A stretch of 64,000 bases of DNA from Oscillospiraceae bacterium. Its GTDB lineage: Bacteria > Bacillota > Clostridia > Oscillospirales > Oscillospiraceae. The notes beneath the pieces are model-generated. The model was not told the origin of the DNA. It did not search any database and saw only the letters and a program-made list of their open reading frames with translations. Of this stretch, positions 1 to 64,000 are shown one piece after another. Within the stretch, counting starts at the first letter, position 1; each line of letters starts with the position of its first letter. The translations under genes and the position numbers were made by a program. Where the stretch lies: positions 310,001 through 374,000 of the forward strand of contig CADCKQ010000002.1 of the NCBI GenBank assembly GCA_902802045.1. Direction: 5' to 3'.

Positions 1-355
1 TCCAGACTCTCTCCAGAAACTTTTCACGACCCAGATCATATCTGGAAAGCCCTTCATTGACTCTGAGGTATTCCTCTACTTTCACCTGGGTCGAGATCCC
101 GGCATGATCTGAACCCGGGAGCCAGAGAGCGGAATATCCCTGCATTCTCTTGTATCTTGTCAGGATGTCCTGAAGAGTGCAGTCGAGCGCATGCCCCATA
201 TGAAGCTGCCCTGTAACGTTGGGAGGGGGCATAACTATGGAGAAAGGCTTTTTGTCCTTGTCTATCTCTGCCTTGAAATAGTCGTTCTTCATCCAGAAAT
301 CGTAAATGGGCTTTTCCACCGATTTCGGATCATACACCTTCGGAAGTTCTTTCAT
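1..355 (-). CDS. valS: Valine--tRNA ligase, N-terminal part (runs off window)
   Basis: Charges tRNA-Val with valine in the cytoplasm. Only the first 118 residues are inside the window; the gene continues past base 1. The visible part has the class I N-terminus with PPPNVTG followed directly by the HMGH form of the HIGH ATP-binding motif, and the LPGSDHAGI segment, an order typical of ValRS. The ATG at 355 has a good Shine-Dalgarno (TAGGAGTG) and is the first start after the T-box terminator. The T-box leader with a GUC specifier candidate independently supports valine over isoleucine or leucine. Confidence 0.95.
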
Positions 356-370
356 GATCGCACACTCCTA

Positions 371-613
371 AAACAAAACACCCTGAGAGAAAAACTCTCA
401 GGGCGATAAAATACCGCGGTACCACCTGAATTCCGCTTTATTTGCGGCACTCTCGGCTCTGTAACGGGAGCTCCCGGCAAGACCTAATAAGAAAAGTCCT
501 TTCAGCCTTGCTGCTCCGGGCCGACCTTCAGCGCCGCCTCATGAAAGCTCGCACCGTCCGCTTTCTCTCTGGGAATCCGCTTTGCGCTTACTCCTGCCCA
601 TCTTCGCAATATG
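371..613 (-). ncRNA. T-box riboswitch leader of valS
   Basis: Minus-strand leader between the promoter and valS. The invariant T-box (AGGTGGTACCGCGG on the minus strand, complement of 414-427) is followed by an intrinsic terminator with a 9-bp stem (381-403) and a T-rich tail (371-380). Upstream are Stem I-like elements (CAGAGAG and GGTGCGAG). A GTC triplet complementary to 523-525, in a GAAGGTC context, is a plausible valine specifier. The known mechanism for the class is that uncharged tRNA pairs with specifier and T-box and prevents termination. The specifier assignment is my inference. Confidence 0.93.
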
Positions 614-619
614 AGTGGA

Positions 620-648
620 ATTATAGTTTAGTAAAGCATGTTTGTCAA
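620..648 (-). promoter_or_regulatory. Promoter of valS T-box transcript
   Basis: Consensus sigma-A promoter on the minus strand: TTGACA (complement of 643-648), a 17-bp spacer, TATAAT (complement of 620-625). Transcription should start near 613, just upstream of Stem I of the T-box. Confidence 0.9.
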
Positions 649-707
649 GAGTCTGATGCCATGCTCCCTGTCCTTCTGCAGACTGATTCTGCGGATTTAA
701 TTTATTA

Positions 708-736
708 TTGAATTTGAACGGCCAATCAATTATAAT
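708..736 (+). promoter_or_regulatory. Probable promoter of glnS
   Basis: TTGAAT (708-713), 17-bp spacer and a perfect TATAAT (731-736), about 30 bases before the glnS start. It faces away from the valS promoter, leaving roughly 60 bases between the two -35 boxes. Confidence 0.75.
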
Positions 737-766
737 TTTCATACTTTTTAGATCGAGGTTTCTCAA

Positions 767-2452
767 ATGGAAGAAAAAACAGGCAATTTTATCTGGCAGT
801 TTGTGGAAGAAGACCTGTCCGAGGGGCAGAGATGTTACGGTATGCAGGTGCACACCCGTTTTCCGCCTGAGCCCAACGGATATCTTCATATAGGTCACTG
901 CAAAGCTCTGACCATAGATTTCGGTACTGCCGAAAAATTTGGCGGGATATGCAACCTGAGAATGGACGATACGAATCCTGCCAAAGAAGATACAGAATAT
1001 GTCGAAGCCATCCAGGAGGATATCCACTGGCTGGGCTTTGATTGGGGTGACAGATTCTACTACGGCTCGGATTATTTTGAAAAAACCTATGAATACGCCA
1101 TAGAACTCATAAAAAAAGGACTTGCCTACGTATGTGAGCTCACTCCGGAGCAGTTTAAGGAATACAGAGGCGATATAGGAAAGCCTGCGATCTCACCATG
1201 GAGAGACAGGCCGGTCGAAGAGAATCTCGATCTGTTCGAGAGAATGAAGAACGGCGAATTCAAGGAAGGCCAATACACTCTGAGGGCAAAGATCGATCTC
1301 GCCTCCGGAAACTTCAATATGAGAGACCCCGTACTCTACCGCATAAGATATATCGAGCATCATCGCCAGGGTACGAAATGGTGCATATTCCCGATGTACG
1401 ACTTCGCGCACCCCATTCAGGACGCGCTTGAGGGCATTACACACTCGCTCTGTTCTTTGGAATATGAAGCGCACAGGCCCCTTTACAACTGGGTAGTCGA
1501 GAATGTCTCCATCCCGTATATCAAGCCGCGCCAGATTGAGTTTGCCAGGCTTGGCATAAACTATACTGTTATGTCAAAGAGAAAACTTCGCAAAATGGTC
1601 GAGGAGAACGTAGTTGACGGCTGGGACGACCCCAGGATGCCTACTCTCTGCGGGCTCAGAAGAAGAGGATACACTTCAGGTTCCATAAGAACTTTCTGTG
1701 AGAAGATCGGAGTTTCCAAGGTGGATTCGACAGTCGATATAGCACTTCTCGAGAGCTGCCTGAGAGACGATCTGAACCTGAAGGCAAAGAGGGTCATGGC
1801 CGTTCTCGAGCCGGTAAAGCTTACAATAACCAATTACCCCGATGGACAGAGCGAGCTTCTTGACATCGAAAACAACCCCGTGGATGAGAATGCGGGAACA
1901 AGAAAAGTCAGCTTCTCAAAGCACCTCTGGGTCGAAAAAGAGGACTTTATGGAAGTCCCTGCGAATAAATACAAACGCCTGTATCCGGGCAATGAAGTAA
2001 GACTCAAAGGCGCCTATCTGGTGACCTGCACAGGCTGTATTAAAGACGAAGACGGGAATGTCACTGAGATCCTCTGCGAGTATGATCCTCTATCCAGAGG
2101 CGGCAATCCTGCAGACGGAAGAAAGGTCAAAGGCGCCACCATTCACTGGACGGACGTGGAGACCGCTGTTGACGCCGAAGTCCGTATATATGACAGGCTC
2201 TTTACTGATCCGGATCCCGACGGACCGGACAAGGATTTTCTGGACTATATAAACAAAGACAGCCTTAAGATTTTGAGCTCCTGCAAAGTTGAGAAATGTC
2301 TCTCCGAGATCCCGATGCCCGAAAAAGGCAGGGACAGCGAGAGCTTCCAGTTCATGCGCCAGGGCTATTTCTGTCTCGACAACAAATTCTCCGCTCCCGG
2401 GCACCTCATCTTCAACCGCTCGGTAGCCCTAAAAGACAGTTTCAGGAAATAA
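767..2452 (+). CDS. glnS: Glutamine--tRNA ligase
   Basis: Class I synthetase that attaches glutamine to tRNA-Gln. The 561-residue length fits bacterial GlnRS. PPEPNGYLHIGH (33-44) carries the HIGH motif, and VMSKR (268-272) is the GlnRS form of KMSKS; this form and the C-terminal beta-barrel region separate it from GltX. ATG at 767 follows GAGG at 754-757. Having GlnRS means direct charging of tRNA-Gln rather than only the amidotransferase route; in Bacillota its presence is patchy, and an old transfer is possible but not shown here. A terminator follows at 2471. Confidence 0.95.
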   Translation: MEEKTGNFIWQFVEEDLSEGQRCYGMQVHTRFPPEPNGYLHIGHCKALTIDFGTAEKFGGICNLRMDDTNPAKEDTEYVEAIQEDIHWLGFDWGDRFYYGSDYFEKTYEYAIELIKKGLAYVCELTPEQFKEYRGDIGKPAISPWRDRPVEENLDLFERMKNGEFKEGQYTLRAKIDLASGNFNMRDPVLYRIRYIEHHRQGTKWCIFPMYDFAHPIQDALEGITHSLCSLEYEAHRPLYNWVVENVSIPYIKPRQIEFARLGINYTVMSKRKLRKMVEENVVDGWDDPRMPTLCGLRRRGYTSGSIRTFCEKIGVSKVDSTVDIALLESCLRDDLNLKAKRVMAVLEPVKLTITNYPDGQSELLDIENNPVDENAGTRKVSFSKHLWVEKEDFMEVPANKYKRLYPGNEVRLKGAYLVTCTGCIKDEDGNVTEILCEYDPLSRGGNPADGRKVKGATIHWTDVETAVDAEVRIYDRLFTDPDPDGPDKDFLDYINKDSLKILSSCKVEKCLSEIPMPEKGRDSESFQFMRQGYFCLDNKFSAPGHLIFNRSVALKDSFRK

Positions 2453-2470
2453 GAAGCAGTATTAATATAA

Positions 2471-2495
2471 GCCGCCCCTTACCGGGCGGCTTTTT
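2471..2495 (+). terminator. Intrinsic terminator of glnS
   Basis: GCCGCCC / GGGCGGC stem with a short loop followed by TTTTT, 18 bases after the glnS stop codon. Confidence 0.9.
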
Positions 2496-2562
2496 CATTA
2501 CAGATTCTTACTCATCTGTGATCTTAAAGGCATCTTGTATATTCACAGATCTGTGTCCTTTC

Positions 2563-2762
2563 AGGGTGGGGATGGTGGGAACAGGGTGGGGCTGTGAAAA
2601 GCATTGCCCCACCCTGTCAATCAAAGTCATACCAATGCTTTGAGGGCTCAGGGTGGGACAGGTGGGATAAATTTGCATAAAACTTTTTTAAAAAAAACAA
2701 AAATTATTACAATATATAACTGATTAAAAAAAGTTGTCAGAATCGTCCCACCATCCCCACCT
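2563..2762. repeat. G-rich inverted-repeat element in the glnS-DUF2804 intergenic gap
   Basis: This is the only gap over 300 bases without a gene (2497-2886). It carries GGTGGGG / GGTGGGA runs. A 16-base sequence at 2565-2580 recurs as an exact inverted copy at 2746-2761. A second perfect 12-bp inverted repeat (2581-2592 with 2606-2617) sits between them, plus a third G-rich copy on the same strand at 2650-2667. Bases 2564-2591 contain five runs of at least three G with loops of 1-5 bases, a G-quadruplex pattern. An AT-rich segment (about 2668-2740) lies inside. No coding sequence is convincing here. Confidence 0.7.
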
Positions 2763-2774
2763 TATTCCATTGAA

Positions 2775-2822
2775 AAGCAAAAATTTCAAAGTGCAATACA
2801 CGGGTATCTGCACTTTGAAATT
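2775..2822 (-). terminator. Terminator hairpin after the DUF2804 gene
   Basis: A perfect 14-bp inverted repeat (2782-2795 with 2809-2822) has a 13-base loop. On the minus strand it ends in TTTTTGCTTTT. The plus strand also has a T-run after it, but the only gene ending here is the DUF2804 gene. Confidence 0.75.
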
Positions 2823-2886
2823 CTTTTTATCCGGGACTCTTTACCCGCTTTATTGTTACTTTCACACAGTTAAGATCGCCGGTGAA

Positions 2887-3936
2887 CTACCACTTATTGT
2901 GTACATGCTCTGCAAAACAGAGTCTGTCCTTAATTTCTATTACCTTTCCGTCATCCAAAACCGCTTTGCCCGAGATAAGTCCGAACACCTGGTTCGGGAT
3001 CATGCAGATCACCTTGAAATCCACAGGATCGGTTCTGTCTATTATCGGCTTGAAGCTCATCTCAAAACGTTTGTCCGAGCTTGTAAAGGTCCAGGGGCTC
3101 ATGTAGTCGTATGACCCGTCTTTCTTTCTGGGGATATTGAAGTACACATCTTCAAGCTTATGGCTCTTTCCGTTGTAAAACAGCATATTTTCGCTTGCAG
3201 CGGATGTATTTCCGAATCCGTAGCCTATATTGAAGCCGAATGTGCTCCCCTCCTCGAGATACATGCTTCCGCTGCCCCAGTACCAGGTGTTGTCATAGGT
3301 CCAGACTCCTCTGCCCCAGTCAAGCGAACCGAGGCTGCCGTTATCGGCGTTGAAAACATATGTATTTCCGTCAAAGGAGCAGAACCCTTCTGCTTTCATG
3401 CAGTTTATCTTCTGGTTGTAATAGAAATGGGCTCTCTTGTCAAAAGGAGTCGCTATCACCATGCTCTCTTCCGGAAAATCGGAAAGAGTGACATCAAATC
3501 TGAGTTCTTTCCCGGACTTGCAGTAATTGCTGAAGGTCCCGAAAAGATGTCTGGTCTTCCCGTTGTTCATAAATGTCATGTCTGCATCTCCGACCTTGGC
3601 GCGGATGTCTCCCGACTCGCTTGTCCAAGGCAGATTGAGCTTTCCGAGAGGCAAAGCTCCGAGCGCTCCGCAATTGTACTGGAAGGGCTTGTCCCCGAAC
3701 CCGAGCAGCGAAACACTGAGGCTGCTGCAAAAACCCGCATCGGAAATCGTAAGACAGAGCCCGTTTTCCCTGTTACCGATATAGTAGTAGTCCCATTCCT
3801 TTATGCGCCATTTCGGAGCTTTGATGTCATTTCTGTCATAGATCCAGTTCAGCTTTTTGGAATAGCCCGGATGCGCGATATTGCCGTACTTATCCAGAAG
3901 CCTCTCTTTTTCGGTTATTTCTCTGTTAATACGCAT
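2887..3936 (-). CDS. DUF2804 family protein
   Basis: A 349-residue protein without signal peptide or membrane segment. The composition is beta-rich and aromatic, with many W, Y, F and G, and the C-terminus FAEHVHNKW is characteristic of DUF2804. The function of the family is unknown to me; a lipocalin-like beta-barrel related to hydroxyneurosporene-synthase-like (CrtC) folds is an inference. It starts at ATG 3936, 29 bases after the Nudix gene, so the two are probably co-transcribed with the TrkA-C gene upstream. A hairpin terminator follows at 2775-2822. Confidence 0.75.
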   Translation of the reverse strand: MRINREITEKERLLDKYGNIAHPGYSKKLNWIYDRNDIKAPKWRIKEWDYYYIGNRENGLCLTISDAGFCSSLSVSLLGFGDKPFQYNCGALGALPLGKLNLPWTSESGDIRAKVGDADMTFMNNGKTRHLFGTFSNYCKSGKELRFDVTLSDFPEESMVIATPFDKRAHFYYNQKINCMKAEGFCSFDGNTYVFNADNGSLGSLDWGRGVWTYDNTWYWGSGSMYLEEGSTFGFNIGYGFGNTSAASENMLFYNGKSHKLEDVYFNIPRKKDGSYDYMSPWTFTSSDKRFEMSFKPIIDRTDPVDFKVICMIPNQVFGLISGKAVLDDGKVIEIKDRLCFAEHVHNKW

Positions 3937-3965
3937 TTCTTATCCTCCGCCAATCATTGGGCTTT

Positions 3966-4484
3966 CTATCTATTAGTTTTTTCAAAAATATCAAAGATCT
4001 TTTCTATAAGTGCGGTATCGTAATCGACAAATTCACCTGTCTTTATCATGTCCAGGATCTCCGTTTTTCCGGCAAATCTCAATTCGTCGATCTCTTCACT
4101 TTGAAACCTTATTTCAGCAGGGTCTGTATCTGTACAGGCAGTATAGAAATCATCGAAAACATATGAAAATGAGGCCGTGAAAGCATACTCGGGTTCGATT
4201 TCCTCCAGGCCCAGTTCCTCTCTGGTCTCTCTAATTATCGCTTCTCTTGAGTTCTCTCCGTGCTTTGCAAAGCCCCCGGCAGATACATCCCACCTCCCGG
4301 GGTAAGCTTTCTTCGACAGGTTCCGTCTCTGGATAAGCATCTTTCCTGTCAGCGTGTCTTTTATGCAGATGTGCACTACGAGAAGATGCCTGTCTCCTTC
4401 CGGGCTGAGGCTGTTTCGCTCCGCCCGGTCGACAGTTTCCCCTGTCAGCATCATGTTGTCGTCATAGATATCAAGAAGTTCCAT
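3966..4484 (-). CDS. Nudix hydrolase (isopentenyl-diphosphate isomerase-like subgroup)
   Basis: The Nudix box is complete: G, five residues, E, seven residues, RETREELGL, with the catalytic glutamates in REXXEE. Such enzymes cleave nucleoside diphosphates linked to another moiety, using Mg2+. The N-terminal layout (short DIYDDN lead, then HLLVVHICIKD and LIQRR) resembles YfcD/Idi-like Nudix proteins; the substrate cannot be read from the sequence. I prefer ATG at 4484, which has GAGG six bases upstream, over an in-frame GTG at 4496. It lies between the TrkA-C membrane protein and the DUF2804 gene with short gaps. Confidence 0.85.
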   Translation of the reverse strand: MELLDIYDDNMMLTGETVDRAERNSLSPEGDRHLLVVHICIKDTLTGKMLIQRRNLSKKAYPGRWDVSAGGFAKHGENSREAIIRETREELGLEEIEPEYAFTASFSYVFDDFYTACTDTDPAEIRFQSEEIDELRFAGKTEILDMIKTGEFVDYDTALIEKIFDIFEKTNR

Positions 4485-4517
4485 AGTTGTCCTCACGGAG
4501 CCGCCGGTTTGTCCGTT

Positions 4518-5234
4518 TCAGCCCTCTGTGAAATGCTCCCTTGCGTGAAAGGTTCTGCAAATAGTCGCATAATCGCCGAAAACAGTCAGCTTATCTCCGA
4601 CATCAAACACCGTTTCCGCTCCGGCGGGCTCCGCCTTTTTGCCCGGTTTCTCCACAAGCATGACCAGGATACCCGTATCAGACTTAAGACCTGTCTCGGA
4701 CAGCTTAACTCCGCGGTATTCTTCAGGAATATAATTAAGAGTCAGCAGGGCGATGGATTCTGTACCGATATAGTCAAGAAGAAGAATGCTGTTGAAGGTT
4801 TTTTCCACCCCTATTATCCTGTCCGCAACATGCTGCAAAATTCCGTCGCCCCAGGCACGGACCCTGGGCACACGCATGAAAATAAAGATGATTGCAACTG
4901 CCACGAGCGGGATCAGTATCCCGAAATAGTAATTCTGGACCTGGTTAATCTTCAGGGACAGGAAGACGTTGATAAAGGCAGTAACTATCGTTATGTTGAA
5001 CACATATCCGAAGAGCATCGTGACACGTGCAAGCCTGCGGCGCTGTCTGTTGGAAATGATCATCTCGCTTTCCTTCGTCGTAAACCCGCAGCCTGTAAGA
5101 AGAGAGATCACCTGAAATCTGGCTCTCTCATCAGGAAGCCCTGTGAAACGGAACAATATGGTAAAGAGCTCTGTGATGACCCAATAGAGCAGTATTATTA
5201 CTGAGAACAGGGAAAAAGCCATGTATATATTCAT
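4518..5234 (-). CDS. Membrane protein with C-terminal TrkA-C (RCK_C) domain
   Basis: Predicted 238 residues. Three hydrophobic segments occupy the N-terminal half (about 5-27, 70-93, 103-122), with a basic loop QRRRLAR between the first two. The C-terminal part (about 150-230) has the TrkA-C pattern ending VGDKLTVFGD. TrkA-C domains bind small ligands such as cyclic dinucleotides or K+ regulators in transporters; the N-terminal part is too short for a full channel, so a regulatory or sensor role is inferred. ATG at 5234 is chosen because GAGGAGG lies six bases upstream. Confidence 0.75.
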   Translation of the reverse strand: MNIYMAFSLFSVIILLYWVITELFTILFRFTGLPDERARFQVISLLTGCGFTTKESEMIISNRQRRRLARVTMLFGYVFNITIVTAFINVFLSLKINQVQNYYFGILIPLVAVAIIFIFMRVPRVRAWGDGILQHVADRIIGVEKTFNSILLLDYIGTESIALLTLNYIPEEYRGVKLSETGLKSDTGILVMLVEKPGKKAEPAGAETVFDVGDKLTVFGDYATICRTFHAREHFTEG

Positions 5235-5296
5235 CACATACTCCTCCTCTCATTAAGTGATGCGTTCTGTATCGTCAGACGGTTTATACCTTCCGG

Positions 5297-5878
5297 CTAT
5301 CTGATAAAATTGGTCTTGGGATGTCTTTCCTGTTCGGGGAACCCTATTCCGGCATTTTCCCCGGCCTCGATGCATTTCAGAAGCCAGGCCATATTTCTGC
5401 CCAGGTTTTTCATGATATCGACGCCTTCTTCATCCTTCAGGACATCGTCAGGCCTGTTGCCGTGAACCATATTCCAGTAACAGGAAGACACTAAGGGCAT
5501 CCCGCATATGGTCGGATATTTGTTAAGAACTTCGATCGAGGCTGTAGTCCCGGCTCTTCTTGCAGATGCGAGGACTGCGCACGGTTTTCCTTTGAATTCA
5601 GTACTTCCCTCCCAGAACAGTCTGTCAAGAAAAGATATTATTTCCCCGGAGGGTGAGGCATAATATACAGGAGAGCCTATGACAAGACCGTCCGCCTCTT
5701 TCATTGCAGCAAGAGCTTCTTTAACGGATTCATCCAGCTCACCTTTTAAAACTCTGAGCCCGACATCCATGAAAACGGTATCTATTCCAGCAGCATCGAG
5801 CTCACTTGCAACGATATCAAGTGCAGTTCTTGTACAGCCTCTGCTTCTGCGGCTGCCGTTTAACAAAAGAACTTTCAT
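5297..5878 (-). CDS. Flavodoxin-like NAD(P)H-dependent FMN reductase
   Basis: 193 residues. It starts MKVLLLNGSRR, the phosphate-binding loop of the NADPH-dependent FMN reductase family, and has IGSPVYYASPSGEIISFLDRLFW, the flavin-ring-binding region, near residues 70-92. No ferredoxin-type cysteine cluster is visible, so it belongs with plain FMN reductases rather than the iron-sulfur flavoproteins. The likely role is reduction of quinones, metals or other small molecules with bound FMN. It has its own extended -10 promoter and an AGGAGG-like site (GGAGG, 6-7 bases before ATG). Confidence 0.85.
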   Translation of the reverse strand: MKVLLLNGSRRSRGCTRTALDIVASELDAAGIDTVFMDVGLRVLKGELDESVKEALAAMKEADGLVIGSPVYYASPSGEIISFLDRLFWEGSTEFKGKPCAVLASARRAGTTASIEVLNKYPTICGMPLVSSCYWNMVHGNRPDDVLKDEEGVDIMKNLGRNMAWLLKCIEAGENAGIGFPEQERHPKTNFIR

Positions 5879-5903
5879 ATAATAACCTCCGAATATTTTT
5901 TCT

Positions 5904-5912
5904 ATTATAACA
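5904..5912 (-). promoter_or_regulatory. Extended -10 promoter of the FMN reductase gene
   Basis: Minus strand TGTTATAAT: perfect -10 with the TGN extension. There is no good -35 at 17 bp, which the extended -10 can compensate for. Confidence 0.55.
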
Positions 5913-5952
5913 TAAGCTGCTTTAATTTAGGAAGAGTTCGAATTAGATTCGT

Positions 5953-6001
5953 AAAAACGAAAGAAACAACTTTAAAGATACAGTTTGTTTCTTTCGTTTT
6001 T
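5953..6001 (-). terminator. Terminator hairpin, second of a tandem pair after maf
   Basis: A perfect 15-bp inverted repeat, AAAAACGAAAGAAAC with its complement. On the minus strand the 3' arm ends in CGTTTTT, which fits an intrinsic terminator with a weak, AT-rich stem. It follows another long hairpin at 6016-6060. Confidence 0.65.
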
Positions 6002-6015
6002 TTTGACTGAAAGAC

Positions 6016-6060
6016 AAGCAAAACAACATGTGCTTAAAGTACGCACATGTTGTTTTGCTT
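6016..6060 (-). repeat. Perfect 18-bp hairpin downstream of maf
   Basis: Bases 6016-6033 and 6043-6060 are exact inverted copies around a 9-base loop. The hairpin starts 18 bases after the maf stop codon and has no T-run of its own on the minus strand, so it is not a standard terminator. It could protect the maf mRNA 3' end or act with the next hairpin. Confidence 0.65.
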
Positions 6061-6078
6061 ATCCATCTCTTTCCGCGC

Positions 6079-6657
6079 TCATTTCGAATGGAGAAGAGTG
6101 TATTCTCTGAGTTTTCTGAAAACAATACTTACAGGCAATCCGACGATCGTCCCGTAGTCCCCGTCAACCTTTTCAACCAGATAGGCTCCTGTTCCCTGGA
6201 TCCCGTAAGAGCCGGCTTTGTCCATCGGTTCTCCTGTGGAGATGTAATCGCGTATCAGATCGTCACTGTTGTCGAACATCGTCACTCTTGTCTCAGAGTA
6301 AAAGCTGTCACGGCTTCCGTCCGGAAATATAAGAGCGACACCGGTATATACGCTGTGTGTTCTGCCGGAGAGCATCTTCAGCATAGAAAAGGCTTCATCC
6401 TCCGTTTTGGGTTTTCCGAGTATCCTGCCGTCGATCTCAACTATCGTATCGGCTGCAAGAACAGCCTGTCCCGGATACTTCGGGGCGACGGATAGGGCCT
6501 TCTGAAGGCTCAGGTCCTTTACGATCTCGGAAGGAACCGTCTTGTCCGTATTCTCTTCAATATCCGGAATGCAGACCTCACAACTTATCCCGACCATGTC
6601 GAGAAGAGCTCTTCTTCTCGGGGAACCTGAGGCCAGGATCACATGCATATCTTTCAT
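6079..6657 (-). CDS. maf: Maf-type nucleoside triphosphate pyrophosphatase
   Basis: Hydrolyses non-canonical or surplus NTPs to NMP and pyrophosphate (dTTP/UTP and modified bases in characterised members); historically linked to septum formation. The 192 residues carry the family motifs in order: LASGSPRRRALL near the N-terminus, AADTIVEIDGRILGKP in the middle, SGRTHSVYTGV, and GSYGIQGTGAYLVEKVDGDYGTIVGLP near the C-terminus. It starts one base after the DUF554 stop, so the two genes form an operon. Confidence 0.93.
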   Translation of the reverse strand: MKDMHVILASGSPRRRALLDMVGISCEVCIPDIEENTDKTVPSEIVKDLSLQKALSVAPKYPGQAVLAADTIVEIDGRILGKPKTEDEAFSMLKMLSGRTHSVYTGVALIFPDGSRDSFYSETRVTMFDNSDDLIRDYISTGEPMDKAGSYGIQGTGAYLVEKVDGDYGTIVGLPVSIVFRKLREYTLLHSK

Positions 6658-6658
6658 C

Positions 6659-7369
6659 TCAAAACAGCCCCGCTATAAGTTTTGACAGAGGAAACCAGAT
6701 TATGGGAATAAAGATTGCAGGCAGCATATCCCCGACCTTTATCTTCTCTTGCCTTAAGCCGATCATATTTATGGCAAGTCCTATGAAAAGTACTCCTCCT
6801 ACTGCAGACATCTCGGTTATGACCTCCGGAGTGAGCACGGGAGATGCAACCCCTGCCAGAAGCACTATCGCGCCCTGGATCACCAGAACGGATACTGCCG
6901 AGGCCATTACGCCTATTCCGAAGACAGCAGAATACGCGATCGAGCTGATCAGGTCCATGATGCTCTTTGTTATAAGAATGCTGTAGTTGTGGTTGAGGCC
7001 CGCCTCAATGGAGCCTAGCACTGTCATGGTTCCAACGCAGAAAAGGATCGTAGTCGTCGTAAAACCTTCAGCGAATTTTCCTCTGCCGAATTTCGTTCCC
7101 GAGAGCTTATTCTGAACTTTCCCGGCGAGAGAATCGAGCCTGTCGTCTATTCTGAGAAGTGTTCCGATAACAGTTCCGAGCACGGCACAGACGATGACGA
7201 TCAGTATATTGGAAGTTGCGACGGCGCCCTGAACGCCTATAACGGCAGTGCATATCCCCAGGCAGACCATCACGGATTTCGTGTATTTCTCCCCTATCCT
7301 GTTACCGAAAAACGTTCCCGTCGCGCTGCCGATGACGACTGCAATGACGTTTATGAGTACAGCGAGCAT
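6659..7369 (-). CDS. DUF554 family membrane protein
   Basis: 236 residues, six to seven hydrophobic segments, starting MLAVLINVIAVVIGSATGTFFGNRIG and ending with PAIFIPIIW, as in DUF554 (YdfK-type) proteins. This is an integral inner-membrane protein whose function is unknown; transport is sometimes suggested but nothing here shows a substrate. It is followed immediately by maf. No clear promoter was identified between it and the tRNA-Gly terminator at 7412. Confidence 0.85.
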   Translation of the reverse strand: MLAVLINVIAVVIGSATGTFFGNRIGEKYTKSVMVCLGICTAVIGVQGAVATSNILIVIVCAVLGTVIGTLLRIDDRLDSLAGKVQNKLSGTKFGRGKFAEGFTTTTILFCVGTMTVLGSIEAGLNHNYSILITKSIMDLISSIAYSAVFGIGVMASAVSVLVIQGAIVLLAGVASPVLTPEVITEMSAVGGVLFIGLAINMIGLRQEKIKVGDMLPAIFIPIIWFPLSKLIAGLF

Positions 7370-7405
7370 ACTGACCTCTTTTCCATTAAATGCCTCTGCT
7401 CTTTT

Positions 7406-7435
7406 AAAAAAGAAGACCTTCTTCCGAAGATCTTC
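7406..7435 (-). terminator. Terminator of tRNA-Gly
   Basis: On the minus strand GAAGATCTTC and GAAGGTCTTC pair over 10 bp with one G-U, followed by TTTTTT, seven bases after the encoded CCA end. Confidence 0.8.
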
Positions 7436-7441
7436 ATTGAA

Positions 7442-7517
7442 TGGAGCGGCCTACGAGGCTCGAACTCGCTACCTCCACCTTGGCAAGGTGGCGCTCTACC
7501 GGATGAGCTAAGGCCGC
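7442..7517 (-). tRNA. tRNA-Gly (anticodon GCC)
   Basis: The 7-bp acceptor stem GCGGCCT / AGGCCGC, D-arm, anticodon stem CCACC / GGTGG around loop TTGCCAA (anticodon GCC), and the GTTCGAG T-loop are all present. The discriminator is T and CCA is encoded (7442-7444). It reads GGC and GGT codons. Confidence 0.96.
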
Positions 7518-7529
7518 AGAACGCTATTG

Positions 7530-7557
7530 ATTTTAACACAAAACTCAGTTTTGTCAA
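7530..7557 (-). promoter_or_regulatory. Promoter of tRNA-Gly
   Basis: Minus-strand TTGACA, 16-bp spacer, TAAAAT, 12 bases before the mature tRNA 5' end. Confidence 0.8.
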
Positions 7558-7565
7558 CACTGCGA

Positions 7566-7595
7566 TTGACAAAACTTGCTCCTTGGTGATATTAT
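7566..7595 (+). promoter_or_regulatory. Promoter of tRNA-Leu
   Basis: TTGACA (7566-7571), 18-bp spacer, TATTAT (7590-7595), 12 bases before the mature tRNA. It is back to back with the tRNA-Gly promoter. Confidence 0.8.
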
Positions 7596-7607
7596 CTTCG
7601 CAATTGC

Positions 7608-7690
7608 GCGGGTGTGATGGAATTGGCAGACATGCGAGATTTAGGTTCTCGTGCGCAAGCGTGCAGGTTCAAGTCCTGTCACCCGCACCA
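7608..7690 (+). tRNA. tRNA-Leu (anticodon TAG)
   Basis: Class II tRNA with a long variable arm. The acceptor stem GCGGGTG / CACCCGC, anticodon loop TTTAGGT (anticodon TAG, CUA/CUG family), T-loop GTTCAAGTC, discriminator A and encoded CCA are all visible. Confidence 0.96.
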
Positions 7691-7696
7691 AAGCGG

Positions 7697-7728
7697 AAAA
7701 ATCCTGTAGTTCAAACTACAGGATTTTT
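7697..7728 (+). terminator. Terminator of tRNA-Leu
   Basis: AAAAATCCTGTAGT pairs perfectly with ACTACAGGATTTTT around a 4-base loop, ending in a T-run. Confidence 0.92.
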
Positions 7729-7851
7729 CTTATTATCTCATACTTTCAGGCTCCATATTGATTAATTGTTTCCACCTCTTTCCGTGTTCACTTATAAACT
7801 ACGGATCCGGAAAGGAATTTTACATCTTTTCAGGATTTATATCTAAAATAA

Positions 7852-7882
7852 GCAGGGAGAGTCCGCAAAAGGATCTCCCTGC
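7852..7882 (-). terminator. Terminator of the first ECF operon
   Basis: GCAGGGAGA / TCTCCCTGC stem of 9 bp, followed on the minus strand by a T-rich tail (TTATTTTA). The stem core GCAGGGAGAT is the same as in the terminator of the second ECF operon at 10018-10054. Confidence 0.65.
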
Positions 7883-7927
7883 ATGCAGAAGTATCGCTGA
7901 TAAGTGGAACACTCTGTTATTGGCCGG

Positions 7928-8749
7928 TCATCCTCTTGCAAGATCGATCAGACCGATCGCAGGACCTCCGGAGTATTCCGGACGAGGAACGCTGCTTTCC
8001 CGGATCTCCATCTCGTACGCGATATGCTCCAGCGTCTCCATATCGGACTCACCCGATATCAGGATCAGATATCCTGTTGTTTTATCAAAGAGCAAAATAT
8101 AATTCGCGCGGTCATATGTCGGGTAGACCAGGTTGCTGTAATCGGATGTGGCTTCGAGGATCTGCCAGTCTCCCAGATACTCCTCTTTTATGATCTCTAC
8201 ATCGCCGTTTAATATGAGCTGGAATCCGTCTCTTATATAATCTATTGTCGTAATACTGTAAGGGATCTCATTTTCGGAGCCGCAGAACAGTCTTTTCGTC
8301 CAGCCCTGTTCATCGGTAATTCCTTCAGTTGCTTCCTGAGGGACCCAAAAGCACCTGAATTCAGGCGTAAATCCCTGCTCTTTCGGGCAGGAGAAACTGA
8401 AAACCATTCCCGCGTCGGGATAAGCAAGTATCTCACTGTTCCGCACCTCGCCGTCGACGACTTCCTCGTATCTGAAGCCCGAAACAAGCTCTTCGTCTTC
8501 AGCCGGTTTCCGAAGGCTCAATGTGTATTCCGCGATGGCAAATGCCGCAGTGCCCAGGGCAAGAACCAATGCTGCGGCAAGAAGCAGCGCTCTTGACAGC
8601 TTCCTTATTCTGCGCGGCCTGATGTTATTTGTTCCGAGACGATTCTGTACGCTGTCCAGGATCCTCAGCGTAATTTCCTCGTTAAATTCTCCTATGTCGA
8701 TATCTTCAGGATAACAATCCTGTACAAGATCAGTAATGCGCGTCTTCAC
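7928..8749 (-). CDS. Membrane-anchored partner of ECF sigma factor (putative anti-sigma)
   Basis: 273 residues with a cytoplasmic N-terminal region (1-48), a single membrane segment at about 51-72, and an extracytoplasmic C-terminal domain of about 200 residues that resembles DUF4367-type domains. This layout and its position, overlapping the sigma gene by 20 bases, suggest an anti-sigma factor that holds the sigma at the membrane; no known anti-sigma motif (such as a zinc HXXXCXXC) is visible. GTG at 8749 has AAGGGG eight bases upstream. Function is inferred from context. Confidence 0.65.
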   Translation of the reverse strand: MKTRITDLVQDCYPEDIDIGEFNEEITLRILDSVQNRLGTNNIRPRRIRKLSRALLLAAALVLALGTAAFAIAEYTLSLRKPAEDEELVSGFRYEEVVDGEVRNSEILAYPDAGMVFSFSCPKEQGFTPEFRCFWVPQEATEGITDEQGWTKRLFCGSENEIPYSITTIDYIRDGFQLILNGDVEIIKEEYLGDWQILEATSDYSNLVYPTYDRANYILLFDKTTGYLILISGESDMETLEHIAYEMEIRESSVPRPEYSGGPAIGLIDLARG

Positions 8750-9290
8750 AGCTGAATCCCCTTTCTTTCAGATAGTCTTTCAGCCTCCTGCGGCCGCGGG
8801 CAAGTCTGGCGCGGACAGTTGCATCTTTAAGGCCTAGCGCCTCAGATATTTCCTCCGTTTTCTGATAAAGGAAATAATAGCGCTGGAAGATCTCCCGATC
8901 CGGTTCGCCGAGCGAATCAACGGCAGCATGGGTGATTTCCCTGAGCTCCGACATCAGGATCCTTTGCTCCGGCTGATTCGGTATACTGATCCGGAGAACA
9001 TCATCTTCCAGAGGGTCTTCGGCGTGATACTTCCGCAGCGCCGATCTTGCTTTATTGCGAACGATCGCTGCAAGATAGGCTTTCAGCATATCAGTTTCGA
9101 TACTTTCCCTGTGCTCCCATATGCTTAAAAAGGAATCCGAAACGACTTCTTCAATATCCTCTTCACCAAGAGCATGAGAAAGGATATTGGAAGCGATCGC
9201 ATACGCGTAAGCGCTGTATCGGCGTATCAGTTCGGGCAATATTGACTCATCCCCCGCCCGGAGTCTGTGCAACAGCTTATTTTCGTTCAT
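8730..9290 (-). CDS. ECF-family RNA polymerase sigma factor (first module)
   Basis: 186 residues containing only sigma regions 2 and 4, the ECF layout. Region 2 spans about 20-90 (DIEEVVSDSFLSIWEH and the AYLAAIVRNKARSALRK DNA-melting part). Region 4 spans about 120-175, with a helix-turn-helix at TEEISEALGLKDATVRARLARGR. It directs polymerase to a small set of promoters, probably including the ECF-like site at 9927-9953 ahead of its own operon. Operon order is lipoprotein, sigma, membrane partner. Confidence 0.9.
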   Translation of the reverse strand: MNENKLLHRLRAGDESILPELIRRYSAYAYAIASNILSHALGEEDIEEVVSDSFLSIWEHRESIETDMLKAYLAAIVRNKARSALRKYHAEDPLEDDVLRISIPNQPEQRILMSELREITHAAVDSLGEPDREIFQRYYFLYQKTEEISEALGLKDATVRARLARGRRRLKDYLKERGFSCEDAHY

Positions 9291-9299
9291 GTCAGCAGT

Positions 9300-9893
9300 T
9301 TATTCCTCCGGCCAGATTACAGTATCGAAACGGATATCAACACTCTTATACAATTGTTCGATGTGGAGTTCTTCACCCAGACTGCTGCTGATCTCCCAGA
9401 GATGTGAAGGGGTCGTAGTGATGACCGTGACCCAGGCGATGTATTCTTTTCCATCTTCAACACTGCGCATCTCCTTTACTTTCGCTTCACAACCGAGTTC
9501 AGCGAATTTCTTCGCCAGGGCAATATGGTCGTCCGAAGTGTCCGAGCCTGTCAGCATAGCATTTGTGTGTACAGCAAAACTGTACGGTTCATCCTGCGGC
9601 AGTTCCTCTTTAAACATCGCCAATTCCCACTTTTTGGCGTACAGATCGCCCTCTGTAGCATATATGCTGTTTATGAAATCCTCATAACTTTCATACTGAT
9701 CGGTCGTGTTCTGAGTATCTTCCGATGCAGGCATTTCATTGTTCTCTATTTCCAAACGAACATACGGTGTTGCCCCTGGCGCGTGACTCGGCCACGGGGA
9801 CGCCTCAGTAACCGTTACAGATTCCGACCTGCTGCCGCAGGCAGTCAGAAATACCATGCACAGAATAACCAGAAGAACTGTTTTTTGTTTCAT
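9300..9893 (-). CDS. Lipoprotein encoded ahead of the ECF sigma gene
   Basis: 197 residues. A 17-18 residue signal peptide ends in the lipobox LTAC, so Cys19 should be lipidated and the protein anchored outside the membrane. After a Ser/Thr/Pro-rich linker the domain is unrecognised; it ends with a beta-rich stretch. It lies 9 bases upstream of the ECF sigma gene and downstream of an ECF-like promoter. A role as target or signal input of the sigma pathway is inferred from position only. Confidence 0.7.
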   Translation of the reverse strand: MKQKTVLLVILCMVFLTACGSRSESVTVTEASPWPSHAPGATPYVRLEIENNEMPASEDTQNTTDQYESYEDFINSIYATEGDLYAKKWELAMFKEELPQDEPYSFAVHTNAMLTGSDTSDDHIALAKKFAELGCEAKVKEMRSVEDGKEYIAWVTVITTTPSHLWEISSSLGEELHIEQLYKSVDIRFDTVIWPEE

Positions 9894-9926
9894 TATCTCA
9901 CTCCTTTCCGGGCTTGCACTAATACA

Positions 9927-9953
9927 GACGCATCTTCCACAGAAATTGTGACA
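9927..9953 (-). promoter_or_regulatory. ECF-type promoter candidate
   Basis: Minus strand TGTCAC, 17-bp spacer, CGTC followed by TGTATTAG. This resembles ECF promoters in Bacillota (TGWMAC-N16/17-CGTM) rather than a sigma-A promoter. It lies 34 bases before the lipoprotein start and suggests that the sigma factor autoregulates. Inference from motif only. Confidence 0.6.
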
Positions 9954-10017
9954 GCTTTTCTTAATTTTTTCCGGATACGATAAGCTGTAATTTATAATAT
10001 TATATCAGATTAAACAA

Positions 10018-10054
10018 AAAGCAGGGAAATTCTGTATATGAATCTCCCTGCTTT
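10018..10054 (-). terminator. Terminator of the second ECF operon
   Basis: On the minus strand AAAGCAGGGAGATT pairs with AATTTCCCTGCTTT (14 bp with one G-U), followed by TTGTTTAA. It shares the GCAGGGAGAT core with the hairpin at 7852-7882. Confidence 0.8.
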
Positions 10055-10068
10055 CGAGGATAATCGTA

Positions 10069-11130
10069 TTATTTTGCTTCCCAGAGAACCAGATCACCCA
10101 AGACGATCTTTTGGACATCGCCGATATTAATCGCGCTGCCCCAGCCGCAATGCAGATTCACTGTGCCGTAATCATACGGGCAGGTCAGTGCCCCGCCTGT
10201 AGAAAATTCCGAGCCGTCAGAGAATATGATCTTCGAGTCGATGCACACCTTGTCCTCCAACATGCTCCAGGGCTGATAAGCATTCCAGTCTGCATCCGGC
10301 TTATGGAAGGATTCCGCGCCTTCGTAGCTCACTTTCCAGACTGCGCTGAATGGGGTCAGCTCAAGACCGGCTATCTCAATATCTTTTTCCAGCTCCGCGT
10401 CATGGTAGACAGCATGCCCGAAATCGAAGTCTCTGCTCTGTTCTTCTGTCCGGACTAAAGAAACCGGTCCGAACGTGGAAGTTTCATTTTGCCCGACAGT
10501 CATATGGACCAGAAGAGGCAGACTGTCTGTTCCAAGGGAGGCTTTTGCCTGCTCCATGAAGTTCAGGTCAATATAGCACTCCAGCGTCATGGTCTGAGTT
10601 TCCTTGTCATAGGCGTACCTGAGTACTGCTTCACGAATCTCGTCCCCGCTCACGGAAAGGTCAGCGGGAAGTTCCGGCGCGGCAAAACCTCCGATTTCCG
10701 TGCCGTCTATGCTCCAGGAGAAGCTTGTTTCTTTCGGGAAAGCTGCTGCAGCTTCTTCTGCCACAGGAGAAATATTCACATATACCCGCTGGATATCCCC
10801 GTCGTTAACTGAAGAGAGCAGCACAAGCCCGCCTTCCTGATCATCAGGAATATCATACTCAGTATAGCTGTTTACATTGTTCTCTTCGATCTTCAGATCT
10901 GTTTTGAGCTCCTGCTGGCGCACGGTGTGTATACTCCATACAGCGTATGCAGTGATCCCTAGTGCAAGCAGCAGCGCTGCTACCAGAGCAAAGGTTATTA
11001 TTCGTTTCTTATTCATGTGTACGATCCTTTCCGGGGAGCCTGATGCATCCCCGGTCACAGTACGGTACGCTTCCGCAATGTAGCGTTCATCGATATTTCC
11101 GAACGCTTTTGACAACAGTTCCCGTTTCAT
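10069..11130 (-). CDS. Membrane-anchored partner of the second ECF sigma factor
   Basis: 353 residues from ATG 11130, which overlaps the sigma stop codon (ATGA); longer upstream readings lie inside the sigma gene and are unlikely. A short cytoplasmic N-terminus (MKRELLSKAFGNIDERYIAEAY, about 1-40) precedes a membrane segment (about 42-64: a basic run, then FALVAALLLALGITAYA). A large extracytoplasmic beta-rich domain follows, resembling DUF4179-type anti-sigma partners. The layout suggests an anti-sigma or sensor whose N-terminus contacts the sigma. The outer domain is larger than that of the first module and not obviously homologous. Confidence 0.65.
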   Translation of the reverse strand: MKRELLSKAFGNIDERYIAEAYRTVTGDASGSPERIVHMNKKRIITFALVAALLLALGITAYAVWSIHTVRQQELKTDLKIEENNVNSYTEYDIPDDQEGGLVLLSSVNDGDIQRVYVNISPVAEEAAAAFPKETSFSWSIDGTEIGGFAAPELPADLSVSGDEIREAVLRYAYDKETQTMTLECYIDLNFMEQAKASLGTDSLPLLVHMTVGQNETSTFGPVSLVRTEEQSRDFDFGHAVYHDAELEKDIEIAGLELTPFSAVWKVSYEGAESFHKPDADWNAYQPWSMLEDKVCIDSKIIFSDGSEFSTGGALTCPYDYGTVNLHCGWGSAINIGDVQKIVLGDLVLWEAK

Positions 11131-11684
11131 GCAAGAAAGCCCTCCTTCACTAAAGTGTTCCGCAATTTCTCGCGCAGACGGAAAAGACGGACGTAGATAC
11201 GGTTGGCGCTCCCGCCCGAAGCTTCGGCCAGGTCCGAAACTGAATCTGCGTACCAATACCGGCGCACAAACAGAAAACGGTCTTTTTTGTCCAGAGTAGA
11301 GAGAAATCGATTGATCGCGGCACTGAGTTCCTGAGCTTCATACTCTGTCTCCACGTTCACTCCGGAAGGAATGCATTCTTCCATCTCATCCAAAACCAGA
11401 TCATAGTTTCCGTTGCGTTTCTCAGCATGATTGGCATGATAGCGGTTTACGGCCAGATTGCGGGCGATCCTGCAGACATACGCTGCCAGAGGATCCGGAA
11501 CATGAGGCGGGATACTGTTCCAGGTATTCAGATAAGTATCGTTCACACACTCTTCAACATCCAGCCGGTCCTTCAGAATATTTGCTGCAGTTTTCCTGAC
11601 CGCAGGTCCGTACTTGGAGTCCAGTTCTTCGATTGCCTGTTCCGAGCGCTCAAAAAACAGGCTGATTATCTTGCTGTCTTCCAA
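11127..11684 (-). CDS. ECF-family RNA polymerase sigma factor (second module)
   Basis: 185 residues with sigma regions 2 (about 10-85: LDVEECVNDTYLNTWNSIPP, then AYVCRIARNLAVNRYHA) and 4 (about 120-180, with the HTH VSDLAEASGGSANRIYVRLFRLREKL). I choose the TTG at 11684 because the AAAGGA ribosome binding site sits about 10 bases before it; the in-frame GTG at 11693 almost touches that site. The next gene overlaps by four bases, so the two should be translationally coupled. Confidence 0.88.
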   Translation of the reverse strand: MEDSKIISLFFERSEQAIEELDSKYGPAVRKTAANILKDRLDVEECVNDTYLNTWNSIPPHVPDPLAAYVCRIARNLAVNRYHANHAEKRNGNYDLVLDEMEECIPSGVNVETEYEAQELSAAINRFLSTLDKKDRFLFVRRYWYADSVSDLAEASGGSANRIYVRLFRLREKLRNTLVKEGFLA

Positions 11685-11716
11685 TCGCGTCACTTCCTTT
11701 CCGTCTCACCCTGTAT

Positions 11717-11742
11717 AACAGGATACGGAAGCAAATCTTACA
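11717..11742 (-). promoter_or_regulatory. Possible ECF-type promoter of the second module
   Basis: Minus strand TGTAAG, 16-bp spacer, TGTTATAC. The -35 half is ECF-like, but the -10 half departs from CGTC, so this is a weak candidate. No good sigma-A promoter was seen in the same interval. Confidence 0.3.
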
Positions 11743-11876
11743 CATGATCATGTTTTTTATTTGTTTTCATAAACATATTTGCCCTTCAAAAAATCACCTG
11801 GAAAACCTTTTGCATTATACGGGGATATATTATAAACTGTATCTGTAAGATGCAAATTGCGGAAAAGGAAGTATTT

Positions 11877-12923
11877 ATGGACAGGATAAATCTGGCCTCG
11901 GATTACGAGGAAGGTGCGCACCCCGAGATAATAAAAAAACTGGCCGAGACCAATATGCTCCAGTCAACAGGCTACGGAACAGATGAGTTCTGTGAAAGCG
12001 CGAGAAATAAAATAAGAAAGGCCTGTGAGTGTCCCGAAGCAGCGGTACATTTCCTCGTCGGTGGGACACAGGCAAACGCAACGGTCATTGACGCGCTGCT
12101 CTCTTCATATCAGGGAGTTGTTTCAGCCGAGAGCGGGCATATAAACGTACATGAAGCGGGTGCTATAGAGCTCGGCGGCCACAAGGTCATGGCAGTTCCC
12201 CAGCACAATGGGAAGATCAGAGCATCAGATGTACGGAAGGTCTGCGTAAGCTACGCAAATGACCCGAGCCGTGAGCACACTGTAATGCCGGGAATGGTCT
12301 ATATTTCACAGCCCACGGAATTCGGAACCCTGTATTCGCTTAAGGAACTGACCGAGCTGAGTACAGTCTGCAGGGAATTCGGGATCCCGCTCTATGCAGA
12401 CGGAGCAAGACTTGCCTATGCTCTGGCAAGCAAAGATAACGACGTGACTCTTCAGGATCTTGCACGCCTCTGCGACGTTTTCTACATCGGAGGCACCAAG
12501 TGCGGAGCTCTTTTCGGAGAAGCGGTGGTCATTCCGGATCCGGAGCTCATACCTCATTTCTTCAGCATCATCAAACAGCATGGGGCGCTTCTTGCGAAGG
12601 GCCGCATTTTGGGGATACAGTTTGACGTTCTCTTTACGAAGGATCTGTATCTCAATATAGGAAAAACCGCCATAGAATCGGCGGAGCTCCTCAAAAAGAC
12701 CTTCCGCGAGAAAGGATACAAGCTTGCCTTCGAGAACCCGACGAACCAGACCTTTGTTACTGTTGAAAACTCCGTATTGGAAGAGATCTCAAAATATGCG
12801 GGTACCGATCTCTGGGAAAGGCCTGACCCTGAACACAGCACTGTGCGTTTCGCAACGAGCTGGGCAACTGATATGAATAAGATCACAGAGCTCGCCGAAA
12901 AACTGCCTGTAATCAGAAACTGA
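11877..12923 (+). CDS. Threonine aldolase / beta-eliminating lyase family PLP enzyme
   Basis: 348 residues. PLP fold type I with GGTQANAT (about 62-69) for phosphate binding, YADGARL with Asp175, and FYIGGTKCG with Lys208 as the likely Schiff-base lysine. Low-specificity threonine aldolases split L-threonine into glycine and acetaldehyde; related members act on other beta-hydroxy amino acids. The ATG at 11877 has AAAAGGAAG eight bases upstream and is preferred over ATG 11850. It stands alone on the plus strand and ends at a shared terminator. Confidence 0.88.
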   Translation: MDRINLASDYEEGAHPEIIKKLAETNMLQSTGYGTDEFCESARNKIRKACECPEAAVHFLVGGTQANATVIDALLSSYQGVVSAESGHINVHEAGAIELGGHKVMAVPQHNGKIRASDVRKVCVSYANDPSREHTVMPGMVYISQPTEFGTLYSLKELTELSTVCREFGIPLYADGARLAYALASKDNDVTLQDLARLCDVFYIGGTKCGALFGEAVVIPDPELIPHFFSIIKQHGALLAKGRILGIQFDVLFTKDLYLNIGKTAIESAELLKKTFREKGYKLAFENPTNQTFVTVENSVLEEISKYAGTDLWERPDPEHSTVRFATSWATDMNKITELAEKLPVIRN

Positions 12924-12937
12924 TACATCTCAATATT

Positions 12938-12969
12938 AAAGAAGAACCGGAGTTTTCCGGTTCTTCTTT
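12938..12969. terminator. Bidirectional terminator
   Basis: A 14-bp perfect stem (AAAGAAGAACCGGA with its complement) and GTTT loop between the convergent threonine aldolase and lipoprotein genes. T-rich tails occur on both strands. Confidence 0.9.
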
Positions 12970-12971
12970 AT

Positions 12972-14135
12972 TTATCCTTCAGTTTCTTCTGTCGGAACCG
13001 TCTCTTCCGGAGGAGGAGTTTCCTCAGGAATATCAAAGCTGACAGACGCGCTGCAGGAGGGATATGAAGAGGTATCCCATCTGTAGCTGCCCCAGAGATT
13101 GCTGTCGTTCGCAAGGAAATATTTGCTCAGGTCATCGCTTTCATAAGATGCGCTTACATCAACGTGAAAGTACTCCCCTTCTATGCCTACAATATTCCAG
13201 AAGTGGTCATCCCAATTCTTCTGGCCTTCGACAGCCTCGCACTCTATACCGAAATTCTTGCAGAGAGCGACATACGCCATTGCAAGGCCCTCGCTGTCCG
13301 CTTTTTTACCGATTAGCGCGCTGAACGCGGAAGAATGACCGGGATCCTTTACATATTCCACACTGTCGTGCAGGTATTTTAAAATGTAAAATGCCGTGTA
13401 CTCATCAGATGAGTCTTCCGGTATCCCGATCGCGCTATAATCAAAGCTCTCAAGCTTTTCCTTGTCTGCCTGTATCTCTTCAGGCTGGAGCTGATAATTC
13501 ATGTTGATCTCATAGAGCTTCTCATGCCCGGAGCCGCTGAAAAGGTTTACCTCTATCTGTGGCTTTGATATGCAGGAGAGAGGATTGTCTCTGTATGTGC
13601 TGAGACAAAGCTCGGAGATCTCGTCCGCGGAGTAGCTTCCGTTACTGATCAGAAGAACCGTTCTCGGCCTGTTCCCGTTATAAGAATCAAGTATATAACG
13701 TGAAGCTCCGGAAATATATGAAGAAGTAATAACGCTGTTTACATCGAAACCCGGGGCATATGTGACGGAAATATCTGCCTCATAGTGAGTGACAAGATAA
13801 GAGGTGTCATAGGATATATTCCCGACACAGTATGCGCAGAGCGCGTTCTGGGTCCTTATCTCCCAGCAGGCGCTCGAGAGGTCCTCACTGACGTCGCCGG
13901 GATAAGAATCCTCGAAAACTATTCTGTCCTTCTCTGTGCCTGCCCTGACGAGCGCAAGCAGAGTTCTCTTCAATCCGGAATAATTTGCGACGACCGCCAT
14001 CTCACCTGCGGAGCTCTGACTTGTATCAGATGGCTCATAGTCCTTTACGGAGACATATTCCTTCTCATACAGCCCGCATCCGCAGAGCGAAAGAAATACA
14101 GCAACTGCAATTAAGAATATAAAAATACGTTTCAT
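12972..14135 (-). CDS. Lipoprotein with a transglutaminase-like domain lacking the catalytic Cys
   Basis: 387 residues. A signal peptide ends in LCGC, so Cys20 is the likely lipidated residue. Residues about 245-330 follow the transglutaminase-like pattern: ADSEGLAMAYVALCKNFGI, then DDHFWNIV with His311 and FHVDVS with Asp326. The family normally has Cys where Ser281 stands, so the domain is probably not a protease or transglutaminase and may bind peptide or cell wall. The C-terminus is a Pro/Glu/Thr tail. It begins three bases after the parC stop codon. That linkage to a topoisomerase is unexplained. Confidence 0.75.
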   Translation of the reverse strand: MKRIFIFLIAVAVFLSLCGCGLYEKEYVSVKDYEPSDTSQSSAGEMAVVANYSGLKRTLLALVRAGTEKDRIVFEDSYPGDVSEDLSSACWEIRTQNALCAYCVGNISYDTSYLVTHYEADISVTYAPGFDVNSVITSSYISGASRYILDSYNGNRPRTVLLISNGSYSADEISELCLSTYRDNPLSCISKPQIEVNLFSGSGHEKLYEINMNYQLQPEEIQADKEKLESFDYSAIGIPEDSSDEYTAFYILKYLHDSVEYVKDPGHSSAFSALIGKKADSEGLAMAYVALCKNFGIECEAVEGQKNWDDHFWNIVGIEGEYFHVDVSASYESDDLSKYFLANDSNLWGSYRWDTSSYPSCSASVSFDIPEETPPPEETVPTEETEG

Positions 14136-14138
14136 TGT

Positions 14139-16373
14139 TTACAGTAATGTCATCTGCTGCTCGCCCCTGTCCGAATCACGTAAAACGGCGCCTCTCGCGG
14201 GAACATTTGCTGCCCTGTAACGGGAGATATTCGTAATGAGGCTGTCTTCGAAATACTGGGCATCGGTTAACGATCTGTTTTTCTTCAGGGTCATGACTGA
14301 AACTCCGGCAGTAGAGCGTGTCGCTTTCGTAGCGAGAAGTGAAGAACTGAATATAAGTGCCCTGCCTTCATCACTGAAACAGACTATGTCCCTCTCGTAA
14401 TCAAGCGGCAGGAGCTTGACAGCGGGACTCTTCGCGGAGTACGCGTTTACAAGCTTTCTGCGGTTCTGCTTTGTCTCAAATGAGCTGAGGCTGAATCTGG
14501 CGCATTTTCCGTCAGCAAAGAACAGCAGAACTTCTTTATGATAGTCTCCGGGATCAATTGAAGTGAAATAGTTCTCTCCGTCTTCAAAGCCGAGCTTTGA
14601 CGGGAGATATGTTCCGAGAACTGAGGCTTTCGTGTCTTCGAGTTCCGAGAGCTTCAGCTTGTACGCCTGCTGTCTGTCCGTGAAGACAAGAAGCTCAGAG
14701 GCATTCGAGGCTTCATATGAGATATCCGGCCCGTCACCCTCTTTGTACTTCTGTTCGGAACTCAGCTTCAGGCTCTGAGGCGTGATCTTCTTTATATAGC
14801 CTTCTCTGCTTATGAAGACATTTATCGGGTAATCCGGTACGCTTTCTTCTTCGCTGAACTCCTCAATCTCGTCACTGTAAACGATCTCGGTCTTTCGCGG
14901 AGTTACATACTTTGAATTGATCGCCTTGAGCTCCGAGATAATGATCTTCCTGATCCTGTTTTTGCTGTTCAGTATATCCCCGAGCTTCTTTATATCTTCC
15001 GTCAGGGCTTTTATGTCTTCCGTACGCTTCAGGATATACTCGCGGTTGATGTTTCTCAGCTTTATCTCTGCGACATACTCTGCCTGCACCTTGTCAATTC
15101 CGAAGCCCACCATCAGGTTAGGAACGACATCCTGTTCAAGCTCGGTATTTCTGATTATCGCGATCGCTTTGTCTATGTCCAGAAGGATCTTCTCAAGGCC
15201 TTTCAAAAGATGCAGGCGCTCCTGCTTCCTCGAGAGTTCGAAAAAGGTCCTGCGCCTGACGCACTCCATTCTCCAGGCAGTCCACTCCTCGAGAATCTCG
15301 CGGACTCCGAGAACCTTAGGGTTCCCGGCTATCAGGATGTTGAAATTGCAGGGGAACACGTCCTGCAGAGGAGTGAGCTTAAAGAGCTTGGCCATGAGTC
15401 TGTCCGGGTCTGTTCCGCGCTTGAGATCTATTGCTATCTTGAGACCACCGAGGTCTGTCTCGTCGCGCATATCATTTATCTCACGGATCTTTCCCGATTT
15501 TATCAGCTCTGCAGTCTTGTCTATTATGACCTCTGTCGTTGTAGTATAGGGGATCTCATAGATCTCTATGATATTCTCCTTGGGGACATATCTCCATCTG
15601 GCCCTGACTTTGAATCCCCCGCGGCCGGTCCTGTAGATCTCCTCCATCTCGGATCTCGAGTAAATGATCTCGCCTCCGGTGGGAAAGTCGGGAGCAGGCA
15701 TGGTCTGAAGGATATCATAATTCGGGTCAAGCAGATAGTTTATAGTCGTTTCACAGACTTCGTTCAGATTAAAGCCGCAGATCTGGCTTGCCATACCGAC
15801 TGCAATGCCTGTGTTTGCCGAGACCAGGACATTCGGGAACGCAGTGGGAAGTAAAACCGGCTCTTTGACCGTACCGTCATAGTTGTCAGCAAAATCGACC
15901 GTGTCCTTGTCTATATCCCTGAATAGCTCCGCGCAGAATTCGGAGAGCTTTGCCTCCGTATATCTGGAAGCGGCATAGGACATGTCTCTCGAAAAGACCT
16001 TGCCGAAATTGCCTTTCGAATCCACAAAAGGCATCAGCAATGCGCCGTAGCCCTTTGAAAGGCGCACCATTGTCTCATATATTGCCGCATCCCCGTGCGG
16101 ATTGAGTTTCATGGTTGTACCGACTATGTTTGCAGACTTTGTCCTTCCGCCGCTCAAAAGCCCCATCCTGTACATCGTGTACAGGAGCTTTCTGTGTGAG
16201 GGTTTGAAGCCGTCTATCTCTGGTATGGCGCGGGAAACAATAACGCTCATGGCATAGGGCATATAGTTGCTCTCGAGTGTCTCTGTTATCGGCTGTTCCT
16301 TTACCTGAGCGTGCAGCCCGACCACATCGGGATTATCGTAATTTTTCTTTTCTGCTGTTTTCTTCTTAGGCAT
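14139..16373 (-). CDS. parC: DNA topoisomerase IV subunit A (divergent GyrA/ParC type)
   Basis: 744 residues. It cuts and rejoins DNA during decatenation and relaxation, working with the B subunit encoded just upstream. IDGFKPSHRKLLYTMY near residue 55 and LNPHGDAAIYETMVRLS are the breakage-reunion motifs, and AASRYTEAKL carries the catalytic Tyr (about residue 137). The C-terminal third is beta-rich but lacks a GyrA box, which favours ParC over GyrA. Motifs are visibly divergent from textbook GyrA/ParC. Assignment as topo IV rather than a third type II enzyme is by layout and partner. Confidence 0.85.
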   Translation of the reverse strand: MPKKKTAEKKNYDNPDVVGLHAQVKEQPITETLESNYMPYAMSVIVSRAIPEIDGFKPSHRKLLYTMYRMGLLSGGRTKSANIVGTTMKLNPHGDAAIYETMVRLSKGYGALLMPFVDSKGNFGKVFSRDMSYAASRYTEAKLSEFCAELFRDIDKDTVDFADNYDGTVKEPVLLPTAFPNVLVSANTGIAVGMASQICGFNLNEVCETTINYLLDPNYDILQTMPAPDFPTGGEIIYSRSEMEEIYRTGRGGFKVRARWRYVPKENIIEIYEIPYTTTTEVIIDKTAELIKSGKIREINDMRDETDLGGLKIAIDLKRGTDPDRLMAKLFKLTPLQDVFPCNFNILIAGNPKVLGVREILEEWTAWRMECVRRRTFFELSRKQERLHLLKGLEKILLDIDKAIAIIRNTELEQDVVPNLMVGFGIDKVQAEYVAEIKLRNINREYILKRTEDIKALTEDIKKLGDILNSKNRIRKIIISELKAINSKYVTPRKTEIVYSDEIEEFSEEESVPDYPINVFISREGYIKKITPQSLKLSSEQKYKEGDGPDISYEASNASELLVFTDRQQAYKLKLSELEDTKASVLGTYLPSKLGFEDGENYFTSIDPGDYHKEVLLFFADGKCARFSLSSFETKQNRRKLVNAYSAKSPAVKLLPLDYERDIVCFSDEGRALIFSSSLLATKATRSTAGVSVMTLKKNRSLTDAQYFEDSLITNISRYRAANVPARGAVLRDSDRGEQQMTLL

Positions 16374-16411
16374 TTCTTTCCGCCGTTTTCATTATTTTTT
16401 ATTGATAAAGC

Positions 16412-18397
16412 TCATGATACGTCAAGCATGTCGAGGTATCTGGCTCCATGTTCGGAAATATGGTTCTTCCTGCCCTGGAGATCGTCTCCGAGGAGGAGAT
16501 CGAATGTATAGGCCATCTTCTCCGCGTCCTCAGGCATCACCTTGACGAGCCTCCTGGTCTCTGGATTCATGGTAGTGAGCCACATCATGTCCGGGTCGTT
16601 CTCACCGAGGCCCTTGCTCCTCTGTATCGTAGCTTTCGCGCCGTTTAAGGAGGCTATGTAATTGCTTCTCTCCCTGTCCGAATAGGCAAAAAAAGTCTTT
16701 CCTTTTGACTCTATCTCATAGAGCGGGGATTCCGCTATATAAACATATCCTTCTCTTATAAGAGTGGGGACCAGCCTGTAAAGCATGGTGAGAATAAGTG
16801 TTCTGATCTGGAACCCGTCCACATCGGCATCGGTGCAGATTATTATCTTGTTCCATCTCAGATTGTTTATATCGAAAGAGCTGATATCGCTCTTCGTGTT
16901 TTTGACCTCCACGCCGCAGCCGAGGACCTTTATAAGGTCCGTTATTATATCGCTTTTGAAGATCCTCACATAGTCGGCTTTGAGGCAGTTTAAGATCTTG
17001 CCTCTTACAGGCATGATGCCCTGGAATTCAGCGTCTCTCGACTGCATGCATGCACCCTTTGCAGAATCGCCTTCAACTATATATATCTCACGCTTGGAGA
17101 CGTCGCGGCTTCTGCAGTCCGAAAACTTCTCGACACGGTTTGAGATGTCTATGCTGGAGGTGAGTTTCTTTTTCATCCCTATACGGGCTTTTTCGGCTGT
17201 CTCGCGGCTTCTCTTGTTTACAAGGACCTGCTCGGCTATCCTGTCCGCATCAGCCTTGTTTTCAATGAAATAGACCTCCAGGCTCTGCTTGAAGAACTCG
17301 GTCATCGCCTGCTGGATGAATTTGTTGTTTATGGATTTTTTGGTCTGATTTTCATAGGAAGTCTGGGTGGAGAAGCAGTTCGTGACCAGAATGAGACAGT
17401 CCTGCACATCCTGGAACTTGATCGCGCTCTCGTTTTTAAGATACTTCCCGATCTTCTTGATATATGCGTCTATGGCGTACTGGAATGCGAGCCTGACTGC
17501 CTTGTCCGGGGCTCCCCCGTTTTCAAGCCAGGAGCTGTTGTGATAGTATTCGAGAACATTTACCCTGTTTGAAAAACAGAAAGCTGCGGAGATCTTTACC
17601 TTGTATTCGTCCTTATCTTCTCTGTCTCTGCCCTTCCTCTCGGTCGAGATGAACTCCGTATCGGTAAGCGCTGTGCCTGCAGCGAGTTCGGAGACGTAGT
17701 CCGTAATTCCGTTTTCATAGAAGAAATCCCTCGTCTCGAACTTCCCGTTTTTCTGGATCCGGAGTCTGAAGGTAACTCCCGCATTGACGACGGCCTGCCT
17801 GTGCAGGGTATCGGCGAAGTACTCATCGGGAATATCTATATCCGTAAAGACCTCGATATCGGGGCGCCAGCGGATAGTCGTGCCCGTCTTCTTTCTGTCG
17901 GTCTCCTCTATTTTGAGTTCCTGTCCTTTTCTGCCTTTTACCTTGCCTTTTTCAAAATGCAGGCTGTATTTGTTGCCGTCTCTCCAGACGGTCACGTCCA
18001 TGTATTCGGAGGCGTATTGGGTCGCGCAGGAGCCGAGGCCGTTAAGTCCCAATGAATATTCGTAGTCTCCCCCGTCGGTGTTTTTGTATTTTCCTCCCGC
18101 GTACAGCTCGCAGAATACGAGCTCCCAGTTGTACTTCTGCTCTGCACTGTTCCAGTCAACGGGGCAGCCTCTTCCGAAATCCTCCACCTCAATGGATCTG
18201 TCTTCGAAATAAGTGAGCGTTATGAGATTCCCGTGCCCTTCACGGGCCTCATCTATGGAGTTTGAGAGTATCTCGAATACGCTGTGCTCACACCCGTCAA
18301 GCCCGTCGCTACCGAAAATGACCCCCGGGCGTTTCCTGACTCTGTCCGCTCCCTTAAGCTGCGATATGCTCTCGTTTCCGTACTGCTGCTTTGCCAT
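16412..18397 (-). CDS. parE: DNA topoisomerase IV subunit B (divergent GyrB/ParE type)
   Basis: 661 residues, the ATPase and Toprim subunit. The GHKL ATPase fold shows EILSNSIDEA near residue 45 and VEDFGRGCPVD near 72; the second ATP loop reads LGLNGLGSCATQY where GyrB has a GLHGVG form. The Toprim part has YIVEGDSAKGAC (usual EGDSAGGSA) and CTDADVDGFQIRTL with the Mg-binding Asp cluster. It starts 38 bases upstream of parC, forming an operon with parC and the lipoprotein. ATG 18397 follows AAGAGG. Confidence 0.85.
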   Translation of the reverse strand: MAKQQYGNESISQLKGADRVRKRPGVIFGSDGLDGCEHSVFEILSNSIDEAREGHGNLITLTYFEDRSIEVEDFGRGCPVDWNSAEQKYNWELVFCELYAGGKYKNTDGGDYEYSLGLNGLGSCATQYASEYMDVTVWRDGNKYSLHFEKGKVKGRKGQELKIEETDRKKTGTTIRWRPDIEVFTDIDIPDEYFADTLHRQAVVNAGVTFRLRIQKNGKFETRDFFYENGITDYVSELAAGTALTDTEFISTERKGRDREDKDEYKVKISAAFCFSNRVNVLEYYHNSSWLENGGAPDKAVRLAFQYAIDAYIKKIGKYLKNESAIKFQDVQDCLILVTNCFSTQTSYENQTKKSINNKFIQQAMTEFFKQSLEVYFIENKADADRIAEQVLVNKRSRETAEKARIGMKKKLTSSIDISNRVEKFSDCRSRDVSKREIYIVEGDSAKGACMQSRDAEFQGIMPVRGKILNCLKADYVRIFKSDIITDLIKVLGCGVEVKNTKSDISSFDINNLRWNKIIICTDADVDGFQIRTLILTMLYRLVPTLIREGYVYIAESPLYEIESKGKTFFAYSDRERSNYIASLNGAKATIQRSKGLGENDPDMMWLTTMNPETRRLVKVMPEDAEKMAYTFDLLLGDDLQGRKNHISEHGARYLDMLDVS

Positions 18398-18438
18398 TTA
18401 AACCTCTTAAAAACAATATATTGAGTAATCAGGTATAC

Positions 18439-18467
18439 ATAATATCACAGATATTGTTATAAATCAA
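18439..18467 (-). promoter_or_regulatory. Probable promoter of parE-parC
   Basis: Minus strand TTGATT, 17-bp spacer, TATTAT, about 40 bases before the parE start. Confidence 0.6.
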
Positions 18468-18491
18468 ATTCTTTTACTTTGAGGAGTATCT

Positions 18492-18767
18492 GTGCTAAAA
18501 TGCCGGGGTATGAATATTTCTTCTGTAATAGCAGCCGTTGCCGTGATCCTGGCAGTCTGGCTCCTGATAAAGATCCTGGCTCTCCCGGTCAGATTTATAA
18601 TCAAACTTCTTATAAACGCGCTCTGCGGCTTTGTTTCGCTTCTGATAGTAAATTTCTTCGGAGCCCTGCTGGGATTTTCTCTCGAGATCGACCTGATAAA
18701 CTGTCTTGTCTGCGGCGTGTTCGGTATCCCGGGAATAATAGTTCTGATCATATTAAGCCTCATCTGA
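18492..18767 (+). CDS. BofA-family membrane protein (pro-sigma-K processing inhibitor type)
   Basis: 91 residues, nearly all hydrophobic, with two to three membrane segments and the family ending CLVCGVFGIPGIIVLIIL after LLIVNFFGALLGF. In sporulating Bacillota, BofA in the mother-cell outer forespore membrane holds the SpoIVFB protease inactive. Whether this organism sporulates is not shown by this window. The GTG start at 18492 has GAGGAG five bases upstream; the ATG at 18510 is the alternative and gives 85 residues. Confidence 0.8.
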   Translation: MLKCRGMNISSVIAAVAVILAVWLLIKILALPVRFIIKLLINALCGFVSLLIVNFFGALLGFSLEIDLINCLVCGVFGIPGIIVLIILSLI

Positions 18768-18773
18768 AGGCAT

Positions 18774-18810
18774 AAAAAATACCGCCGGTATATCTCCGGC
18801 GGTATTTTTT
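18774..18810. terminator. Bidirectional terminator
   Basis: A 15-bp perfect stem AAAAAATACCGCCGG with its complement and a 7-base loop, between the convergent bofA-like and arsC-like genes. Confidence 0.92.
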
Positions 18811-18816
18811 ATGGTT

Positions 18817-19149
18817 TTATTCCCAGGTCTTCCACACGTCGGGCATATAACCCGCTGTCGCCTGCTTCCCGTTTCTGACTATTGGGGTTTTAAGCAGCTC
18901 CGGATACTCATAGAGCTTGTCGAGTTTTGCTTCCGCAGATGCAAGATACTTCAATACAGCAGAATCCTCATTCGACCAGTCAATGATATTGTCGAGTCCT
19001 GCTGAGGAGGCTACGCTTTTGAGTTCCCCCCTGCTCATGCCGTATCTGACAAGATCGATATACTGGTATTTGATCCGGCGCTCCTTAAACCAGCGCTCGG
19101 CTTTCTTGCTGTCGAAAGATTTTGATTTTCCGAAGATCTGGATGTTCAT
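18817..19149 (-). CDS. ArsC/Spx-like protein without the redox cysteines
   Basis: 110 residues with the ArsC/Spx thioredoxin-like layout: a beta-strand IQIFG, then KKAERWF helix, IKYQYIDLVRYGMSRGEL, and PELLKTPIVRNGKQATAGY near the end. Family members have CXXC or a single catalytic Cys after the first strand; here those positions are Ser11 and Ser14, and there is no cysteine in the protein. Arsenate reduction is therefore unlikely; an Spx-like regulatory or adaptor role is possible. It starts six bases after the RNase J stop codon, so it belongs to the rpe-recR-rnj operon. Confidence 0.75.
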   Translation of the reverse strand: MNIQIFGKSKSFDSKKAERWFKERRIKYQYIDLVRYGMSRGELKSVASSAGLDNIIDWSNEDSAVLKYLASAEAKLDKLYEYPELLKTPIVRNGKQATAGYMPDVWKTWE

Positions 19150-19155
19150 ATTGTT

Positions 19156-20814
19156 TTAAACCTGCACAATGACCGGAATGACCATCGGATTTCTTTTGGT
19201 GGTCTTAACCAGATAGTTTGAAATGCTGTTCTTGACCCTCGTCTTCAAAGCCGGAATATCCGCTCCTGATTTCGGATCGACCGATTCAGCAGCGTCAAAC
19301 GCAATACGCTTCATCTCATCCATGAGTTCTTCGGACTCCTTGACATGGATAAAGCCTCTTGTCGTAATATCCGGATCTGTTATGAGCTTATAGTCATATT
19401 CCGAGATCGTCAGGATCACAACGACCATCCCGTCCTCCGCGAGGCGCTTTCTGTCACGCATGACAACGCTTCCGACATCGTTGGAAGAAGTTCCGTCCAT
19501 CAGAAGCCCGCCTGCAGTGACCTTCTCCTCACAGGTCATACCCTTCTTTCCGAACTCTATTACGCTGCCGTTTTCAGCTATGCAGATGTTCTTTGAGGGT
19601 ATTCCCATCTCCTTTGCCAGCTCTGCATGCTTCATAAGCATTCTGGTCTCGCCGTGAACGGGGATAAAGTATTTCGGCTTGGTAAGAGCAATGACCATCT
19701 TCTGCTCCTCCTGGCTTGCGTGGCCAGAGACATGGAGCTCGGTGTTCTTGCTGTATATTACCTCTGCGCCCTTTTTGCAGAGTTCGTCTATAACTCTCGA
19801 GATCATATTCTCGTTGCCGGGAATAGCGGAGGCAGAGATTATGACTCTGTCATTTGCGTCTATACTGATCGTTTTATGCCCTGAAAAAGCCATCTTGTAT
19901 AGAGCAGACATGGTCTCTCCCTGGCTGCCTGTAGAAATGATGACTGACTTGCTCTTGGGGTACGTTGAGAGTTCCTCAAGACTGACAAAGTTCTTCTCGG
20001 GGATCTTCATGTAGCCGAGCACTTCGCAGACATGCATGATATTCTCCATACTCCTGCCTGTCACAGCTACTTTTCTTCCGTATTTTGCGGCCACATCAAT
20101 GATCTGCTGGAGTCTGTGGACATTCGAGGCAAAAGTAGTAATTATTATGCGCTTGCTGCAGCCGTTAAAAGCTTTTTCAAAGGATTTGCCCACCATGCGC
20201 TCAGACATGGTATACCCGGCTTTCTCAACATTTGTGGAATCGCTCAGAAGCGCAAGGACCCCTTCTCTCCCGAGCTCTCCGAGACGGACCAGATCCATCA
20301 TCTCTTCGGATACCGGAGTCACGTCTATTTTGAAATCTCCGGTCTGAATGACCGTACCTACCGGAGTTTTGATCGCCAGAGCGACAGAATCCGGTATCGA
20401 ATGATTCACATGGATAAACTCGACCGTAAACGCACCTAGTCTCACGACATCGCCGTCTTTTTTGGTAAAGATCTGGGTATTGTTCAGCAGTCCCTGCTCC
20501 TCGAGCTTAAGCTCTATCAGGGCTGCGGTAAGTGAAAGAGTGTAGATCGGAGCATTTATCTCGTTTACGAACTGCGCGATAGCTCCGATATGATCTTCAT
20601 GACCGTGGGTCAGAAATAGTGCTCTTATTTTGCTTGCATTATCCTTGAGATATGTGATATCGGGCAGAACATTGTCTATCCCGTACATATCCTCTTTGGG
20701 GAAGCCCATTCCGCAGTCCACAACGATGATGTCGCTGCCGAACTCATAGACGGTCATATTTTTGCCTATCTCATCCAGACCGCCAAGAGGAATGATCTTC
20801 AGTTTCGATGTCAT
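19156..20814 (-). CDS. rnj: Ribonuclease J
   Basis: 552 residues. A metallo-beta-lactamase / beta-CASP nuclease with endo- and 5'-3' exonuclease activity in mRNA decay and rRNA maturation. HGHEDHIGAI (His70, His72, Asp74, His75) binds the two zinc ions. GSQGE and HVSGHAS in the beta-CASP region and the C-terminal dimerisation domain are present. It is third in an operon after rpe and recR. The length fits a single-copy RNase J, and no second copy is visible here. Confidence 0.94.
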   Translation of the reverse strand: MTSKLKIIPLGGLDEIGKNMTVYEFGSDIIVVDCGMGFPKEDMYGIDNVLPDITYLKDNASKIRALFLTHGHEDHIGAIAQFVNEINAPIYTLSLTAALIELKLEEQGLLNNTQIFTKKDGDVVRLGAFTVEFIHVNHSIPDSVALAIKTPVGTVIQTGDFKIDVTPVSEEMMDLVRLGELGREGVLALLSDSTNVEKAGYTMSERMVGKSFEKAFNGCSKRIIITTFASNVHRLQQIIDVAAKYGRKVAVTGRSMENIMHVCEVLGYMKIPEKNFVSLEELSTYPKSKSVIISTGSQGETMSALYKMAFSGHKTISIDANDRVIISASAIPGNENMISRVIDELCKKGAEVIYSKNTELHVSGHASQEEQKMVIALTKPKYFIPVHGETRMLMKHAELAKEMGIPSKNICIAENGSVIEFGKKGMTCEEKVTAGGLLMDGTSSNDVGSVVMRDRKRLAEDGMVVVILTISEYDYKLITDPDITTRGFIHVKESEELMDEMKRIAFDAAESVDPKSGADIPALKTRVKNSISNYLVKTTKRNPMVIPVIVQV

Positions 20815-20836
20815 TATCTTATAATATCTCTCCTTT

Positions 20837-21436
20837 CTACATTTCAGTCCTGCCCTCGATCGCGCGGTTCAATGTAGCATCATCCGCAAATTCGAGATTC
20901 GATCCTACCGGTATACCGTAGGCAAGCCTTGAAACTTTTATATTGAACGGTTTAATAAGTCTTGATATGTACATGGCTGTCGCCTCTCCCTCAGTATCTG
21001 GATTGGTAGCCATTATGACCTCAGCGACCTCCTCGTCGGCGAGACGGACCAGGAGTTCTTTGATCTTGATGTCATCGGGTCCGATATGATTCATCGGGGA
21101 GAGGACCCCGTGCAGAACATGGTAGGTCCCGTTGTATTCCCTGCCCCTCTCTATGGAAAGCACATCCTTCGGATCCGAAACTACGCAGATGAGCGATCTG
21201 TCTCTTCTGGTGCTTGAGCAGATCGGGCAGATCTCGTCCTCGGTAAGGTTCTGGCAGACCTTGCAGAAATGAATATTTTTCTTCGCGTTTTTAATGGCGT
21301 CCGCAAAGGAATCGGCTTCTTCGTCGCTTCCCGAAAGAACATGGAAAGCAAGCCTCTGAGCGCTCTTTCTCCCGATTCCGGGCAGAGCTGCGAACTTATC
21401 TATGAGCGTCTCCAGAGACGCCGGAAAATATGACAT
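20837..21436 (-). CDS. recR: Recombination protein RecR
   Basis: 199 residues, complete. It acts with RecF and RecO to load RecA on gapped DNA. Helix-hairpin-helix at LPGIGRKSAQRLAFH (about 18-32), a four-Cys zinc finger (Cys58, 61, 70, 73), then the Toprim region with VSDPKDVLSIE and TNPDTEGEATAMYIS. It ends 23 bases before rnj. The more usual neighbour, dnaX, is not here. Confidence 0.95.
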   Translation of the reverse strand: MSYFPASLETLIDKFAALPGIGRKSAQRLAFHVLSGSDEEADSFADAIKNAKKNIHFCKVCQNLTEDEICPICSSTRRDRSLICVVSDPKDVLSIERGREYNGTYHVLHGVLSPMNHIGPDDIKIKELLVRLADEEVAEVIMATNPDTEGEATAMYISRLIKPFNIKVSRLAYGIPVGSNLEFADDATLNRAIEGRTEM

Positions 21437-21449
21437 GGCTTACTTCCTT

Positions 21450-22106
21450 TCAGATTCCGCGCAGAGAAGAGATCCTGGCTGCTTTGTCTTCCGCTTTGAA
21501 TACGCTGCTTCCGGCGACAAGGACATTGGCTCCGGCTTCCCTGACCAGAACGCCCGTCTCCGGATTTATGCCCCCGTCGACCTCAACATCGCGATCAAGC
21601 CCTTTTTCATTAAGGAAGTCCCTTACTTTTCTGATCTTTGGAAGCATATCAGCCATGAAGGCCTGGTTTCCGAAGCCCGGCTCTACGGTCATGCACAGTA
21701 TCATATCGGTCTTTTCCGCAAAAGGAAAAGCTTTCTCCGCGGACGTCTTCGGCTTAAGCGCAATTCCTGTCTTAAGTCCGCGCTCATTTGCCTTTTCTAT
21801 GGCTTTAAATATATTATCTTCATCATCGGATTCGATGTGGAATGTCAGGAGATCTGCTCCTGCGTCCGCGAATGCATCCACATAGCGCAGAGGTCTGTCA
21901 ATCATGAGATGCACATCCAGGAACGCGTCCGTGTGCTTCCTTACGCATTTAAGGACAGGTATCCCGAAAGAGATATTCGGAACAAATGAACCGTCCATAA
22001 CGTCAAAATGGATATAATCCGCACCTGCCGAGACGACTTCTTCAATATCTTCACCGAGATGCCAGAAATCCGCGGAGAGGATCGACGGTGCAATTTTAAT
22101 GTTCAT
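21450..22106 (-). CDS. rpe: Ribulose-phosphate 3-epimerase
   Basis: 218 residues from ATG 22106. It interconverts D-ribulose 5-phosphate and D-xylulose 5-phosphate in the pentose phosphate pathway. The TIM-barrel motifs are clear: APSILSADF, HFDVMDGSFVPNIS with the metal-binding His and Asp, DVHLMI, MTVEPGFGNQ and VDGGIN with the second catalytic Asp. The start at 22106 matches the family N-terminus; AAAGGG about 11 bases upstream is a moderately spaced ribosome binding site. It is first in the rpe-recR-rnj-arsC-like operon. Confidence 0.95.
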   Translation of the reverse strand: MNIKIAPSILSADFWHLGEDIEEVVSAGADYIHFDVMDGSFVPNISFGIPVLKCVRKHTDAFLDVHLMIDRPLRYVDAFADAGADLLTFHIESDDEDNIFKAIEKANERGLKTGIALKPKTSAEKAFPFAEKTDMILCMTVEPGFGNQAFMADMLPKIRKVRDFLNEKGLDRDVEVDGGINPETGVLVREAGANVLVAGSSVFKAEDKAARISSLRGI

Positions 22107-22135
22107 AATAAGTTTACCCTTTAGCATTTTGTAGT

Positions 22136-22164
22136 ATTATAATTGTTTTTACATTGGCTTGCAA
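22136..22164 (-). promoter_or_regulatory. Promoter of the rpe operon
   Basis: Minus strand TTGCAA, 17-bp spacer, perfect TATAAT, ending 30 bases before the rpe start. Confidence 0.75.
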
Positions 22165-22208
22165 GGCTTTGAATGCTATTTAATCAAAGTTTTCGGCATA
22201 TTCCCGTC

Positions 22209-22237
22209 TTGACTTGTCAATACCCGGGAATTATAAT
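22209..22237 (+). promoter_or_regulatory. Promoter of xpaC-telA
   Basis: TTGACT (22209-22214), 17-bp spacer, TATAAT (22232-22237), 36 bases before the xpaC-like start. Confidence 0.8.
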
Positions 22238-22272
22238 AATTCAGTTAAATAATATTTAGGAGAATCCTTATC

Positions 22273-23151
22273 ATGCGCAGAAGACGCAGACCGAGAAATC
22301 CGATCTGGACTTTTACACTCACATGGCTATTCCTGTCGTTTCTTGTCAACTTCAGGGGCCTTGGATTGCTTCTCGCGCTCGGCACAGCCGGGCTTGCAGC
22401 CTATATCTTCGGCTCCACCCCTGCAAAAAGCGCAGAACAGCGCCAGAGAGAGGAAGAAGCGAAGAGACGTCAGGAAGCCTACGCCCGTGCACAGTCTGAG
22501 AATCCCACAAGAAGGAAGACAGTCAACACCGTTGTCGAGGGGCAGTACAGAGAGGCCGGAAGATCTTCGGGCACATCTGCTTCCCAGAGGATCGATCCCG
22601 AAAATACAGTCGAGACGAATCAGAAAAAAGAGAAGAAGCCTGTCGAAAAGAAGAGCTACGGTCCTGAGATAGATCCCATAATCGAAGAGGGCAACAAAGC
22701 CTTGAGTGAGATGGGAAGGCTTTACATGTCGATAAAGGACGACTCTGTCAAGGCCAAGATAAACGAGATCATCCATATTACGGACAAGATAGTCCAGGAC
22801 GCCATAGCGGATCCTTCGGATGTTCCCAGGATAAAGAAGTTTTTAAACTATTATCTGCCCACCACAATCAAGCTTTTAAATGCCTATGACAGGATGGACA
22901 GTCAGGGGATCGAGGGCGAGAATCTCTCAAAGACCAAGCAGAACATAAGCGAGATGCTCGACACGACTGTTGAGGCATACAAAAAGTATTTCGATTCTCT
23001 GTTTGAGAACCAGGCTCTCGATATAGAGACGGATATAGAAGTCATGCAGAAGCTTCTCGCGCGCGAGGGTCTCGCGGGAGAGAAGGATTTCAACGTTAAA
23101 TCCTCCTCAGACTCCTCTTCTGCAGCCGCCGCAGCCACACAGACAAATTAA
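22273..23151 (+). CDS. XpaC-like protein (5-bromo-4-chloroindolyl phosphate hydrolysis family)
   Basis: 292 residues. Basic N-terminus (RRRRRPRN), one or two hydrophobic segments (about 12-46), a charged, low-complexity linker (about 48-135), then a helical C-terminal domain (about 140-265) with the XpaC pattern (DPIIEEGNKALSEM). A low-complexity Ser/Ala tail closes it. The family is regularly encoded with TelA and is thought to work at the membrane in stress or toxic-compound tolerance; its biochemical activity is uncertain despite the family name. It starts with an AGGAGAA site and precedes telA by 29 bases. Confidence 0.8.
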   Translation: MRRRRRPRNPIWTFTLTWLFLSFLVNFRGLGLLLALGTAGLAAYIFGSTPAKSAEQRQREEEAKRRQEAYARAQSENPTRRKTVNTVVEGQYREAGRSSGTSASQRIDPENTVETNQKKEKKPVEKKSYGPEIDPIIEEGNKALSEMGRLYMSIKDDSVKAKINEIIHITDKIVQDAIADPSDVPRIKKFLNYYLPTTIKLLNAYDRMDSQGIEGENLSKTKQNISEMLDTTVEAYKKYFDSLFENQALDIETDIEVMQKLLAREGLAGEKDFNVKSSSDSSSAAAAATQTN

Positions 23152-23180
23152 ATATCGATAGATCAAGAAAGGGATAAACC

Positions 23181-24353
23181 ATGGACGAGAAAAAAGAAGT
23201 AAAAATACCCACTCTTACTCTTAACCCCAATGAGACCGAAGTCGCTGCAGCCCAGGCAGTGCAGGAACAGGTCGACGCTGTTGCGGAGGAAGTGAAGGAA
23301 ACGGTTCCTGCTGAAAAGCTCGGTCTCGATTCTCTCACTCCGGAAGAGCAGGCAGCTGTAATGGAATTCGTCGACAAGATCGATGTCCTGAACACCGAGC
23401 AGATCTTAAACTACGGCAGCAATGCCCAGAAGAATATCGCTGATTTCTCCGAAAGCGCGCTCGAAACAGTCAAGACAAAGGATCTCGGCCAGGTCGGAGA
23501 AATGCTCGGAAATCTCGTCGTCGAGCTCAAGGGCCTCAATTTCGACGAGGAAGAGAAAAAGGGTCTCCTCGGTCTTTTCAAAAAGACAAAGAAGGATATC
23601 AATTCCCTTAAAGCCCAGTACGACAAGGCAGAGGTCAATGTAGACAAGATAGTCGAGCAGCTGGAGCAGCATGAGGTGGTTCTGATGAAGGATGTCAGCC
23701 TCATGGACAGAATGTACGAGAAGAACCTTGAGTACCTGAAAGAGCTCTCCATGTACATCATAGCCGGCAAGCTCAAGATAGAGAAGCTCAGAAACGAGGA
23801 ACTCCCGAAGTACCAGCAGAAGGCCAAGGAATCCGGACTTCCCGAGGACGCTCAGGCGGCAAATGATTTTGCAAACATGATAGGCCGCTTTGAAAAGAAG
23901 GTCCACGATCTGGAACTTACCAGAATGGTATCCATCCAGATGTCGCCGCAGATCAGGCTCATCCAGAACAACGACAACCTCATGGCTGAGAAGATCCGCT
24001 CCTCGATAGTAAACACCATCCCTCTGTGGAAGAGCCAGATGGTCCTCGCCCTTTCCATGGCACATTCGGATGCGGCCATGAAAGCCGAAAGAGAGGTCAC
24101 GAACATGACAAACGCGCTGCTTGAGAAGAACGCAGAGGATCTTCATCAGGGAACAGTATCTGTGGCTCAGGAGAGCGAGAAGGGCATAGTTTCTCTCGAG
24201 ACCCTGAAGAAGACGAACCAGGAACTCATCAAGACCCTGGAGGAAGTCAGAAAGATCCAGGAAGACGGACGTACCGGCAGAGCCGCTGCAGAGGAAGAAC
24301 TTGCGTCTATCGAGGCCGAGCTGAAAGCAAAGCTGCTTGAGATGAGAGGCTGA
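23181..24353 (+). CDS. telA: TelA-like toxic anion resistance protein
   Basis: 390 residues, cytoplasmic, almost entirely helical with long coiled-coil stretches. The family pattern is clear: LVVELKGLNFDEEEKKGLLGLFKK, then LMDRMYEKNLEYLKELSMYI, RMVSIQMSPQIRLIQNNDNLMAEKI and IPLWKSQMVLAL. Members are linked to tellurite and some antibiotic or bacteriocin tolerance; the mechanism is unknown. It is encoded directly after the XpaC-like gene, the usual pairing. Confidence 0.9.
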   Translation: MDEKKEVKIPTLTLNPNETEVAAAQAVQEQVDAVAEEVKETVPAEKLGLDSLTPEEQAAVMEFVDKIDVLNTEQILNYGSNAQKNIADFSESALETVKTKDLGQVGEMLGNLVVELKGLNFDEEEKKGLLGLFKKTKKDINSLKAQYDKAEVNVDKIVEQLEQHEVVLMKDVSLMDRMYEKNLEYLKELSMYIIAGKLKIEKLRNEELPKYQQKAKESGLPEDAQAANDFANMIGRFEKKVHDLELTRMVSIQMSPQIRLIQNNDNLMAEKIRSSIVNTIPLWKSQMVLALSMAHSDAAMKAEREVTNMTNALLEKNAEDLHQGTVSVAQESEKGIVSLETLKKTNQELIKTLEEVRKIQEDGRTGRAAAEEELASIEAELKAKLLEMRG

Positions 24354-24354
24354 T

Positions 24355-24456
24355 ATGAAAGCATATATATTGCAGCACAAAACCAGCTGCGTAATATGCG
24401 GAGCGATCATCGTAGTCTCCACTATCCGCAACTTGGTGTTTGGCCCTATTTTTTAA
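24355..24456 (+). CDS. Possible 33-residue small membrane protein after telA
   Basis: An ATG one base after the telA stop, with GAGAGG five bases upstream, opens 33 codons ending TAA at 24454-24456, just before the terminator. The product would have a basic N-terminus, a CVIC motif at Cys12-Cys15 and one hydrophobic segment. Spacing and ribosome binding site suggest coupling to telA. It is too short to judge by length; chance is possible. Confidence 0.3.
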   Translation: MKAYILQHKTSCVICGAIIVVSTIRNLVFGPIF

Positions 24457-24470
24457 TTCTGATCCACAAC

Positions 24471-24502
24471 AAAAAAAAGAGCGGAAACTCCGCTCTTTTT
24501 TT
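24471..24502. terminator. Bidirectional terminator
   Basis: A perfect stem of at least 14 bp (AAAAAAAGAGCGGA with its complement) and a 3-base loop between telA and the convergent ybaK-like gene. Confidence 0.92.
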
Positions 24503-24510
24503 ATTTCTTT

Positions 24511-24981
24511 TTACTCGGGAAGCTTGCAGACATCTATCCATTCGATGGAATTCGAATATTTGAAAAGTTCGTCGAGTGTCAGTTCTATCGCGCTGTTTCC
24601 GCTGCCGACTGCAGGGAAAACCGTTTCGAAACGCTTCAGACTCTCATCGCAGTAGACCTCAACATTGTCCTTGATCCCGAATGGGCAGACCCCGCCAACG
24701 GGATGGCCTATGAGATTCAACACATCCTCCGGAGAGAGCATTTTGGCTTTAAAATGGAATTTCTCCTTGAATTTGTGGTTGTCTATTCTCGCGTCTCCGG
24801 CGACCTCTATAAGCATTGCATGGTCTTCCTTGTAGAAAGAAAGCGTCTTGCAGATCCTGGCTCCTTCCACTCCGACCGCATGAGCTGCAAGCTCGACAGT
24901 TGCCGAGGACTCGTCAAACTCCATGACTTTGTCTTCCAAGCCAAGCTGTCTGAAATATTCGCGTCCTTCTTTTATAGACAT
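24511..24981 (-). CDS. YbaK/EbsC-type aminoacyl-tRNA deacylase
   Basis: 156 residues. The family hydrolyses mischarged tRNA, for example Cys-tRNA-Pro or Ala-tRNA-Pro, as a free-standing editing domain. The YbaK fold is shown by KTLSFYKEDHAMLIEVAGDARIDNHKF and LIGHPVGGVCPFGI, the substrate-pocket loop; the conserved Lys is in CKTLSF (Lys45). It lies four bases downstream of tyrS at the end of the long operon. Its exact mischarged substrate cannot be read. Confidence 0.88.
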   Translation of the reverse strand: MSIKEGREYFRQLGLEDKVMEFDESSATVELAAHAVGVEGARICKTLSFYKEDHAMLIEVAGDARIDNHKFKEKFHFKAKMLSPEDVLNLIGHPVGGVCPFGIKDNVEVYCDESLKRFETVFPAVGSGNSAIELTLDELFKYSNSIEWIDVCKLPE

Positions 24982-24985
24982 AACA

Positions 24986-26212
24986 TTATCCTTTCAAAAC
25001 CGCTTTGTTGTAGTTTTTCTTGCCTCTTCTGAGCATTACTCCGGCTTTCAGCTCATCCTCGCCGAACTCTTTGTGAACATCGGTCACTTTCTCTTCGTTT
25101 GCAGTTATACCGCCCTGCTGTACATTCCTTCTCGCGTCGGAATTGTTTGTGCAGAGACCTGTCTTTACGAGGAGATTCAGTATTCCTATCTTTCCGTCCG
25201 TGAGATCTTCCGGACTGAGCTCAGTCGTCGGAATATGCTCAGAGTCGCCGCTTCCTCCGAACAGAGATCTGGCTGAGGCCTTGGCCTTGTCAGCCTCATC
25301 CTTTCCGTGGATCATGGAAGTGAGCTCATAGGCAAGTATCTCTTTGGCTTTGTTCAGATCGCTCCCCTCCCACTTGTCCATCTCGTCAATCTGCTCCAGC
25401 GGAAGGAAGGTAAGCATCCGGATGCACTTCAGGACGTCACCGTCATCCACATTTCTCCAGTACTGGTAGAAATCGTAAGGGGAGGTCTTGTTCGGGTCGA
25501 GCCAGACTGCGCCGGAAGCGGTCTTGCCCATCTTTTTGCCCTCGCTGTTGAGGAGGAGGTTTATTGTCATCGCATGGGCGTCTTTGCCGAGTTTCTTTCT
25601 TATAAGCTCGGTCCCGGCAAGCATGTTGCTCCACTGGTCATTGCCGCCGAACTGCATATTGCAGCCGTTGTGCTGGAACATATAGTAGAAATCATACGCC
25701 TGCATGATCATATAGTTGAACTCAAAGAAGCTCAGTCCTCTCTCCCAGCGCTGCTTGTAGCACTCGGCTCTTAGCATGTTGTTGACCGAGAAGCAGGCTC
25801 CGACCTCTCTTAATAGCTCAATGTAATTCAGGTCCATAAGCCAGTCGGCGTTATTGAGCATGATGGCTTTTCCGTCTCCAAAATCGATGAACTTCTCCAT
25901 CTGTTTTCTGAAGCACTCTGCGTTATGGTCGATGTCTTCTCTTGTAAGCATCTTGCGCATATCCGTACGGCCTGAGGGATCTCCGATCATAGTTGTTCCC
26001 CCTCCGATAAGCGCTATGGGCTTGTTGCCTGCCATCTGCAGTCTCTTCATCAGACACAGGGCCATGAAATGGCCTACATGCAGGGAATCTGCAGTACAGT
26101 CAAAGCCTATATAGAAAGTTGCTCTGCCGTTGTTCACCATATTGCGGATCTGTTCTTCGTCCGTGACCTGCGCGATCAGTCCGCGCGCGGTTAATTCTTC
26201 GTAAACGCCCAT
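24986..26212 (-). CDS. tyrS: Tyrosine--tRNA ligase
   Basis: 408 residues. Class I synthetase with HVGH (45-48) and KMGKT (about 232-236) as the KMSKS loop, GGNDQW for tRNA/tyrosine binding, and a C-terminal S4-like RNA-binding domain (about 340-405). Many Bacillota tyrS genes carry a T-box; here the gene begins one base after recN inside an operon, so no leader of its own is possible. Confidence 0.95.
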   Translation of the reverse strand: MGVYEELTARGLIAQVTDEEQIRNMVNNGRATFYIGFDCTADSLHVGHFMALCLMKRLQMAGNKPIALIGGGTTMIGDPSGRTDMRKMLTREDIDHNAECFRKQMEKFIDFGDGKAIMLNNADWLMDLNYIELLREVGACFSVNNMLRAECYKQRWERGLSFFEFNYMIMQAYDFYYMFQHNGCNMQFGGNDQWSNMLAGTELIRKKLGKDAHAMTINLLLNSEGKKMGKTASGAVWLDPNKTSPYDFYQYWRNVDDGDVLKCIRMLTFLPLEQIDEMDKWEGSDLNKAKEILAYELTSMIHGKDEADKAKASARSLFGGSGDSEHIPTTELSPEDLTDGKIGILNLLVKTGLCTNNSDARRNVQQGGITANEEKVTDVHKEFGEDELKAGVMLRRGKKNYNKAVLKG

Positions 26213-27904
26213 TTATTGTTCTCCAGTCTTTTTGTTCTTGTATTCATAAGCTGCATCGAGCTGTTCGGATGCAGATGCAAGCGTTGTGAGTGTGATATTG
26301 TCTCCGCTGTAAAGCCTTGAAAGCTCGCTGATCCTGCCGTCTCTCTCCAGTTCCTCCACTGCAGTATAGGTCCTGCCCGATCTCTCCTCTTTCCGGATCA
26401 GAAAATGGCAGTCCGCAAAGGCAGCTATCTGAGGAAGATGCGTGACACACATGACCTGCCTGTTCCTTGAGACATTGTAAAGCTTCTCTCCTACTCTCTG
26501 CGCGGCGATACCGGAAACTCCGCTGTCTATCTCGTCGAAGATCATAGTGGGAACAGGATCTTTTTCGGCAAAGACATTTTTAAGAGCGAGCATTATTCTG
26601 CTCAGCTCTCCTCCCGAGGCTATACGGCTGATGCGCCCGGGCTCCATGCCTGCATTGGCGGACATCAGAAAACGGACTGTATCTTTGCCGTTTTCGGAAA
26701 AGCCTGTCTCATTCTCGACGCGGGTGAACTCTACCTCAAATCTTACGGAAGGCATGCTGAGATCTCTCAGTTCATTCACCACACGCTCTCTCAAGGACCT
26801 GACAGCGCTCTTTCTCCTGTTCGAAAGCTCTTCCGCCTTTTCCAGACATCTATTTGTCTGCTTCTCCAGATCCCTGTTCAGAAGAGCAAGGGTCTCATCC
26901 GAGTACTCGATATCTGAAAGCTTCTTACGCGATTCCTCAAGCAGATCCGCAAGTCCCTGCTCATCTGTCCTGTATTTGCGCTCGAGCCTGTTTAAAAGGC
27001 TGAGTCTTGACTCGATCTCATTATATTCCTCAGGCGAGAAATCCAGAGCGGAGAGGAAGTCCCTCATTCTCTCGGAGGCATCGGAGAGAAGAAATCCCGC
27101 GTCTTCGAGCGCTTTTGATGCTTCTTCGAGCTCAGGAGCGATATCGGCAGCCTTTCTGGCAAAATATGAGGCGTTCTCCGCAAGCGAGATCGCACTCTCG
27201 TCAGCTTCACTCAACGCTAGAAGGCTTGAATTTACCGACTCGGTGAGCTTTTCGGAGTTTTTGAGAAGACTGCGCCGAGCAAGGAGCGTATCTTCCTCCC
27301 CGGGTTCTATCCGGGCTGATTCCAATTCCTGAATACAGAATCTCAGGCTGTCCGCAAGTCTTTCTTTTTCGGCCTCATCCATTGAGAATCTTTCGATCTC
27401 TTTTTTCAGAGCTCTGTATTTGCCGTACTCCTCCCTGTATGCGGAAAGATCGCTTTCAAGCGAGGCAAAACGGTCAAGAAAGACGATATGGTTTGCCTCA
27501 TCCATAAGCTGTCTTCCGTCATTCTGGCCGTGAACATCAATAAGCAGATTCCCGAGATCCCTCAGCTGCGCGGCTGTAACCGGGAGCCCGTTTACCCTGC
27601 AGCTGCTTTTTGAGTCCGGGGAGATCTTTCTCGAGATTATAAGCTCTTCATCGGAAGGAATATCATTTGCCTCAAGCCAGCTGTCAGCGATGCTGCCCCG
27701 GAAAACAGCCGTAACAAGCCCGTAAGGCGCACCGGTCCTCACTATTTCACGGCTCACTCTGTCTCCGAGTATAGCGCCGATCGAATCTATGACAATGGAT
27801 TTCCCGGCACCGGTCTCTCCGGTGAGCACATTGAGTCCTTCCCTGAAGCTTATGTCCGCTCTCTCTATGACTGCTATATTTTCAATATGCAGCGATTCAA
27901 GCAT
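26213..27904 (-). CDS. recN: DNA repair protein RecN
   Basis: 563 residues, an SMC-like ATPase in double-strand break repair. Walker A GETGAGKS (29-36), a long coiled coil through the middle (about 150-380), the signature RIASGGELSRIMLALK and Walker B PTMIFDEIDSGVSG near the C-terminus, with the D-loop and QVMCVTHLPQIAA following. Its ATG overlaps the argR stop (TAATG). Confidence 0.95.
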   Translation of the reverse strand: MLESLHIENIAVIERADISFREGLNVLTGETGAGKSIVIDSIGAILGDRVSREIVRTGAPYGLVTAVFRGSIADSWLEANDIPSDEELIISRKISPDSKSSCRVNGLPVTAAQLRDLGNLLIDVHGQNDGRQLMDEANHIVFLDRFASLESDLSAYREEYGKYRALKKEIERFSMDEAEKERLADSLRFCIQELESARIEPGEEDTLLARRSLLKNSEKLTESVNSSLLALSEADESAISLAENASYFARKAADIAPELEEASKALEDAGFLLSDASERMRDFLSALDFSPEEYNEIESRLSLLNRLERKYRTDEQGLADLLEESRKKLSDIEYSDETLALLNRDLEKQTNRCLEKAEELSNRRKSAVRSLRERVVNELRDLSMPSVRFEVEFTRVENETGFSENGKDTVRFLMSANAGMEPGRISRIASGGELSRIMLALKNVFAEKDPVPTMIFDEIDSGVSGIAAQRVGEKLYNVSRNRQVMCVTHLPQIAAFADCHFLIRKEERSGRTYTAVEELERDGRISELSRLYSGDNITLTTLASASEQLDAAYEYKNKKTGEQ

Positions 27905-28356
27905 TATAACGTTATCTCCCGAAATCTGTAATACAGCTTCTCAGCATCGGAGGCCGTGCGCATCGCTATAAACGCTGTGTCATCTCCGGCAACCGTTCCG
28001 ACCATATTCTCGATATCCATGCTCTCCAGCGCGCTGCATGCGGCGGATGCCAGACCGGGCATTGTCTTGATTACGAACAGGTTTTGAGCAAAATCGAAGC
28101 CCGTAACACTCTTGTTGAGGATAGTCCTGAGTCTCTCATCGATATCGGAATTGATATCCGCCCTGTTCCTTACATAACGGTAAATACCGTTCGGGCTCAG
28201 TTCCTTGACAAGATGCAGATCCTTGATGTCTCTGGAAAGAGTGGCCTGAGTGCTTTTGATTCCTCTCTCTTCCAGAGCGTCCTGCAACTGCTTCTGGTTT
28301 TCAATATTCTGTTCCTCTATGATCCTTAAGATCACATTCTGTCTTCCCGATTTCAT
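27904..28356 (-). CDS. argR: Arginine repressor ArgR
   Basis: 150 residues from ATG 28356, which has GGAGG five bases upstream. The winged-helix N-terminus (IKSTQATLSRDIKDLHLVK) binds ARG boxes. The C-terminal hexamerisation and arginine-binding domain has GLASAACSALESMDIENMVGTVAGDDTAFI with the GTVAGDDT arginine site. In many Bacillota argR sits just upstream of recN, as here. No arginine biosynthesis gene is in the window. Confidence 0.94.
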   Translation of the reverse strand: MKSGRQNVILRIIEEQNIENQKQLQDALEERGIKSTQATLSRDIKDLHLVKELSPNGIYRYVRNRADINSDIDERLRTILNKSVTGFDFAQNLFVIKTMPGLASAACSALESMDIENMVGTVAGDDTAFIAMRTASDAEKLYYRFREITL

Positions 28357-28372
28357 ATTTCCTCCATGCACC

Positions 28373-29227
28373 TCACTGAAGCTTTTCTGCGACTATTTCA
28401 AAAAAGCTCCGCGCGGCAAAATCAACCAGATATATGCAGTGTCCGGATCTCCTGACCCTGATAATGTCTTCGCTCTGAAGATCATATATGCTGTTCCCGT
28501 CTATCGCAAGATACGCTTTTCTTGTATGCAGCTTCTGAGTTTTAACTGTCACTTCCCTGTTCTGAGTCAGAACATAAGTCTTTGCTCCCAGCGCGTGAGC
28601 GCAGATAGGCGTCAGAATGATATTCTCTGACTCAGGTTCGACGATAGGCCCTCCTGCAGACATCGAATAGCCTGTGGAACCTGTGGGAGTCGCTATGACT
28701 ATGCCGTCACCAGCATAATCGAGGACAGTGTTCTCGTCGCTCTTTGCGTTTATCCTTATCGTATCTCCGTAGCCGTGGATCACCGCGTCGTTTAAAGCCG
28801 AATCGGAATAGATGATCTTACCGTCTCTGATCAGGTCGATATCTATGCACATGCGGCGGCTCAGTTTCTCCTCACCGCGTGCAGCTCTTATTATTTTATC
28901 GTTTAGTTCAGAGTCTTCAGGCTCGAGAGAAGCCATAAAGCCTTTGGTGCCCAGGTTTACACAGAGCAGCGGAAGGTCCTTGTATTTCAGATTTCTGGCG
29001 ACCGCAAGAGTCGTACCGTCTCCGCCAACTATTATTACAAGCGTTGTATCCCTCGGGAGATACGAGATATCCCGGGTCTCTATGCCTTCCGGGATCGCAG
29101 GCTCTACAGGGTCCGAAAATACGGGAAACACCCCGACCGTGAAGCCGTTTTCTTCAAGTAAAGACCTGAGTTTCAATGTCAGTTCAAGCTCTGTATCTCT
29201 GTAAGGGTTCGGGCAAATCGCTATCAT
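28373..29227 (-). CDS. nadK: NAD kinase
   Basis: 284 residues from ATG 29227; a longer reading runs back into tlyA and is not needed. It phosphorylates NAD to NADP. GGDGTTLAVAR (active-site GGDG) and GDGIVIATPTGSTGYSMSAGGPI (NE/D-type binding and catalytic loop) are intact. It begins 15 bases inside the space after tlyA in the xse-isp-tly-nadK-argR-recN order common in Clostridia. Confidence 0.94.
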   Translation of the reverse strand: MIAICPNPYRDTELELTLKLRSLLEENGFTVGVFPVFSDPVEPAIPEGIETRDISYLPRDTTLVIIVGGDGTTLAVARNLKYKDLPLLCVNLGTKGFMASLEPEDSELNDKIIRAARGEEKLSRRMCIDIDLIRDGKIIYSDSALNDAVIHGYGDTIRINAKSDENTVLDYAGDGIVIATPTGSTGYSMSAGGPIVEPESENIILTPICAHALGAKTYVLTQNREVTVKTQKLHTRKAYLAIDGNSIYDLQSEDIIRVRRSGHCIYLVDFAARSFFEIVAEKLQ

Positions 29228-29241
29228 GAAATTTACCTCGC

Positions 29242-30042
29242 TTAAAGTTTTTTGTGTGACAAACCGACAAGTGCGGGAATATCGAATGTTATATCTTCTC
29301 CGGATGATTCTGCCTTTTTCATGTAACACAGATATTCTATATTTCCCTCAGGGCCCTTTATGGGAGAATAATCGAGCCCTTCGACTCTGAGACCCTGCAT
29401 TTTTGCAAAAGCACAGATGTCTTCTATGACAGAGATATGGACATTCGGGTCTCTTACAACGCCTTTTTTCCCCACCTGATCTCTGCCAGCCTCAAACTGA
29501 GGCTTAATTAAGCACACAATATCCCCACTTTCTGCGAGAAGCGGGATTATTGCCGGCAGAAGGAGCTTGACGGATATGAAAGACGCATCCGTAACCGCTA
29601 TATCGACCGTTTCGGGAATAGTATCGCTGTTCAGATATCTGGCATTGGTGCGCTCTATATTAACGACTCTGGGGTCGTTTCTAAGAGTCCAGGCGAGCTG
29701 TCCGTAACCGACATCGACTGCATAGACCTTTTTTGCCCCGTTTTTCAAAAGGACATCAGTAAAACCGCCTGTCGATGCCCCGCAGTCGAGGCACACTTTA
29801 TCTTTTGCGTCTATCGGAAAGACTTTGAGCGCTTTATCAAGCTTATAGCCCCCGCGGCTTACAAACGGACAGGCATTGCCCCGGACCTCTATCTCAGCGT
29901 CTTCAGGGACCTGCATTCCCGGTTTGTCGGCTTTCTGTCCGTTTACATACACGAGTCCGCTCATTACTGTAGTTTTGGCCTTTTCGCGGCTTTCCGCGAG
30001 GCCCTTCTCATAAACCAGAGTATCGAGTCTTGTCCTGGACAT
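29242..30042 (-). CDS. TlyA-family rRNA 2'-O-methyltransferase
   Basis: 266 residues from ATG 30042, one base after the ispA stop. An N-terminal S4 RNA-binding domain (about 3-62) is followed by a Rossmann methyltransferase domain with LDCGASTGGFTDVLL (SAM motif I) and KPQFEAG. Characterised TlyA proteins methylate 16S and/or 23S rRNA ribose; some older annotations call the family hemolysin A, which the sequence does not support. Confidence 0.9.
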   Translation of the reverse strand: MSRTRLDTLVYEKGLAESREKAKTTVMSGLVYVNGQKADKPGMQVPEDAEIEVRGNACPFVSRGGYKLDKALKVFPIDAKDKVCLDCGASTGGFTDVLLKNGAKKVYAVDVGYGQLAWTLRNDPRVVNIERTNARYLNSDTIPETVDIAVTDASFISVKLLLPAIIPLLAESGDIVCLIKPQFEAGRDQVGKKGVVRDPNVHISVIEDICAFAKMQGLRVEGLDYSPIKGPEGNIEYLCYMKKAESSGEDITFDIPALVGLSHKKL

Positions 30043-30043
30043 C

Positions 30044-30910
30044 TCAGTTTCTCCGGAGCGCCAGAGAATCTGCAAAGCTCTCGAGATATTCGGTGTCCCT
30101 GAACACTCCTCTCAGCGCGGCTTTAGCTTTATAGGTATAGACATCTATATACTCGTTGCATTTAGCTTCGCCGAGGATAGCCATATATGTATTTTTGTTT
30201 TCCGCCGCATCGGAACCGATTGGCTTTCCGAGCTCTTCTCTAGTGCTGACAACATCGAGAACATCATCTCTTATCTGAAAGGCAAGACCGAGGTTTTCAC
30301 CGAAGCACCTCGCGCTTTCAAGCATCTGATCCGAACCGCCTGCACAGACTACTCCCATCATGCATGCAGCCATGATTATCTTTCCGGTCTTCAGGAGATT
30401 AAGTCTTGTAAGCTCTTCTGCCGTGAGAACATTGTTCTCGGCTTTCATATCCAAATACTGTCCGCCGCACATACCGGTATAACCTGCGGCGTCTGCAAGT
30501 ATTGCCCCGCATTTTGCTTTTGCAGCATTATCAAGGCCGGAATTCAGCAGAACGGAAAAAGCCTTTGCCTGAAGCGCATCGCCTGCTAGTGTAGCGGTAC
30601 ACTCACCGTATACATTGTGATTGGTCGGTTTTCCGCGCCTCAGGTCATCATCATCCATGCAGGGCAGGTCATCGTGGATGAGGCTGTATGTGTGGATCAT
30701 TTCAACAGCGCATGCCGCCGGGAGAGCATCCTCTGCTTTTCCGCCGGACAGGGTGCAGAACTCCATCGTGAGGATGGGTCTTATCCTTTTTCCGCCTGCA
30801 AGCAGACTGTATCTCATGGCTTCCCCGAGCTCTCTGTAAGGCTCTTCCGAAAGCTTTATGCTGTTTTCGAGATATTCTTCTATCAGCTCTTTAAAATCAG
30901 CTTCAGTCAT
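30044..30910 (-). CDS. ispA: Polyprenyl diphosphate synthase (farnesyl diphosphate synthase type)
   Basis: 288 residues from ATG 30910. It condenses IPP with allylic diphosphates to make farnesyl or geranylgeranyl diphosphate for undecaprenol and quinones. First Asp-rich motif DDLPCMDDDDLRRG, GGKRIRP for IPP binding, and the second Asp-rich motif QIRDDVLD are intact. The short spacer at the first Asp-rich motif and the length fit bacterial FPP synthases. Its start overlaps xseB by eight bases. Confidence 0.93.
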   Translation of the reverse strand: MTEADFKELIEEYLENSIKLSEEPYRELGEAMRYSLLAGGKRIRPILTMEFCTLSGGKAEDALPAACAVEMIHTYSLIHDDLPCMDDDDLRRGKPTNHNVYGECTATLAGDALQAKAFSVLLNSGLDNAAKAKCGAILADAAGYTGMCGGQYLDMKAENNVLTAEELTRLNLLKTGKIIMAACMMGVVCAGGSDQMLESARCFGENLGLAFQIRDDVLDVVSTREELGKPIGSDAAENKNTYMAILGEAKCNEYIDVYTYKAKAALRGVFRDTEYLESFADSLALRRN

Positions 30911-31136
30911 TGCCGAATACCGTCTCCTCCGGTGCTCCGTCAGGGCCTTTAACAAGCTTTGCCACTTTCTGTTCTGCCTTGTCGAGAATTTCCGTGCAGT
31001 CCGAAACAAGGCCTGTTCCCTCTTCGAAAAGCCTGATCGACTCATCGAGCGGCAGGTCCCCGTTTTCAAGGTGTCTGACTATCTCCTCGAGCCTTGTGAG
31101 GGATTCCTCAAAGCTCTTCTTTTTCTCACTGCCCAT
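30903..31136 (-). CDS. xseB: Exodeoxyribonuclease VII small subunit
   Basis: 77 residues with the family core SFEESLTRLEEIVRHLENGDLPLDESIRLFEEGT. The subunit binds and limits XseA for degradation of single-stranded DNA. It starts three bases after the xseA stop codon. The small, acidic, helical protein is complete. Confidence 0.94.
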   Translation of the reverse strand: MGSEKKKSFEESLTRLEEIVRHLENGDLPLDESIRLFEEGTGLVSDCTEILDKAEQKVAKLVKGPDGAPEETVFGND

Positions 31137-31138
31137 AT

Positions 31139-32353
31139 TCAGTCCTCCCTGATGACGGAATCCACGGTGCAGTCTGCAGTTCCGTCTGAAAATCTTATCC
31201 TGATCCTGTCTTTGGCCTTAAGATCTCTGACCCCGTTAACGGCTTTGCCTTCCATATCTGTTGAAAAACTGAAGCCGCGAGAAAGCACATTTAAGGGGCT
31301 CAATGCATTCAGTCTGTCCGAAAGCCCCGACAGTGCATTTCTCTTATCCTGAATTAAGGAAGATGCGGAAGCAGTCAACCTCTCTCTGCAGAGGTCGAGA
31401 TCTTCCCTTTTCGAGTCAGTAATCTCGAGAGGATTTGAAAGAACTCTCGAGTTCTTTATTATATTGAGCTTCCCCCTTCCGGCCTCAAGCTCCTTTTCGA
31501 GCGATCTTGCGGCAGCGGATCCGAGGCTCTTCAGGTATACCCGGATGTCTCTCTGATCCGGAACAGCTGTTTCTGCCGCATTTGAAGGCGTAGAAGCCCT
31601 TCTGTCCGCAACATAGTCAGATATAGTAACATCGGGTTCATGGCCTACAGCCGATATTACGGGTATTGCGGAGTCGAAGATCGCCCTTGCCACTCTCTCG
31701 TCATTAAATGCCCACAGATCCTCGGCCGAGCCTCCGCCGCGGCCTGTAATTATAAGGTCTGCAACTTTATACCCGTTTGCATATCTCAAGGCGGCAGCTA
31801 TCTCAGCCGGTGCCTCTTCTCCCTGCACTTTGACAGGAAGTACAAGCACCTCTGAAAGAGGCCACCTGCGATCAAGTATATTGATTATATCATGAACTGC
31901 CGCACCGGCTTCCGAGGTGATGACTGCTATCTTCCCGGGATACTTCGGAAGGGCTCTTTTATGCGAATCATCAAACAGTCCTTCCTTTTCAAGCTTTGCC
32001 TTGAGCTGCTCGAATGCGATCTGAAGATCTCCGGAGCCCTCCGGCTCTATTCTCGAGCAGTATAACTGGTATGCCCCGTCTCTCGGATATACCGAGACCC
32101 TGCCGAAAGCGAGCACACTCATCCCGTTCTCAGGCAGGAATCTGAGGCGCTCGGCGTATGACCTGAACATGACACATCTCACACTGCTCCCGGAATCTTT
32201 CAGTGTGAAATAGTGATGACCGGAAGGATAGCGTTTATAGTTTGAAAGCTCTCCCCTGACGCAAACATTCAGCAGCACAGGGTCAAGCTCAAACAGATCC
32301 TTTATCCGGTTATTGAGTTCCGTAACCGAAAATATATTATTGAGGGGCTCCAT
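31139..32353 (-). CDS. xseA: Exodeoxyribonuclease VII large subunit
   Basis: 404 residues. N-terminal OB-fold (about 8-100: VTELNNRIKDLFE, GELSNYKRYPSGHHYFTLKD), then the catalytic core with ITSEAGAAVHDIINILDRRWP, ITGRGGGSAEDLWAFNDERVARAI and SAVGHEPDVTISDYVADRRASTPSNAAE, and a C-terminal coiled coil. It overlaps nusB by 17 bases, so the two are probably translationally coupled. Confidence 0.95.
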   Translation of the reverse strand: MEPLNNIFSVTELNNRIKDLFELDPVLLNVCVRGELSNYKRYPSGHHYFTLKDSGSSVRCVMFRSYAERLRFLPENGMSVLAFGRVSVYPRDGAYQLYCSRIEPEGSGDLQIAFEQLKAKLEKEGLFDDSHKRALPKYPGKIAVITSEAGAAVHDIINILDRRWPLSEVLVLPVKVQGEEAPAEIAAALRYANGYKVADLIITGRGGGSAEDLWAFNDERVARAIFDSAIPVISAVGHEPDVTISDYVADRRASTPSNAAETAVPDQRDIRVYLKSLGSAAARSLEKELEAGRGKLNIIKNSRVLSNPLEITDSKREDLDLCRERLTASASSLIQDKRNALSGLSDRLNALSPLNVLSRGFSFSTDMEGKAVNGVRDLKAKDRIRIRFSDGTADCTVDSVIRED

Positions 32354-32792
32354 TCAATTCCTTTAAAAAGCTGCCGAGTATCCCGTTAATGAAAGATACG
32401 ACCTCAGCTTCATCATATTTCTTTGCAATCTCAACCGCCTCATTGACCGACACCTTCTGCGGGATATCATCCATATACAGGATCTCGCAAATCGCACATC
32501 TCATGCAGGCCATGGCTGTTTTTGAGATACGCGAGCTCTTCCAGCCTTCCGAGTACTTTTCTATTATATTATCCAGTTCATCTCTGTGCTCGGAGATCAG
32601 GGTGACGGCGTTTTTGATAAATTCAAGCTGCTTATCGTCTGGGAACTCGGCAAAAGCCTCATCTTCCTCAGCTAGAGTATCATAATGCTCTTCGGAGAAG
32701 AAATCATCCAGAAGCTCCGATACAGGTATATCTCTTGCAGCCGCCTCAAAGCCGAGGCGCATGACTATCTCTCTGGCTGTGCTTCTGTTCAT
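32337..32792 (-). CDS. nusB: Transcription antitermination protein NusB
   Basis: 151 residues. With NusE (S10) it binds boxA RNA for antitermination in rRNA operons. The all-helical fold is shown by STAREIVMRLGFEA at the N-terminus and KTAMACMRCAICEILYMDDIPQKVSVNEAVEIAKKYDEAEVVSFINGILG near the C-terminus. It is second in the long operon after the Asp23-like gene. Confidence 0.94.
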   Translation of the reverse strand: MNRSTAREIVMRLGFEAAARDIPVSELLDDFFSEEHYDTLAEEDEAFAEFPDDKQLEFIKNAVTLISEHRDELDNIIEKYSEGWKSSRISKTAMACMRCAICEILYMDDIPQKVSVNEAVEIAKKYDEAEVVSFINGILGSFLKELNGAPQ

Positions 32793-32794
32793 TC

Positions 32795-33166
32795 TCAGAC
32801 GCTTTTTTTATCGAATTCCACGCCGGACACGTTAATATTTATGCAGGCGTTTTTTTCTCCGGTCGCCTGTTCTATGGACGAAGCAACTGCCTCCTGCACT
32901 TTCCTTGCCACATTCAGGATATTGCAGCCGTATTTTACATTTATGACTGCATCTGCAGTAATAACATCCTCATTCATGTATACATTGAGGCCCTTGTTTA
33001 TATTCTTGATCCCGATTAGTTCTGCAAGCTCAGCTCCGGCCACGGCCGATATGCCTGCAACGCCTTCCGTCTCGAGTATGGAATTGCGTACCATCTCTGT
33101 GAGCACGTCCTCTGAGATGTTGATGCTACCGTTTTTGTCGTGTATGGTGATGTAATTGTCTGCCAT
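32795..33166 (-). CDS. Asp23/Gls24 family protein
   Basis: 123 residues with the family pattern INISEDVLTEMVRNSILETEGVAGISA, then GLNVYMNEDVITADAVINVKYG and VARKVQEAVASSIEQATG. Members are associated with alkaline or envelope stress, and in Clostridia a copy regularly precedes nusB. A GGGAGGGAA site precedes ATG 33166. It is the first gene of the operon running to ybaK; the 72 bases upstream hold a TAGAAT -10 candidate without a good -35. Confidence 0.9.
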   Translation of the reverse strand: MADNYITIHDKNGSINISEDVLTEMVRNSILETEGVAGISAVAGAELAELIGIKNINKGLNVYMNEDVITADAVINVKYGCNILNVARKVQEAVASSIEQATGEKNACININVSGVEFDKKSV

Positions 33167-33238
33167 AATTCCCTCCCGGATTCAAATCTTTGTTATTCTA
33201 TCACAGCTTTATGCAAAAATAAACGAAAAAAATGAATA

Positions 33239-34465
33239 TTATTTGAGTTTTCTGCTCTCAAGATAATAGCGCTTATCGGCGCCGAGGCCTACCGAAAAGC
33301 TTTTCTTGGGAAAAGGTCCGAATGCGGCGACGCTTGAGAAGAGCTCCTCTTTTTCCATTCCGGGAAGAATAAGGCCTGCATTGCCCGGAACAGAGGCAAA
33401 TTCAAGAGCCTCCGGATCTCCATGGATATAATCGATCCTTCCTCCGCGGCTCAGAGCATAATCTCTGCAGAATGATTCGCAGTTTTCGATCAGAGCTCCG
33501 TAGGACAGGGAGGGAACAGTTAACTCAAGCTTATCTTTCCCGCTGGCTGCAGTGACAATGTAGTTTCTTCCCTGTAATCCCAAGCAGGTTTTTTCAAACT
33601 CTTTGACAAAAGCCGAAGCGTCTGTATTGAAAATGACTCTGTGAATCGGCTCGAAGACCACGCCCGGATCATGGATGTTTTCGAGCTCAACGAGTGCGAA
33701 TCTGGCGGAGTCCTCTTTTGCACAATCATCGCCAAGGCTTTTTTTCTTCTCTTCCCAATGGGCCTTGGCAGCTGCAAGGCTGTGGTTTCCGTCTCCTATT
33801 GCAAAGACGATCTGCCCTTTTTCTGTATACAGAGCAGCGATCTTCTCCTCAAGCTCCTTAGCTTTATCTCCTTCAACTCTCTTTCCCCTGACTGAGCCTC
33901 CGTTTTTCATCAGCTCTATATCATAGACCGTTTCATACGAATCGTCGTCCGAAATGATATCTCCGGATGTGTCGTTTATGAATACGATTATATGCGGGAT
34001 CTCAAGAGGCGCATTCCTCCTTATGCTTACTCTCGCAGGAAGACGGGCTTCTATGGTTCCTTCCGTCGCTCTTACAGGCGTATCGGAGCCCTCGCGCCAG
34101 TCGTAAGCCTCCAGATCCAGAAGACCCAGAAGACCTTTTCTGACTTTCCCGCTGCAGAGAGTCCTCTCAGTATACACAAAGCTGTCCTTAAGCTCGGAAA
34201 ATACACCGGCGTTCAGATAAGAGTCCATCGTCATATTGATTCTGACTGTTTCTCTGCTGATGTCTGCAAAGCCGAGATATGCCTCCGGTATTATAAGCTT
34301 GTAAGCGGAAGGGTATTCTCCTGCGATCTTCTCTACATCTTCCCAATACGGAATATCCGAAGAGAACTGATCACAGGCGACGACTGCCCATTTGTCAAGG
34401 TTTCCCTTCGGTATGAGTATATCTCCTCTTCTGAATATCCTGTCCGCAGACTGCATCATGAACAT
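33239..34465 (-). CDS. DUF1015 family protein
   Basis: About 408 residues. The DUF1015 pattern is visible: ILIPKGNLDKWAVVACDQFSSDIPYWEDVE, FAIGDGNHSLAAAKAHWEEKK and PGNAGLILPG. The family function is unknown; the gene is often near serine biosynthesis genes elsewhere, but none are here. The start is uncertain: ATGs at 34465, 34459 and 34456 precede the conserved part, and none has a strong Shine-Dalgarno. A reading starting further upstream would overlap the divergent lipase gene, so it is unlikely. Confidence 0.8.
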   Translation of the reverse strand: MFMMQSADRIFRRGDILIPKGNLDKWAVVACDQFSSDIPYWEDVEKIAGEYPSAYKLIIPEAYLGFADISRETVRINMTMDSYLNAGVFSELKDSFVYTERTLCSGKVRKGLLGLLDLEAYDWREGSDTPVRATEGTIEARLPARVSIRRNAPLEIPHIIVFINDTSGDIISDDDSYETVYDIELMKNGGSVRGKRVEGDKAKELEEKIAALYTEKGQIVFAIGDGNHSLAAAKAHWEEKKKSLGDDCAKEDSARFALVELENIHDPGVVFEPIHRVIFNTDASAFVKEFEKTCLGLQGRNYIVTAASGKDKLELTVPSLSYGALIENCESFCRDYALSRGGRIDYIHGDPEALEFASVPGNAGLILPGMEKEELFSSVAAFGPFPKKSFSVGLGADKRYYLESRKLK

Positions 34466-34549
34466 CTTCTGCAATACCCGCTCATTTCTGTTGACACTGT
34501 ATTCGCTTTTGGAATAAAATGATAATATCATAATCGGAGGTGTTTTTCT

Positions 34550-35479
34550 ATGCCTGTTTTCAAAGACTTTTATTTTGAATCGACTACCGGTAAAAATATG
34601 ATACACGCCCTAAGGTGCGACCCCGATACTGAGCCCAGAGGCATAGTGCAGATCGCGCATGGGATCGCAGAATATGTCGCACGCTATAAGGATTTCATGA
34701 GCTTTCTGGCTGAAAACGGATTTATAGCTGTCGGCAACGATCACCTCGGGCACGGAGGAAGTGTAAAAGAGCCCGGTGAAAAGGGCCATTTTGCAGATGA
34801 CAAGGGCTGGGACTATGTTGTAGGAGATATGCACAAGCTCTATGAGACAATGCATTCCGAGCACCCGGAGCTTCCCTATATTCTCTTTGGACACAGCATG
34901 GGCAGCTTTCTTTCCAGAACATTTATTATAAAGTATCCGGAGCTTTTGAATGCCTGTATTCTGAGCGGAACCGGCCACCAGGGCAAGGCCCTGCTCACGG
35001 GCGGCGTCGCAATGAGCACGCTTGTAAAGAAGATAAAAGGCCCTCGTCACATAGCCAATGGCCTCAATAATGTCGCTTTCGGCTCATACAACAACGGATA
35101 TGAGAATCCGAAAACGGCCTTCGACTGGCTTAACCGTGATCCTGCCGAGGTGCAGAAATACATAGACGATCCCGATTGCGGCTTTGTCTGTACTGCTGCC
35201 CTCTACAATGATATGATGAAAGGGATTGGCTTCATCACCTCCCCTTCGAATATCGCCAAAATGAGAAAAGATCTCCCGATCTACTTCATGTCCGGAGGGG
35301 CGGACCCTGTCGGTGAGAACGGAAAAGGTGTCAACAAAGCCTATAATGCGTTTTTAAGAGCGGGCATGAAGGATGTTATGATCCGCATTTACCCCGAAGG
35401 CCGCCATGAGATGCTCAACGAGATAAACAGAAAGGACGTCTATAACGACATCCTGAACTGGATAAATTCAAAGATCTGA
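34550..35479 (+). CDS. Alpha/beta hydrolase (monoacylglycerol lipase-like)
   Basis: 309 residues of the serine-aminopeptidase S33 / monoacylglycerol lipase type. The nucleophile elbow GHSMGS is near residue 116; HGIAEYVARY near residue 39 gives the oxyanion region; a C-terminal GGADPVG Asp and GRHEMLNE His complete the triad. The likely substrate is a lipid or lysophospholipid ester. No signal peptide. ATG 34550 follows GGAGG. Divergent from DUF1015 and followed by a terminator. Confidence 0.88.
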   Translation: MPVFKDFYFESTTGKNMIHALRCDPDTEPRGIVQIAHGIAEYVARYKDFMSFLAENGFIAVGNDHLGHGGSVKEPGEKGHFADDKGWDYVVGDMHKLYETMHSEHPELPYILFGHSMGSFLSRTFIIKYPELLNACILSGTGHQGKALLTGGVAMSTLVKKIKGPRHIANGLNNVAFGSYNNGYENPKTAFDWLNRDPAEVQKYIDDPDCGFVCTAALYNDMMKGIGFITSPSNIAKMRKDLPIYFMSGGADPVGENGKGVNKAYNAFLRAGMKDVMIRIYPEGRHEMLNEINRKDVYNDILNWINSKI

Positions 35480-35490
35480 GTTCTCCCCAT

Positions 35491-35520
35491 AAAAAAGCCA
35501 CCCTCTCGGGTGGCTTTTTT
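35491..35520. terminator. Bidirectional terminator
   Basis: AAAAAAGCCACCC / GGGTGGCTTTTTT, 13-bp perfect stem with a 4-base loop, between the lipase and DUF4097 genes. Confidence 0.95.
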
Positions 35521-35529
35521 ATTAGTATT

Positions 35530-36495
35530 CTATTTTATAACTTCTATAGATATATCGCCGGTGTCGGTCTCTATCTCGCATCTTCCTCCGCTTACTGACT
35601 TGGGTACCTTCACTCTTCCCGTGTCGGTATCCGTCAGGAAGATCTTGTCGCTCAGGAGCAAGCCGGAGACATCGCCGGTATCGGTCTCTATATAAATACT
35701 ATCCGCGTCACATCTGTCGAGGCTTATATCACCGCTAGTCCTGTCCAGTTTAAACGCGCCTGACGCGATGACATCAGTCATGAAGAGCTTTCCCGTGTCT
35801 CCTTCAGAGTTTAGGTTTTCACAATTCACTTTTACCAGTGTGACACGTCCCGTGCCCTCTCTGATATCGATGTTCCCCTTTATTTCCGAGTTTGTCAGTT
35901 CGACATTTCCGGTATCCGAAACGAGTCTCATTCCGCCCGCGCTCAGATCATACAGGGATATGTCTCCCGTATCGGTCTTTATATAGATCTCACTTTCCGC
36001 TGAGGCAAGACAGCTGACGTCTCCCGTATTATCGATTACACTTATGTTTCCGAAGAAAAAGTCTTTCGGAATATCGACATCAGATGTGTCGGAATCAATA
36101 TTGAGCGCTTTATACTCTTTCTCCGGAAGGTATACAGTGATCGAGGGGCTTTCCGTAATTATCCCGATATTCACGAAATGCCACTTGTTCTCTGCTTTTC
36201 TGCTGACCATAAGGGTATCGCCCTCTACACGGACTTCATGCGGCCAATTCTCTTCTTCCCTGCAGACAACCGAGCATTTCCCGTCACCCGAAAGAACAAA
36301 AGCGATCTTCTCGGTGTCTCCTTCTATGCTGATGCTCCTGAAGTTCTCGGTCACGTCATATGTTCTTGTCACATATTCAGCAGTACCTGAATCTCCGAAA
36401 TCGAATCCGAGTACCCTGTGCGCGAACACGCATACGGCTGCTCCGATCACTATAAGCGCTAAAGCAATGCTGAGTAATATTTTCCCGTTTTTCAT
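35530..36495 (-). CDS. DUF4097-type beta-strand repeat protein
   Basis: 321 residues. One N-terminal membrane segment (about 6-26), then an extracytoplasmic right-handed beta-helix-like domain built of repeats of about 20 residues with DTGDI/DTGDV/DTGRV cores (at least seven, spaced fairly evenly from residue 145 on). It is last in the PadR-DUF1700-DUF4097 operon, whose usual role is thought to be envelope stress or membrane-associated signalling. Function unproven. Confidence 0.82.
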   Translation of the reverse strand: MKNGKILLSIALALIVIGAAVCVFAHRVLGFDFGDSGTAEYVTRTYDVTENFRSISIEGDTEKIAFVLSGDGKCSVVCREEENWPHEVRVEGDTLMVSRKAENKWHFVNIGIITESPSITVYLPEKEYKALNIDSDTSDVDIPKDFFFGNISVIDNTGDVSCLASAESEIYIKTDTGDISLYDLSAGGMRLVSDTGNVELTNSEIKGNIDIREGTGRVTLVKVNCENLNSEGDTGKLFMTDVIASGAFKLDRTSGDISLDRCDADSIYIETDTGDVSGLLLSDKIFLTDTDTGRVKVPKSVSGGRCEIETDTGDISIEVIK

Positions 36496-36498
36496 TTT

Positions 36499-37095
36499 TT
36501 ATTCCTCCTTACCGACAAATGAAGTTTTGATTCCCAGAATAATTCGCTTTGTCATCTTGAGGATCAGCTTCGTGATCCATACCGAGACATATAGCAGCAA
36601 TATTGCAAGTCCCGCGCATACTGCAGCGGCACCCAGGGAGAACAGAGCAACTGCAGGAGCCCCTTTGAACAGAGAAATAAAGAGTCCCGCGATGCCCCCG
36701 ACCGCGCCGGCCGCCATAGAGAAGCATGCCGCATAAATGCATACCGCCACTGCCCAGATGATCACATAGAGCGAAAGAACTATTGCCAGGACTGAGATAA
36801 GGATCGGGAGCCAGACGGGAGAACCGAGCACAAGGAGAATGATCTCCCATGCTTTCAAGCTCCTCTTAGATTTTACCTTTTCACGTACCAGCTTCGACAG
36901 CGGGATCTCGGACATGATCTGTTCCACGATGCTGTCCACGGTCCCGATGCAGGCAAGCGCCTCTTCCTCCGGCAATCCGTCCTCCATTCGGTCGTCTATC
37001 ATTTCGCTGTAGAAAGCGATTCTCTCTTCGATATCCTCATGCGGCAGTCCGGAGATTTTTCTTCTCAGCTCGCTCAAGAACTCTTCCTTATTCAT
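36499..37095 (-). CDS. DUF1700 family membrane protein
   Basis: 198 residues from ATG 37095, which overlaps the padR stop. N-terminal helical domain MNKEEFLSELRRKISGLPHEDIEERIAFYSEMI (the DUF1700 signature) is followed by several membrane segments (about 85-180). It starts by overlapping padR by eight bases and precedes the DUF4097 gene by three bases. It probably acts as the membrane partner in this conserved set; its biochemical role is unknown. Confidence 0.85.
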   Translation of the reverse strand: MNKEEFLSELRRKISGLPHEDIEERIAFYSEMIDDRMEDGLPEEEALACIGTVDSIVEQIMSEIPLSKLVREKVKSKRSLKAWEIILLVLGSPVWLPILISVLAIVLSLYVIIWAVAVCIYAACFSMAAGAVGGIAGLFISLFKGAPAVALFSLGAAAVCAGLAILLLYVSVWITKLILKMTKRIILGIKTSFVGKEE

Positions 37096-37408
37096 TTCCG
37101 GTTTCCTCCCTTGTGATAAAGTTGTAGATGGCATTGATCTCTTTCCAGTCTTCTTTAAACTCTTCTATGCGTCTCAGGCCTTCCCGGGTTATGTGATAGT
37201 ACTTGCGGAGCCTGCCCTCGTGCTCAACACTCCTGACAGTGAGCATGTTTCCGGCCTCAAGGCGTTTAAGGATCGTATAAAGAGTAGATTCGGACATCTC
37301 CAGATACGGTTTCATGTCTTTGATTATCCGGTAACCGTAGGAGTCCTCATTCTTTATGGCGGCCAGTACACATGCGTCCAGCAGACCGCGTTTCAATTGA
37401 ATGTCCAT
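37088..37408 (-). CDS. PadR-family transcriptional regulator
   Basis: 106 residues with winged helix: QLKRGLLDACVLAAIKNEDSYGYRIIKDM, then SESTLYTILKRLEAGNMLTVRSVEHEGRLRKYYHITREGL. The C-terminal helix dimerises. The short C-terminal half marks PadR-s2 type. AAAGGAGG precedes the ATG. It likely represses its own operon, which also encodes DUF1700 and DUF4097 membrane proteins. Confidence 0.9.
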   Translation of the reverse strand: MDIQLKRGLLDACVLAAIKNEDSYGYRIIKDMKPYLEMSESTLYTILKRLEAGNMLTVRSVEHEGRLRKYYHITREGLRRIEEFKEDWKEINAIYNFITREETGNE

Positions 37409-37449
37409 GCCATACCTCCTTTCGTGTGATACATCTCTTAGCGTAATAT

Positions 37450-37478
37450 ATCGTAATACGAAGTATATAATTTGTCAA
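37450..37478 (-). promoter_or_regulatory. Promoter of the padR operon
   Basis: Minus strand TTGACA, 17-bp spacer, TACGAT. Imperfect inverted CGTA/TACG elements in and downstream of the -10 (about 37440-37460) are possible PadR operator sites. Confidence 0.55.
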
Positions 37479-37582
37479 GAGGTTTTTAAAAGAAATATGA
37501 TTTATAATTATTTGGTCATTCTGAGCCAGCAAAGAATCCGCTTCCCCAAACAACTGTCTCCCATATGAGCGGCCTTATTTTC

Positions 37583-37612
37583 ACAAAAAAGAGACGGATC
37601 AAACCGTCTCTT
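37583..37612 (-). terminator. Terminator of the esterase operon
   Basis: AAGAGACGG / CCGTCTCTT stem of 9 bp, 6-base loop, followed by TTTTTT on the minus strand, 15 bases after the hypothetical gene. Confidence 0.85.
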
Positions 37613-37626
37613 ACATTTCATTTTTT

Positions 37627-38118
37627 TCATTTATTTCTATTGTCTCTCATGAACTCCAGCTTATACAGGATAAAATCATTATCCTCCAGGTCAAAATTCT
37701 CTTCGGTGACCAGGAAGATATTATTATAAGCAGTCCTGTACTTAGAGATGTTGAAAAAGGACCGGACCTCGCCGTGATCGTCAAAAGTCTTCTCCACATC
37801 ATTGCCGATCACGTTGAAATCGACGTGAAGAAGCCGGGTGAATTCGTTATAATGCGGGATCGACCGGCCGAGCTCACAGCTGAAGTCCTTCATGCCGGTG
37901 CCTTCCGGCTGCTCAAACTCCTCCTGAAGGATCGCCATGATCCAGGAGAAAGCTTCAAAACAACCGTTCTTTACCGTGTATTTGATCAGACGGCAAAGCT
38001 CCGATTCAAGCCCGCAGGAGATAAGCTGCCTTGTAATTTCTGCAGCCTCCAGAAGCGAATCGATATCGTCAGGATTATGTAAACTGTTGTTTCGTAAAAA
38101 TTCTTCCAATGATCTCAT
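37627..38118 (-). CDS. Uncharacterised protein in the esterase operon
   Basis: About 163 residues from ATG 38118; a longer reading would overlap the GyrI-like gene. I do not recognise it. It is mostly helical in the first half (EEFLRNNSLHNPDDIDSLLEAAEITRQLISC) and mixed afterwards, with no signal peptide or membrane segment. The ribosome binding site is weak, and TTG or GTG starts 15-20 bases further up are possible. It follows the GyrI-like gene by 40 bases and is closed by a terminator. Confidence 0.55.
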   Translation of the reverse strand: MRSLEEFLRNNSLHNPDDIDSLLEAAEITRQLISCGLESELCRLIKYTVKNGCFEAFSWIMAILQEEFEQPEGTGMKDFSCELGRSIPHYNEFTRLLHVDFNVIGNDVEKTFDDHGEVRSFFNISKYRTAYNNIFLVTEENFDLEDNDFILYKLEFMRDNRNK

Positions 38119-38158
38119 TTCTGCTTTTTCCAACACTCTCCGGCTCACGACCAGGAAA

Positions 38159-38791
38159 TCAGATCTTTTTGATCGGATGGCGAATGACGGTTTTCCATTT
38201 CTCCGGCGAAGCCTTGCGGGGATCGGAAAGATAGATCTCATGATGAAGGCGGGTTTCTGTCATATCGTTCTCATATCCGTTTACGGCGAGAAACTTATCC
38301 ATCAGTGCCACAGTCTCCGGTTCGTCATCATACGGGCCGATATGCATGATCTGAACGCACAGTCCTTCGTCAACAGTCAGAAACTCTGCTGAAGAGCAGT
38401 CAGTCTTCTTCTTTTTTGATGCCGTTTCAACTGCCCAGGCAAAGTCAGCTTTTGTCACAAAATCGGGCAAGCGGATTACGGAGATCCAGTTGAACGTATC
38501 TTTGTTCCCGTAATCGACTCCTTTGACGCCCTCCTGCCACCAGAAGCCTTCCAGCGGAGGTACGACATATTCATAGAAACCCTCGATATGATGATCTGTC
38601 TTGCAGCTCATCCTGAGCGTATAGGCAACAGCATACAGAACACCGACAGCCTTCCTGTAATCTCCGCCCTCCTCATTCGGATCGCCATGCCCGCGCACGG
38701 CGATATAGTTTGCTTCCGGAACGGTTACGATCTCCGGAGCATTCTTCGGCATATAAAACTCTTTGTATTCTTTCTTGAAATCAAACGGCAA
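38159..38791 (-). CDS. GyrI-like small-molecule-binding protein
   Basis: 210 residues of the GyrI-like / SbmC family, without an HTH domain. Features include VTVPEANYIAVRGHGDPN at the N-terminus, and a C-terminal repeat of the same fold with LCVQIMHIGPYDDEPETV and HHEIYLSDPRKASPEKWKTVIRHPI. Such proteins bind hydrophobic small molecules and some degrade or sequester them. The start is the TTG at 38791, supported by AGGAGG seven bases upstream. Confidence 0.8.
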   Translation of the reverse strand: MPFDFKKEYKEFYMPKNAPEIVTVPEANYIAVRGHGDPNEEGGDYRKAVGVLYAVAYTLRMSCKTDHHIEGFYEYVVPPLEGFWWQEGVKGVDYGNKDTFNWISVIRLPDFVTKADFAWAVETASKKKKTDCSSAEFLTVDEGLCVQIMHIGPYDDEPETVALMDKFLAVNGYENDMTETRLHHEIYLSDPRKASPEKWKTVIRHPIKKI

Positions 38792-38813
38792 GGTTCTTCC
38801 TCCTACTCACCCG

Positions 38814-39590
38814 TCATCTGCCGGTCTGTAACGGAAGCCAGTCAAGGACCTTTTTTATCTGCAGGTCCCAGAAATCCCATTCGTGTCCGTAATCGCCTTC
38901 ATCCCACGTGACACAGATGCCGTTCTCCTGCAGAAAGTCCCTGAAATCGGTATTTGCTTTCATCAGACCGTCCTTTGTTCCGCATGCCATATAGATTTCG
39001 GGAATGCTTCTCTTCTCTCTCAGCATATCCTTTACCGCGATCTTAGGGTTCATATCTGTATATGATGCTTCCCCCAGGTTGTCAAACAGCCCTATGTTCG
39101 CATCCTCGGAAAGATCATCAAAAAGATTCAGGGCTGAGGACAATCCGGCAGCATATCCGAAAGTATCCGAAAATACGATACCGTTTCTGATGGCCCCGTA
39201 GCCGCCCATGGAAAGGCCTGCGATAAACGTATCCTCGCGCTTATCGGAAAGCGGGAACATCCTCCTTGTCATATCCACAAGCTCTTCCCCGATAAAGGTC
39301 TCGTAATCGTTCCACGGCGTTCTCGACTTAAAGTAGAAGGAATTGTCTCCGGAAGGCATCACCACCGCAAGATTTTTTTCTTCCGCCCACCTGTGGATAC
39401 GGGTATAGCTTACCCAGTCGGTATAATTACCCAGCAGGCCGTGGAGCAGATAAAGCGTCTTGTACTTGCAGTTTTTATCTTCCGTATAAGTGTCTGTATC
39501 CGAATCGAAACGGTCCGCAGGCAGGATCACGTTTACAGGCACTGTGCGAAACAGTGCCTTTGAATTGTAATTCATCTGTATCAAAGCCAT
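38814..39590 (-). CDS. Esterase of the esterase-D / tributyrin esterase family
   Basis: 258 residues, alpha/beta hydrolase. Nucleophile motif GLSMGGYGA near residue 116, LLHGLLGNYTDWV in the N-terminal part and a C-terminal GHEWDFWD His. This resembles Clostridium/Lactococcus EstA-type esterases that split short-chain acyl esters or S-formylglutathione-like substrates. No signal peptide. It is first of three genes transcribed together, with the GyrI-like gene 22 bases downstream. Confidence 0.88.
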   Translation of the reverse strand: MALIQMNYNSKALFRTVPVNVILPADRFDSDTDTYTEDKNCKYKTLYLLHGLLGNYTDWVSYTRIHRWAEEKNLAVVMPSGDNSFYFKSRTPWNDYETFIGEELVDMTRRMFPLSDKREDTFIAGLSMGGYGAIRNGIVFSDTFGYAAGLSSALNLFDDLSEDANIGLFDNLGEASYTDMNPKIAVKDMLREKRSIPEIYMACGTKDGLMKANTDFRDFLQENGICVTWDEGDYGHEWDFWDLQIKKVLDWLPLQTGR

Positions 39591-39841
39591 ATCATTATCC
39601 CCTCCGGCTTTTACCGGTCATTTTTTGTTTTTATAGCCTGAGATGTCAGTATACGTTAACTGCCGGTTTCTTTTTACCCTTCGTCAGTCCCTGAAAGGTC
39701 ATTAGTCTCATCCGATCGCCGCGCTGAGCTGCCCTATCATAACATAAATAGAAAGGAACGGCAATTTTAACATATGTTTGCAATGCCGCCAAATGATCAT
39801 CTCCGATACCCTGTATTCGGAACCGCAGATGAGAAGTGAGC

Positions 39842-41683
39842 TTATTCTTTTACCCTGATCATACAACGCATGGCGTTCAGGACGGCAACGATCAGCACTC
39901 CGACATCGCCGAACACAGCCCACCACATATTTGTAAGGCCGAATGCGCTCAAAATGAGTATAGCGAATTTCACGCCGAGCGCGAGTATTATGTTCTCATG
40001 TACTATCCGCATGGTCCTGTGAGCGATCTTTATAGCAAGCGGCAAACGCGAGATACGGTCATCCATAATGACTATATCGGCCGATTCAATCGCGGCATCA
40101 CTTCCAAGGGCTCCCATAGCTATTCCGACATCGGCCCGGGAAAGCACCGGTGCGTCGTTTATTCCGTCCCCGACAAAGGCGACATGTGCGCCCGACCCGA
40201 GCAGATCCTCAACTGCAGTAACTTTTTGGGCGGGCAGAAGCTCAGCCATGTAGCTGTCCACACCGATCTTTTCTGCGACGGCTTTCGCAACCTTCTCGGA
40301 ATCGCCTGTGAGCATAATGGTCTGTTTAATGCCGAGCTCCTTGAGCTTATTTATGCTCTCCCTTACCTCCGGCTTGATCTGATCGTTTATAATAATATGC
40401 CCCATGTAACTGCTGTCTTCGGAAATATGTATGGCAGTGCCCGGGAGATGGCATTCGTGCCAAACAGCCCCCGCTTTCTCCATCAGCTTGCCGTTGCCGA
40501 GGAAAAAGGTCTTCCCGTCGACCTGAGCCTCTATACCCATCCCCGCTATTTCTTTTATCTCACCTATTCTGCTCCGGTCAATATCACCTGCAAACGCGCT
40601 GACAACAGACTCTGCTATAGGATGGGATGAATAGCTCTCGGCTGCGGCAGCTATGTCGAGAAGCTCCTCAGCCGAGATCTCTGACGGGTGTACTGCGTCC
40701 ACTGCAAAACTGCCCTGCGTCAGAGTTCCCGTCTTATCGAAGACCACCATATCAGCTTTGGAAAGCATCTCAAGATAATTGGCGCCCTTTACGAGGATAC
40801 CATCGCGCGAAGCGCCTCCTATTCCTCCGAAAAAGCTCAGGGGAACTGACACCACCAGCGCGCAGGGACAGGAGACGACCAGAAAAATAAGAGCGCGATT
40901 GATCCAGTCCGCCCATGACCCGCTGAGGAACAGAGGAGGTATCACAGCGAGAAGGACAGCGCTTATAACTACGAGAGGCGTATACCAGCGTGCGAAACGG
41001 GTTATGAAGTTTTCTATCCTCGCCTTTTTCTCGGAAGAATTCTCGACGAGCTCCAGAATGCGTGCGACCGTGCTCTCAGCATACTCGCTGCTTGTCTTTA
41101 CTTTTAAAACCCCGCTTAAGTTTATGCTGCCCGAAAGTACCGTGTCTCCGACAGTCTTGTCTGCGGGCAGGCTTTCGCCTGTCAGTGCGGAGGTATCCAC
41201 GCTCCCGGCGCCTTCGATAACGGTGCCGTCAAGGGGTATCCTCTCTCCGGGCTTCAGAACTATTATCTCTCCTATTTCTACCTCTTCGGGATCGACTTCC
41301 TGCTCTTTGCCCTCCCTCAGAACAACAGCATACTCAGGTCTTATATCCATAAGTGCCGCGATCGATTTCCTGCTCTTTCCGACGGCTATAGATTGGAACC
41401 ACTCGCCGATCTGATAAAACAGCATAACAGCTGCAGCCTCAGGGTATTCCCTGATTGCAAATGCTCCGAGTGTTGCGACAGCCATAAGGAATTTTTCGTC
41501 AAAGACCTGCCCGTGGGCAATATTCCTTACAGCAGACCATAAGACGTCCCAGCCGATCACAAGGTAAGGAACAGCGAAGGCAAGCCCCTTCCAAATGCCA
41601 TCAAGAGGAATCAAGGCGGCGATAACAGTCAACACTCCCGCTGATACTATCCTTATAAGAGTCTTTTTCTGCTTCTTAGTCAT
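39842..41683 (-). CDS. P1B-type heavy metal ATPase (Zn/Cd/Pb class)
   Basis: 613 residues, integral membrane exporter driven by ATP. Actuator motif TGES (168-171), the metal-binding CPC (272-274) in a membrane helix, phosphorylated Asp316 in DKTGTLT, the SSHP motif, and GDGINDAP near the C-terminus are all present. SCPCALV and the ArsR neighbour favour Zn2+/Cd2+/Pb2+ over Cu+. There is no N-terminal HMA domain; that is encoded as a separate gene just upstream. Confidence 0.93.
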   Translation of the reverse strand: MTKKQKKTLIRIVSAGVLTVIAALIPLDGIWKGLAFAVPYLVIGWDVLWSAVRNIAHGQVFDEKFLMAVATLGAFAIREYPEAAAVMLFYQIGEWFQSIAVGKSRKSIAALMDIRPEYAVVLREGKEQEVDPEEVEIGEIIVLKPGERIPLDGTVIEGAGSVDTSALTGESLPADKTVGDTVLSGSINLSGVLKVKTSSEYAESTVARILELVENSSEKKARIENFITRFARWYTPLVVISAVLLAVIPPLFLSGSWADWINRALIFLVVSCPCALVVSVPLSFFGGIGGASRDGILVKGANYLEMLSKADMVVFDKTGTLTQGSFAVDAVHPSEISAEELLDIAAAAESYSSHPIAESVVSAFAGDIDRSRIGEIKEIAGMGIEAQVDGKTFFLGNGKLMEKAGAVWHECHLPGTAIHISEDSSYMGHIIINDQIKPEVRESINKLKELGIKQTIMLTGDSEKVAKAVAEKIGVDSYMAELLPAQKVTAVEDLLGSGAHVAFVGDGINDAPVLSRADVGIAMGALGSDAAIESADIVIMDDRISRLPLAIKIAHRTMRIVHENIILALGVKFAILILSAFGLTNMWWAVFGDVGVLIVAVLNAMRCMIRVKE

Positions 41684-41693
41684 ATACGGCTCT

Positions 41694-41915
41694 TTATTTT
41701 AGAATGACTCTGCAGTCCGGCTCGACCTTGGAAATACATTTGACAGCTGCCTTCACGACCTCATCAAAGCGCTCGTCATCGGCTTCGATAGTCATCTTCT
41801 GGGTCATAAAGCTGACAGTCGCATTATTTACACCGTCCAGCTTTTTGATGGCGGCTTCCATCTTGGCGGCGCAATTCGCGCAATCGAGATCCTCAAGTTT
41901 GAATGTTTTTTTCAT
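41694..41915 (-). CDS. Stand-alone heavy-metal-associated (HMA) domain protein
   Basis: 73 residues with LEDLDCANCAAKMEAAIKKLDGV: a CXXC metal site in the ferredoxin-like HMA fold. The acidic residue before the first Cys (DCANC) is typical of Zn/Cd rather than Cu binding. It overlaps nothing and ends 11 bases before the ATPase, so it is likely the detached metal-binding domain or metal donor of that pump. Confidence 0.92.
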   Translation of the reverse strand: MKKTFKLEDLDCANCAAKMEAAIKKLDGVNNATVSFMTQKMTIEADDERFDEVVKAAVKCISKVEPDCRVILK

Positions 41916-41961
41916 GTTCTGTTCCTCTCTTTATCTGAAATATTTTTAATCGTATCCGGGC

Positions 41962-42297
41962 TCAGTGCTTTTCTGTCAGATGTTCGAATCCCTGGCCTAT
42001 AATGGTCCTCACATGATCGTCCGAGAGATGGTAATAGATGGTCTTCCCCTCTCTGCGGCTCGCGACCAGGTTTGCATCCTTTAAAGTCCTGAGCTGGTGA
42101 GAAATGGCGGACTGATTCATACCTAAAAGCTCCGCGATCGCACAGACGCACATCTCCGATTCGGAAAGGGCGAAGAGTATCTTTATCCTGGTTGAGTCCC
42201 CAAAAAGCTTGAAAAGATCACTGAGATCCGAGAGAAGCTCATCAGCAGGCAGGTCCGTCTTTACTTTATTCAAAAGGTCCGAATGATTGTGAATCAT
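41962..42297 (-). CDS. ArsR/SmtB-family metal-responsive repressor
   Basis: 111 residues. Winged helix with KLFGDSTRIKILFALSESEMCVCAIAELLGMNQSAISHQLRTLKDANLVASRREGKTIYYHL. The CVC in the alpha-3 position matches the metal-sensing cysteines of CadC/ArsR-like sensors of soft metals, and the C-terminus has histidines (HVR, EHLTEKH) that could form an alpha-5 site. It represses the metal operon until metal binds; operator copies overlap the promoter at 42333-42361. Confidence 0.92.
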   Translation of the reverse strand: MIHNHSDLLNKVKTDLPADELLSDLSDLFKLFGDSTRIKILFALSESEMCVCAIAELLGMNQSAISHQLRTLKDANLVASRREGKTIYYHLSDDHVRTIIGQGFEHLTEKH

Positions 42298-42351
42298 TAT
42301 ATGAATCTCCGTTCATATGATTTATTATTCATATGATAATCCATTCATATG
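42296..42351. promoter_or_regulatory. ArsR-type operator cluster
   Basis: TTCATATGA-like elements at 42312-42320, 42328-42336 and 42344-42351, plus an ATATGAAT at 42299-42306 at the arsR start. The elements are themselves near palindromic and lie between and around the -10 and the start codon, the place where SmtB/CadC repressors bind. Binding is inferred. Confidence 0.7.
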
Positions 42352-42361
42352 TAATTGTCAA
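42333..42361 (-). promoter_or_regulatory. Promoter of the metal-efflux operon
   Basis: Minus strand TTGACA (42356-42361), 17-bp spacer, TATCAT (42333-42338). Two operator-like repeats lie on it. The -35 touches the T-run of the preceding ispH-rpsA terminator. Confidence 0.85.
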
Positions 42362-42362
42362 G

Positions 42363-42395
42363 AAAAAATCCACCGGAAAAACCGATGGATTTTTT
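42363..42395 (-). terminator. Terminator of the ispH-rpsA operon
   Basis: AAAAAATCCAYCGG / CCGRTGGATTTTTT, 14-bp stem with one G-U on the minus strand, 5-base loop and T-run, 22 bases after the rpsA stop codon. Confidence 0.9.
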
Positions 42396-42416
42396 GATCT
42401 TAAATTATTAGAGAAA

Positions 42417-44492
42417 TTACGCTTCGGGAGTATCTTCAGCAGCAGGAGCTTCCTCAGCTGCGGGGGCATCTTCCTCGGGCAGAACGCCGGAAGCCTCGCC
42501 TGTCTCAGAGACTTCATACACGAGCTCTTCAGCACTTTCGCCTTCAGGCAGGGGCTCGGGTTCCTTCTCGGAAGGAAGCAGCGCGCGGATGGAAAGAGAG
42601 ACCTTCTGTTTCTCATTGTCGATGGCGGTGATCTTAACTCTGACGACATCTCCGACCTTTACTACATCTTCGCACTTGTCAACTCTTCTGTTCGCGAGCT
42701 GAGAGATGTGGATAAGTCCGTCAACTCCCGGAACTATCTCTGCAAAAGCGCCGAAGCTCATGAGCTTGACGACTTTGGCATCGCACTCGCTGCCGACCTG
42801 ATACGCGTTCGTGAAGACCTTCCAGGGATCTGCCTCGGGATCTTTGTATCCGAGGGAGATGCGGTGTTTGTCTTTGTCGAAGTTTATGACATAAGTCTCG
42901 ACCTCATCGCCCACAGCAAGAACATCCTCGGGCTTTTTGATCCTTGTCCAGGACAGCTCCGAGACATGGATCATTCCGTCTATTCCGCCGATATCGACGA
43001 ACGCGCCGTAGCTCGTCATGGACTTTACGATACCCTTGAGCTTCTGGCCGACTTCGATGTTGTCCCAGAGGCTGGCGATGCGCTCACGACGCTCAGCCTG
43101 CGATACGCGTCTGATTGAGCCGACAACGCGTTTGCGAGCCTTATTGACTTCTGTTATTTTAAGCTTGACCTTCTCTTTCAGAAGCTGGCCGAGATCCGCG
43201 TCTCTGGGCAGGTCAGTCTGCGAGGCAGGAACAAATACCCTTACACCGCCGACATTGACAACAACGCCGCCCTTATTCTCCTCAACAACGGTTCCCTCAA
43301 CAGGGTCTCCGGACTCTGCCGCGTCTTCAAGGTTAGTCCAGCCTTTTGCAGCATCGAGACGTTTCTTGGAGAGCATTGCAGTCCCCTCGACATCATTGAC
43401 TCTGACAACAACAGCTTCGATCTGATCTCCGACTTTTACGGCATCTTCAACTTTTATACCGTCGTCAGTGAATTCCGTGGTCGGAATAAATCCGGAATAC
43501 TTCGCACCCAAGTCTACACTGATCTCGGTTCCGGTAATAGCAGCTACTACGCCCGTTACTTTATCTCCGTTATAGATTGTTTTCAAAGAATCCTCGAGCA
43601 TTTCATCGAATGAAAGCTCAGTGTCATTTTCGGCTTTTTTGATTTCCTCGTTCATAGCCTTTATTACCTCCTTAATTACCCGCTCGGGGGTTGAAGCACC
43701 TGCCGTGACTCCGACTGTATCGAAGTTCCTCAGTTCATTGAGATCAAGCTCTTTCAGGTTCTCAATAAACAGGACTTTTCCGCACTTTGTTCTGCAGATA
43801 TCGGCGAGATGGACGCTGTTGGCACTGTGTCTGCCTCCGATCACGACCATCGCATCACAAACCGATGCAAGATTTGCAGCTTCTTCCTGTCTTGTAAGAG
43901 TTGCAAAGCACATTGTATCAAATATTTTGGCGTTTGTACATCTTTTTTTTATTATTTTAATACAATCTTCGTAATTCTGTCGCAACGATGTAGTCTGCAC
44001 CACTGTCACTATGTTTTTTTCAGAAAACTCAGGGTTATCTTCCAGGAATGATTCTAGCTCCGCGGGATTTTCAAAAACCTCGTGCCCGCCGCACCAGCCG
44101 CAGGTGGCCAGGACCTCTGGGTGGTTTCTCGTTCCGATCACGAAAACGAATTCTCCATCTTTTTCAGCGCGGCTCACTATGTCGTGAATGTGTTTTACCT
44201 TCCCGCAGGTGGCATCTATAACTTCACTGCATATTGAGCCCAGTTTCTCGTATTCGTCTCTCGATATCCCGTGGGATCTTATGATGACGCTCTTTCCCTC
44301 GAGCTCCGGGCCTATCTCATGGACCACTTTGAGGCCCCTGCTTTCAAGTTCTCCGACGACATCTGCATTGTGTATTATTTCACCGTAGCTGCAGCAGTTT
44401 TCTTTTTCGGATACGAGCTTTTCAGCCATATCTACGGATCTCTTAACTCCTGCGCAGAAGCCAGCTGATCCGGCCACTTTGACTTTTTTCAT
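42417..44492 (-). CDS. IspH-ribosomal protein S1 fusion
   Basis: 691 residues. Residues 1-285 are 4-hydroxy-3-methylbut-2-enyl diphosphate reductase (MEP isoprenoid pathway), with the three 4Fe-4S cysteines Cys13, Cys96 and Cys195. Residues about 305-640 are four S1 RNA-binding domains (for example [57 protein letters not shown]), followed by an acidic Ala/Pro/Glu tail. The fusion is known from Clostridia. ATG overlaps the cmk stop (ATGA). An internal start for S1 alone near residue 280 (Met-Asn-Glu) is possible but unproven. Confidence 0.93.
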
Positions 44493-45181
44493 AAGTTTTC
44501 CTTTATGACTCCGGTTATAAGCTCGAACAGCACCTCAAAGCTTGCCTCGAAATCGAGATCCGTCGTATCCACGATAACAGCGTCTTCCGCAGGCTTTAAG
44601 GGGGCTGCAGCGCGTGAAGAATCCTGGGCGTCCCTGTATTTCATGTCCTCCAGAACGCTCTCGAAATCACTCTCTATACCCTTTGCCTGCAGCTCGAGCA
44701 GCCTTCTCTTCGCTCTTGCTTCAGCGGAAGCTGTCAGAAAGATCTTGATATCCGCCTCGGGCAGAACGACTGTTCCTATGTCGCGCCCGTCCATGACAAC
44801 GTTGTTTCTGTCGGCTATATCTCTCTGCATTTTGAGAAGAAATTCTCTCACCTTTGCGTGGGCAGATACATCGGATGCGCAGATTGATATCTCTGGGAGC
44901 CTTATCTCCGCAGAAACATCTTCTCCGCTTAAGTACATTCTCTGTTCGCCTTCAGCGTTATACTTGAGCTCTATAGAAATATCCCGGAGAACATCCATAA
45001 CGGCAGATTCATCCTTGCAGTTTACATTTTGTCTGTGGCATGCAAGGCCGAGACTGCGGTATATAGCGCCGGTATCCGCATATATAAAGCCGAATGCCTC
45101 AGCAATTCTTTTTGCCTGGGTGCTCTTGCCCGCTCCCGAAGGTCCGTCTATCGCAACAGAAATATAATTATTGTATTTCAT
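44489..45181 (-). CDS. cmk: Cytidylate kinase
   Basis: 230 residues from ATG 45181, which has AAAGGAGAG upstream. It phosphorylates CMP and dCMP with ATP. P-loop [16 protein letters not shown] near residue 11, the [12 protein letters not shown] substrate loop, [31 protein letters not shown] (LID and nucleotide binding) and a C-terminal [10 protein letters not shown] are intact. It overlaps the HI0933 gene by 14 bases and ispH by four. Cmk next to rpsA is a common bacterial pairing. Confidence 0.94.
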
Positions 45182-46427
45182 CTTTCTCTCCTTTGACTGC
45201 CCTTCCTGCAGCACGGCCTGTCGACCACGCTATCTGAAGGTTGTATCCGCCTGTATATGCATCCAGATCGAGAACTTCACCTGCAAAATAAAGTCCCGGT
45301 ACTTTTTTGGACTCCATTGTCCTGGGGTTGATCTCCTTTGTATCCACTCCGCCCGAAGTGACTATTGCCTCTTCCGCAGGCCTTTTTCCGGTAATGCTCA
45401 GCGGAAACGCCTTCATAAGTCTCAACAGTCTCTTTCTCTGCTCGCGGGTGACCGAATTAGTCTTCATATCCCCTTCTATGCCCGTGAGTGAGACCAGAAC
45501 AGGTGCAAGACTTGAAGGCACCAGATCGTTTAGCGAGTTTTTGAATTCCCTGTTGGAATACTTTTCAAAGTCTCTTAGTATTCTCGCGTCAAGCTTCTTC
45601 TCATCGAGCGCCGGCTTCAGATCTATTTCGAGCGTATACACCGATGATCCGAGGTCTCTGATCCTGGAGCTCGCCGTAAGTACCAGAGGGCCGGACACGC
45701 CGAAATGGGTAAAGAGCATCTCTCCGAGTTCCTTGAAGACCAGTTTTCCGTCTTCGAAGAGAGAAAGCGTGACATTTCGAAGAGATAGTCCCTGAAGTTC
45801 TCTGCAATACTCCTCACTGCATTCAAGAGGAACCAGCGAGGGCTGAAGCTTTGTTACGTTCATTCCCGCTTTTGCGGCAAAGCGGTAACCGTCTCCCGTT
45901 GAACCTGTCAGCGGATACGAAAGGCCGCCTGTGCATATTACGACGGAATGAGCTCTAATGATCCCCGAACCTGTTTTTGCTCCGGAAACTCTGCCGCCCT
46001 CTGTGAGGATCTCTGTCGCCTTTTCGTGAATGACCCTTACTCCTGCTTGTCTGCACTGCCCAGCGAGCAAGTCCGCAACGTCGTTCGCGTTGTCGCTCTG
46101 AGGAAAAACACGGTTTCCTCTCTCCGTCTTTAAAGGAAGTCCCCTGCTCTCGAAAAACTCCATCACCTTCGATGGCGGGAAGGCATTGAGACTGCTGTAG
46201 AGAAATCGCCCGTCCCCGGGAATATTGGAGAGCACCTCTCTGATCTCACAGTTATTTGTAACATTGCATCTGCCCTTGCCCGTTATTCTGAGCTTTCTTC
46301 CGAGCTTTGCGTTTGGCTCGAGCAGGACCGTATCAAGGCCTCTTTCGGCAGAGTTCAGGCTGCACATGAGTCCCGCCGCTCCGCCTCCGACGACAAGAAC
46401 GTCGCATACGGTATCACTCATAGACAT
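45168..46427 (-). CDS. HI0933-family FAD-dependent flavoprotein
   Basis: 419 residues. An N-terminal dinucleotide fold VCDVLVVGGGAAGLMCS binds FAD; GRKLRITGKGRCNVTNN, GRFLYSSLNAFP and VICTGGLSYPLTGSTGDGY follow; the C-terminus has TSGGVDTKEINPRTMESKKVPGLYFAGEVLDLDAYTGGYNLQIAWSTGRAAG. Related enzymes include bile-acid reductases (BaiN) and uncharacterised oxidoreductases; the substrate is unknown. ATG 46427 has GGAG eight bases upstream and overlaps the rpiR-type gene by 14 bases; ATG 46421 is the alternative. Confidence 0.85.
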   Translation of the reverse strand: MSMSDTVCDVLVVGGGAAGLMCSLNSAERGLDTVLLEPNAKLGRKLRITGKGRCNVTNNCEIREVLSNIPGDGRFLYSSLNAFPPSKVMEFFESRGLPLKTERGNRVFPQSDNANDVADLLAGQCRQAGVRVIHEKATEILTEGGRVSGAKTGSGIIRAHSVVICTGGLSYPLTGSTGDGYRFAAKAGMNVTKLQPSLVPLECSEEYCRELQGLSLRNVTLSLFEDGKLVFKELGEMLFTHFGVSGPLVLTASSRIRDLGSSVYTLEIDLKPALDEKKLDARILRDFEKYSNREFKNSLNDLVPSSLAPVLVSLTGIEGDMKTNSVTREQRKRLLRLMKAFPLSITGKRPAEEAIVTSGGVDTKEINPRTMESKKVPGLYFAGEVLDLDAYTGGYNLQIAWSTGRAAGRAVKGEKDEIQ

Positions 46428-47265
46428 CCAGTTCGCTCCAGATACCCTCAAGCTTATTGAACATTTCAAGAGCGCTCTCCTGAAGTCTGCCAGCTGTGGC
46501 AACGATGAGCGCGTTTATGAGGCTCATCGGTGCAGCGAGAGAATCAAGGATCGATACCATATCGCTCTTTGCGAAGAGAGATATGTCCCCGTACTCGCAA
46601 AGCGGAGAGTTTTCATCGTTTGTAATAGCCAGAGTTTTCGCGCCGACACTTTTTGCGTATTTCATTGCCTCAGCTGTCTGTCTGGAATACCTTGGGAAGC
46701 TCATGGCTATCAGGAGATCACCTTCTCCGAGCCTGATCAGCTGCTCAAAGATCTGGTTGGCAGCGGTATCTCTGACGGTATGAACACCTTCCCTCAGAAG
46801 ATTCAGATAATATCCGAAAAAAGTGGCAAGCGATATCGACGTGCGCAGGCCTATTATATATATGTTTTTTGCGCCTATCACCTCATCCACTGCTCTCGTG
46901 AAATTATCGTTGTCATTCGCGGATACGATGGCGCTGATCCTGTCTATATCTGCCGCAGTCACTCTTTTGAGTATCTGTCTGTCATCCGTAAGGTAGCGGG
47001 CGGCTTCGATCCTCTGAACTGAAGTCAGTCTGCTTCTGACATCGTTCTGAAGAGCTCTTTTCATCTCGGGATAGCCTTCAAAGCCAAGATCGGCAGCAAA
47101 TCTGACCACAGTCGATTCGCTGATGCCGATCTCGTCGGCAAGCTTTCCCGCAGTCATAAAGGCTGCCTTGTCGTAATTGTCCCTGATGTAATCCGCTATC
47201 TTCTTCTGTCTTTTTGAAAAGCCCTGATATCGGTCTTCCAGAAGTTTCAATACATCGTTATCCAT
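46414..47265 (-). CDS. RpiR/MurR-family transcriptional regulator
   Basis: 283 residues. N-terminal HTH (about 1-77: RQKKIADYIRDNYDKAAFMTAGKLADEIGISESTVVRFAADLGFEGYPEMKRAL) and C-terminal SIS sugar-phosphate-binding domain (about 120-250: AKNIYIIGLRTSISLATFFGYYLNLL, DLLIAMSFPRYSRQTAEAMKYAKSVGAKTLAITN). ATG 47265 has GGAGG eight bases upstream; an upstream TTG is not needed. It is embedded between murF and the flavoprotein with overlaps on both sides. The likely ligand is an amino-sugar phosphate, as in MurR, but this is inferred. Confidence 0.88.
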   Translation of the reverse strand: MDNDVLKLLEDRYQGFSKRQKKIADYIRDNYDKAAFMTAGKLADEIGISESTVVRFAADLGFEGYPEMKRALQNDVRSRLTSVQRIEAARYLTDDRQILKRVTAADIDRISAIVSANDNDNFTRAVDEVIGAKNIYIIGLRTSISLATFFGYYLNLLREGVHTVRDTAANQIFEQLIRLGEGDLLIAMSFPRYSRQTAEAMKYAKSVGAKTLAITNDENSPLCEYGDISLFAKSDMVSILDSLAAPMSLINALIVATAGRLQESALEMFNKLEGIWSELDVYE

Positions 47266-48616
47266 CGCTGTTTCCTCCGCCAAGCTCTTTCAGTGCGTCT
47301 CTGACTTTAAAAAGTGCAGAATCACGCGAGGCCTTGATCAGTACGGTATCTCCTTTTTCTATCAGTCCGTCGAGCTTTAAAAGAAGCTCGTCTGTTGTAA
47401 CAAAACTTTGTTTCGGTCCTTCAAATGCCTCATATGCGTTATATGAAAGCATTCCTACTGTGATAAGAAGGTCTGCTCTACCGTTTGCATATCTTCCTAT
47501 GTCCGCATGCATGCTCTTTGTATTCTCGCCCAGTTCGAGCATATCCCCGAATATGAAGACTTTCCTGCCTTTGAAATTGCACATCGAGTCCAGAGAAGAT
47601 CTTGCAGAATTGGGATTTGCGTTATAGCAGTCGTCAATTAAGGAGATATATGAAGTCTCTATAAGATTGGACCTGCCTTCAAGGGCTTTGAAAGACCTTA
47701 TGCCTTTTATGATCTGATCGTCATCAAGGCCGAGAACAAAGCCGACGGAGGCAGCTTCAAGCGCTGCATACACCATATGGTTTCCAAAGCCCGGTATCTC
47801 TGCATGGAGCTCTCTGTCCAAATAAGTGATGCGGCAATCTATTGAATTCCCGTTTGGAACAATATTCGTCGCCCTTACATCCGCGTTTGAATGGAGGCCG
47901 TATCTTATTATCCTCTGGCGGCAGACCAGCTTGTCAAGGAGCGGGTCATCTCCGTTTACAACTGCAACGGCGTCGTCTCTCATGTAGTTCAGCATGGAAG
48001 TCTTCTCTCTGAAAACTCCCTCCGGGCTCTTAAGAAACTCCAGATGCGCGTGTCCCATTACGGTAAAAACCGCTATCGTAGGCCTTACCATAACAGCGAG
48101 ATGGCGCATCTCGTCAGGGTGGTTTATGCCCATTTCGACGACTGCGGCCTCATGCTCCGGACCTATTTGGGACATGGTCATCGGGACTCCGATAGTGTTG
48201 TTGAAGTTTTTATAGGTCTTCAGAGTACGGAATTTCCCGGAAATGACAGAGGCTATCATCTCTTTTCCGGTGGTCTTTCCGACGCTTCCGGTTATGCCTA
48301 TGACAGGGATGTCTATCGTTTCCCGAAATGCTGAAGTCAGCTTCTCCAGCGCCGCTTCCACATCCGGAACAACTATAACTGGCCCCTTGCAGCCCTCAGG
48401 CACATAATTTGCAAGGCAGCAGGCTGCTCCCTTTTCCAGAGCGGAAGAGATGAATCTGTGCCCGTCCGTATTGCTGCCTTTGAAAGCGACAAACAAATCG
48501 CCCTCAGAAACGGCTCTGGAGTCTATCTCGATTTTATTGATAATGCTGTTTTCGCCGCCTCCGAAGAGTTCCGCATCGCAGATCCCGGCAGCTTTATCCA
48601 CTGTAAATCCGATCAT
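47258..48616 (-). CDS. murF: UDP-N-acetylmuramoyl-tripeptide--D-alanyl-D-alanine ligase
   Basis: 452 residues. Adds D-Ala-D-Ala to the UDP-MurNAc-tripeptide in the cytoplasm. The N-terminal domain has EIDSRAVSEGDLFVAFKGSNTDGHRF; the ATP loop is GITGSVGKTTGKEMIA near residue 110; NFNNTIGVPMTM, EMGINHPDEM and LIDDCYNANPNS complete the Mur ligase set. It is first of the five overlapping genes ending in ispH-rpsA. No ddl or murE is adjacent. Confidence 0.93.
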   Translation of the reverse strand: MIGFTVDKAAGICDAELFGGGENSIINKIEIDSRAVSEGDLFVAFKGSNTDGHRFISSALEKGAACCLANYVPEGCKGPVIVVPDVEAALEKLTSAFRETIDIPVIGITGSVGKTTGKEMIASVISGKFRTLKTYKNFNNTIGVPMTMSQIGPEHEAAVVEMGINHPDEMRHLAVMVRPTIAVFTVMGHAHLEFLKSPEGVFREKTSMLNYMRDDAVAVVNGDDPLLDKLVCRQRIIRYGLHSNADVRATNIVPNGNSIDCRITYLDRELHAEIPGFGNHMVYAALEAASVGFVLGLDDDQIIKGIRSFKALEGRSNLIETSYISLIDDCYNANPNSARSSLDSMCNFKGRKVFIFGDMLELGENTKSMHADIGRYANGRADLLITVGMLSYNAYEAFEGPKQSFVTTDELLLKLDGLIEKGDTVLIKASRDSALFKVRDALKELGGGNSDG

Positions 48617-48744
48617 AAATAAATCACCGAAGAATTAATATAGCACATAATCAAGCTTTTTAAAATAAAATAATGCAAATTTATGGTGAAATGCAGGTTT
48701 AAATATGATAAGATAATCAAACTTAATGGTCAAAGGAAAAGCAT

Positions 48745-49731
48745 ATGCACTATATAGTTCTGGATCTGGAGTGGAATCAGGCAATGAGCTCCAAATCCTC
48801 AGTTTTCAATTATCTCCCCATTCATCTCGGCGGAGAGATCATAGAGATCGGCGCTGTTAGGCTCAATGAAGATTTCACTCCCGGAGAGGAGTTTACCATT
48901 GACGTAAAGCCTGTCTATTTCCGCAAGATGCATTACAAGGTAAAAAAGATAACCGGCTTTGACAAGGAAAGGCTCGAAAAGGGAGTTTCATTTCCGGAAG
49001 CACTTGACACATTCCGCAAATGGTGCGGAGACGGCGCGACATTTCTTACCTGGGGCAGCGACGACAGGCGTATCATGGAACAGAACATAATTATCCATGA
49101 TCTCGACTGGGATTGGATAGAGGACTGGATCAACCTTCAGGTAATTTACAATATAGAGACTGCCTCCGGCAGAAGCCAGAAATCCCTTGCGGCGGCCATG
49201 GAGCATTTCGGGATTGAGCAGACAAGGGTCGCTCACGACGCTCTCGGAGACGCGTACAATACTGCCCTTATCTGCAGCCATCTCAACATGCCGGAGGGCA
49301 TCAGACAGCTTCCTGACGCGGACCGTATCCTCTCCAGACAGGATACCGTCAGCCCGGAGATGAACGAGGATGAACAGGAGGGCGTGCTCAGTCACGAGTG
49401 TTATTCGAATTATTCCAGCAAGGCTGAGGTCTTCAGCGATGAAAAAATATCGTGTCTTTCCTGCCCCGTGTGCGGAAAGCCTCTGAGCGGCAGGAAATGG
49501 ATCAATCAGGGCGATCAGAGATATATGAATCTGTATACCTGCAGTGAAGACGGTTCATTCCTGGTCCGTATAAGGTTCAGGCGCGAGACAGAGACGAACA
49601 CCTGGTTTGCAAACCGTATAGTATACGAAGCCACAACAGAGATGGAAGATTATTACAAAACGAAATCGACCCTTGCAAGAAGAAGAGGGCGTGGCCATAA
49701 AAACAGAAAAACTCATCTCCCTGCGAAATGA
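48745..49731 (+). CDS. DEDDh-type 3'-5' exonuclease with C-terminal zinc-ribbon-like tail
   Basis: 328 residues. Exonuclease core 1-180: YIVLDLEWNQ with Asp7 and Glu9, EIIEIGAVRL, LTWGSDDRRIMEQN and AHDALGDAYNTA with the DEDDh His and last Asp. Residues about 215-300 hold two CXXC-like pairs (CLSCPVCGKPLSG) and a basic C-terminus, resembling a zinc ribbon. KapD/PolC-epsilon-like enzymes trim DNA or RNA; the substrate is not known. It is the only plus-strand gene in this part and ends near a minus-strand terminator. Confidence 0.8.
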   Translation: MHYIVLDLEWNQAMSSKSSVFNYLPIHLGGEIIEIGAVRLNEDFTPGEEFTIDVKPVYFRKMHYKVKKITGFDKERLEKGVSFPEALDTFRKWCGDGATFLTWGSDDRRIMEQNIIIHDLDWDWIEDWINLQVIYNIETASGRSQKSLAAAMEHFGIEQTRVAHDALGDAYNTALICSHLNMPEGIRQLPDADRILSRQDTVSPEMNEDEQEGVLSHECYSNYSSKAEVFSDEKISCLSCPVCGKPLSGRKWINQGDQRYMNLYTCSEDGSFLVRIRFRRETETNTWFANRIVYEATTEMEDYYKTKSTLARRRGRGHKNRKTHLPAK

Positions 49732-49744
49732 ACCGGAATGGAAC

Positions 49745-49775
49745 AATAAAAAAGACGCCCTGTAAAGGGCGTCTT
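49745..49775 (-). terminator. Terminator of the degV gene
   Basis: AAGACGCCC / GGGCGTCTT 9-bp stem with TTTTTT on the minus strand, 15 bases after the DegV stop. Its other face lies 20 bases after the exonuclease stop and could serve it weakly. Confidence 0.85.
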
Positions 49776-49790
49776 CTGATATTTATTGAT

Positions 49791-50675
49791 TTATTCCGGT
49801 CTTCTTCCGCCGCAGAGATAAAAAACCGTCAGAAGTCCGGGGCCGCAGTGTGCTCCTATTACAACTCCAAGTGATGTAATCGTTATATTACCGACCCCGG
49901 GAAATGCAGCTTTTATCCCGTCTCTGATCTTCTCCGCGTCCTCACGGCAGTCGGCCTGAAGAATATGTATCTCCCTTCCTTCTGCACCGGACTCGGACAG
50001 GTCATGAATCACTCCGTCAAGAATTGATTTTAAAGCGGCTTTTCTGCCTCTTGCTTTTTTTACAACATCCAGAGTTCCCTTGTCCGGAACATACAGCACC
50101 GGCTTGATATTCAGAAGAGAACCTACAAGCGCGGAAGCGTTTGATACTCTCCCGCCCGCCTTCAGATAGTTCAAATCATCCACAGTAAATCTGTGGGCTA
50201 TCTTAAGCTTGTTCTCCTCGCCCCACGCGATCACCTCTTCAAAGCCCATTCCCTGTTCTTTGCGCAGGACCATCTGCTCCACGAGCAGTCCGAGCCCGCC
50301 GGATATACAGAGCGTATCCATAATGTAGAGAGTCTGCTCCGGGAACTCCTCGCGGATAATCTCTGCCGCAAGGCCGGCATTTACAAAAGATGAAGACATC
50401 TCGCGGGACATATCGAGAAAGATCACATTCCTGCCTTCCTGCATGAGAGAGCGGAAAAACTCTTCATACTCGAATTCATTTATCATGGCGGTCTTTAAAA
50501 AGTCGCCTTTTCTCATGCCCTCATAAACCTTCTGCCGGCTCTCCTCGCGGCAATCGTCCTCGAATACGGTCTCACCGATCGAATAAGTATACGGGATAAA
50601 CGGGACCCCGTGGGCCTCAAGCCAGGTTCGCGGAAGGTCAGAAGTGGAAGAAGTTGCAATAATGTAATCAGTCAT
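49791..50675 (-). CDS. DegV family fatty-acid-binding protein
   Basis: 294 residues with the DegV pattern: IIATSSTSDLPRTWLEAHGVPFIPYTY near the N-terminus, SREMSSSFVNAGLAAE, ISGGLGLLVEQMV, FTVDDLNYLKAGGRVSNASALVGSLLNIKPVLYV and VIGAHCGPGLLTVFYL at the C-terminus. Related FakB proteins deliver fatty acids to a FakA kinase; a fakA-like (DAK) gene is not in the window, so the partner is elsewhere or absent. It is preceded by the flavodoxin and macro-domain genes on the same strand, with a gap of about 110 bases. Confidence 0.92.
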   Translation of the reverse strand: MTDYIIATSSTSDLPRTWLEAHGVPFIPYTYSIGETVFEDDCREESRQKVYEGMRKGDFLKTAMINEFEYEEFFRSLMQEGRNVIFLDMSREMSSSFVNAGLAAEIIREEFPEQTLYIMDTLCISGGLGLLVEQMVLRKEQGMGFEEVIAWGEENKLKIAHRFTVDDLNYLKAGGRVSNASALVGSLLNIKPVLYVPDKGTLDVVKKARGRKAALKSILDGVIHDLSESGAEGREIHILQADCREDAEKIRDGIKAAFPGVGNITITSLGVVIGAHCGPGLLTVFYLCGGRRPE

Positions 50676-50787
50676 AATTATCTCCTTAATGCTTTAGTGC
50701 CCGCGTATTCTACAGCGGACCGGAGATAAAAGCAAGCTTATATACAGATGATTACCGTTAATTGTTTATATTGTTTTATTTAACTGT

Positions 50788-51273
50788 TCATATATCGAGA
50801 GTATTCAGCCAGGCTCTGACTTCGGCTTCGCTTATTCTTGCTGTAACTCTTTTTCCTCCTGCGAAAACGGCACCGGGCGCGGAGTCTTTCAGTCCGTTCA
50901 CTGTCTCACCCATCCCGCTCATCCCTGAGGTTGCAAAAAGAACTATCTTTTTTCCCGATAGATCATACTGTTCAAGGAATGTATTTATTATCGTTGGCGC
51001 GACATACCACCAGATCGGAAAACCTATGATGATTGTGTCATAACAGGACATATCCTCAACTTTGCAATCCGACGCTATGGCAGGTCGGGAGGATTTATCC
51101 TTCATTTCTTTTGTCGTGCGGGAGTTTTCATCCATCCAGTTCAGATCCGCTCTCTTGTACGGAACTTCCGGCACTATCTCAAAAAGATCTGCATCTGCTG
51201 CTTTTGCAAAGACGGATGCGGCTCTTTTGGTAGTTCCGGTCGCGCTGAAATACGCTACCAGTGTTTTGCTCAT
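50788..51273 (-). CDS. Flavodoxin
   Basis: 161 residues from ATG 51273 (AAAGGAGAAAG upstream). N-terminal FMN phosphate loop KTLVAYFSATGTTKRAA, then YDTIIIGFPIWWYVAPTIINTFLEQY, the flavin ring loop, and FATSGMSGMGETVNGLK. It is the short Flavodoxin_4-type, an electron carrier or small-molecule reductase. It starts 40 bases after the macro-domain gene stop and may be co-transcribed with it. Confidence 0.9.
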   Translation of the reverse strand: MSKTLVAYFSATGTTKRAASVFAKAADADLFEIVPEVPYKRADLNWMDENSRTTKEMKDKSSRPAIASDCKVEDMSCYDTIIIGFPIWWYVAPTIINTFLEQYDLSGKKIVLFATSGMSGMGETVNGLKDSAPGAVFAGGKRVTARISEAEVRAWLNTLDI

Positions 51274-51313
51274 TTTCTTTCTCCTTTTATTATTGTTAAC
51301 AGTATCATCACTA

Positions 51314-52021
51314 TTACCAGTCATGATCTTCATAGACCCTTCGAACTCGCTCTATCTCGCTTTCAGAAAGCGGAGTATACCACTTCGCCTCGGATATCCT
51401 GTACCATCCGTCCATGAAAGACCTGAACCATACTCTCTTGTTTTCAGGGCGTATATCAACAAAAGCGTACATATCCGAATCCAGCCTGAAGGCAGCATAA
51501 TCTCTGTAATAACCCGCATAGTATAAGATCTTCGGCTTCCTTAACGCTTTCTCCCTGAGATCGAATCTCTCCTTTTTCTCTGCAAGGAAGACAGTTTCCA
51601 CATCATGCCTGTCCGCTTCAAGGAAGGCAATGTGCATAGCAGCTTCCTGCGGGAAATAATAGTAATTGGCCGAAAGAAAAGGCATTGCAATGCTCTTTAT
51701 TCCTCTTTTTTCGGCAATCTCGTAGATGCTGCGGTAAACGCTCCTTAATATGCCAAGCTCATCAAATATGCCGTAGTTCCACCTTGGAGATGCTGCCAGT
51801 ATCAAATACCCAAAAGGTAGTCCGCAGGGTTCTGTTTCGACTGCTTTGCCGACAGGAAGCATCCTCAGTTTCTTCAGCTCCGCAGAAAGACGCTCCCCGC
51901 CTCTGGCAGCAAGCTCTGAGAACACTTTTCCTTCCGATATGTCCAGTCTGTCTTCAACTCCCAATACTGCAGCATCGGCTTTCGTATTAAAGATATCATC
52001 GTTAGTGACAATATAAGACAT
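51314..52021 (-). CDS. Macro-domain-like protein
   Basis: 235 residues from ATG 52021 (AAGGGA six bases upstream). The first 160 residues follow the macro-domain layout: SYIVTNDDIFNTKADAAVLG, PVGKAVETEPCGLPFGYLILAAS, then IYEIAEKRGIKSIAMPFLSANYYYFPQEAAMHIA. These domains bind or hydrolyse ADP-ribose derivatives. The canonical NAAN segment is not recognisable, so the catalytic status is unclear. The last 70 residues (aromatic, about 165-235) are not assigned. Confidence 0.65.
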   Translation of the reverse strand: MSYIVTNDDIFNTKADAAVLGVEDRLDISEGKVFSELAARGGERLSAELKKLRMLPVGKAVETEPCGLPFGYLILAASPRWNYGIFDELGILRSVYRSIYEIAEKRGIKSIAMPFLSANYYYFPQEAAMHIAFLEADRHDVETVFLAEKKERFDLREKALRKPKILYYAGYYRDYAAFRLDSDMYAFVDIRPENKRVWFRSFMDGWYRISEAKWYTPLSESEIERVRRVYEDHDW

Positions 52022-52131
52022 AGGGTATCCCTTCATCAGTAAGGCTGTCTTTATTATGCTTCAGATTATATCAGACCTGCCGGTCAATTGATATATGAAT
52101 AATTAAAATGATTTAATCTGCCGGATTTATC

Positions 52132-52140
52132 TGATATAAT
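52132..52140 (+). promoter_or_regulatory. Extended -10 promoter immediately before a start codon
   Basis: TGATATAAT: perfect -10 (52135-52140) with TGN extension, only six bases before the ATG at 52147. A start at the usual distance would fall at or next to the ATG, suggesting a leaderless transcript. Confidence 0.6.
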
Positions 52141-52146
52141 AAAAGT

Positions 52147-52650
52147 ATGATAAATAATGACAAAGCATTTTCCAAAGACCTGTACATTATCGATCAGGAC
52201 TGTTTCCATGAGATCACATACAGAACAATGCCCGCAGACATTAACGGCTGCGGCTGGATCAGCGCATACAATCTCAGGCATTACCTCGGCCAGAATGTAA
52301 ATTACGACGACGTACGCCTTGAAATGGATGAGATGCACTATCTTAAGGTTCCCGGACCGACCCTTATGGTAGTCATGAGAGCTTATCTGAAAAAATATTT
52401 CCCTCAGGTAAGAGAGACTGTCGGCAGAGAAGATGCGCTTGCAGCAGCCGAAAAAAGTCTGGCGGGTATCTTCAGATACAGGGAGAAGCTGGAGCCTCAT
52501 TTTGTCTCCTATATCCGCGCGGAAAACGGAAAGTTCCGTTTTTTCAACATGGCAGACGGGCTTGAGGACTGCGAGATGCCGATGTCGAAGTTCGGAAAAG
52601 AGCATCTAAGAGGCGGGACCGTTATAGTCTTTACCGTGGATCCGGAATAA
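52147..52650 (+). CDS. Papain-fold (C39-like) protein of unknown function
   Basis: 167 residues. NGCGWISAYNLRHYLG (Cys35) and EPHFVSYIRAENGKFRFFNMADG (His118, with Asn134/Asp137 following) match the Cys-His pattern of C39-like cysteine peptidases. There is no signal peptide, ABC transporter or double-glycine substrate nearby. The ATG has no Shine-Dalgarno and lies six bases after a -10 box. It stands alone, divergent from the macro-domain gene. The peptidase assignment is an inference from motif spacing. Confidence 0.6.
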   Translation: MINNDKAFSKDLYIIDQDCFHEITYRTMPADINGCGWISAYNLRHYLGQNVNYDDVRLEMDEMHYLKVPGPTLMVVMRAYLKKYFPQVRETVGREDALAAAEKSLAGIFRYREKLEPHFVSYIRAENGKFRFFNMADGLEDCEMPMSKFGKEHLRGGTVIVFTVDPE

Positions 52651-52667
52651 AGCATAAATTGTTTATA

Positions 52668-52695
52668 AAAAGACATCCTTTACGGGATGTCTTTT
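52668..52695. terminator. Bidirectional terminator overlapping the ribF stop
   Basis: AAAAGACATCC / GGATGTCTTTT, 11-bp perfect stem and 6-base loop. On the minus strand its 5' arm is the last codons of ribF, and the stop codon lies in the loop. It also ends the plus-strand C39-like gene. Confidence 0.9.
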
Positions 52696-53588
52696 CTTTT
52701 GAAATATCCTTCTGCTGCAGCAGAGTCTTTTTTTATCTGTTCGGAAAGTGCAGTATAGTCCGGATACTTCACTTCTTCCCTGAGGAATTTGTAGAAGTCG
52801 ATCCTGACCTGTCTCCCGTAAAGATTGCCGTTGTAATTAATGAGATGGCTCTCAACGCTCACCTTGTTTTCGTCACTCACGGTCGGCCTTACCCCGATAT
52901 TGGTAACTGCTACATGTTCAGTGCCGTCTTCAAGATATACCTTAGTCGCGTATACACCGTGTCTCGGAATTATAACTCCTTCCGGAAAATACATGTTTAT
53001 CGTCGGAGCTCCCATCCTTGTTCCCAGATGATATCCGGAGTGCACGGTATCTGCAAGAGTATGAGGATGGCCCAGAAATCTAGCTGCCTCTTCCATATCG
53101 CCATCAGATATAAGCTTTCTTATATATGTCGAGCTTACGGTAACCCCGTCAAGCTTTACGGCAGGGATAATATCACAGCCGATATTGTTTGATTCGCACC
53201 AGGACTTCAAAAGCTCCGGCTTCCCCTCTCCGCGGAATCCGAATGTAAAGTCATAACCGCACACGATATGGCAGACATCGAACTGCAATAAAAGTTCATC
53301 AAGAAACTCTCTCCATGGCATCATCATGATGCGTCTGCTGAAATGAATAAATACGACATTATCTATGCCGAAGTTTCTCCGGATTATCGCCTCTCTGCTC
53401 AAAGGGCTGTTGATAAGCTGCACTTCACTGCCGAATACGAGATTATCCGGATGAACATCAAATGTCAGAACCGACGGTACGACTCCAAGCTCGCATGCGC
53501 GTTCCTTAGTTCTGTTAAGAAGAGCAGCATGCCCTATATGTACTCCGTCGAAGAAACCCAGAGCCATTACCCTTTTGTTCTTTTCCAT
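52680..53588 (-). CDS. ribF: Bifunctional riboflavin kinase / FAD synthetase
   Basis: 302 residues. The N-terminal nucleotidyltransferase domain (about 1-180) has FFDGVHIGHAALL (HXGH) and makes FAD. The C-terminal kinase domain (about 183-300) has GAPTINMYFPEGVIIPRHGVYATKVYLED and VESHLINYNGNLYGRQVRIDFYKFLR. It is last in the rimP-nusA-infB operon, two bases after truB. No FMN riboswitch is visible nearby. Confidence 0.95.
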   Translation of the reverse strand: MEKNKRVMALGFFDGVHIGHAALLNRTKERACELGVVPSVLTFDVHPDNLVFGSEVQLINSPLSREAIIRRNFGIDNVVFIHFSRRIMMMPWREFLDELLLQFDVCHIVCGYDFTFGFRGEGKPELLKSWCESNNIGCDIIPAVKLDGVTVSSTYIRKLISDGDMEEAARFLGHPHTLADTVHSGYHLGTRMGAPTINMYFPEGVIIPRHGVYATKVYLEDGTEHVAVTNIGVRPTVSDENKVSVESHLINYNGNLYGRQVRIDFYKFLREEVKYPDYTALSEQIKKDSAAAEGYFKRKDIP

Positions 53589-53590
53589 AA

Positions 53591-54460
53591 TCAGACCTCA
53601 AAAAAGCTTTTTATTGTCTTCATTATACCGTCTTCACATTTGCCGAGCGCAAGAAATTCTCCTTGTTGGGAGCATACCCTGTATGTCCCGTCCGGAGCAG
53701 AAAATGATACAGGATTCCCGTTTCTCACTTTTGCCTCTGCTGAAGCAGATACGGTTATTCTTTCATATTCTGAAAATATGGTCTCCGTCGGAAGAAGAAG
53801 AGAGGAAACATCTCCGATTTCAGCTTCTCTGATCACTTCATCAAGCGTATAAGCATTTTCTACGGAGAACATTCCTGCTTCTGTTCTTCTCAACGCGCTC
53901 ATACAGGCTCCGCATCCGAGCATTTCACCTATATCCGAGCACAGAGTCCTTATATAGGTACCTTTTGAACATTTTATATCCAGAACGATATCACCGGATT
54001 CCCTTCCTTTGCGCTCGATGGAATAAACGGTTATCTTTCTCGGTTTTCTTTCTACCTCGATCCCTTTTCTCGCAAGTTCGTAGAGTCTTTTCCCGTTTAC
54101 TCTGACAGCGGAATACATGGGCGGGGTCTGCTCGATCTCACCGACAAAACAGGAGAGCACTCTGTCGAGTTCCTCATCTTTAACATCTGTTTGTCCCTTC
54201 GAGATAACATTTCCGGAAATATCCTGTGTATCGGTGCGAAGGCCCAGTCTCAGCGCGGCTGTGTACCTTTTGTCATGAGATTCCGCAAAGGAGACCGCTC
54301 TGGTGGCTCTTCCGGCAAAAACAGCAAGAAGACCCGTTGCGAGCGGGTCCAGCGTGCCTGAGTGGCCTATTCTTCTTTCTTTCAGCACTCCCTTGAGTTT
54401 CGAAACGACATCATTGCTTGTCCAGAGGGGAGGCTTATCTATCAGCAGTATTCCGTTCAC
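53591..54460 (-). CDS. truB: tRNA pseudouridine(55) synthase
   Basis: 289 residues from GTG 54460, which overlaps the nrnA stop (GTGA). It isomerises U55 in the tRNA T-loop. GHSGTLDPLATGLL holds catalytic Asp38; KRYTAALRLG, YSAVRVNGKRLYELAR and CSKGTYIRTLCSDIGEMLGCGACMSALRRTEAG are the family motifs. A short C-terminal PUA-like domain (about 230-285) follows. Confidence 0.95.
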   Translation of the reverse strand: MNGILLIDKPPLWTSNDVVSKLKGVLKERRIGHSGTLDPLATGLLAVFAGRATRAVSFAESHDKRYTAALRLGLRTDTQDISGNVISKGQTDVKDEELDRVLSCFVGEIEQTPPMYSAVRVNGKRLYELARKGIEVERKPRKITVYSIERKGRESGDIVLDIKCSKGTYIRTLCSDIGEMLGCGACMSALRRTEAGMFSVENAYTLDEVIREAEIGDVSSLLLPTETIFSEYERITVSASAEAKVRNGNPVSFSAPDGTYRVCSQQGEFLALGKCEDGIMKTIKSFFEV

Positions 54461-55404
54461 TGCCAGACTTCCTCAATGGCTTTCAGGATCATCTCTTCAG
54501 CTTCGTCTATTCCGGCTTTCAGGGTTACACCTGCAGCAAGTGCATGGCCTCCGCCGCCGTAAATCGCGCAGGCATCGCTGCAGTTAAACGGCGGAGAAGA
54601 CCTCAGAGATATCTTGACTGTGCCGTCTTCCTTCTCCCTGAGCGTGACGCTGACACGTGACGTTTCGCACTGGCCTGCATAGGACGCAAGATCTTCAAGA
54701 TCGTTTTCAGTAACGCCGGTCTCTTTTATCATTTTATCCGTGATCTTTACTACCGAAATCAAACCGTCTTTTCTGGTCTCCAGGGTCGAATAGATCCTTC
54801 CAACCAGTTTCATCTTCGCCTTTGTCATCTTCATGAAGATGCCCACATTGATTCTTCCGTTGTTGACGCCGAGATCAAGAAGCTCAGCCGCAGACCTTAA
54901 GCAGTCCGCATTTGTATTGGCATAGCGGAAGCATCCGGTATCCGTCGAAACGGCGACATAAAGCATCTCAGCCTCAAAAGGAGTTATTTCACCGCAAAGC
55001 TCTTTTATCAGCTCCATGACGATCTCCCCGCAGGCCGCCTTGCTTCCGTTTACAAGAGCAAGATCCGCGAAAAGGCTGTTCGAAGGATGATGGTCTATGA
55101 TCATGTCCGTGTGTCCGCCGTAGCTTTCGGGCATCTGGTTCAGTGAGGCAACATCCACGGATATGAAATAGTCAGCAGCGTAACTCTCGGGCATGACAAA
55201 GGGATCGAAATATTTACGGTATCTGTCGATGACCTGGTCATTGGGCGCCAGATAAGCGGTCTTTCCAACTCTTCTGAGTGCGCTGCAGAGCGCAGCGCAG
55301 GAGCACACGGTGTCCCCGTCGGGATTCTTGTGCGAGTAAAGAAGGAATCTGTCTTTATTCAAAAGTATTTCCCTGCACAGGGAAATGCCGATCATCCGGG
55401 CCAT
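54457..55404 (-). CDS. nrnA: DHH-family nanoRNase / pAp phosphatase
   Basis: 315 residues. It degrades very short RNAs and dephosphorylates pAp. The DHH core is seen in HKNPDGDTVCSCAAL, YFISVDVAS, DMIIDHHPSN (the DHH motif near residue 102) and VAVSTDTGCFRY. The DHHA1 C-terminus has KISLRSSPPFNCSDACAIYGGGGHALAAG. It begins with a one-base overlap with rbfA (TGATG), in the standard rbfA-nrnA-truB order. Confidence 0.93.
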   Translation of the reverse strand: MARMIGISLCREILLNKDRFLLYSHKNPDGDTVCSCAALCSALRRVGKTAYLAPNDQVIDRYRKYFDPFVMPESYAADYFISVDVASLNQMPESYGGHTDMIIDHHPSNSLFADLALVNGSKAACGEIVMELIKELCGEITPFEAEMLYVAVSTDTGCFRYANTNADCLRSAAELLDLGVNNGRINVGIFMKMTKAKMKLVGRIYSTLETRKDGLISVVKITDKMIKETGVTENDLEDLASYAGQCETSRVSVTLREKEDGTVKISLRSSPPFNCSDACAIYGGGGHALAAGVTLKAGIDEAEEMILKAIEEVWQ

Positions 55405-55781
55405 CAGTCTCCCTTTTCTTCTGTTTCTCCGTCATCTTCACTGATATTCAGTGAATTAATAAGCTCATTTATATGAGCTCCGTATTCTATGCTCCTGTCC
55501 AGCTCGAAAACAAGTTCCGGGGTGTATCTCAGAGCCATTCTCTGTCCGAGCTCATGTCTGAGCCAGCCCCCGGCGGACCTGAGACCTTTCATAAATTCCT
55601 TTTCGCTTTTGAGCCCCAACACGCTGAGCCATACCTTGGCATATCTCAGGTCTCCGGTCGTCTCTACTCTCGTCACGGAAATCATGCCCTGCTGCACTCT
55701 GGGGTCTTTAACTTCCGTTATCAGTTTGGAAAGGGCAAACTGTATGTCATCGTTTGTCCTGGCAAGTTTGTTGGATGCCAT
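55404..55781 (-). CDS. rbfA: Ribosome-binding factor A
   Basis: 125 residues with the KH-like fold: SNKLARTNDDIQFALSKLITEVKDPRVQQGMISVTRVETTGDLRYAKVWLSVLG and LRHELGQRMALRYTPELVFELDRSIEYGAHINELI. It helps mature the 30S subunit. The acidic tail after residue 110 is common in the family. It follows infB by three bases. Confidence 0.95.
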   Translation of the reverse strand: MASNKLARTNDDIQFALSKLITEVKDPRVQQGMISVTRVETTGDLRYAKVWLSVLGLKSEKEFMKGLRSAGGWLRHELGQRMALRYTPELVFELDRSIEYGAHINELINSLNISEDDGETEEKGD

Positions 55782-55784
55782 GAT

Positions 55785-58175
55785 CTACTTAGATATTTCC
55801 TCCATAATGAAGCATTCTATCATATCGCCGACTTTGATATCATTGAATTTCTCTATCTGCATACCGCATTCATAGCCCTGGGCGACTTCCTTAACGTCGT
55901 CTTTAAACCTTCTAAGGGACGCAAGACCGCCTTCATGGATAATGATATTGTCTCTGAGAATTCTAACCTTGGACCCGCGCTGGATCTTTCCTTCAGTCAC
56001 ATAGCAGCCGCAGACCTGGCCGACCTTGGAGACCTTATATGTCTCTCTGACCTCGGCGTATCCTATGACGCTCTCCTTGAATTCGGGAGCAAGCATACCC
56101 TTTATGGCAGCTTCTATTTCATTGATGCAGTCATAGATGACCCTGTACATGCGGATATCGACCTTTGCCCTGTCCGCGCTGTTCCTGGCTGAGGCATCAG
56201 GCCTCACATTGAAGCCTACTATGATAGCTCCGCTCGTCTCTGCGAGCATGACATCGGATTCATTGACCGCACCGACCGCAGAATGAATGACCTTTACCTG
56301 GACTTCATCGTTCGAGAGCTTCTCGAGCGAAGACTTAACTGCTTCAGCAGAGCCCATGACATCCGCCTTGACAATTATGTTCAGGGTCTTCATCTCGCCG
56401 CTTCTTATCTGGCTGAACAGATCCTCGAGGCTTACTTTTCTCGACGATCCGAGCATCTCGTTGTTGAGCTTGGTCTTCCTCTGTTCTGCCAGTTCTCTTG
56501 CCATACGCTCATCTGCAACGGCGTTGAATGTATCACCGGCCTGCGGAACCTCTGACATGCCTGCGATCTCGACAGGCGTGGACGGTCCTGCCTGGTTAGT
56601 CTTTCTGCCCTTGTCATCTGTCATTGTCCTGACTCTGCCCACAGCAGTTCCGGCAATAATTATATCTCCGGTGTGCAGTGTACCGTTCTGTACCAGTACC
56701 GTCATAATGGGTCCGCGACCTTTGTCCAGTCTGGCCTCGATGACAGCTCCCTTGGCAGCCCTGTTCGGGTTTGCTCTGAGTTCCTGCATTTCCGCGACCA
56801 GCACGAGATTGTCAAGCAGATTGTCTATTCCTTCTCCCGTCTTGGCGGATATCGGGCAGATTATTGTATCTCCGCCCCATTCCTCAGCGACAAGATCATA
56901 CTCTGTAAGCTGCTGCTTGATCCTCTCCGGATTCGCGCCCGGTACATCTATTTTATTGACTGCAACGACAAGCGGGATTCCCGCCGCTTTTGCATGGTTT
57001 ATACTTTCTACTGTCTGGGGCATGATACCGTCGTCTGCAGCAACGACCAGAATTGCGATATCCGTAACCATCGCGCCTCTGGCGCGCATAGAAGTAAACG
57101 CTTCATGGCCCGGAGTATCAAGGAATGTTATGCTGTTTCCCTTGACATCAACGGTATAGGCACCGATGGCCTGAGTGATCCCTCCGGCCTCTCCGGCAGC
57201 AACATGCGAATTTCTTATATAGTCGAGCAGAGAGGTCTTGCCGTGGTCGACATGTCCCATGACAACGACGACGGGTGCTCTGGATACGAGATCTTCATCC
57301 TTGTCCTCGCTGACATCGATGAGTTTCTCCTCAACTGTAACGATCACTTCCCTCTCGACCTTGCATCCGAGCTCAGTCGCGACAAATTCGGCAGTATCGA
57401 AATCTATCGTATCGGATACGGAGGCAAATACTCCGTTTTTCATCAGACATTTGATTACTTCCGTGGCCGTCTTCTTCATTCGCGAGGCAAGCTCTCCGAC
57501 GGATATCTCGTCGGGGATCTTAACACTGAGCTGCTGCTTCTTCGCGATCTCGAGCTGAAGCTTCTGGAGTCTGTCGCGCTCTTCCTGGCGCTTCTTTAAT
57601 GATGCAGCCTGGCTGCCCTGCTTCTGTTTCTGTCTGCTGCCTATCTTTTCCTTGCCGCGAGTATAGTTGCCGTTGCCCCTGTTTTTCGATCCGGCAAGAT
57701 CTTCGAATTTCTCATTGTATTTTTCTATATTGACCTTTGCGGAGCCGCGTGTATCGACAACTCTTTTTTCCGCAACTTTGCGCGGGACAAAGGGTTTGTT
57801 TTCCTTCTTCTTTACAGGGTGGGCTTCCTCCTGAGCCTTGGCGCTCTCGCTCTCTTTGGCATTCGGAGCGGGCGCAGCAGTTTTTTCGTCCTGCTGTTTG
57901 TCCTTCTTTCCGGAAGCGGAGCCGCTCTTTGAGGCAGGCTTTTCTTCCTTTGGCTTCTCCTCTTCTTTTTCTGGGACTCTGTATACTTCCTCTATACTCT
58001 CTATCTGATTATGCTGGCTCATATACTCGAATATGACATCGAGCTCATCATCCTCCAGAACCTGCATATGGCTCTTAGGCGCAGTCTTATACTCCGAGAG
58101 TATCCTGCTTATCTCCTTGTTGGGTACTCCGAAGTCCTTTGCCACTTCATTCACTCTGTATTTTATAAGTCCCAT
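55785..58175 (-). CDS. infB: Translation initiation factor IF-2
   Basis: 796 residues. GTPase that places fMet-tRNA on the 30S subunit. The N-terminal half is variable and charged (Lys/Glu/Ala-rich, about 65-200), with an IF2_N domain at about 215-270. G1 GHVDHGKT (307-314), then [16 protein letters not shown] and [11 protein letters not shown], and C-terminal domains II-IV are all present. It is large but within the usual range. Confidence 0.95.
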
Positions 58176-58189
58176 ATATTATCCTCCTG

Positions 58190-58510
58190 TTATTTGATTC
58201 TGAAGGCCGTACTGTGTTTATTTCTGAAAGCTTCCGCGAAACCTCTGTCTGTGATCGCCATCATTGAACAGCCCGGTGTCCCGAGAAAGGAACTGAGTTC
58301 CTCCTTTGTATATTCAAGCACTGCCGCATCGCAGCTGCCTCTCAGCGAAAACCCTTCTGCCCTTTTTACGGCATTTGAAGACGCGTCCTTCGCGAGAAGA
58401 ATCATTGCTGTTTCCCCTGCCCTTGCTGCAGCGCCTGTATTTGTCTCGCCGATGCTAAGAGCTCCTGCCCTTTTCATAAGGCCGAGAAACCTGATCGCGT
58501 CAGAGTTCAT
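58190..58510 (-). CDS. Ribosomal L7Ae-family protein (YlxQ type)
   Basis: 106 residues from ATG 58510, which has GGAGG nine bases upstream. A longer reading from 58552 would overlap ylxR more extensively, and the family start is MNSDAIRFLGLMKRAG. RNA-binding L7Ae/L30e fold with GALSIGETNTGAAARAG and AMILLAKDASSNAVKRAEGF. It probably binds kink-turn RNA. It sits between ylxR and infB as in Bacillus and Clostridium. Confidence 0.88.
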   Translation of the reverse strand: MNSDAIRFLGLMKRAGALSIGETNTGAAARAGETAMILLAKDASSNAVKRAEGFSLRGSCDAAVLEYTKEELSSFLGTPGCSMMAITDRGFAEAFRNKHSTAFRIK

Positions 58511-58757
58511 CTGCAAGGCCCTCCAGCAGGCCTTCTTCAGGCTTGATGCCAAGGGCCCTGGCAGCTGCTCCGGACTTGATGATCTTCTTCAAGCATTCCC
58601 TGTTCCGGCAGCAGTACGCGCCTCTGCCCTGGAGTCGGCCTGTCCTGTCTATCTCCACTTTCCCGTCGGGAGTTCTGACGATCCTTATAAGGTCGCTCTT
58701 CGGTTTTCTCTCACGACAGGCAAGACATTGCCTCTCGGGCACTTTTTTCTCTTTCAC
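58500..58757 (-). CDS. ylxR: YlxR-family RNA-binding protein (RnpM type)
   Basis: 85 residues. CLACRERKPKSDLIRIVRTPDGKVEIDRTGRLQGRGAYCCRNRECLKK is the DUF448 core with paired cysteines. Recent work links YlxR/RnpM to RNase P. GTG at 58757 follows the nusA stop directly. It overlaps the ylxQ gene by 11 bases. Confidence 0.92.
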   Translation of the reverse strand: MKEKKVPERQCLACRERKPKSDLIRIVRTPDGKVEIDRTGRLQGRGAYCCRNRECLKKIIKSGAAARALGIKPEEGLLEGLADEL

Positions 58758-59810
58758 TTAAGCCTCCGATTCGGGCTTTATATCGATCTTGAATCCTGTA
58801 AGCTTGGCTGCAAGACGGGCGTTCTGGCCTTCCTTGCCTATTGCGAGCGAAAGCTGTGAGTCCGGAACAATAACTCTGCAGCTCTTTCCGTCCTCGAGCA
58901 TAGTTACGCTGAGGACCTCGGAAGGTGCCAGCGATGCAGCGATATAGTCCTCGGGGATATCGCTGTAGTTAATGATATCGATCTTCTCTCCGCGGAGTTC
59001 ATTTACTATATTTGCAACTCTCGCACCCTTGGGGCCGACGCACGAACCTATCGGATCCACATTGGCATCCATGGACCACACGGCGATCTTTGTTCTCGAG
59101 CCTGCTTCTCTGGCTATGGACCTTATCTCGACAGTCCCGTCAGCTATCTCAGGAACTTCAAGCTCGAAAAGCCTCTTTACGAGCCCGGGATGCGTACGGC
59201 TGATAACGACCTGAGGCCCTCTTGGATTATTCTTGACCTCTACGACATAGACCTTGATCCTGTCGCCTTCTCTTAAGGATTCTGACTTCACTCTCTCGTT
59301 AGGCGTCAGGATTGCTTCTGTGAGCTCGCTGTTCGAACTGATGCGGATGGAGACATAACCGTTTCTGGGTTCAACATGACTCACGACGCCTGTCAGGATC
59401 TCATGCTCTTTTGAAGTGAACTCATCATATACTATTCCGCGCTCAGCTTCCCTGATGCCCTGGATTATGACCTGCTTCGCGCTCTGAGCTGCGATTCTTC
59501 CGAATTTCTTGGTTTCGACCGGAACAGCAATAACATCTCCTATCTCCGCTTTTTTGACCGATTTTCTGGCAGCGTCGAGAGTAATCTCTTTATTCGGGTC
59601 TTCGACATTTTCCACCACCGTTTTTAAGATATTCATCTCGATACGTCTTGTAGGTTCGTCGACGATGATCTCGAAATTATCCTCACATTCCGGAAAATCC
59701 CGTCTGAAAGCTGTTTTCATGGCGAGCTGGATCTTCTCATACATGAATTCTCTGGGGATCCCCTTTTCTTTTTCGAGCTGTGCTACCGCATCAAAAAACT
59801 CTGCGTTCAT
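58758..59810 (-). CDS. nusA: Transcription factor NusA
   Basis: 350 residues. N-terminal RNA-polymerase-binding domain (about 1-130), S1 domain (about 135-200: ILTGVVSHVEPRNGYVSIRISSN), then KH1 and KH2 (about 205-345: RTHPGLVKRLFELEVPEIADGTVEIRSIAREAGSRTKIAV, VGPKGARVANIVNELRGEKIDIINY, AIGKEGQNARLAAKLTGFKIDIK). The C-terminal acidic repeats of Enterobacteria are absent, as usual in Bacillota. It promotes pausing and intrinsic termination. Confidence 0.95.
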   Translation of the reverse strand: MNAEFFDAVAQLEKEKGIPREFMYEKIQLAMKTAFRRDFPECEDNFEIIVDEPTRRIEMNILKTVVENVEDPNKEITLDAARKSVKKAEIGDVIAVPVETKKFGRIAAQSAKQVIIQGIREAERGIVYDEFTSKEHEILTGVVSHVEPRNGYVSIRISSNSELTEAILTPNERVKSESLREGDRIKVYVVEVKNNPRGPQVVISRTHPGLVKRLFELEVPEIADGTVEIRSIAREAGSRTKIAVWSMDANVDPIGSCVGPKGARVANIVNELRGEKIDIINYSDIPEDYIAASLAPSEVLSVTMLEDGKSCRVIVPDSQLSLAIGKEGQNARLAAKLTGFKIDIKPESEA

Positions 59811-59826
59811 CTTAAATCTAATCCTT

Positions 59827-60282
59827 TCAGAAGGTTACGTGCAGTCTTACCTGCGCTATATCCTGTTTTTTTATTTTCATTTCTTCATTACCGACCAGAA
59901 GCCTGATATCTCCGTCTTCATACGATAAAAGCTTACCGATCAGCGACTTTTTCCCGTCAGTGCTTTTATAAAGCCTGACCTCCACATCAGAGCCCAGAAA
60001 CTTTTCAAAATCGGACGGCCTCTTAAGCTCTCTCTCGGCACCGGGAGACCCTACTTCAAATACATAGCTCTCTGCGATCGGATCTGCCTCGTCAAGGACC
60101 GGGTCAAGCCTTCTGCTTACTCTTTCGCAGTCATCTATGGTGACACCGCCGTCTTTATCAATGAAGACTCTCAGATAAAAAGTGCCTGCCTCTTTTATAT
60201 ACTCTACATCCCAGAGGCTGCAGCCTTCTTCTTCGACATAAGGTCTGACAAGCTCCGATACTGTCTCGCTTACTTTGCTCAA
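59827..60282 (-). CDS. rimP: Ribosome maturation factor RimP
   Basis: 151 residues. It is needed for 30S maturation. SLWDVEYIKEAGTFYLRVFIDKDGGVTIDDCERVSRRLDPVLDE and SYVFEVGSPGAERELKRPSDFEKFLG are the family signatures. I choose TTG at 60282 because AAGGAG lies six bases before it and it opens the conserved domain; the longer in-frame reading would run through the leader hairpin. First gene of the operon to ribF. See the attenuator at 60300-60329. Confidence 0.9.
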   Translation of the reverse strand: MSKVSETVSELVRPYVEEEGCSLWDVEYIKEAGTFYLRVFIDKDGGVTIDDCERVSRRLDPVLDEADPIAESYVFEVGSPGAERELKRPSDFEKFLGSDVEVRLYKSTDGKKSLIGKLLSYEDGDIRLLVGNEEMKIKKQDIAQVRLHVTF

Positions 60283-60299
60283 AGCTAACTCCTTTTTCC

Positions 60300-60329
60300 C
60301 AAGAAAAAGAGCGGGCTCACACCCACTCT
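60300..60329 (-). terminator. Terminator-like attenuator in the rimP-nusA leader
   Basis: On the minus strand AGAGTGGG pairs with CCCGCTCT (8 bp, one G-U) around a 6-base loop and is followed by TTTTTCTT, only about 10 bases before the rimP Shine-Dalgarno. The promoter is at 60356-60384, so transcription must pass this hairpin to reach rimP and nusA. NusA-dependent termination in rimP leaders is known in Bacillus; the same use here is inferred. Confidence 0.65.
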
Positions 60330-60355
60330 TCATCCAAATACTAACTTACCATGTA

Positions 60356-60384
60356 CTTATAACACAAGAAAGCGCAAAATGCAA
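60356..60384 (-). promoter_or_regulatory. Promoter of the rimP-nusA-infB operon
   Basis: Minus strand TTGCAT, 17-bp spacer, TATAAG. Transcription should start near 60349, giving a leader of about 65 bases before the rimP TTG. Confidence 0.7.
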
Positions 60385-60389
60385 GCCTT

Positions 60390-61208
60390 TTATACATAAA
60401 AATCCTCAACATAATGTGCATAGAACTCCTCGAGGCAAAGGCCGTTTTCCATAATAAACTTTGCAGCTTCTTCTCCAACATATCTGTAGTGCCACGGCTC
60501 GTCCCACCCTGTCAGGAGCATTTTCTTGGTAGGAAATCGCTGGATAAAACCGTATTCCGCGCAGTTCTCATTCAGAAACTTATAAAACTCCGTATTTGCT
60601 TTTGCAACTGCGCTGTCATTTTTGCCTTTCTCGAAAATATCGACAGCAAGTCCGAGCTGGTGCTCGCTTGTACCCGGAAACATAACGGACTTTCTGGCCA
60701 GCTCGACAGCAGTCTCCTGATCGACCTTGACTCCGTTATAGCCGTATTCGTAATACTGCCACCAGAGGCCGTTAAAGCGCTTGTTCTGCCATGCCCAGTT
60801 GACATAGGCGCTGCCTATGACCACTTTATACCCCTCATCGTTGATAAGGGAAATGAAATCTTCGAGATAATCTATGGCATCCACGCTGAAATATGCGTTA
60901 TATTCGGACAGCTTACTTGTTTCGGGCTCATAGCTTGAAGTGAGCATATGGTCAGGATCGTCACGAATAAGGGAATACTGCGTCTCGTTTATATCTATAT
61001 CCGGCCAGTCAAGCTCATCATCAGCGCTGACTGTTTCTTCTGACGCCTCGGGATCCGTAAAGATACTGTTTTCAATCGTCAGATAGCCGCCCTGTACCCC
61101 GCCGAGAATAACTTCGCTTTTGCTCGTCATCCTCGCAGAAACAATAACTGCAAGCAGCACGCAGAGTGCCGCCATTGAAAAAATCCATAAGATCCTTTTA
61201 GTCTTCAT
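60390..61208 (-). CDS. D-alanyl-D-alanine carboxypeptidase (VanY / M15B family)
   Basis: 272 residues. One N-terminal membrane segment or uncleaved signal (about 6-25), an acidic linker (30-100), then the M15 zinc peptidase domain: SEHQLGLAVDIF with His183 and Asp190, and DEPWHYRYVG with Glu237 and His240, the metal and catalytic set. It trims the terminal D-Ala from peptidoglycan stem peptides outside the cell. It is a single gene; no vancomycin-resistance genes (vanH, vanA/B, vanX) are present, so a housekeeping wall-trimming role is more likely. Confidence 0.9.
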   Translation of the reverse strand: MKTKRILWIFSMAALCVLLAVIVSARMTSKSEVILGGVQGGYLTIENSIFTDPEASEETVSADDELDWPDIDINETQYSLIRDDPDHMLTSSYEPETSKLSEYNAYFSVDAIDYLEDFISLINDEGYKVVIGSAYVNWAWQNKRFNGLWWQYYEYGYNGVKVDQETAVELARKSVMFPGTSEHQLGLAVDIFEKGKNDSAVAKANTEFYKFLNENCAEYGFIQRFPTKKMLLTGWDEPWHYRYVGEEAAKFIMENGLCLEEFYAHYVEDFYV

Positions 61209-61282
61209 GATGCCGTATTATAACATCGAATCAATTCAAAAACAATGTAGTATTCGTGAACAATACTCCGCTCTTATTCTCC

Positions 61283-62320
61283 TTATACTCCGAGCGTGCC
61301 GCGGTCATATTGAAACAGTGTCTCATTGATCTCGAATATGTCATAGTTCCCAAGTTCTATGAAACATTTTACTATTACATCTGTCAGATCATAGTCTGTA
61401 AATGTATATCCTGCGACGTTTAACAGTCTGTCTGCATCCTTCAAGGGAAGACTGAGCGCGATTATCAGACACAGCACAGTCTCCTTTGAAGGGTGATATG
61501 TCTTATCTCCTTTTATCTTGGAAAATGTCTGTTTGCTGATATTAGCCTTTTTATAACACTCCACATCAGTCATCCCGCTGTCATCTATATACTTAAAAAG
61601 AGTATCGCGAAATCCTGCATCTTCCCTGTGCTTTATTTTGATCAGTTCCCCGATATCCTCCAGGGGCATCTGCATCTGCGCGCTGTAAGAATAGCTCGCT
61701 TCGGTTTTATATTCTGCGTCTTTATCAAAGAGCGCTTGCGAGTGGAACGGAACATTGTCTCCCCGGATTTCATGTCTTCTTCTTTTCCGGGAATATACAT
61801 AGTTGTCATCTATGTAGCTCTCAACCGCAGAAAAGAGCTTACGGCTGATCTCATACGAAGTTTTATCGAAAACGCAGAGAAATACCTCCATCTCGTTTTC
61901 CATAAGAAAAGCAGTAATTGCAGATATTGCGATCTGCATCACCTGATCTTTGGGAAAGCCGTAGGTTCCTGCAGAGATAAGCGGCAAGGCCGTGCTTTTG
62001 CAATCAAGCTCCGCAGCCTTCTGCAGTGCAACGGTATAAGCCTCTTCCAGCAGTTCTTTTTCTCCATGGTCTCCGCCCGTGTATACCGGCCCGATCACAT
62101 GAATAATATACTTTGCATCCAGATCATAGGCGCCTGTTGCTATCGCCCGGCCGACTTCAAGCGGAACCTTTCTGCTGCATTCTTCGTCAAGCCTTTTGCC
62201 TGCTGCATGATGTATCGCGTAGTCAACGCCGCTGTATCCTATCATCAGCGAATTGGTCGTGTTGACCAGAGCATCTGCACTTACCGATGTTATATCTTCC
62301 CGGATTATTTTAAACGGCAT
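61283..62320 (-). CDS. Macro domain-HTH fusion protein
   Basis: 345 residues. The macro domain occupies about 1-165: FKIIREDITSVSADALVNTTNS, with the ADP-ribose-binding GYSGVDYAIHHAAG, GRAIATGAYDLDAKYIIHVIGP and ALPLISAGTYGFPKDQVM. The C-terminal part (about 240-330) has GMTDVECYKKANISKQTFSKIKGDKTYHPSKETVLCLIIALSLPLKDADRLLNVAGYTF, which reads as an XRE-like helix-turn-helix. The architecture is known in Clostridia but its role is not. It may bind DNA in response to ADP-ribose or a related metabolite. Confidence 0.85.
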   Translation of the reverse strand: MPFKIIREDITSVSADALVNTTNSLMIGYSGVDYAIHHAAGKRLDEECSRKVPLEVGRAIATGAYDLDAKYIIHVIGPVYTGGDHGEKELLEEAYTVALQKAAELDCKSTALPLISAGTYGFPKDQVMQIAISAITAFLMENEMEVFLCVFDKTSYEISRKLFSAVESYIDDNYVYSRKRRRHEIRGDNVPFHSQALFDKDAEYKTEASYSYSAQMQMPLEDIGELIKIKHREDAGFRDTLFKYIDDSGMTDVECYKKANISKQTFSKIKGDKTYHPSKETVLCLIIALSLPLKDADRLLNVAGYTFTDYDLTDVIVKCFIELGNYDIFEINETLFQYDRGTLGV

Positions 62321-62423
62321 ACTATCACCCTTTTTCTGTCTTTATTATTTCATTTGAACTGTTGTGTATCTTGCCGGACATTTCTGATTATCCGATTTTG
62401 ATTATAGCACATTCGGGCTCAAA

Positions 62424-62453
62424 TAAAAGAAGCCGCTCCCAAAGGGAACGGCT
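62424..62453 (-). terminator. Terminator of the NfnB-like / SLOG operon
   Basis: AGCCGTTCCC / GGGAGCGGCT, 10 bp with one G-U on the minus strand and a 3-base loop, followed by TTCTTTTATTT. It is 23 bases after the SLOG gene. Confidence 0.85.
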
Positions 62454-62476
62454 TTTTATAAAAATCTTTGTTTATC

Positions 62477-62938
62477 TCAGATATAGACAACTTCTTTTCC
62501 GAGCGAGACGGCATAGTTTATCGTATATTCGGTTCCTCCCGGGATGCCTTCGTAGAAGGCCAGAACGCGTGATGAGTTGTTGACCATCCACTGATCCCTG
62601 GATATATATACGAACCGGTAATATTTCTCCGAGGTGTAATGGACCTCATCCGCCTCGGAAATGATCCTCAGGTAAATATTGCGCCATGCGGAGGGCCACC
62701 TGTCCGCTACATTCCTGTAAGGAACTGCAGCTACAAGCTCAAGATCGCTTTTGCCGGAGGCTTTCAAGTCCAGCACTGCCTCCCCGGCCCAGAGATCTAC
62801 TCCTCTGGCCATACCGGTTATAAAACGGGTATATCCTTCGGAAACGGATCTGTCTATTGCGGTCTTGAGTCTGTCCCTGACTTCAGCTTCCGAGGCGCTC
62901 AGCTTATCCGGCCTGTGTCCGGTAAAACAGAGAGTCAC
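62477..62938 (-). CDS. SLOG-fold protein (DUF1273 / YspA-like)
   Basis: 153 residues. CFTGHRPDKLSASEAEVRDRLKTAIDRSVSEGYTRFITGMARGVDLWAGE is the DUF1273/SLOG nucleotide-binding start (TGHRP and GMARGVD); VPYRNVADRWPSAWRN and GIPGGTEYTINYAVSLGKEVVYI follow. SLOG proteins bind nucleotide-derived ligands; function of this subgroup is unknown. The GTG start overlaps the stop of the oxidoreductase gene by four bases (GTGA), so it should be translationally coupled to it. Confidence 0.82.
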   Translation of the reverse strand: MTLCFTGHRPDKLSASEAEVRDRLKTAIDRSVSEGYTRFITGMARGVDLWAGEAVLDLKASGKSDLELVAAVPYRNVADRWPSAWRNIYLRIISEADEVHYTSEKYYRFVYISRDQWMVNNSSRVLAFYEGIPGGTEYTINYAVSLGKEVVYI

Positions 62939-64000
62939 TTCTTCGCTTTAATATATTCGTCAATAGACTTCGCGCCGGTCTTGCCAGCACCCATAGCCAT
63001 TATGACGGTGGCAGATCCGGTAACGGCATCTCCTCCTGCAAAGACGCCCTCGCGTGCTGTCTTTCCGTTGTCATCAGCTTCGATGCCGCCCTTGCGTGTA
63101 AATGTAAGTCCCTCGGTGGTATCCCTTATGAGCGGATTCGGCGAGGTGCCGATCGCTATTATTACCGTATCGACGTCGAGGACCCAGTTGCTGCCTTCAA
63201 CAGCCACAGGTTTTCTGCGCCCCTTCTCGTCGGGCTCGCCGAGCTCCTGGCGAATAAGCTCTATACCGGTCACATGTCCGTTTTCGTCCCCGTGGATCGC
63301 GCAGGGGTTATTGAGAAGATTGAATTCTATTCCCTCTGCCTCTGCATGCTCGACTTCCTCCATACGGGCAGGCAGTTCATCCCTGCCGCGTCGGTAAGTG
63401 ATATAAACATGCTCTGCTCCGAGCCTCTTTGCTACTCTTGCAGCGTCCATTGCGACATTGCCCGCACCGACGACCGCCACACGGCTGAATTTCTTAATGG
63501 GTGTGTCGTAGTCTTCTCTGTAGGCCTTCATGAGGTTCGTACGGGTCAGAATCTCGTTTGCGCTGTATACGCCGAGAAGATTCTCTCCGGGTATGTGCAG
63601 GAACTGCGGGAGTCCTGCTCCGGAGCCTATGAATACTGCTTCATATCCTTCGGACTCAAAAAGCTCATCGACAGTGATTGATTTGCCTATGATGGCGTCA
63701 GTAATTATTTTGACTCCCATCGCCTTGAGGTTGTCTATTTCTGCCGCAACTATTTCCTTGGGAAGACGGAACTGCGGGATACCGTAGACCAGAACGCCGC
63801 CCGCTTTATGAAGGCTTTCGTATATGGTAACGTCATAGCCGAGCTTTCTCAGATCTCCGGCGCAGGTGAGCCCTGAAGGTCCGGAGCCGATGACTGCGAC
63901 CTTATGGCCGTTGGATTCGGGAACCTTGATCTCTTCCTTTTCTTCCCTGTTCATATGCCGGTCGGCAACAAAGCGTTCGAGTCTTCCTATTCCGACACTC
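62935..64000 (-). CDS. NfnB/GltD-type NADPH-binding oxidoreductase, C-terminal part (runs off window)
   Basis: The reading frame continues past base 64000, so only the last 354 residues or so are seen; the Met at 63954 is internal. The visible part starts IGRLERFVADR, then VAVIGSGPSGLTCAGDLRKLGYDVTIYE (FAD fold), VAVVGAGNVAMDAARVAKRLGAEHVYITYRR (NADPH fold) and VFAGGDAVTGSATVIMAMGAGK. This fits the NADPH-dependent glutamate synthase beta subunit / NfnB family. The N-terminal iron-sulfur part, if any, is outside. Which of the two roles it plays cannot be settled here. Confidence 0.9.
   Translation of the reverse strand, partial: SVGIGRLERFVADRHMNREEKEEIKVPESNGHKVAVIGSGPSGLTCAGDLRKLGYDVTIYESLHKAGGVLVYGIPQFRLPKEIVAAEIDNLKAMGVKIITDAIIGKSITVDELFESEGYEAVFIGSGAGLPQFLHIPGENLLGVYSANEILTRTNLMKAYREDYDTPIKKFSRVAVVGAGNVAMDAARVAKRLGAEHVYITYRRGRDELPARMEEVEHAEAEGIEFNLLNNPCAIHGDENGHVTGIELIRQELGEPDEKGRRKPVAVEGSNWVLDVDTVIIAIGTSPNPLIRDTTEGLTFTRKGGIEADDNGKTAREGVFAGGDAVTGSATVIMAMGAGKTGAKSIDEYIKAKK

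Follow-up and report, generated by a model that had tools for sequence, protein, structure and literature searches.

Two adjacent ECF sigma modules in an Oscillospiraceae genome and the probable exchange of sensor domains at the membrane helix among their relatives

A stretch of 64,000 nucleotides from an Oscillospiraceae bacterium (hereafter the window; contig CADCKQ010000002.1, positions 310,001 to 374,000) carries two ECF sigma modules side by side on the minus strand, lipoprotein–sigma1–partner1 and then sigma2–partner2 (Table 1). They are probably independent, autoregulated switches, each made of an ECF sigma factor and a membrane anti-sigma, with recombination in the helix-coding stretch swapping their sensors. 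Judged from sequence comparison, the promoter, sigma, cytoplasmic part and helix of module 2 relatives stay one unit, and the outer domain is often swapped just after the AYA motif. The relatives compared are mostly gut Oscillospiraceae MAGs.

Both sigma factors are short proteins with sigma-70 regions 2 and 4 only, which identifies them as ECF. They matched TIGR02937 (81.3 bits for sigma1 and 72.5 for sigma2, cut-off 42.9) and were both above the cut-off of PF04542; PF08281 was above cut-off for sigma1 and below it for sigma2 (18.9 vs 25.7 bits). Their identity is 28-29%, so the earlier note was right that they are not close copies, and its description of two ECF sigma genes, each overlapping a gene for a one-helix membrane protein, and of a lipoprotein gene in module 1 was also verified. 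The start of partner2 is the ATG at 11130 (353 aa); the 395-aa version in the list of open reading frames begins at an upstream TTG. The partner gene overlapped the sigma gene in 69/69 sigma2-type and 62/68 sigma1-type modules of the collection, counts which are favoured by the rule used, as the search for a partner start set out 45 nt ahead of the sigma stop and accepted the first start codon. Relatives of sigma1 with at least 80% identity were present in 11 of 80 loci. Genes for lipoprotein relatives preceded the sigma1-type gene in 26 of the 80, and the lipoprotein was matched in 7 of 60 genomes, with its own genome counted and one of the seven matches weak.

The partners are built alike: a positively flanked, Ala-rich helix with AYA or AFA at its end connects a short cytoplasmic part to a large outer domain. 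Helix conservation could be plain ancestry. Partner1 and partner2 showed no significant similarity (best E 0.91); their cytoplasmic parts were 22% identical across 41 aligned residues, and no relatedness of the outer domains was detected in sequence comparison, which agrees with the earlier statement that the outer domains differ.

Table 1. Features of the two modules and their surroundings (positions in the window)
Feature	Position	Strand	Description or basis
Module 3 orphan ECF promoter with ribosome-binding site	7773..7824	-	Module 3 missing here, found in L137
Hairpin with GCAGGGAGAT after partner1	7852..7882	-	Sequence; missing from terminator-scan list
Partner1, putative anti-sigma, one membrane helix	7928..8749	-	273 aa, GTG start, 20-nt overlap with sigma1
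A69-F70-A71 codons, partner1 helix end, signal-peptidase-like AxA	8537..8545	-	Sequence; pattern conserved
Sigma1, ECF sigma factor	8730..9290	-	186 aa; TIGR02937, PF04542 and PF08281 matches
Lipoprotein gene	9300..9893	-	First module 1 gene; 197 aa, LTAC lipobox
Module 1 ECF-type promoter TGTCAC-17-CGTC	9927..9953	-	Sequence and conservation in relatives
Terminator hairpin after partner2	10017..10055	-	Terminator scan
Partner2, putative anti-sigma, one membrane helix	10069..11130	-	353 aa, 4-nt (ATGA) overlap with sigma2
A61-Y62-A63 codons, partner2 helix end	10942..10950	-	Sequence; relatives' exchange boundary at most about 5 residues beyond
Sigma2, ECF sigma factor	11127..11693	-	188 aa; TIGR02937 and PF04542 matches
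Module 2 ECF-type promoter TGTAAGAT...CTGTTATACAGGGTGA	11706..11742	-	Conserved in relatives

The comparison was based on 80 stretches, picked among the matches listed for likeness to sigma1 or sigma2 and from the own genome. They gave 272 sigma open reading frames, of which 227 were distinct, 219 had a partner and 215 were retained (helix score >1.6, outer part >60 aa); this module set is a sample by likeness to sigma1 and sigma2 and not a census.

Thirteen of the 215 sampled modules, the window included, have a sigma at least 73% identical to sigma2. Their cytoplasmic part and helix are 60-100% identical to those of partner2, and their outer domains come from 8 sequence clusters; a partner2-like outer domain (at least 60%) was found in just three of them. 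The place of the change was examined in a junction profile of 64 of the 69 sigma2-type modules. For 178 pairs with sigmas at least 70% identical and outer domains of different clusters (drawn from 55 modules and so not independent), identity per 5-residue bin was 0.45-0.83 through +4 from AYA and 0.03-0.11 beyond it, and no pair was above 0.23 over +5 to +44. Seventeen pairs showed the reverse, with outer identity at least 25 points above sigma identity; their identity was 0.09-0.34 ahead of the helix, rising to 0.49-0.84 past AYA. Exchange is frequent but not universal, since 67 further pairs with sigmas at least 70% identical keep their outer cluster, with outer identities of 23-97%.

Very fast evolution of the outer domains without exchange could also make orthologous sensors look unrelated. 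With E 1e-5 as the threshold for outer clusters, sensors counted as "unrelated" may include remote relatives. Of the 13 close modules, two carry C1 sensors just 26-29% identical to partner2, and same-cluster pairs reach down to the 23% just given. This explanation is nevertheless very improbable. Outer domains of L139, L140 and L144 are 69-72% identical to that of partner2 on sigmas merely 53-59% identical to sigma2, and L137 has a module with a sigma 82-90% identical to those of these three loci and a sensor 32-35% identical to theirs. Sensors 93-94% identical were found on sigmas 59-67% identical, identity falls at a single sharp point, and a donor-like sensor copy stands in a neighbouring module.

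That copy was found beside a locus shared by L145, L146 and L147, which are 92-95% identical in DNA across 823-853 nt from promoter to helix, have an unmatched sensor stretch of about 1.2 kb downstream of the helix, and are again 86-91% identical across about 4.1 kb past the sensor. The L146 sensor showed 86% DNA identity over 945 nt to the sensor of a different, neighbouring module in L147, and the flank alignment and the donor-like sensor alignment of L146 overlap by 50 nt, which code for the helix end. As the comparison loci named near the window are MAGs, an individual assembly may be chimeric; against this stand recurrent in-frame swaps flanked by matching sequence. On the sigma2-type tree the outer label changed 32 times (minimum 10, shuffled 39-46), and on the sigma1-type tree 9 times (minimum 6, shuffled 18-22); sensor exchange is rare in the sigma1 class. 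The replaced sensors in the relatives suggest a plug-in route to new senses.

The number of modules at the locus also differs. A near-identical genome (L137) has four modules here, and relative to it the window is without about 3.5 kb holding modules 3 and 4. The best explanation is that the two modules of the window are the remainder of a longer array, with gain versus loss of the extra modules not polarised with certainty.

A conserved, class-specific promoter-like sequence stands upstream of each operon. The earlier note gave a promoter for the first module only; that promoter was found exactly as described, and the conserved one of module 2 had been overlooked. Among relatives sharing the module 1 operon (11 loci) TGTCACA is well conserved, and with CGTC or TGTC allowed as second element the pattern was found in 9 of them (CGTC in L137 and L142, TGTC in 7), the other two each being one base off. 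More distant relatives have TGAAAC...CGTT. Upstream regions were counted for 69/69 sigma2-type and 67/68 sigma1-type modules, one being dropped for having less than 100 nt upstream. The strict class-2 word TGTAAGAT was present in 17/69 sigma2-type regions (shuffled mean 0.16) and 0/67 sigma1-type regions; its relaxed form was present in 47/69 (shuffled 4.0) and in 6/67, the latter inside the shuffled range (mean 2.9, largest 8). The class-1 pattern was present in 14/67 sigma1-type regions (shuffled 0.46) and 0/69 sigma2-type regions. These patterns are consistent with autoregulation, in which each sigma would transcribe its own operon.

A genome search with both promoter motifs, proposed in the earlier note for defining regulons, revealed no wider regulon. 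The exact module 2 pattern had one genomic match, the module's own, and the exact module 1 pattern had five against five for the reversed control. The four besides its own site all lie inside open reading frames (from a mechanical list; at a 100-aa limit no frame is listed over the fourth site). A looser module 1 regulon may exist, since exact patterns only were used and the relatives have TGTC oftener than CGTC.

The same observations bear on the suggestion of a two-input circuit for envelope stress in which the modules may cross-talk. Two separate inputs are backed by the anatomy, as sigmas, cytoplasmic parts, outer domains and promoters all differ; envelope stress as the input is a guess. 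Cross-talk would fit with two adjacent modules on the same strand, with sigmas 28% identical to each other, and with the recurrence of both module types near one another (e.g. L137, L139, L140, L143-L147). However, sigma1-type modules also occur without a sigma2-type match inside the flanks examined (e.g. L141, L142, L148-L156), the promoter classes are distinct with the strict patterns mutually absent, and the cytoplasmic parts are unrelated. Because promoter classes and cytoplasmic parts differ, cross-talk has no support, and we regard such a circuit as unlikely. Cross-talk via similar partners was dropped, as the two have no detectable similarity.

The terminator core, noticed earlier at both operons, also speaks against the circuit. 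It is true that GCAGGGAGAT occurs in both hairpins, of which that after partner1 has a weak T-run. Its significance did not hold: there are 12 copies genome-wide (reversed control 0), and the core is not kept at this locus in most of the relatives examined. Within 150 nt after partner1 it was found in one of 17 loci, namely the near-identical L137, and within 140 nt after partner2 exactly in one of six loci with a near-match in one more. Only the two window copies have a matching hairpin arm (one mismatch; 3-5 in the other ten). Near variants, after partner2 in L144 and as a GCAGGGAGC hairpin that follows partner1 in L147, are consistent with generic hairpins. The common core looks accidental, and a role as regulatory or recombination signal was ruled out by the genomic copies and the absence in most relatives.

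The outer domains did not fall into a known family. Pfam at E 0.1 left both partner1 and partner2 without a match, and DUF4179 was not matched by either, alignment-based searches included. In the partner1 alignment 2 of 11 members carried DUF4367 (best E 0.0016), and the partner2 alignment had chance-level Pfam matches only. Among nine partners of other clusters or loci four matched DUF4179, two over cut-off (E 3e-11 and 2.3e-8) and two below (E 4.2e-6 and 0.012). The partner of a sigma2 ortholog (m211, 77%) was under the cut-off (27.5 vs 30.1 bits) and that of a 69% relative of sigma2 (m197) was over it (34.8 bits). The single NCBIfam match of partner1 was PRK13920, "putative anti-sigmaE protein", far below cut-off (E 0.083, 12.5 vs 225 bits). 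No HxxxCxxC, the motif of the zinc-binding anti-sigma domain (ZAS, zf-HC2), was found in the cytoplasmic parts of either partner, and Pfam gave no match to this domain. RsgI was matched by no window protein in Pfam or NCBIfam, and the sigmas score as ECF.

No sequence relatives of note were found for the partners among solved structures. Structure models had mean pLDDT of 80.4 (partner1) and 76.0 (partner2); the cytoplasmic parts were not interpreted because of low pLDDT there (partner2 residues 1-62 under 50). The partner1 outer model aligned with the C-terminal domain of RseB/MucB at borderline Z of 7.7-8.7 (84-89 residues, rmsd 4.2-5.1, 13-16% identity), and PsbP-type folds tie with it (Z up to 8.5). 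Common arrangements reach scores of this size. For the partner2 outer model 3FBQ came first of 1000 chains (Z 6.0, rmsd 5.6, 206 residues); it was the only one of the best 50 aligned over more than 100 residues, its Z is tied with unrelated chains at 5.8 and 5.6, and it is missing among the best 50 matches of the partner1 model.

Of the 215 partners, 181 carry AxA with an aromatic middle (in shuffled sequences 47 on average and 64 at most), and 30 of the other 34 have another AxA. AFA of partner1 and AYA of partner2 lie where a signal-peptidase site directly after the helix is expected. The genome has two signal peptidase I matches and one site-2 protease match. In the proposed mechanism, the cytoplasmic part would hold its sigma, and a signal sensed by the outer domain would expose the AxA site to signal peptidase; site-2 protease together with a cytoplasmic protease would then free the sigma, which would transcribe its own operon, with the lipoprotein in module 1. 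Neighbouring paralogs would be the source of new sensors, through homologous recombination between their helix-coding stretches. Any sensor able to guard the AxA site could be plugged in, since the release machinery would sit in the constant half.

Release is probably by signal peptidase and then site-2 protease. It could instead depend on another site-1 protease or on a partner protein, for example the lipoprotein, acting on the outer domain, with AYA merely the helix end. RseB and MucB protect anti-sigmas from other site-1 proteases; the borderline likeness of the partner1 model to them, the lipoprotein co-encoded in module 1 and the 34 partners without aromatic AxA fit with such a route. 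We consider it possible but doubtful, as the helix has the position and make-up of a signal peptide (net charge at least +2 ahead of it in 213/215 partners), aromatic AxA is far above shuffled, and there are two Firmicutes precedents. RsiV has its signal-peptidase cleavage site within DUF4179 (PMC6066255), and in RsiP a signal peptidase cleaves at VQS (PMC8844934). RsgI has been described as carrying an xAA degron for ClpXP within its helix (PMC12203970); here we do not claim one, as the motif count (211) was weakly above the shuffled mean (170).

SigV/RsiV and the DUF4179 (ECF30) anti-sigmas, including BAS1627 (3FBQ), are likewise Firmicutes ECF sigmas with a membrane anti-sigma and a signal-peptidase site at the helix end, which is predicted here. 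Some sister modules match DUF4179 and the first match of the partner2 model is 3FBQ, whereas neither partner1 nor partner2 matches DUF4179. According to the available part of PMC6066255 the outer parts are unrelated among members, as here; same-locus sensor exchange among close relatives, described here, is not in that part. In SigI/RsgI of Clostridium thermocellum, an N-terminal part and helix are combined with divergent C-terminal sensors across paralogs (PMC12203970); however, the sigmas are not ECF, RsgI carries an autocleaving periplasmic domain, and the variety is among paralogs of one species, whereas here it is replacement among orthologs. The anti-sigma of SigP/RsiP in Bacillus thuringiensis is cut near the membrane by a signal peptidase (PMC8844934), but the site is VQS, DUF4179 is absent, and sensing is by PbpP and not by the anti-sigma's own outer domain as proposed here. 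RseB/MucB, regulators of sigma E / AlgU, are separate periplasmic proteins, whereas the corresponding domain here would be fused to the anti-sigma. Among the titles listed in a literature search, with most subscription journals outside its scope, none pointed to sensor exchange between anti-sigmas.

There is about an even chance that the ECF modules of these gut Oscillospiraceae form a sensor-diversifying system. Recombination at the helix stretch would then move outer sensors between modules, neighbouring or foreign, and join them to a constant cassette of promoter, sigma, sigma-binding part, helix and AxA release site, giving old regulons new inputs, with any domain that masks AxA serving as sensor. 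The function of such a sigma cannot safely be annotated from an ortholog, which may respond to a different signal. If release needs the constant helix and AxA site alone, sensor exchange would be directly testable, with the exchange boundary after AYA as the cutting place for chimeras, and one reporter could read many gut ECF inputs. What looks like an ordinary pair of stress switches becomes a natural experiment on how bacteria gain senses.

The window lies on contig C2 of a draft genome (2.03 Mb; seven Sigma70_r2 matches) and carries two minus-strand operons, module 2 being first in transcription order and module 1 next. Each module pairs an ECF sigma gene with an overlapping gene for a one-helix membrane partner, a putative anti-sigma with a cytoplasmic part before the helix and an outer part (sensor) beyond it. 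Both sigmas are of ECF type, with 28% identity to each other, and the two modules, taken alone, are ordinary. Relatives of the module 1 lipoprotein lie upstream of sigma1-type genes at 26 of 80 loci (the window; L137-L169); the protein may serve as a co-sensor or be the operon's main product. Some genomes of the same genus (G036, G034, G021, G006; 2.4-2.8 Mb) gave 15 to 23 matches to sigma1, against six in the window's genome by the same search.

Features of the two ECF operons and of the neighbouring orphan promoter, in window positions
Feature	Position	Strand	Remark
sigma2	11693-11127	-	ECF sigma, module 2
partner2	11130-10069	-	ATGA overlap with sigma2, module 2
lipoprotein gene	9893-9300	-	head of module 1
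sigma1	9290-8730	-	ECF sigma, module 1
partner1	8749-7928	-	20-nt overlap with sigma1, module 1
module 3 orphan ECF promoter plus ribosome-binding site	7824-7773	-	faces tRNA-Leu region; two more ECF modules occupy this place in L137

The promoter TGTCAC-17-CGTC, which the earlier note had claimed for module 1, is present upstream of the lipoprotein gene and is followed by a TATA..AGTGA-like stretch. TGTCACA is kept in 10 of 11 relatives having the same operon (the exception, L141, has the first base changed); among nine relatives matching the whole pattern the second element is TGTC in seven and CGTC in two, and remoter relatives have TGAAAC...CGTT. The module 2 promoter comprises TGTAAGAT, a 12-nt gap and CCTGTTATACAGGGTGA, with near variants in sigma2 relatives. 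Within 150 nt upstream, the strict word of this class was found in 17/69 sigma2-type and 0/67 sigma1-type regions, and a relaxed word in 47/69 versus 6/67, the latter inside the shuffled range. The module 1 pattern occurred in 14/67 sigma1-type versus 0/69 sigma2-type regions, a low count partly because many sigma1-type operons begin with a lipoprotein gene, so that the promoter lies beyond 150 nt. A genome search with the exact patterns of both modules, proposed to define their regulons, gave no wider regulon. In both classes alike, a TATA-like stretch ending in GTGA directly follows the -10 element, which would seem more than an ECF promoter needs.

The two operon terminators had been said to share a GCAGGGAGAT core. 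The word does form one hairpin arm in each operon, but it has 12 copies in the genome, of which only these two lie in hairpins, and among the relatives examined it is exact only in the near-identical one. By the earlier note's own test, divergence in relatives, the shared core looks accidental.

Locus L137 (goat omasum MAG RGIG2615; 97% DNA identity to the window over 7.5 kb) has four modules at the same site, between a beta-eliminating-lyase gene and a tRNA pair. The window matches it at 1-7518 and 11053-12558; about 3.5 kb of L137, carrying modules 3 and 4, is missing from the window, and the 80 nt that separate these matches in the window lack a counterpart. The reading frames read after the orphan promoter are at most nine codons long. 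The leftover promoter and ribosome-binding site suggest, but do not prove, that modules 3 and 4 were lost in the window lineage.

The loci sampled yielded 227 distinct sigmas, and 215 of these have a partner with one helix and an outer part of appreciable length; named relatives were mostly ruminant and other gut MAGs labelled Oscillospiraceae, Ruminococcaceae or Clostridia. Outer parts were clustered by phmmer (E 1e-5). Thirteen modules, including the window's, have sigmas at least 73% identical to sigma2, and their cytoplasmic part and helix are 60-100% identical to those of partner2, yet their outer parts fall into eight clusters (C1, C2, C3, C4, C7, C8, C9, C28) and only 3/13 have partner2's own sensor at an identity of at least 60%. 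Conversely, among the modules listed, partner2-like sensors (58-72% identity) occur on eight sigmas with 53-70% identity to sigma2, and sigma1-type operons (L171, L173, L174, L178, L181) have whole partners that are 36-44% identical to partner2. In module 4 of L137 the sigma shares 82-90% identity with its counterparts in L139, L140 and L144, but the sensor only 32-35%; the sensors of those three loci are 69-72% identical to that of partner2. The window's own genome takes part in this exchange: another type of ECF module (L080; contig C1, about 52 kb) has a short C7 sensor 68-75% identical to sensors of sigma2-type modules in other species, although its sigma and theirs share 28-33% identity.

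The boundary of exchange was profiled in five-residue bins anchored on the AYA motif at the helix end. In 178 pairs (55 modules) with sigmas at least 70% identical and different outer clusters, identity was 0.45-0.83 per bin through residue +4 and abruptly 0.03-0.11 beyond, with a maximum of 0.23 over +5 to +44 for any pair; a further 67 such sigma pairs retained the same outer cluster (outer identity 23-97%). Seventeen reverse pairs gave the mirror-image profile. In DNA, L145, L146 and L147 are 92-95% identical over 823-853 nt running from promoter to helix and 86-91% identical over some 4.1 kb downstream, which includes lipoprotein-sigma1-partner1; about 1.2 kb in between is unmatched. The L146 sensor matches (86% over 945 nt) the sensor of a different module just upstream in L147, one with an unrelated N-terminal part. 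Both L146 alignments cover the same 50 nt of the sequence encoding the helix end, which is the trace expected of a putative crossover there. On the sigma2-type tree, cluster labels change 32 times over 69 modules (minimum 10; 39-46 in 200 shuffles), and on the sigma1-type tree nine times over 68 (minimum 6; shuffles 18-22). It means that exchange is common in the sigma2-type class and rare in the sigma1-type.

In 181/215 partners (shuffled mean 47) the last residues of the constant half are [small]-[aromatic]-Ala, and 213/215 have a positively charged flank ahead of this end; this is the make-up of a predicted signal-peptidase site. Searches of the genome gave two matches for signal peptidase I and one for site-2 protease. 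DUF4179 was not found in partner1 or partner2; of nine sister-module partners, two were over the cut-off and two more under it. The partner2 outer-domain model had as first match 3FBQ (206 residues; Z 6.0, middling and tied with unrelated structures), the B. anthracis anti-sigma with DUF4179. The partner1 outer model aligned best with the RseB/MucB C-terminal domain, at borderline Z and tied with PsbP-type folds. In RsiV, signal peptidase cuts a comparable site inside DUF4179 upon lysozyme binding, and site-2 protease follows (PMC6066255); RsiP is cut at VQS by a signal peptidase, again before site-2 protease (PMC8844934). On this basis the putative anti-sigmas would be controlled by regulated proteolysis, in which signal peptidase would make the first cut.

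Sensors that diverge beyond a similar helix have been described before, for RsgI paralogs (PMC12203970) and for RsiV compared with BAS1627 (PMC6066255). A literature search on sensor exchange between anti-sigmas, judged by title, found no report that close relatives have replaced the sensor in orthologous ECF modules. As judged from sequence comparison and the literature searched, what would be new here is orthologous sensor replacement whose boundary falls sharply at the putative release site, together with a donor-like copy found in the module next door.
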